From the NCBI GenBank assembly GCA_009702465.1, contig WLHY01000009.1, positions 1-13,065 of the forward strand: a DNA stretch of 13,065 nt, written 5' to 3'. This DNA comes from Actinomycetota bacterium (GTDB lineage Bacteria; Actinomycetota; Actinomycetes; Nanopelagicales; Nanopelagicaceae). This document shows, piece after piece, positions 1 to 13,065 of the stretch. The notes below the pieces were generated by a model. The model was not told where the DNA came from, did no database searches, and worked only from the letters and a program-made list of their open reading frames with translations. The translations under genes were made by a program, and so were the position numbers. The number at the start of each line of letters is the position of its first letter. Position 1 is the first letter of the stretch.

Positions 1-1
1 G

Positions 2-1231
2 TTAGATCTAGTACCGCTGGAACCGCTGTACCGCGCCTTTTATGCAGATGGCACTCAATTAGATGTTCACGCTAATACAAATCAAATGCAGGCAGAGATT
101 GCTAAAAATATCAGCCCAGAAGAGGCGATTGGTTATGGCAAGTATGTAGATTTTGTGACCAAACTTTATAAGTATGAGATGAAGGATTTTATTGATCGCA
201 ATATTGATTCGCCGCTCAACCTACTTACGCCAAATTTAGCGAGATTAATTGCATTGGGTGGTTTCCGGCGATTAGCACCGAAGGTAAATCAATTCCTGAA
301 GGATCCACGGCTACAAAAGGTTTACTCATTCCAAGCAATGTACGCCGGTGTAAGTCCGCAACAAGCGTTAGCAATTTATGCAGTCATTGCTTATATGGAT
401 TCAGTTAATGGTGTCTTTTTTCCAAAGGGTGGAATGCATGCGGTTCCAAGAGCGTTAGCTGGCGCAGCTGAAAAACATGGTGTTACCTTTAAATACAACA
501 CCACAGTTACTGGAATTGAAAAAAGTAATGGCCGAGCAACTGCAGTCTTAACAGATTCTGGTGAGCGAATTGCATGTGATGTAGTAGTTCTAAATCCTGA
601 TCTGCCAGTTGCCTGGAAAGATCTGCTTGGAAAGGAGCCACTCTCAATTAAGCGATTGAAGTACTCTCCTTCTTGTGCGACCTTATTGATTGGTTCAAAT
701 AAAAGTTACGACCATCTTGCCCACCACAATATTCACTTCGGAGAGTCCTGGAGTGGTGTCTTTGATGAATTAATCAAAAAGAAGACCTTAATGTCGGACC
801 CAAGTATTTTGGTAACAGTACCTAGCCGCGATGACGCATCTTTAGCGCCCGCTGGAAAAACCTCATATTATGTTTTATTTCCAACTCCAAATCTTTCAGC
901 TGATATTGATTGGAAAAAAATTGGACCAAAGTATCGCGATGAGATGATTAAAGCGCTAGAGGATCGTGGTTACAAAGGTTTTGGCGATTCAATTGAGTTT
1001 GAACATATGACTACCCCGCTAGATTGGAAGGAGCAAGGAATGGAGATGGGCGCACCATTTGCTAGCGCACACACCTTCTTCCAAACTGGACCATTTAGAC
1101 CTAAAAATTTAGCTGCAGGTTATGAAAATGTTGTCTTTGCTGGCTCCGGCACTCAGCCAGGAGTTGGCGTGCCAATGGTTTTAATCTCAGGCAGATTAGC
1201 AGCAGAAAGAATTGTTGGTCCGGTTAAGTAA
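2..1231 (+). CDS. crtI: Phytoene desaturase CrtI (5' end outside window)
   Basis: FAD-dependent desaturase and isomerase that converts phytoene to lycopene at the membrane. The frame is open from base 2, and the residues before the first visible ATG (base 86) already read like CrtI (DLVPLEPLYRAFYADG), so that ATG is internal. 409 residues are visible. The family usually has about 490-510, so roughly 85-100 N-terminal residues, including the FAD-binding GxGxxG fold, lie to the left. Family landmarks are the SPQQALAIYAV and FFPKGGMHAVPRAL segments and the C-terminal flavin-contact stretch FAGSGTQPGVGVPMVL. crtB starts 2 bases after the stop, so the two are co-transcribed. Identity as a CrtI-type oxidoreductase is firm. 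Lycopene as the end product is inferred from the neighbouring crtB and crtYc/crtYd. Confidence 0.93.
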   Translation, partial: LDLVPLEPLYRAFYADGTQLDVHANTNQMQAEIAKNISPEEAIGYGKYVDFVTKLYKYEMKDFIDRNIDSPLNLLTPNLARLIALGGFRRLAPKVNQFLKDPRLQKVYSFQAMYAGVSPQQALAIYAVIAYMDSVNGVFFPKGGMHAVPRALAGAAEKHGVTFKYNTTVTGIEKSNGRATAVLTDSGERIACDVVVLNPDLPVAWKDLLGKEPLSIKRLKYSPSCATLLIGSNKSYDHLAHHNIHFGESWSGVFDELIKKKTLMSDPSILVTVPSRDDASLAPAGKTSYYVLFPTPNLSADIDWKKIGPKYRDEMIKALEDRGYKGFGDSIEFEHMTTPLDWKEQGMEMGAPFASAHTFFQTGPFRPKNLAAGYENVVFAGSGTQPGVGVPMVLISGRLAAERIVGPVK

Positions 1232-1233
1232 GT

Positions 1234-2133
1234 ATGAATGAGCTAAAAGCTGCTGGTATCACCGATCCAGAGTTAATAAAATCCTATACAGAGTGCAAAA
1301 CGTTAAATGCTCGACATGGAAAAACCTACTACTTAGCAACACTGCTGCTGCCGCCATCGAAGCGACCATTTGTACATGCGCTATATGGATTTGCCCGTTA
1401 CGCCGACGAGATAGTTGATGATCTAGCCTCAACCTTATCTGCAAGTGAAAAGGCTGCGAGTTTAGAGAGATGGGGCGCTGGAGTTTTAGCTGATATTAAA
1501 GCTGGTCGAAGCCATGATCATATTGGAGCAGCTTTAGTAGATACAGTTCAAAGATTTAACATTCCGATCTCCTACTTTGAAGCATTTTTAAAATCTATGC
1601 AGATGGATTTAACGGTAACGCAGTACCAAAGTTATGAAGATTTAATGGAGTATGTTTATGGATCAGCTGCGGTTATTGGCTTACAGATGCTGCCCATCTT
1701 AGGTACATCATCGGATCAGGCTTATCCAGCGGCGGAGAAATTGGGAATTGCTTTTCAATTAGCAAATTTCATCAGAGATGTTGGCGAGGATTTAGATAGA
1801 GGAAGAGTTTATCTGCCATTAAATGAGCTGAAAAAACATGGTGTATCCAGAGAGATGCTAGAGGCTCGAATTCTTACCCCTGAAATAAAATCAGCACTAA
1901 AGGAGCAGATAGCAAGAGTTCGACAGTTACAAAAGGAGGCGGAGATTGGAATTAAGTTTTTATCTCCAGAAAGTCAGCCATGCATCGAACTTGCAAGCGA
2001 GCTTTACTGTGGAATAGTTGATGAGGTCGAGAAAATTGATTATCAAGTATTTAATAAGAGAGCTAAGACATCTACATTTCGAAGAGTTAAGGGCGCGCTT
2101 CGTGCCTATAGTCGGGCAATTAAGGCGAGGTAG
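1234..2133 (+). CDS. crtB: Phytoene synthase CrtB
   Basis: Condenses two geranylgeranyl diphosphates head to head into phytoene, the first committed step of C40 carotenoid synthesis. The 299-residue length fits the family. Both Asp-rich Mg/diphosphate-binding motifs of the squalene/phytoene synthase fold are present: DEIVD at residues 58-62 and the NFIRDVGEDLDRGRVYLP block around 178-195 (D182, D186). The substrate-facing YGSAAVIGL segment lies at 142-150. The ATG at 1234 is 2 bases after the crtI stop and has no good Shine-Dalgarno, so translation probably depends on coupling to crtI. The stop codon TAG (2131-2133) directly abuts the stop codon of the opposing crtYd. Confidence 0.95.
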   Translation: MNELKAAGITDPELIKSYTECKTLNARHGKTYYLATLLLPPSKRPFVHALYGFARYADEIVDDLASTLSASEKAASLERWGAGVLADIKAGRSHDHIGAALVDTVQRFNIPISYFEAFLKSMQMDLTVTQYQSYEDLMEYVYGSAAVIGLQMLPILGTSSDQAYPAAEKLGIAFQLANFIRDVGEDLDRGRVYLPLNELKKHGVSREMLEARILTPEIKSALKEQIARVRQLQKEAEIGIKFLSPESQPCIELASELYCGIVDEVEKIDYQVFNKRAKTSTFRRVKGALRAYSRAIKAR

Positions 2134-2439
2134 TTACCGACGCTGTACACCTTTTTTACCCCAGTAGACCCAAAGATTTAAAACAGATAAAACCATAGCA
2201 AAGCCAAAGAGCAGATCCTCTGCAGGTGCTGATGCAATTCGCCAACCAATTATCTTCTCCTCTGAGTACATAACAATCTCTCTAGAGGTCAGCCACCAAT
2301 TAGTAATTAATTGAAAGAAAATAATGATGGCATATGATGTCCAAAATACTTTTCGAGTAGTTAATCGGTTCTTAATAATAAATAGATCAAGGATCACCGC
2401 TGCAATAACAGCGCAGATTGCTAGTTGGGTGTAGCTCAT
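2134..2439 (-). CDS. crtYd: Lycopene cyclase subunit CrtYd
   Basis: Small membrane subunit of the heterodimeric (CrtYc/CrtYd) lycopene cyclase found in Actinobacteria, which closes ionone rings on the ends of lycopene. It has 101 residues with three hydrophobic helices and the family signature GWRIASAPAEDLLFGF, with PAED at residues 72-75. Its ATG overlaps the crtYc stop in an ATGA (2436-2439), so the two subunits are translated together. It could instead be a CrtYf-type subunit of the C50 cyclases (decaprenoxanthin or sarcinaxanthin type), because the two subfamilies look alike. No crtEb elongase is visible, but the neighbourhood to the left is cut. It runs against crtB with no gap between stop codons. 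Confidence 0.88.
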   Translation of the reverse strand: MSYTQLAICAVIAAVILDLFIIKNRLTTRKVFWTSYAIIIFFQLITNWWLTSREIVMYSEEKIIGWRIASAPAEDLLFGFAMVLSVLNLWVYWGKKGVQRR

Positions 2440-2768
2440 GCCTCATCTCCCACGATCCACTTTTTCTTCACCGTACGTACCGCCTCAATTGTCATGATGG
2501 CCGCAATCGGCACGATTAAAAAGAAGAAGTACTCCTCAACTGGTATGCCAAAGGGTCCAAATACACCGAGGATTTGTTCAGGATCAAAGTGCCAATGATC
2601 TTGTGAGATTGCATAGGCATCCCAAATTATAAATATGGTAGCTACCGGCAAGACGCTTAGTAGCACCCGTTTAAATCGACGCAGTACCCCAACCTTTAAG
2701 ACAATCTCCAGCCAAAAGGAGCCGACTACTGTAAAGGCCAACATTGCGACATATCCGAATCTGAGCAC
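2436..2768 (-). CDS. crtYc: Lycopene cyclase subunit CrtYc
   Basis: Partner subunit of CrtYd. It is a three-helix membrane protein with the conserved IIWDAYAI and HFDP segments (residues 47-63) and the catalytic-type acidic motif GIPVEEYFFF (E78, E79). I place the start at GTG 2768-2766, giving 110 residues. The minus-strand box TATAGT (2780-2775) lies exactly 6 bases before this GTG, as at other leaderless starts in the window, and the product then opens directly with the first membrane helix as in relatives. An upstream in-frame TTG at 2807-2805 would add 13 residues but lies inside a hairpin and has no Shine-Dalgarno. Together with CrtYd it gives a cyclic C40 carotene; a C50 variant is not excluded. 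Confidence 0.87.
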   Translation of the reverse strand: MLRFGYVAMLAFTVVGSFWLEIVLKVGVLRRFKRVLLSVLPVATIFIIWDAYAISQDHWHFDPEQILGVFGPFGIPVEEYFFFLIVPIAAIMTIEAVRTVKKKWIVGDEA

Positions 2769-2774
2769 TACATA

Positions 2775-2782
2775 ACTATAAT
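2775..2782. promoter_or_regulatory. Overlapping divergent -10 elements for crtYc and pnuT
   Basis: The 8 bases ACTATAAT carry a perfect TATAAT on the plus strand (2777-2782) and TATAGT on the minus strand (2780-2775). The plus-strand start point would be about 2789, giving a leader of about 110 bases for pnuT. The minus-strand start point would be 2768, the first base of the crtYc GTG. No convincing -35 hexamer is seen on either side. Both promoters use the same melted DNA, so they probably compete. The assignment is from sequence only. Confidence 0.55.
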
Positions 2783-2789
2783 CAAAAAA

Positions 2790-2809
2790 TATTGCTATCG
2801 TTAGCAATA
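2790..2809. repeat. Perfect 8-bp hairpin at riboswitch 5' end
   Basis: TATTGCTA (2790-2797), loop TCGT, TAGCAATA (2802-2809). On the plus strand it would form the first structure of the pnuT leader RNA, immediately before helix P2 of the riboswitch. On the minus strand the stem is followed directly by six T residues (2789-2784), the form of an intrinsic terminator. It would stop antisense transcripts coming out of pnuT before they reach crtYc. The stem is AT-rich, so terminator strength is uncertain. Confidence 0.5.
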
Positions 2810-2884
2810 CGGGAGCTAAGAGATTTGGCTGAGAGGATCTGAAATTCAGATCGACCGGGTGACCAGTTCGGTAATGCGAACTGG
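2810..2884 (+). promoter_or_regulatory. TPP (THI-box) riboswitch, variant 3' arm
   Basis: The 5' half follows the actinobacterial THI-box: CGG (2810-2812) pairs with CCG (2855-2857) as P2; GCTAA (2815-2819) pairs with TTGGC (2825-2829) as P3; the invariant CTGAGA pyrimidine-sensing strand lies at 2829-2834. GATCTGA/TCAGATC (2836-2852) forms P3a. The 3' half keeps the GTAATG loop (2871-2876) of L5. However, CCAGTTCG (2863-2870) and CGAACTGG (2877-2884) pair fully, where the family normally has an internal loop between P4 and P5 that helps hold the pyrophosphate. No P1 helix is apparent. The Shine-Dalgarno AAGGAG (2887-2892) follows 2 bases later, which suggests control of translation. Confidence 0.78.
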
Positions 2885-2898
2885 AAAAGGAGTAAGTA

Positions 2899-3462
2899 AT
2901 GAGCGCATTAGAAATAGCAGCTTTTTTAATCTCACTAGTAGCGGTAACGCTCGGTGCATTAGGTATGAGATTTGCCTGGCCATGGTGGGTTACAGGTTCA
3001 ATTTTGTATGGAGTTCTCTTCTACCAATCTGAGTACTACGCCAGCGCACTGCTTCAACTAGTTTTTATTGCAGCGGCGATCTGGGGTTGGATTGGTTGGG
3101 GTAAAGAGGGAGCAAAGCCAAGGTACAGCAAAAATAATGAGCGATTAATAATCATCTCGGTTTTAATCCTAGCTACCTTGATTTTATATCCAGTGTTGAT
3201 TGATATTGGCGCAACATCATCTGCGATCGAGGCATTTGGATTTACTGGAAGTGTGATCGCGCAGGTATTGATGGTGCTACAAAGATTTGAAGCATGGCCG
3301 TTGTGGCTAGTGGTGGATCTGGCATATACCTACCAATACTTTAAGGGTGAGCTATACCTAACCTCAGCTTTGTACTTGATTTTTTCAGTCATCGCCATAT
3401 TTGGCTGGGTACGTTGGCAGAAAGAGTCAAAGGTCAATGCAGTACCAAACTTTATTAAGTAA
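2899..3462 (+). CDS. pnuT: PnuC-family vitamin transporter, probably thiamine transporter PnuT
   Basis: Membrane protein of 187 residues in the PnuC family, facilitators that take up an unphosphorylated vitamin which is then trapped by phosphorylation. Family blocks are AWPWWVTGSILYGVLFYQ, LLQLVFIAAAIWGWIGW and, near the C-terminus, EAWPLWLVVDLAYTYQYF followed by a last helix ending FGWVRWQK. PnuC members import nicotinamide riboside (PnuC), riboflavin (PnuX) or thiamine (PnuT). The THI-box leader directly upstream argues for thiamine. The ATG at 2899 is set by AAGGAG (2887-2892) with a 6-base spacer, the best ribosome site on this strand. The next gene begins inside its last codons. Transporter identity is firm; the substrate is inferred from the riboswitch. 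Confidence 0.87.
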   Translation: MSALEIAAFLISLVAVTLGALGMRFAWPWWVTGSILYGVLFYQSEYYASALLQLVFIAAAIWGWIGWGKEGAKPRYSKNNERLIIISVLILATLILYPVLIDIGATSSAIEAFGFTGSVIAQVLMVLQRFEAWPLWLVVDLAYTYQYFKGELYLTSALYLIFSVIAIFGWVRWQKESKVNAVPNFIK

Positions 3463-3985
3463 TCTGGCGAAGGTTAAATCTGGAGATTTAATTGCAATTG
3501 ATGGACCAGCTGGCTCTGGTAAATCCACCCTTGCCAAATCTCTTGTAAAGGATTTACCCGACTCAGTAATCATCGCAGTTGATGATTTATATGATGGCTG
3601 GGCGGATGCATTTACGCCCAGATTGACCGCCAGAGTAATTGAACAAGTGCTTTTGCCAATCTCAAAAAATCAAGAGTTTAGATATGATATTTATGATTGG
3701 CATAAAGCAAAGTTTGTTAAATCTAATGTGATTCCACGAGATCAGATATATATTTTGGAAGGGGTCTGCGCTGGACACCAGAGCTTTCGTGGATTTATTG
3801 ATGTATTAATCTGGCTCGATATCTCAGATGAGATTGGTTTAACACGTGTATTAAATCGAGATGGTGAAGTAATTCGCGACCAAATGCTCCACTTCCAACA
3901 GGCACAAAGAAGCCACTTTGCCCAAGATTTAACGGAAGCTGCAGCGGATTACATATTTGATGGCGTGCCGAAAACTATCCTTTAG
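3437..3985 (+). CDS. P-loop small-molecule kinase, uridine kinase-like
   Basis: A 182-residue cytosolic P-loop protein with Walker A GPAGSGKST (residues 23-31), acidic DDLYDGW (49-55) where related kinases bind substrate or Mg, YDWHK (86-90), and a lid-like arginine segment (TRVLNRDG, 136-143). It resembles the short actinobacterial proteins annotated as uridine kinase or (d)CMP kinase, whose real substrate is to my knowledge unsettled. I chose the ATG at 3437, which puts the P-loop near the N-terminus and overlaps pnuT by 26 bases. An ATG at 3401 would add 12 residues read from pnuT coding sequence. Tight coupling to a vitamin transporter suggests it phosphorylates the imported vitamin or a related nucleoside. 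That role is inference only. Confidence 0.72.
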   Translation: MQYQTLLSNLAKVKSGDLIAIDGPAGSGKSTLAKSLVKDLPDSVIIAVDDLYDGWADAFTPRLTARVIEQVLLPISKNQEFRYDIYDWHKAKFVKSNVIPRDQIYILEGVCAGHQSFRGFIDVLIWLDISDEIGLTRVLNRDGEVIRDQMLHFQQAQRSHFAQDLTEAAADYIFDGVPKTIL

Positions 3986-3996
3986 CTTAAATTACC

Positions 3997-4002
3997 TAAT
4001 AT
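3997..4002 (+). promoter_or_regulatory. -10 box of pknL-like kinase (leaderless)
   Basis: TAATAT lies 6 bases before GTG 4009, so transcription would begin on the start codon itself. No Shine-Dalgarno and no clear -35 are visible. This spacing decides for the GTG at 4009 over the TTG at 4003. Confidence 0.5.
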
Positions 4003-4008
4003 TTGCAG

Positions 4009-5928
4009 GTGGCTGATCTAACTGGTGAATTAATTGATAATCGGTATCTGCTTCAACGCAGCTTAGCCGCCGGTGGCATGGCAAGTATTTACGCCGCCTT
4101 AGATACTCGGTTAGATCGTCAAGTAGCAGTCAAAATCATGCACCCCCACTTAGCAAATGATGAAGCATTTGTATCTAGATTTATTAAGGAAGCGAAGGCA
4201 ACAGCTGCACTTTCTCATCCAAATATTGTCTCAATTCAAGATCAGGGTTGGAATCAAGGTGGTGTACCTGCAGTTTTTATCGTGATGGAGCTAGTTGAAG
4301 GCAGCACCTTACGCGATTTAATTAATGAGCATGCGCCGTTAAGCATTGAGAGTTTATTTCGATATTTAAATCCCGTAGTTTCAGCTCTGGCTGCAGCACA
4401 TCAAATTGGAATTATTCATCGCGATATCAAACCTGAAAATATTTTAATCGCCCATGATGGCAGAGTTAAGGTGGCGGATTTTGGTTTAGCGGTAGGTGCA
4501 GTAATTGGCCAAACCTTAACCGCTGAATCAAGTGTGGTTCTAGGCAGCGTCTCATACCTCTCCCCAGAACAGGTGCAACGCGGTGTTGCTGATGCTCGCA
4601 GTGATGTTTACGCATTGGGAATTGTTGTTTTCGAGATGCTTACCGGTAAGAAACCATATGATGGTCAAACTCCAATTCAGATTGCATACAAACATGTTAA
4701 TGAACGCATACCAAATCTGCGTGAGATAAACTCAAATACTCCGCAAGAGGTTGCTGATCTTATTTATGCAGCGACTGCGCCCAACCCAGATGATCGCCCC
4801 AAAGATGCCCAGGAGTTTCTGAGCCAATTAAGAGGGATCGAAGCGAAGATCGATCCAAGCCGCAGACAGATGAGTTTAGAGCTTGATCTACCACCAATAA
4901 AAAGTAGTGTTTTGAATAAGGCAAATAAAAGAGCGAAGGTTAAGGTTGGATCAGCTTTAGCAGGATTAAAAGAGAAAACATCTCAGATTATTACTTTAAA
5001 AAGTAACACTCAACAGTTGGAAGGAGCACCGGCGGTGGTTACAAAAACTCGCAAAACATCACGCCGGGTAAAACGTAATCGAGCTATTGCGTTAGTCCTT
5101 CTTCTATCTCTCATCTTTGGTGGATATACATTGTTTAATGCCGGTCGAGTTACGGTGCCATCTCTGGCTGGCATGAGCCAAAAGGAGGCGGCAGCAGTTG
5201 TTGCAGAGATTGGTTTAACCGCGCAGATCGGTGAGGAGATATTTAGTGAAGATATTCCAGCCGGTCGAGTTATATCATCATCGCCGGCCGGAGGAGACAA
5301 GATCGCTCAGGCGGGCGTCGTTAAGTTGATAATTTCTAAAGGTAAAGAGCGAATCATTATTCCAAATTTAATTGAGCAAACCCCAGATATTGCATCGCAA
5401 CAATTAGCAGATCTTGGGTTGCGAGTTGGTGAAATCTTTGAGGAGTTTTCAGCACAAATCAAAAAAGGTTTTGTGACAAAAATTGAACCTGCAGTTGGAG
5501 CTGAGGTTAAGCCAAACTCCTTAGTTGATCTCTTTGTCAGCAAAGGAAATGAACAAGTACCACTTGCATCTTATATTGGCCTTGGTGGTGAGCAAGCATT
5601 AAGTGAGTTAACTCAAGCTGGCTTTGATGTCTCACCAACTTATAAATTTAGCGACACGGTATTGACTGGATTAGTAATCTCTCAGAAACCTGAGAGCGCC
5701 CCGCTGGTAGATAAAGGCAGTGAAGTTGTTTTAGATATTTCAAAGGGTCCAGAGTTTGTATTTATTCCAAATGTGATCTCAAAGAGTTCAAATCAAGCGA
5801 CATTGGATTTAGAGAACAATGGATTAAAGGTTGTTGTGAAAGGAAGAGGCGGTAAAGTAATTAGCATCTCCCCAAAACAAGGATCCAAAGTCAAGGTTGG
5901 ATCTACCGTGACAATCTCACTAGGTTAG
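4009..5928 (+). CDS. pknL: PknL-like membrane Ser/Thr protein kinase with four PASTA domains
   Basis: Eukaryotic-type Ser/Thr kinase of 639 residues from the GTG start. The kinase domain spans about 11-275, with a glycine-rich loop (AAGGMASIY, 20-28), catalytic lysine K42 in VAVKI, HRDIKPEN (D139, N144), DFG (157-159) and SPEQ (185-188), so it should be active. A basic juxtamembrane linker precedes one helix (about 358-377). Four extracellular PASTA repeats follow (about 381-445, 449-513, 516-580, 584-639). PASTA domains bind muropeptides or lipid II and tie such kinases to cell-wall growth. A nearby class II DAHP synthase gene is also the setting of pknL in mycobacteria and corynebacteria, which is why I prefer PknL to PknB. 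It has its own leaderless promoter. Confidence 0.85.
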   Translation: MADLTGELIDNRYLLQRSLAAGGMASIYAALDTRLDRQVAVKIMHPHLANDEAFVSRFIKEAKATAALSHPNIVSIQDQGWNQGGVPAVFIVMELVEGSTLRDLINEHAPLSIESLFRYLNPVVSALAAAHQIGIIHRDIKPENILIAHDGRVKVADFGLAVGAVIGQTLTAESSVVLGSVSYLSPEQVQRGVADARSDVYALGIVVFEMLTGKKPYDGQTPIQIAYKHVNERIPNLREINSNTPQEVADLIYAATAPNPDDRPKDAQEFLSQLRGIEAKIDPSRRQMSLELDLPPIKSSVLNKANKRAKVKVGSALAGLKEKTSQIITLKSNTQQLEGAPAVVTKTRKTSRRVKRNRAIALVLLLSLIFGGYTLFNAGRVTVPSLAGMSQKEAAAVVAEIGLTAQIGEEIFSEDIPAGRVISSSPAGGDKIAQAGVVKLIISKGKERIIIPNLIEQTPDIASQQLADLGLRVGEIFEEFSAQIKKGFVTKIEPAVGAEVKPNSLVDLFVSKGNEQVPLASYIGLGGEQALSELTQAGFDVSPTYKFSDTVLTGLVISQKPESAPLVDKGSEVVLDISKGPEFVFIPNVISKSSNQATLDLENNGLKVVVKGRGGKVISISPKQGSKVKVGSTVTISLG

Positions 5929-5934
5929 GTGCAG

Positions 5935-5940
5935 TAGGCT
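5935..5940 (+). promoter_or_regulatory. -10 box of nfo (leaderless)
   Basis: TAGGCT (TANNNT form) ends 6 bases before the nfo ATG at 5947, within the 18-base gap after the kinase stop. No Shine-Dalgarno is present. It fits transcription starting at the A of the ATG. Confidence 0.45.
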
Positions 5941-5946
5941 CTCCAA

Positions 5947-6804
5947 ATGCTTACACCCCGAATCGGTGCACATGTGCCGACATCTGGTGGCATGGCAACT
6001 CGATCAATTGAGTATGCATTAACGATTAAAGCTGAAGCGATTCAAGTATTTGCATCTAGTCCAAGAACCTGGGCCACCTCTGCCCCAAATCCGGCGATGG
6101 ATGAAGCCTTCAAAGCAAAGACAGCAGAACACAACATTGAGCCATATGTGCATGCCTCATTTCTAATTAATTTAGGCTCCCCTACTAAATCGACATATGA
6201 AAACTCACTAGCGGCAACCGCTTACTCACTAAAGCGTGGTCGCGAGATTGGTGCTAAAGGTGTTGTTGTACATACCGGCTCTGCTGTAGATGAATCCCAT
6301 ATTGATCAAGCATGGAAACAGATTCACGAAGGCGTGATGCCAATTTTAAATAATTTAACTGATGAAGATCCATGGTTATTACTCGAACCAACCGCTGGGC
6401 AAGGCCAATCTTTAGTTAAAAAATTAGATGATCTAACAAAGTACTTTGATGCACTTGAATGGCACCCAAAGGTGGGGGTTTGCCTTGATACCTGCCACGT
6501 CTTTGCCGCTGGACATGACATTAAAAAGGTGGGTGGCATGACAGAGACATTGGATTTATTGGTGAAGATTGCCGGAGTTGAACGAATTCAATTAATTCAT
6601 GCCAATGATTCGATGGATATCTGCGGAAACCTAAAAGATCGCCATCAAAATATTGGAAAAGGTGAGATTGGCAGTAAACCATTTGCTGAATTACTAGCCC
6701 ATCCAGCGATTAAAAACGCTCCCCTAATACTAGAAACACCAGGTGCGGAAGCTGAGCATGGCAGCGAGGTTGCCTTATTGAAAAAATACAGAGGTAAAAA
6801 ATGA
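5947..6804 (+). CDS. nfo: Endonuclease IV (AP endonuclease)
   Basis: Tri-zinc AP endonuclease of 285 residues, the usual size. It cuts 5' of abasic sites and removes blocked 3' ends in base excision repair. All metal ligands known from E. coli Nfo can be placed: H69, H109, E147, D181, H184, H218, D231, H233 and E263. They sit in the motifs YVHASFLINL, LLLEPTAGQG (the family usually has ENTAGQG), VCLDTCHVFAAG, LIHANDS, DRHQNIGKG and LILETPG. The ATG at 5947 fits the leaderless -10 spacing. The stop overlaps the start of the transporter gene in an ATGA at 6801-6804, so those two form a transcription unit. Confidence 0.95.
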   Translation: MLTPRIGAHVPTSGGMATRSIEYALTIKAEAIQVFASSPRTWATSAPNPAMDEAFKAKTAEHNIEPYVHASFLINLGSPTKSTYENSLAATAYSLKRGREIGAKGVVVHTGSAVDESHIDQAWKQIHEGVMPILNNLTDEDPWLLLEPTAGQGQSLVKKLDDLTKYFDALEWHPKVGVCLDTCHVFAAGHDIKKVGGMTETLDLLVKIAGVERIQLIHANDSMDICGNLKDRHQNIGKGEIGSKPFAELLAHPAIKNAPLILETPGAEAEHGSEVALLKKYRGKK

Positions 6805-7658
6805 TTACTAGAAATCTACTTTACCTTGCAATGCTGGCAACAGCTGCTGTTTGGGGTGGCTCCTTTGTGCTAATGAAGGATGCAATTGCCCAACAGGATG
6901 TGTACTCATTTCTATCATCTAGATTTATTGTGGCTGCTCTCTTGATGATCGCCTATCGTCCAACTGTTTTTCGCGGTCTAAACTCTAAATTTATCAAACA
7001 AGGAATTTTGGCAGGCATTCTGCTTAGTGGTGGGTATATTTTCCAAACCCTTGGCTTGGCAAAAACCACAGTCTCTAACACCGGATTTATCACCGGTATG
7101 TACCTGGTTTTCACACCATTAATCTCGCTACTAATTTTAAAACGCAAAGTGTTGATGGTTCAGTGGTTTGCCGTTGCAATCGCCATGATTGGTTTAATCC
7201 TTATCTCCTACAATGGAATTTCAATAGGAACAGGTGAGATTCTGGTACTCATCTCCGCCTTTATTTACGGCGCTCACTTTGTGGCTCTTGGTGAGTGGAG
7301 CAATGGTAAAAATACCTACGCTCTTACATTGATCCAGATTTTAACAGTCAGTGCTATCGCAACAGTTTGTGCATTTATTAATGGCTTTGAAGCACCACCA
7401 TCGGCCAGTGTCTGGCAAGCAATTATCTTCACCGCAGTATTTGCCACCTTCTTAGCATTCTTAGTTCAAACCAAGGCGCAATCAGTAATGAGTGCAACCG
7501 CAGCTAGTGTTCTTTTAGCGATGGAGACACCATTTGCATTATTTTTCGGCTTATTTTTCAACAACGATCCATTAACAATTCGAATCGCAGTTGGCGGCGC
7601 TATGGTGATGTTTGCAATGGGAGTTGTAATCTGGAGTGATAAGAAGAAAACTCCTTAG
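6801..7658 (+). CDS. EamA/DMT-family transporter
   Basis: Inner-membrane protein of 285 residues with about ten hydrophobic helices arranged as two EamA repeats. Signatures are VWGGSFVLMKDAI near the N-terminus (residues 18-30), SNTGFITGMYLVFTPLISLLIL in the first half, and AASVLLAMETPFALFFGLFF in the second. These proteins export or import amino acids, nucleosides or other metabolites, and the sequence alone does not give the substrate. The start overlaps the nfo stop (ATGA), with AGAGG just upstream as a weak ribosome site. Linkage to nfo may only reflect genome compaction. It ends 31 bases before the convergent ogt stop, with no hairpin terminator in between. Confidence 0.88.
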   Translation: MITRNLLYLAMLATAAVWGGSFVLMKDAIAQQDVYSFLSSRFIVAALLMIAYRPTVFRGLNSKFIKQGILAGILLSGGYIFQTLGLAKTTVSNTGFITGMYLVFTPLISLLILKRKVLMVQWFAVAIAMIGLILISYNGISIGTGEILVLISAFIYGAHFVALGEWSNGKNTYALTLIQILTVSAIATVCAFINGFEAPPSASVWQAIIFTAVFATFLAFLVQTKAQSVMSATAASVLLAMETPFALFFGLFFNNDPLTIRIAVGGAMVMFAMGVVIWSDKKKTP

Positions 7659-7689
7659 TCATACCAGAATTACTTTCATCTGCCCTAAT

Positions 7690-8184
7690 TTATTGGAGTG
7701 CGCCCTCATGGTTTAGTAACCACTCCTTTATCTCAACGCCGTAACCATAATTTCCAAGTGCCCCACCACTTTTCACAATTCGATGACATGGAATAATCGG
7801 TGCAATTAAATTATTCCCGCAAGCTGTGCCAGCTGCTCTAACCGCATCAGCTGAGCCAGCTCGTTTTGCAAGTTCGGCGTAACTCCAGGTTTTTCCAGCA
7901 GGAATTTTTCGCATCGCCTTCCAAGCATTTTGTGAGAACTTGCCACCTGGCTGTCGCACACTTATGCCATTTAATGCAAGTAGATCACCATCAAAGTAAT
8001 CACTGATTAAATCTGAGATAATTGGAATTGATTTAATTTGTTTAATCTCTATCTTGGCATCAGATGGATCAAATCGATCGATTAAACCCTTAAAACTTTT
8101 AAATCCCGCCCCTAGCAATACCTGCTGATCAGCTATGAGAAATAGGGTGCCGATCGGCGTTTTATGAGTGGTGGCTGAGAACAC
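7690..8184 (-). CDS. ogt: Methylated-DNA--[protein]-cysteine S-methyltransferase
   Basis: Suicide DNA repair protein of 164 residues that moves alkyl groups from O6-alkylguanine (and O4-alkylthymine) to its own cysteine. The active site is IPCHRI with acceptor C133; most relatives read PCHRV. Also present are the helix-turn-helix segment TWSYAELAKRAGSADAVRAAGTAC, in which the arginine finger (R116) flips the base, and the C-terminal GNYGYGVEIKEWLLNHEG. The N-terminal ribonuclease-H-like domain (1-75) is typical and there is no AdaA part, so this is the Ogt/MGMT form. The GTG at 8184-8182 has no Shine-Dalgarno but has a -10-like box 7 bases upstream. Confidence 0.93.
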   Translation of the reverse strand: MFSATTHKTPIGTLFLIADQQVLLGAGFKSFKGLIDRFDPSDAKIEIKQIKSIPIISDLISDYFDGDLLALNGISVRQPGGKFSQNAWKAMRKIPAGKTWSYAELAKRAGSADAVRAAGTACGNNLIAPIIPCHRIVKSGGALGNYGYGVEIKEWLLNHEGALQ

Positions 8185-8186
8185 GC

Positions 8187-8198
8187 TTACAACTGTAA
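8187..8198 (-). promoter_or_regulatory. -10 box of ogt within a small inverted repeat
   Basis: On the minus strand TACAGT (8197-8192) lies 7 bases before the ogt GTG. The same bases form TTACA-AC-TGTAA (8187-8198), an inverted repeat covering the -10 and the expected start point. The repeat could be an operator, but five-base arms are short enough to be chance. Confidence 0.35.
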
Positions 8199-8223
8199 AC
8201 CTGAATTTGCTGAAAGGGAATAC

Positions 8224-9561
8224 TTACTTTTTACGATCCCTTAACATCTCGGCTACTAAGAATGCCAGTTCAAGTGATTGGGTATGGTTTAACCGAGGAT
8301 CACAGGCGCTCTCATATCTTGAGGCAAGATCTTCATGGGAGATCTGATCTCCGCCGCCTACGCACTCAGTGACATCATCACCAGTTAACTCAATGTGAAT
8401 GCCGCCTGGGTGGGTTCCTAATCTCTTGTGTACCTCAAAAAATCCACGAACCTCATCTAGGACATCATCAAACTTACGGGTTTTGTAACCACTCGGGGCC
8501 TCGTAGGTGTTGCCATGCATTGGATCGCAAACCCACAGAACTATTGCACCAGATTTATTCACCGTTTCAATTAAAGCCGGTAACTTCTCTCTAATTAAAC
8601 CAGCACCCATTCGAGTAATAAAGGTCAATCGACCAGCCTCATTATCTGGATTTAACTTAGCAATAATCGCTAATACATCCTCAGGAGTACTTTTCGGCCC
8701 AAGCTTTACACCAATCGGGTTGTGAATCTTTTGTGCAAAATCCATATGTGCGCCATCTAATTGTCGAGTTCGCTCACCAATCCATAGGAAGTGGGCTGAT
8801 ACATCGTAGGGATTATCGGTTCGTGAATCGATTCTGGTTAATGCTTTTTCATACTCGAGTATTAAGGCCTCATGACTTGAGTAGAAATCAACAGATTTAA
8901 ATGATTCAGGATCAACGCCAGCTGACTCCATAAATTGAAGCGCTCGGCCAATCTCATTCGCCATCTCTTCATAACGTGCACTAAATCTGGCATCTGCGGC
9001 AAAGCCTCGATTCCAGGTATGAACCTGTCGAAGATCTGCAAAACCGCCTTGGGTAAATGCTCGAACTAAATTTAAGGTAGCGGCTGAGGTGTTGTATACC
9101 CGCACTAAACGTTTTGGATCGGGAGTTCTAGATTTTGTTGTGAACTCTAAATCATTTACCGCATCCCCCCGGTAGGCAGGAAGAGTTACACCCTCGCGGG
9201 TTTCATTATCATTGCTGCGCGGCTTGGCGAATTGGCCAGCCATTCGACCTACTTTAATCACTGGTAGAGATGAGAAGTACTGAAGTACCGCTGCCATCTG
9301 CAAAATTGTTTTTATTCGATTGCGAATTGAATCAGCGGTAGCGCCGGCAAAAGTTTCAGCACAATCTCCACCTTGCAACCAAAATGCATTTCCCTTTGCC
9401 GCCTGTGCAATCTTTGCCTTGAGGTTGTCACACTCGCCGGCAAAAACTAAGGGTGGAAATGATTCCAGCTCTGCAACCGCCTCTTTTACAGCAGCTGCAT
9501 CTGGCCAGGTTGGTTGCTGCGCCGCCGTAAGGCCTGGAGTAAAAATCTGATCACTCTTCAT
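8224..9561 (-). CDS. aroG: Class II 3-deoxy-7-phosphoheptulonate (DAHP) synthase
   Basis: Joins phosphoenolpyruvate and erythrose 4-phosphate, the entry step of the shikimate pathway to aromatic amino acids and chorismate. It is a plant/mycobacterial class II enzyme of 445 residues, about 20 shorter at the N-terminus than M. tuberculosis AroG. The four metal ligands known there (C87, H369, E411, D441) fall at C67 (GGDCAE), H349 (DPMHGNT), E391 (HIELTG) and D421 (CDPRLN), a constant offset of 20. The PEP-binding RVGRMAGQFAKPR-type stretch is also present (KVGRMAGQFAKPRS). The start is fixed by TAGAAT ending 6 bases before the ATG. It lies downstream of pfkA on the same strand but has its own promoter. 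Confidence 0.95.
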   Translation of the reverse strand: MKSDQIFTPGLTAAQQPTWPDAAAVKEAVAELESFPPLVFAGECDNLKAKIAQAAKGNAFWLQGGDCAETFAGATADSIRNRIKTILQMAAVLQYFSSLPVIKVGRMAGQFAKPRSNDNETREGVTLPAYRGDAVNDLEFTTKSRTPDPKRLVRVYNTSAATLNLVRAFTQGGFADLRQVHTWNRGFAADARFSARYEEMANEIGRALQFMESAGVDPESFKSVDFYSSHEALILEYEKALTRIDSRTDNPYDVSAHFLWIGERTRQLDGAHMDFAQKIHNPIGVKLGPKSTPEDVLAIIAKLNPDNEAGRLTFITRMGAGLIREKLPALIETVNKSGAIVLWVCDPMHGNTYEAPSGYKTRKFDDVLDEVRGFFEVHKRLGTHPGGIHIELTGDDVTECVGGGDQISHEDLASRYESACDPRLNHTQSLELAFLVAEMLRDRKK

Positions 9562-9567
9562 AGTTAA

Positions 9568-9573
9568 ATTCTA
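9568..9573 (-). promoter_or_regulatory. -10 box of DAHP synthase gene (leaderless)
   Basis: Minus-strand TAGAAT (9573-9568) followed by TTAACT and the ATG at 9561, so transcription probably begins at the ATG. There is no Shine-Dalgarno and no recognisable -35. Confidence 0.55.
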
Positions 9574-9582
9574 GGGATTGTT

Positions 9583-9607
9583 AATTAACGCCCGTGGGCA
9601 ATTAATT
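9583..9607. repeat. Imperfect inverted repeat between pfkA and aroG
   Basis: AATTAA (9583-9588) can pair with TTAATT (9602-9607), and GCC (9590-9592) with GGC (9597-9599), leaving a four-base loop and a one-base bulge; the joining pair is a G-U wobble in minus-strand RNA. It lies just after the pfkA stop. It could be a 3'-end stabiliser or a weak terminator, but no T-run follows in the direction of transcription. Confidence 0.3.
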
Positions 9608-9608
9608 A

Positions 9609-10634
9609 TCAACCAAAGAAGATCTCCGCCTCTTTGTATAGAGCTGGATCAACCGTCTTCAACTTCTCTGTTGCTGAGGCCAATGGAACCCGTTCAATCT
9701 TTGTGCCATGCAACGCCACCATCTTGCCCCAATCACCCTCATGGGCGGCGGTAATTGCATGTAATCCAAATCTAGTTGCAAGGACTCGGTCAAAGGCGGT
9801 TGGAGTTCCACCTCTTTGGATGTGACCTAGTACTGAGGTTCTCGCCTCTTTACCGGTTTTTGTTTCAATCTGTTTTGCTAACCACTCGCCAATTCCAGAT
9901 AACTTAACATGACCAAATGCATCAAGTGTTTGATCCTTAGTTACTAGGTCACCCTCTTGTGGGATGGCACCCTCTGCGATCACAATAATTGGCGCATAGC
10001 TTTGTTCAAATCTTGTCTCAACCCATTTACAAACTTGATCTACCGAGAACTTAACCTCGGGAATTAAAATACAAGATGCGCCACCAGCTAAACCAGAGTG
10101 CAGTGCAATCCAACCTGCGTGCCGACCCATTACCTCAACAATTAATGCTCGGTGATGTGACTCAGCTGTTGTGTGCAGACGATCAATCGCCTCTACTGCA
10201 ATATTTACTGCGGTATCAAAACCAAAGGTGTAATCAGTATTGTTTAAATCATTATCAATAGTCTTTGGGACACCAATTACCTTAACGCCCAGCGAATCCA
10301 ACTTTGTGGCAACACCTAATGTGTCCTCGCCACCGATTGCGATGAGCGCATCCACACCCATTTTTTCAAGATTTGCTTTAATCTTTTCGACGCCGCCCTC
10401 GATCTTAAATGGATTGGTACGGGATGATCCAAGAATGGTTCCACCCTTTGGCAAAATTCCACGGGTTGCTGGGATATCTAATGGCATAGTTAAACCTTCA
10501 AGTGGACCGCGCCAACCATCGCGAAAACCAATAAACTCGTAGCCGTACTCCTTAACGCCTTTGCGCACAACTGCACGGATAACTGCATTTAATCCTGGGC
10601 AATCACCACCACCAGTCAAAACTCCGAAACGCAT
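9609..10634 (-). CDS. pfkA: 6-phosphofructokinase, probably pyrophosphate-dependent
   Basis: Phosphorylates fructose 6-phosphate to fructose 1,6-bisphosphate in glycolysis. It has 341 residues, with GGGDCPGLN (8-16), GGEDTLGVAT (101-110), PKTIDND (123-129, with proton acceptor D127), MGRHAGW (169-175) and HIQRGG (271-276). Residue 104 is Asp and 124 is Lys. At these E. coli-numbered positions ATP enzymes have Gly and Gly, while pyrophosphate enzymes, including the Amycolatopsis methanolica type, have Asp and Lys. Donor use is therefore inferred to be PPi, which would also make the step reversible. The ATG at 10634-10632 has a good Shine-Dalgarno, unlike most first genes here. Confidence 0.92.
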   Translation of the reverse strand: MRFGVLTGGGDCPGLNAVIRAVVRKGVKEYGYEFIGFRDGWRGPLEGLTMPLDIPATRGILPKGGTILGSSRTNPFKIEGGVEKIKANLEKMGVDALIAIGGEDTLGVATKLDSLGVKVIGVPKTIDNDLNNTDYTFGFDTAVNIAVEAIDRLHTTAESHHRALIVEVMGRHAGWIALHSGLAGGASCILIPEVKFSVDQVCKWVETRFEQSYAPIIVIAEGAIPQEGDLVTKDQTLDAFGHVKLSGIGEWLAKQIETKTGKEARTSVLGHIQRGGTPTAFDRVLATRFGLHAITAAHEGDWGKMVALHGTKIERVPLASATEKLKTVDPALYKEAEIFFG

Positions 10635-10762
10635 TAAATACTCCTACTCATTCCTATTTGAGGTAAATATCGGTTAATCAAATAGAGTTGGCCAATTATG
10701 AAGGCTAAGTCTACTCTGCTTTCTAAAACCGATTTGTACTCAACCCAGATCTGGCTTACTTG
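10635..10762. other. Divergent intergenic region pfkA / DUF2256-cry
   Basis: The longest gap in the window (128 bases), and it must hold promoters for both directions. Rightward, TTGGCC (10688-10693), an 18-base spacer and TACTCT (10712-10717) form a possible promoter with a leader of about 40 bases. Leftward, the best candidate is CATAAT on the minus strand (10700-10695), without a -35. A 7-base inverted pair ATCGGTT (10669-10675) and AACCGAT (10727-10733) flanks the centre and could be a regulator site or chance. No hairpin terminator is seen. Confidence 0.35.
10641..10645 (-). promoter_or_regulatory. Shine-Dalgarno of pfkA
   Basis: Minus-strand AGGAG with a 6-base spacer to the ATG at 10634. 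It is notable because most other transcript-first genes in the window lack one, so pfkA mRNA must carry a 5' leader. Confidence 0.75.
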
Positions 10763-10909
10763 ATGAAAAATGCCCGAGTGGCCAAAGTTAAAAATGGCAT
10801 AGCGCCCAAAAAGTGTCTCACCTGTGGCCTGGAGTTCGAATGGCGAAAAAAATGGCGCAAGGATTGGGATCAGGTTAAGTACTGCTCAGAGCGATGTCGA
10901 AGAGCATGA
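10763..10909 (+). CDS. DUF2256 zinc-ribbon small protein
   Basis: A 48-residue basic protein with two cysteine pairs, C18-x2-C21 and C41-x3-C45, around the conserved core [20 protein letters not shown]. This is the pattern of DUF2256, small proteins of unknown biochemical role often encoded beside cryptochrome/photolyase genes. The cysteines should hold one zinc, and the many Lys, Arg and Trp residues suggest nucleic-acid or protein contact (inference). The TGA overlaps the ATG of the photolyase gene (ATGA, 10906-10909), so the two proteins are made together. The start at 10763 is the first ATG in frame. It has neither a clear Shine-Dalgarno nor a leaderless -10, so it is less certain than the rest. 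Confidence 0.85.
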
Positions 10910-12396
10910 ACCGAATCATCTATGTTCCCCATGATCTTCTTAATAAGAATTATGGCGCGCTAAAACAGGCTGACAAGAAAAATGATTTGATTGTTTTGAT
11001 CGAAAGTGCTCAAACAATAAACAGTAAGAAGTGGCACAGCCAAAGATTGCAATTTATCATCTCCAGTGCCCGTCACTTTGCCCAAGAGTTAACCGATTCT
11101 GGCTTTAATGTAATTTACCAAAAAAGTGCCACCACAATCCAAGGTTTAACGCAGATCGGCAAGCAGCACAAGATCAATAATTTTCTAACCACATATCCAA
11201 CTAGCTTTAGAAGATTAGCGAGCTTTAAAGATTTTCCAATTGAGTTTGTTGATAATGATTTCTTTATCACCCCGATAAGTGAGTTCACCGATTGGGCTAA
11301 ATCGCAAAAGAGTTTCAAAATGGAGGGTTTTTATCGCCAGCAACGGGTAAAGCTAAATGTTTTAATGGAAGGTAAGGATCCATTGGGGGGTGAGTGGAAT
11401 TATGACCATGAAAATCGAAACCCAGTTCCTAAGGGTTACAAATCGCATGAACTGGCAGAGTTTAAATTTGATGAGATCGATAATCAGGTTGCACAAGAGA
11501 TTTCCCAGCTAACAACTTGGGGTGAGGGTCAAAATAAGTATTGGGCTACTACTCGAAAGCAAGCGTTAAAGCGGTTAGATGAGTTTTTAAAGTATAACTT
11601 TAAAGAGTTTGGTGCTTATGAGGATGCGATGCCAATTGATAATTGGTCGGTTAATCACTCAGTAATCTCCCCCTACATAAATAATGGATTGCTTCATCCA
11701 CTAGAGGTGGTAGATGCTGCTCTGAAGAAGTTTGAAAGAGGTGATATACCAATCGCTTCCTGCGAGGGTTTCATTAGACAAATTATTGGTTGGCGAGAGT
11801 ATGTAAATGGTATGTATTGGTTCCTTGGTAGTGAATATCAATATGAGAATAAATTAGCTGCCAAGCGAGATCTGCTGCCCTTATTTGATGATCCAAGTAA
11901 AACCAAAATGAATTGCCTTGCCACCATTGTTACAGATATTCAGGAGCGGGCCTGGACTCATCACATACCTCGTTTAATGGTCTTATCTAATCTTGCGAAT
12001 TTGACTGGTGTTGAACCAATTCAGTTTTTAGATTGGATGCGCCGAGTTTTCATTGATGCCACCGATTGGGTAATGGTGCCAAATGTAATTGGCATGGGAC
12101 TTCACGCTGATGGCGGCATCATGATGACTAAGCCGTATATTTCTGGTGGTTCTTACATTTCAAAGATGGGCCAGTTTTGCAAGGGTTGTGCTTATGATCC
12201 AAAGATTCGAGTTGGTGAAAAAGCTTGTCCATTTACAACCTTGTATTGGAATTATCTAGATGAACATCAGGATAAATTCAAAAAGAATCACCGAATGTTT
12301 CAACAGCTAAATGGCTTAAAGCGCTTAAATGATTTAGATGAGGTCAGAAAGCAAGCCACTCTCTTCTTAAAGCAATTAAGTGCGGGAGAAATTTAA
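10906..12396 (+). CDS. phrB: Iron-sulfur bacterial cryptochrome / (6-4) photolyase (FeS-BCP, PhrB-like)
   Basis: Light-driven flavoprotein of 496 residues that, in characterised relatives (Agrobacterium PhrB, Rhodobacter CryB), repairs (6-4) photoproducts or senses blue light, using FAD, a lumazine antenna and a [4Fe-4S] cluster. The cluster cysteines are C337, C425, C428 and C441. Their spacings (88, 3, 13) equal those of PhrB C350/C438/C441/C454, and the PhrB active-site histidines H365/H366 match H352/H353 (THHIPRL). I prefer the ATG at 10906, coupled to the DUF2256 stop, over the ATG at 10894, because the Rossmann strand then starts at once. The segment before C337 reads [12 protein letters not shown] and lacks the tryptophan usual there (see findings). 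Confidence 0.93.
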
Positions 12397-12398
12397 GA

Positions 12399-12404
12399 TA
12401 ATCT
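12399..12404 (+). promoter_or_regulatory. -10 box of esterase gene (leaderless)
   Basis: TAATCT lies 7 bases before GTG 12412, within the 15-base gap after the photolyase stop. No Shine-Dalgarno is present. It supports a separate, leaderless transcript. Confidence 0.42.
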
Positions 12405-12411
12405 GCGCCTT

Positions 12412-13065
12412 GTGAGTTTAAAACCGGAGATTATCCAATACCTAGCACAGCGCGCAGCCCTAAATCTGCCAGCACTTTGGGCAGCTCCGGTTGCCACGCA
12501 TCGTGCAAACTCTCAATTAAATGTTGCGCTAAATCAGCCTCTGATGGATATTTACAGTGTTGAACATAAGAGTATTGCTGGTCCTACCAGTAATTTACCT
12601 ATTCGCATCTACCGGCCAAATGATAAAAAAGATTTACCAGCACTTATTTTTTTTCATGGCGGAGGTTGGGTGCTTAACTTTTTAGATATTTACGAGCCGG
12701 CACTACGAAAGCTGAGCAATTTAGCGGAGATAGTAATCGTCGCCGTGGAGTACCAAAAAGCACCAGAGCATCCATTTCCTGCTCCCTTTGATGATTGTTA
12801 TGCCACGCTAACTTGGGTGGTAACAAATGCACAGCAATTAGGAGTTGATAAAGCTGCCATTGGCGTTGTTGGCGATAGCGCTGGCGGAAACCTAGCTTCA
12901 GCGGTTGCTGTAAAAAATCGAGATACCCAGTTAATTGATCTAGCTTTTCAATTATTGATTTATCCTTGCAATGAGATCAGTATGAATTATGCAAGTGCGG
13001 TTGATAATGCAGATAATTACGGACTTACCACCAAATCAATGCGATGGTTTTGGGAGCAATATCTA
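12412..13065 (+). CDS. Alpha/beta hydrolase, HSL-type (family IV) esterase, 3' end outside window
   Basis: The first 218 residues of a hydrolase of the hormone-sensitive-lipase group. These cytosolic esterases usually act on short-chain esters of unknown natural substrate. The oxyanion-hole motif is FHGGGW (81-86), and the nucleophile elbow is GDSAGG with S156. The family stretch YQKAPEHPFPAPFDDCY lies at 114-130. The acid and histidine of the triad would lie further right, beyond the edge; relatives are about 300-330 residues, so roughly a third is missing. The start is GTG 12412, chosen because the frame opens there just after the photolyase stop and a -10 box sits 7 bases upstream. The frame is unbroken to the last base. 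Confidence 0.88.
   Translation, partial: MSLKPEIIQYLAQRAALNLPALWAAPVATHRANSQLNVALNQPLMDIYSVEHKSIAGPTSNLPIRIYRPNDKKDLPALIFFHGGGWVLNFLDIYEPALRKLSNLAEIVIVAVEYQKAPEHPFPAPFDDCYATLTWVVTNAQQLGVDKAAIGVVGDSAGGNLASAVAVKNRDTQLIDLAFQLLIYPCNEISMNYASAVDNADNYGLTTKSMRWFWEQYL

Follow-up and report, generated by a model that had tools for sequence, protein, structure and literature searches.

The leader of a pnuT-type importer gene was found to be an aptamer of the TPP riboswitch family (THI element, RF00059) in which P4 and P5 are fused into one arm and the internal loop J4/5 is missing. The structure, conservation and gene contexts of this short-arm leader are firm, and it recurs throughout the order to which the acI bacteria belong. 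Our best explanation, which we hold with about half confidence, is a working TPP-family aptamer minus J4/5 that blocks translation of a pnuT-kinase operon and responds to thiamine (or TMP) instead of TPP.

The P4/P5 arm of the leader lacks J4/5

We analyzed a stretch of 13,065 nucleotides (the window), which is part of a 0.89-Mb draft genome. The leader lies between a divergent open reading frame (2436-2807, minus strand) and the pnuT-type gene. The features are:

2796..2801, plus strand: putative -10-like element TATCGT within GCTANNNT, at the place expected for the P1 5' strand (from the upstream pattern)
2810..2812, plus strand: P2 5' strand CGG, partner 2855-2857, invariant in the aligned leaders (predicted fold)
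2815..2829, plus strand: P3 hairpin GCTAA / TTGGC (RF00059 alignment, predicted fold, aligned leaders)
2829..2835, plus strand: CTGAGAG, triloop region that binds the pyrimidine, identical in all 107 leaders (alignment; role from the excerpt of PMC2258182)
2836..2852, plus strand: P3a hairpin GATCTGA / TCAGATC (predicted fold, aligned leaders)
2855..2857, plus strand: P2 3' strand CCG (predicted fold, aligned leaders)
2863..2884, plus strand: fused P4/P5 arm, 8 bp and loop GTAATG, J4/5 missing on both strands (sequence, RF00059 alignment, relatives, fold)
2863-2870: arm 5' strand CCAGTTCG (sequence)
2871-2876: arm loop GTAATG (sequence)
2877-2884: arm 3' strand CGAACTGG, pairing fully with CCAGTTCG (sequence)
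2887..2892, plus strand: putative Shine-Dalgarno-like AAGGAG, 2 nt past the arm end (sequence)
2899..3462, plus strand: pnuT-type importer, PF04973, 127.6 bits (profile match)
3437..3985, plus strand: candidate thiamine kinase, a P-loop protein of uridine-kinase/PRK type whose gene overlaps pnuT

Direct reading of 2863-2884 gives an 8-bp arm closed by the loop GTAATG without interruption. The RF00059 alignment (cmscan, Infernal) spans 2799-2903 with 37.5 bits (E 2e-4 in the window); it does not reach the gathering score of 54.3 bits and deletes 2 nt on each side of P4/P5, which are both strands of J4/5. A preliminary description had noted the absence of the internal loop and had set this covariance alignment as a check. 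Both agree, since RF00059 matches only with J4/5 deleted and no canonical P4-loop-P5 is recovered. Neither cmscan nor RNAfold returned a normal P4-loop-P5 in another register. For 2805-2902, the minimum free energy fold and the centroid fold both consist of P2, P3, P3a and the 8-bp arm, with a z of -4.1 against 200 shuffles. P1, likewise described as not visible, is missing from these folds, and three of its five pairs are non-standard in the RF00059 alignment. The window leader has the P2/P3 arm with the UGAGA triloop and the L5 U-turn loop (UAAU type) of a TPP riboswitch, but not the P4-J4/5-P5 arm with its 3' CG or the P1 closing helix.

Short-arm leaders are conserved and their arm covaries within the order

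We searched 296 genomes of the order with RF00059, fetched all 141 matches and read their arms. At E <= 0.05, 132 of the 296 genomes match, and 15 do so above the cut-off; the thiamine leaders of most genomes in acI's order are missed at the Rfam cut-off. The matches comprise 114 short-arm leaders, 24 normal-arm leaders (P4-J4/5-P5 with the 3' CG or a close relative, CCTGAT..CGTAGG type) and three non-aptamers (L139, L140, L141). The short-arm leaders reduce to 108 distinct sequences, of which 107 were aligned, leaving out L137 at a contig end. All 8 arm pairs are formed in 105 of these 107. The arm has no bulge in 55 leaders with 8 pairs and one with 7 pairs; a 1-nt bulge on the 3' strand is found in 50 with 8 pairs and one with 7. 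An uninterrupted arm had been claimed, which is correct for the window leader but not for the 51 relatives with this single bulge. All 107 leaders have identical CGGGAGC, GCTGAGAGG and GACCG segments and, at the loop end, an identical AATGCG. Covarying arms include CCAGTTCG/CGAATTGG, CCAGTCCG/CGGATTGG, CCCGTCCG/CGGACG-T-GG and CTGGTCCG/CGGATC-T-AG. Two genomes (G007, G085) carry two short-arm leaders each on separate contigs, which mixed bins or two copies may explain.

A covariance model built from 54 bulge-free leaders (R1) matched 272 of the 296 genomes at E <= 1e-3 and 257 at E <= 1e-10 (model matches, part of them read base by base). In 14 of the 15 weaker genomes, the RF00059 match is a normal arm. 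Covariation of the 8-bp arm, another check set beforehand, was assessed on 100 hand-picked aligned matches (96 from the order, 4 from outside; 98 distinct). In the 98 distinct rows 97.6% of the arm cells pair, and five of the eight arm pairs changed on both sides. The covariation score of the 100 aligned matches was reached by none of 500 shuffles, with an alignment fitted to a model that favours structure and shuffles that ignore relatedness. The normal loop, whose presence in homologous leaders had been named as grounds for refutation, is absent from the homologs examined: the 114 pnuT-type leaders read in the order are all short-armed. The relatives (107 distinct leaders, R1 in 257 of 296 genomes) also rule out an oddity of one genome.

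The short arm is conserved and covaries and is therefore not a product of decay. This leaves little of the earlier suggestion of a degenerate aptamer. A fossil leader without ligand binding, retained merely as 5' untranslated region, would fit the score under the Rfam cut-off and the missing P1. We regard it as very improbable, since pocket and loop bases are invariant, the arm covaries and R1 matches strongly in those 257 genomes.

The missing CG and the phosphate half of the binding site

According to excerpts of the structural literature, the UGAGA triloop takes up the intercalated pyrimidine of TPP and the P5 loop contains a U-turn (PMC2258182), the direct contacts to the TPP beta-phosphate are made by C67 and G68 (PMC6414600), and the TPP site is bipartite, with thiamine and TMP thought to touch one half only (PMC4775224). 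The leaders keep CTGAGAG and lack J4/5. We take C67/G68 to be the 3' CG of J4/5 (C77/G78 in another numbering). With this assignment and a bipartite site, the part that was lost is the phosphate part. The view that the pyrimidine-sensing half is retained and the diphosphate-sensing half altered is thereby upheld: CTGAGAG is invariant, J4/5 is absent, and the presumed beta-phosphate contact has gone with it.

TPP might still be sensed by such an RNA if the bulge, the P4 groove or metal ions replaced the J4/5 contacts, which would make it a slimmed TPP riboswitch. We consider this doubtful, though a serious contender. The missing 3' CG, taken as a direct beta-phosphate contact (PMC6414600, excerpt), speaks against it, as does one genus (g11) in which a CG does stand at the place of the pocket. 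There, the CG covaries as base pairs (CCCG/CGGACG with CCCA/CGGATG) and is therefore paired rather than part of a pocket.

Short-arm leaders precede an importer-kinase operon

The leader had been placed upstream of a pnuT-type importer, and the PF04973 match bears this out. A PnuT homolog follows 111 of the 114 short-arm leaders of the order; at the remaining three (L055, L113, L137) the contig ends 5-67 bases past the match. The P-loop kinase is present at 106 of the 111 pnuT loci, and the five without it (L053, L068, L070, L079, L116) end 200-730 bases past the match. No PnuT match was found at any of the 24 normal-arm loci in the order. The first gene there is ThiB-like at 12 loci, ThiO at 5, CytX-like at 4, ThiC at 2 and YkoE-like at 1, and importers lie downstream of 17 of the 24. 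At E <= 1e-10, R1 matches none of the 18 genomes that carry a normal-arm aptamer; by count, a genome therefore has either the short or the normal arm. Synteny is shared among the order's pnuT loci, which most likely go back to a single origin, and counting them therefore adds no independent support for a ligand. Two contigs titled Bifidobacterium breve (L247, L262) carry the acI-type pnuT leader, and these records look misnamed.

By sequence comparison the importer protein is nearest to PnuC; we call it PnuT because of its gene context and the acI work (PMC5301498, excerpt). That work found a THI element upstream of PnuC-like genes in each of four acI strains; it calls acI the most abundant freshwater bacteria and reports them as thiamine auxotrophs (Kang 2017, PMC5301498, excerpt). 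The family tags of the kinase are general (PRK/uridine kinase), and uridine kinase and nicotinamide riboside kinase are among its weak matches in the PDB.

We took a census of thiamine enzymes in 61 genomes of the family, 59 of them at >= 90% completeness and <= 5% contamination. Thiamine pyrophosphokinase (TPK) was found in none of the 61 (TIGR01378, PF04263; controls match 8 of 14 named genomes each). ThiL matched in all 61 at E <= 0.01 and above the cut-off in 56; the weakest match (G112, E 0.0026) is probably another enzyme. ThiE matched in 10 of the 61 at E <= 1e-3 and above the cut-off in five, all normal-arm genomes. These counts leave the step from thiamine to TMP without a known enzyme in the family, and the kinase overlapping pnuT is therefore a candidate for it. 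The gene product of 3437-3985 may be an undescribed thiamine kinase, likely the missing step in vitamin use of these bacteria.

TMP would be the expected product of this kinase and could act as feedback on the import-and-trap step. The cells appear to need TMP from thiamine, as the TPK, ThiL and ThiE counts indicate, and the shortened site might accommodate one phosphate. We nevertheless think TMP an improbable ligand, as operons of the Slackia type (described below) contain a TPK-like gene. The known product of TPK is TPP, not TMP. Continued sensing of TPP gains from the same census, since TPP is the end product and ThiL matches in every genome.

Putative promoter and expression platform

Among 109 distinct upstream stretches, 86 have the pattern GCTANNN(T/C) 15-18 nt before CGGGAG, and the base preceding CGGGAG is A in 85%. 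Read as a -10 box, the pattern puts the start of transcription at P2 and leaves no space for a P1 strand. For the window leader we infer a start near 2808-2810, and the P1 strand is probably never transcribed. A perfect 8-bp hairpin, TATTGCTA-TCGT-TAGCAATA, spans the presumed -10 box of the window (2790-2809) and is by eye also present in G088 (L086); it is perhaps a chance overlap with the promoter.

With the Shine-Dalgarno-like motif 2 nt past the arm, direct blocking of translation would be the simplest mechanism. In this model the aptamer is a working one that has lost J4/5 and its CG but still has its pocket for the pyrimidine and the U-turn of L5. The leader would begin at P2 without P1 and abut the ribosome-binding site of an operon for thiamine import and phosphorylation (pnuT-kinase). 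A ligand with the thiamine pyrimidine would dock in CTGAGAG, the two arms would pack via L5, and the folded RNA would cover the Shine-Dalgarno sequence 2 nt downstream, so that importer translation would drop when the vitamin is plentiful.

CG-less arms outside the order

R1 was run over 394 genomes of the class and 396 of the phylum, sets that include order and class members already counted, and matched 184 and 97 genomes, respectively. Part of these matches was read, and outside the order most loci read have CG-bearing arms. We graded CG-less arms as strict (no more than a single 1-nt bulge or a single mismatch) or looser (2-3 unpaired bases, CG not in place). Some loci (e.g. L203, L227, L238, L241, L250, L295), where the automatic scan put the arm in the wrong place or overlooked it, were read by eye. 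Strict CG-less arms lie upstream of ThiT (L174-L176, L248, the Coriobacteriia-titled L281, L295; L175 is the same place as the Slackia-titled L301), of PnuT with a NadR-like kinase (L345, L360; family f32), of YkoE (L207, L271) and of ThiO (L210), the sole clear biosynthetic exception. Looser ones precede PnuT with a NadR-like kinase (L203-L206 of family f39, and L263; L204, on a contig titled Candidatus Nanopelagicales, is the same locus as L223) and CytX (L349, L350, L352; family f14). In total, 18 importer loci (10 strict) and one biosynthetic locus (L210, strict) are CG-less; L361 (ThiC, CA replacing CG) is ambiguous and outside these counts. A TPK-like gene follows ThiT in L174-L176, L248 and L281, and by eye in L295. 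The Slackia-type leader (L174-L176) by eye has a P1, ACCGT/ACGGT, and a long spacer to the ThiT start, which is another expression platform.

CG-bearing arms outside the order precede ThiT (L178, L179, L188, L276), PnuT (L215), YkoE (most YkoE loci, many from one genus), CytX (L362; with a shortened arm L208, L209, L344) and biosynthetic genes. The CG-less count leaves out arms that are shorter on the 5' side but have their CG (L208, L209, L344, L183, L273, L282 and others). By count, CG-less arms are enriched before importers, as a tendency and not a rule, in a sample picked by R1 similarity or pattern with many related loci. Three loci (L345, L360, L215) have a pnuT-type gene followed by a kinase that by eye is NadR-like and not uridine-kinase-like; the CG is absent, absent and kept, respectively. 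A pattern scan of named genomes yielded at least 120 stretches, with at least 80 loci. Apparent short arms among them in Streptococcus and other Firmicutes proved on reading to be normal CCTGAT..CGTAGG-type arms with a short J2/4 and were set aside.

Which ligand does the short-arm leader sense?

Position before an importer proves little for thiamine, because importers are also found downstream of CG-bearing arms (17 of 24 in the order; ThiT and PnuT elsewhere). TPP sensing suffices for importer genes, since CG-bearing arms stand before ThiT, PnuT, most YkoE and several CytX genes. To our knowledge, TPP is the ligand of the studied members of the riboswitch. Other points also count against thiamine: the 1-nt bulge found in 51 of 107 leaders could take over as a pocket, CG-less arms stand before ThiO (L210) and, less clearly, ThiC (L361), and TPP is still the end product in these cells. 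The thiO and perhaps thiC arms are what a slimmed TPP riboswitch would allow, and arms minus 5' loop bases with the 3' CG kept (L177-L181, L186, L188, L343, L357-L359) favour it as well. These latter loci are possible intermediates.

We nonetheless infer that thiamine is the likeliest ligand, because of the exact part that was lost and its recurrence before importer-kinase operons. Coenzyme specificity of the TPP aptamer is usually attributed to its phosphate half. The lineage-wide natural loss of this half, with the rest strongly constrained, offers a clean test of whether such a fold could be converted to thiamine. More tentatively, and leaning somewhat toward doubt, we suggest a widespread variant that senses unphosphorylated thiamine or its pyrimidine moiety by losing the phosphate half. 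Such a variant would have evolved repeatedly within Actinomycetota, upstream of importers and often together with a vitamin-trapping kinase, and in the most abundant bacteria of lakes it would be the chief means of thiamine control.

Comparison with known systems

The occurrence of the element in acI is already published (PMC5301498, excerpt), and the missing loop was not found in print. A TPP aptamer without J4/5, or a thiamine riboswitch, was not found described in the available parts of the open-licence literature, including PMC6478431, PMC10043782 and PMC2258182. The acI THI element is very likely the same element before the same gene; its presence alone, not the missing loop, is reported in the excerpt (PMC5301498). 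With the TPP riboswitch (THI element, RF00059) the short-arm leader shares P2, P3, P3a, the CTGAGAG triloop, GACCG, the UAAU-type L5 loop and the thiamine gene context, whereas it lacks J4/5, the unpaired 3' CG and P1 and scores under the cut-off. The HMP-PP riboswitch (thiS motif) is also an RNA sensor of a thiamine pathway compound, but it differs in structure and sits inside a terminator, as its excerpt describes (PMC6478431). Variants of the guanine class belong to a different class from the short-arm leader and are reported as experimentally characterised; as excerpted, they provide a precedent for a known riboswitch class with another ligand (PMC9295807).
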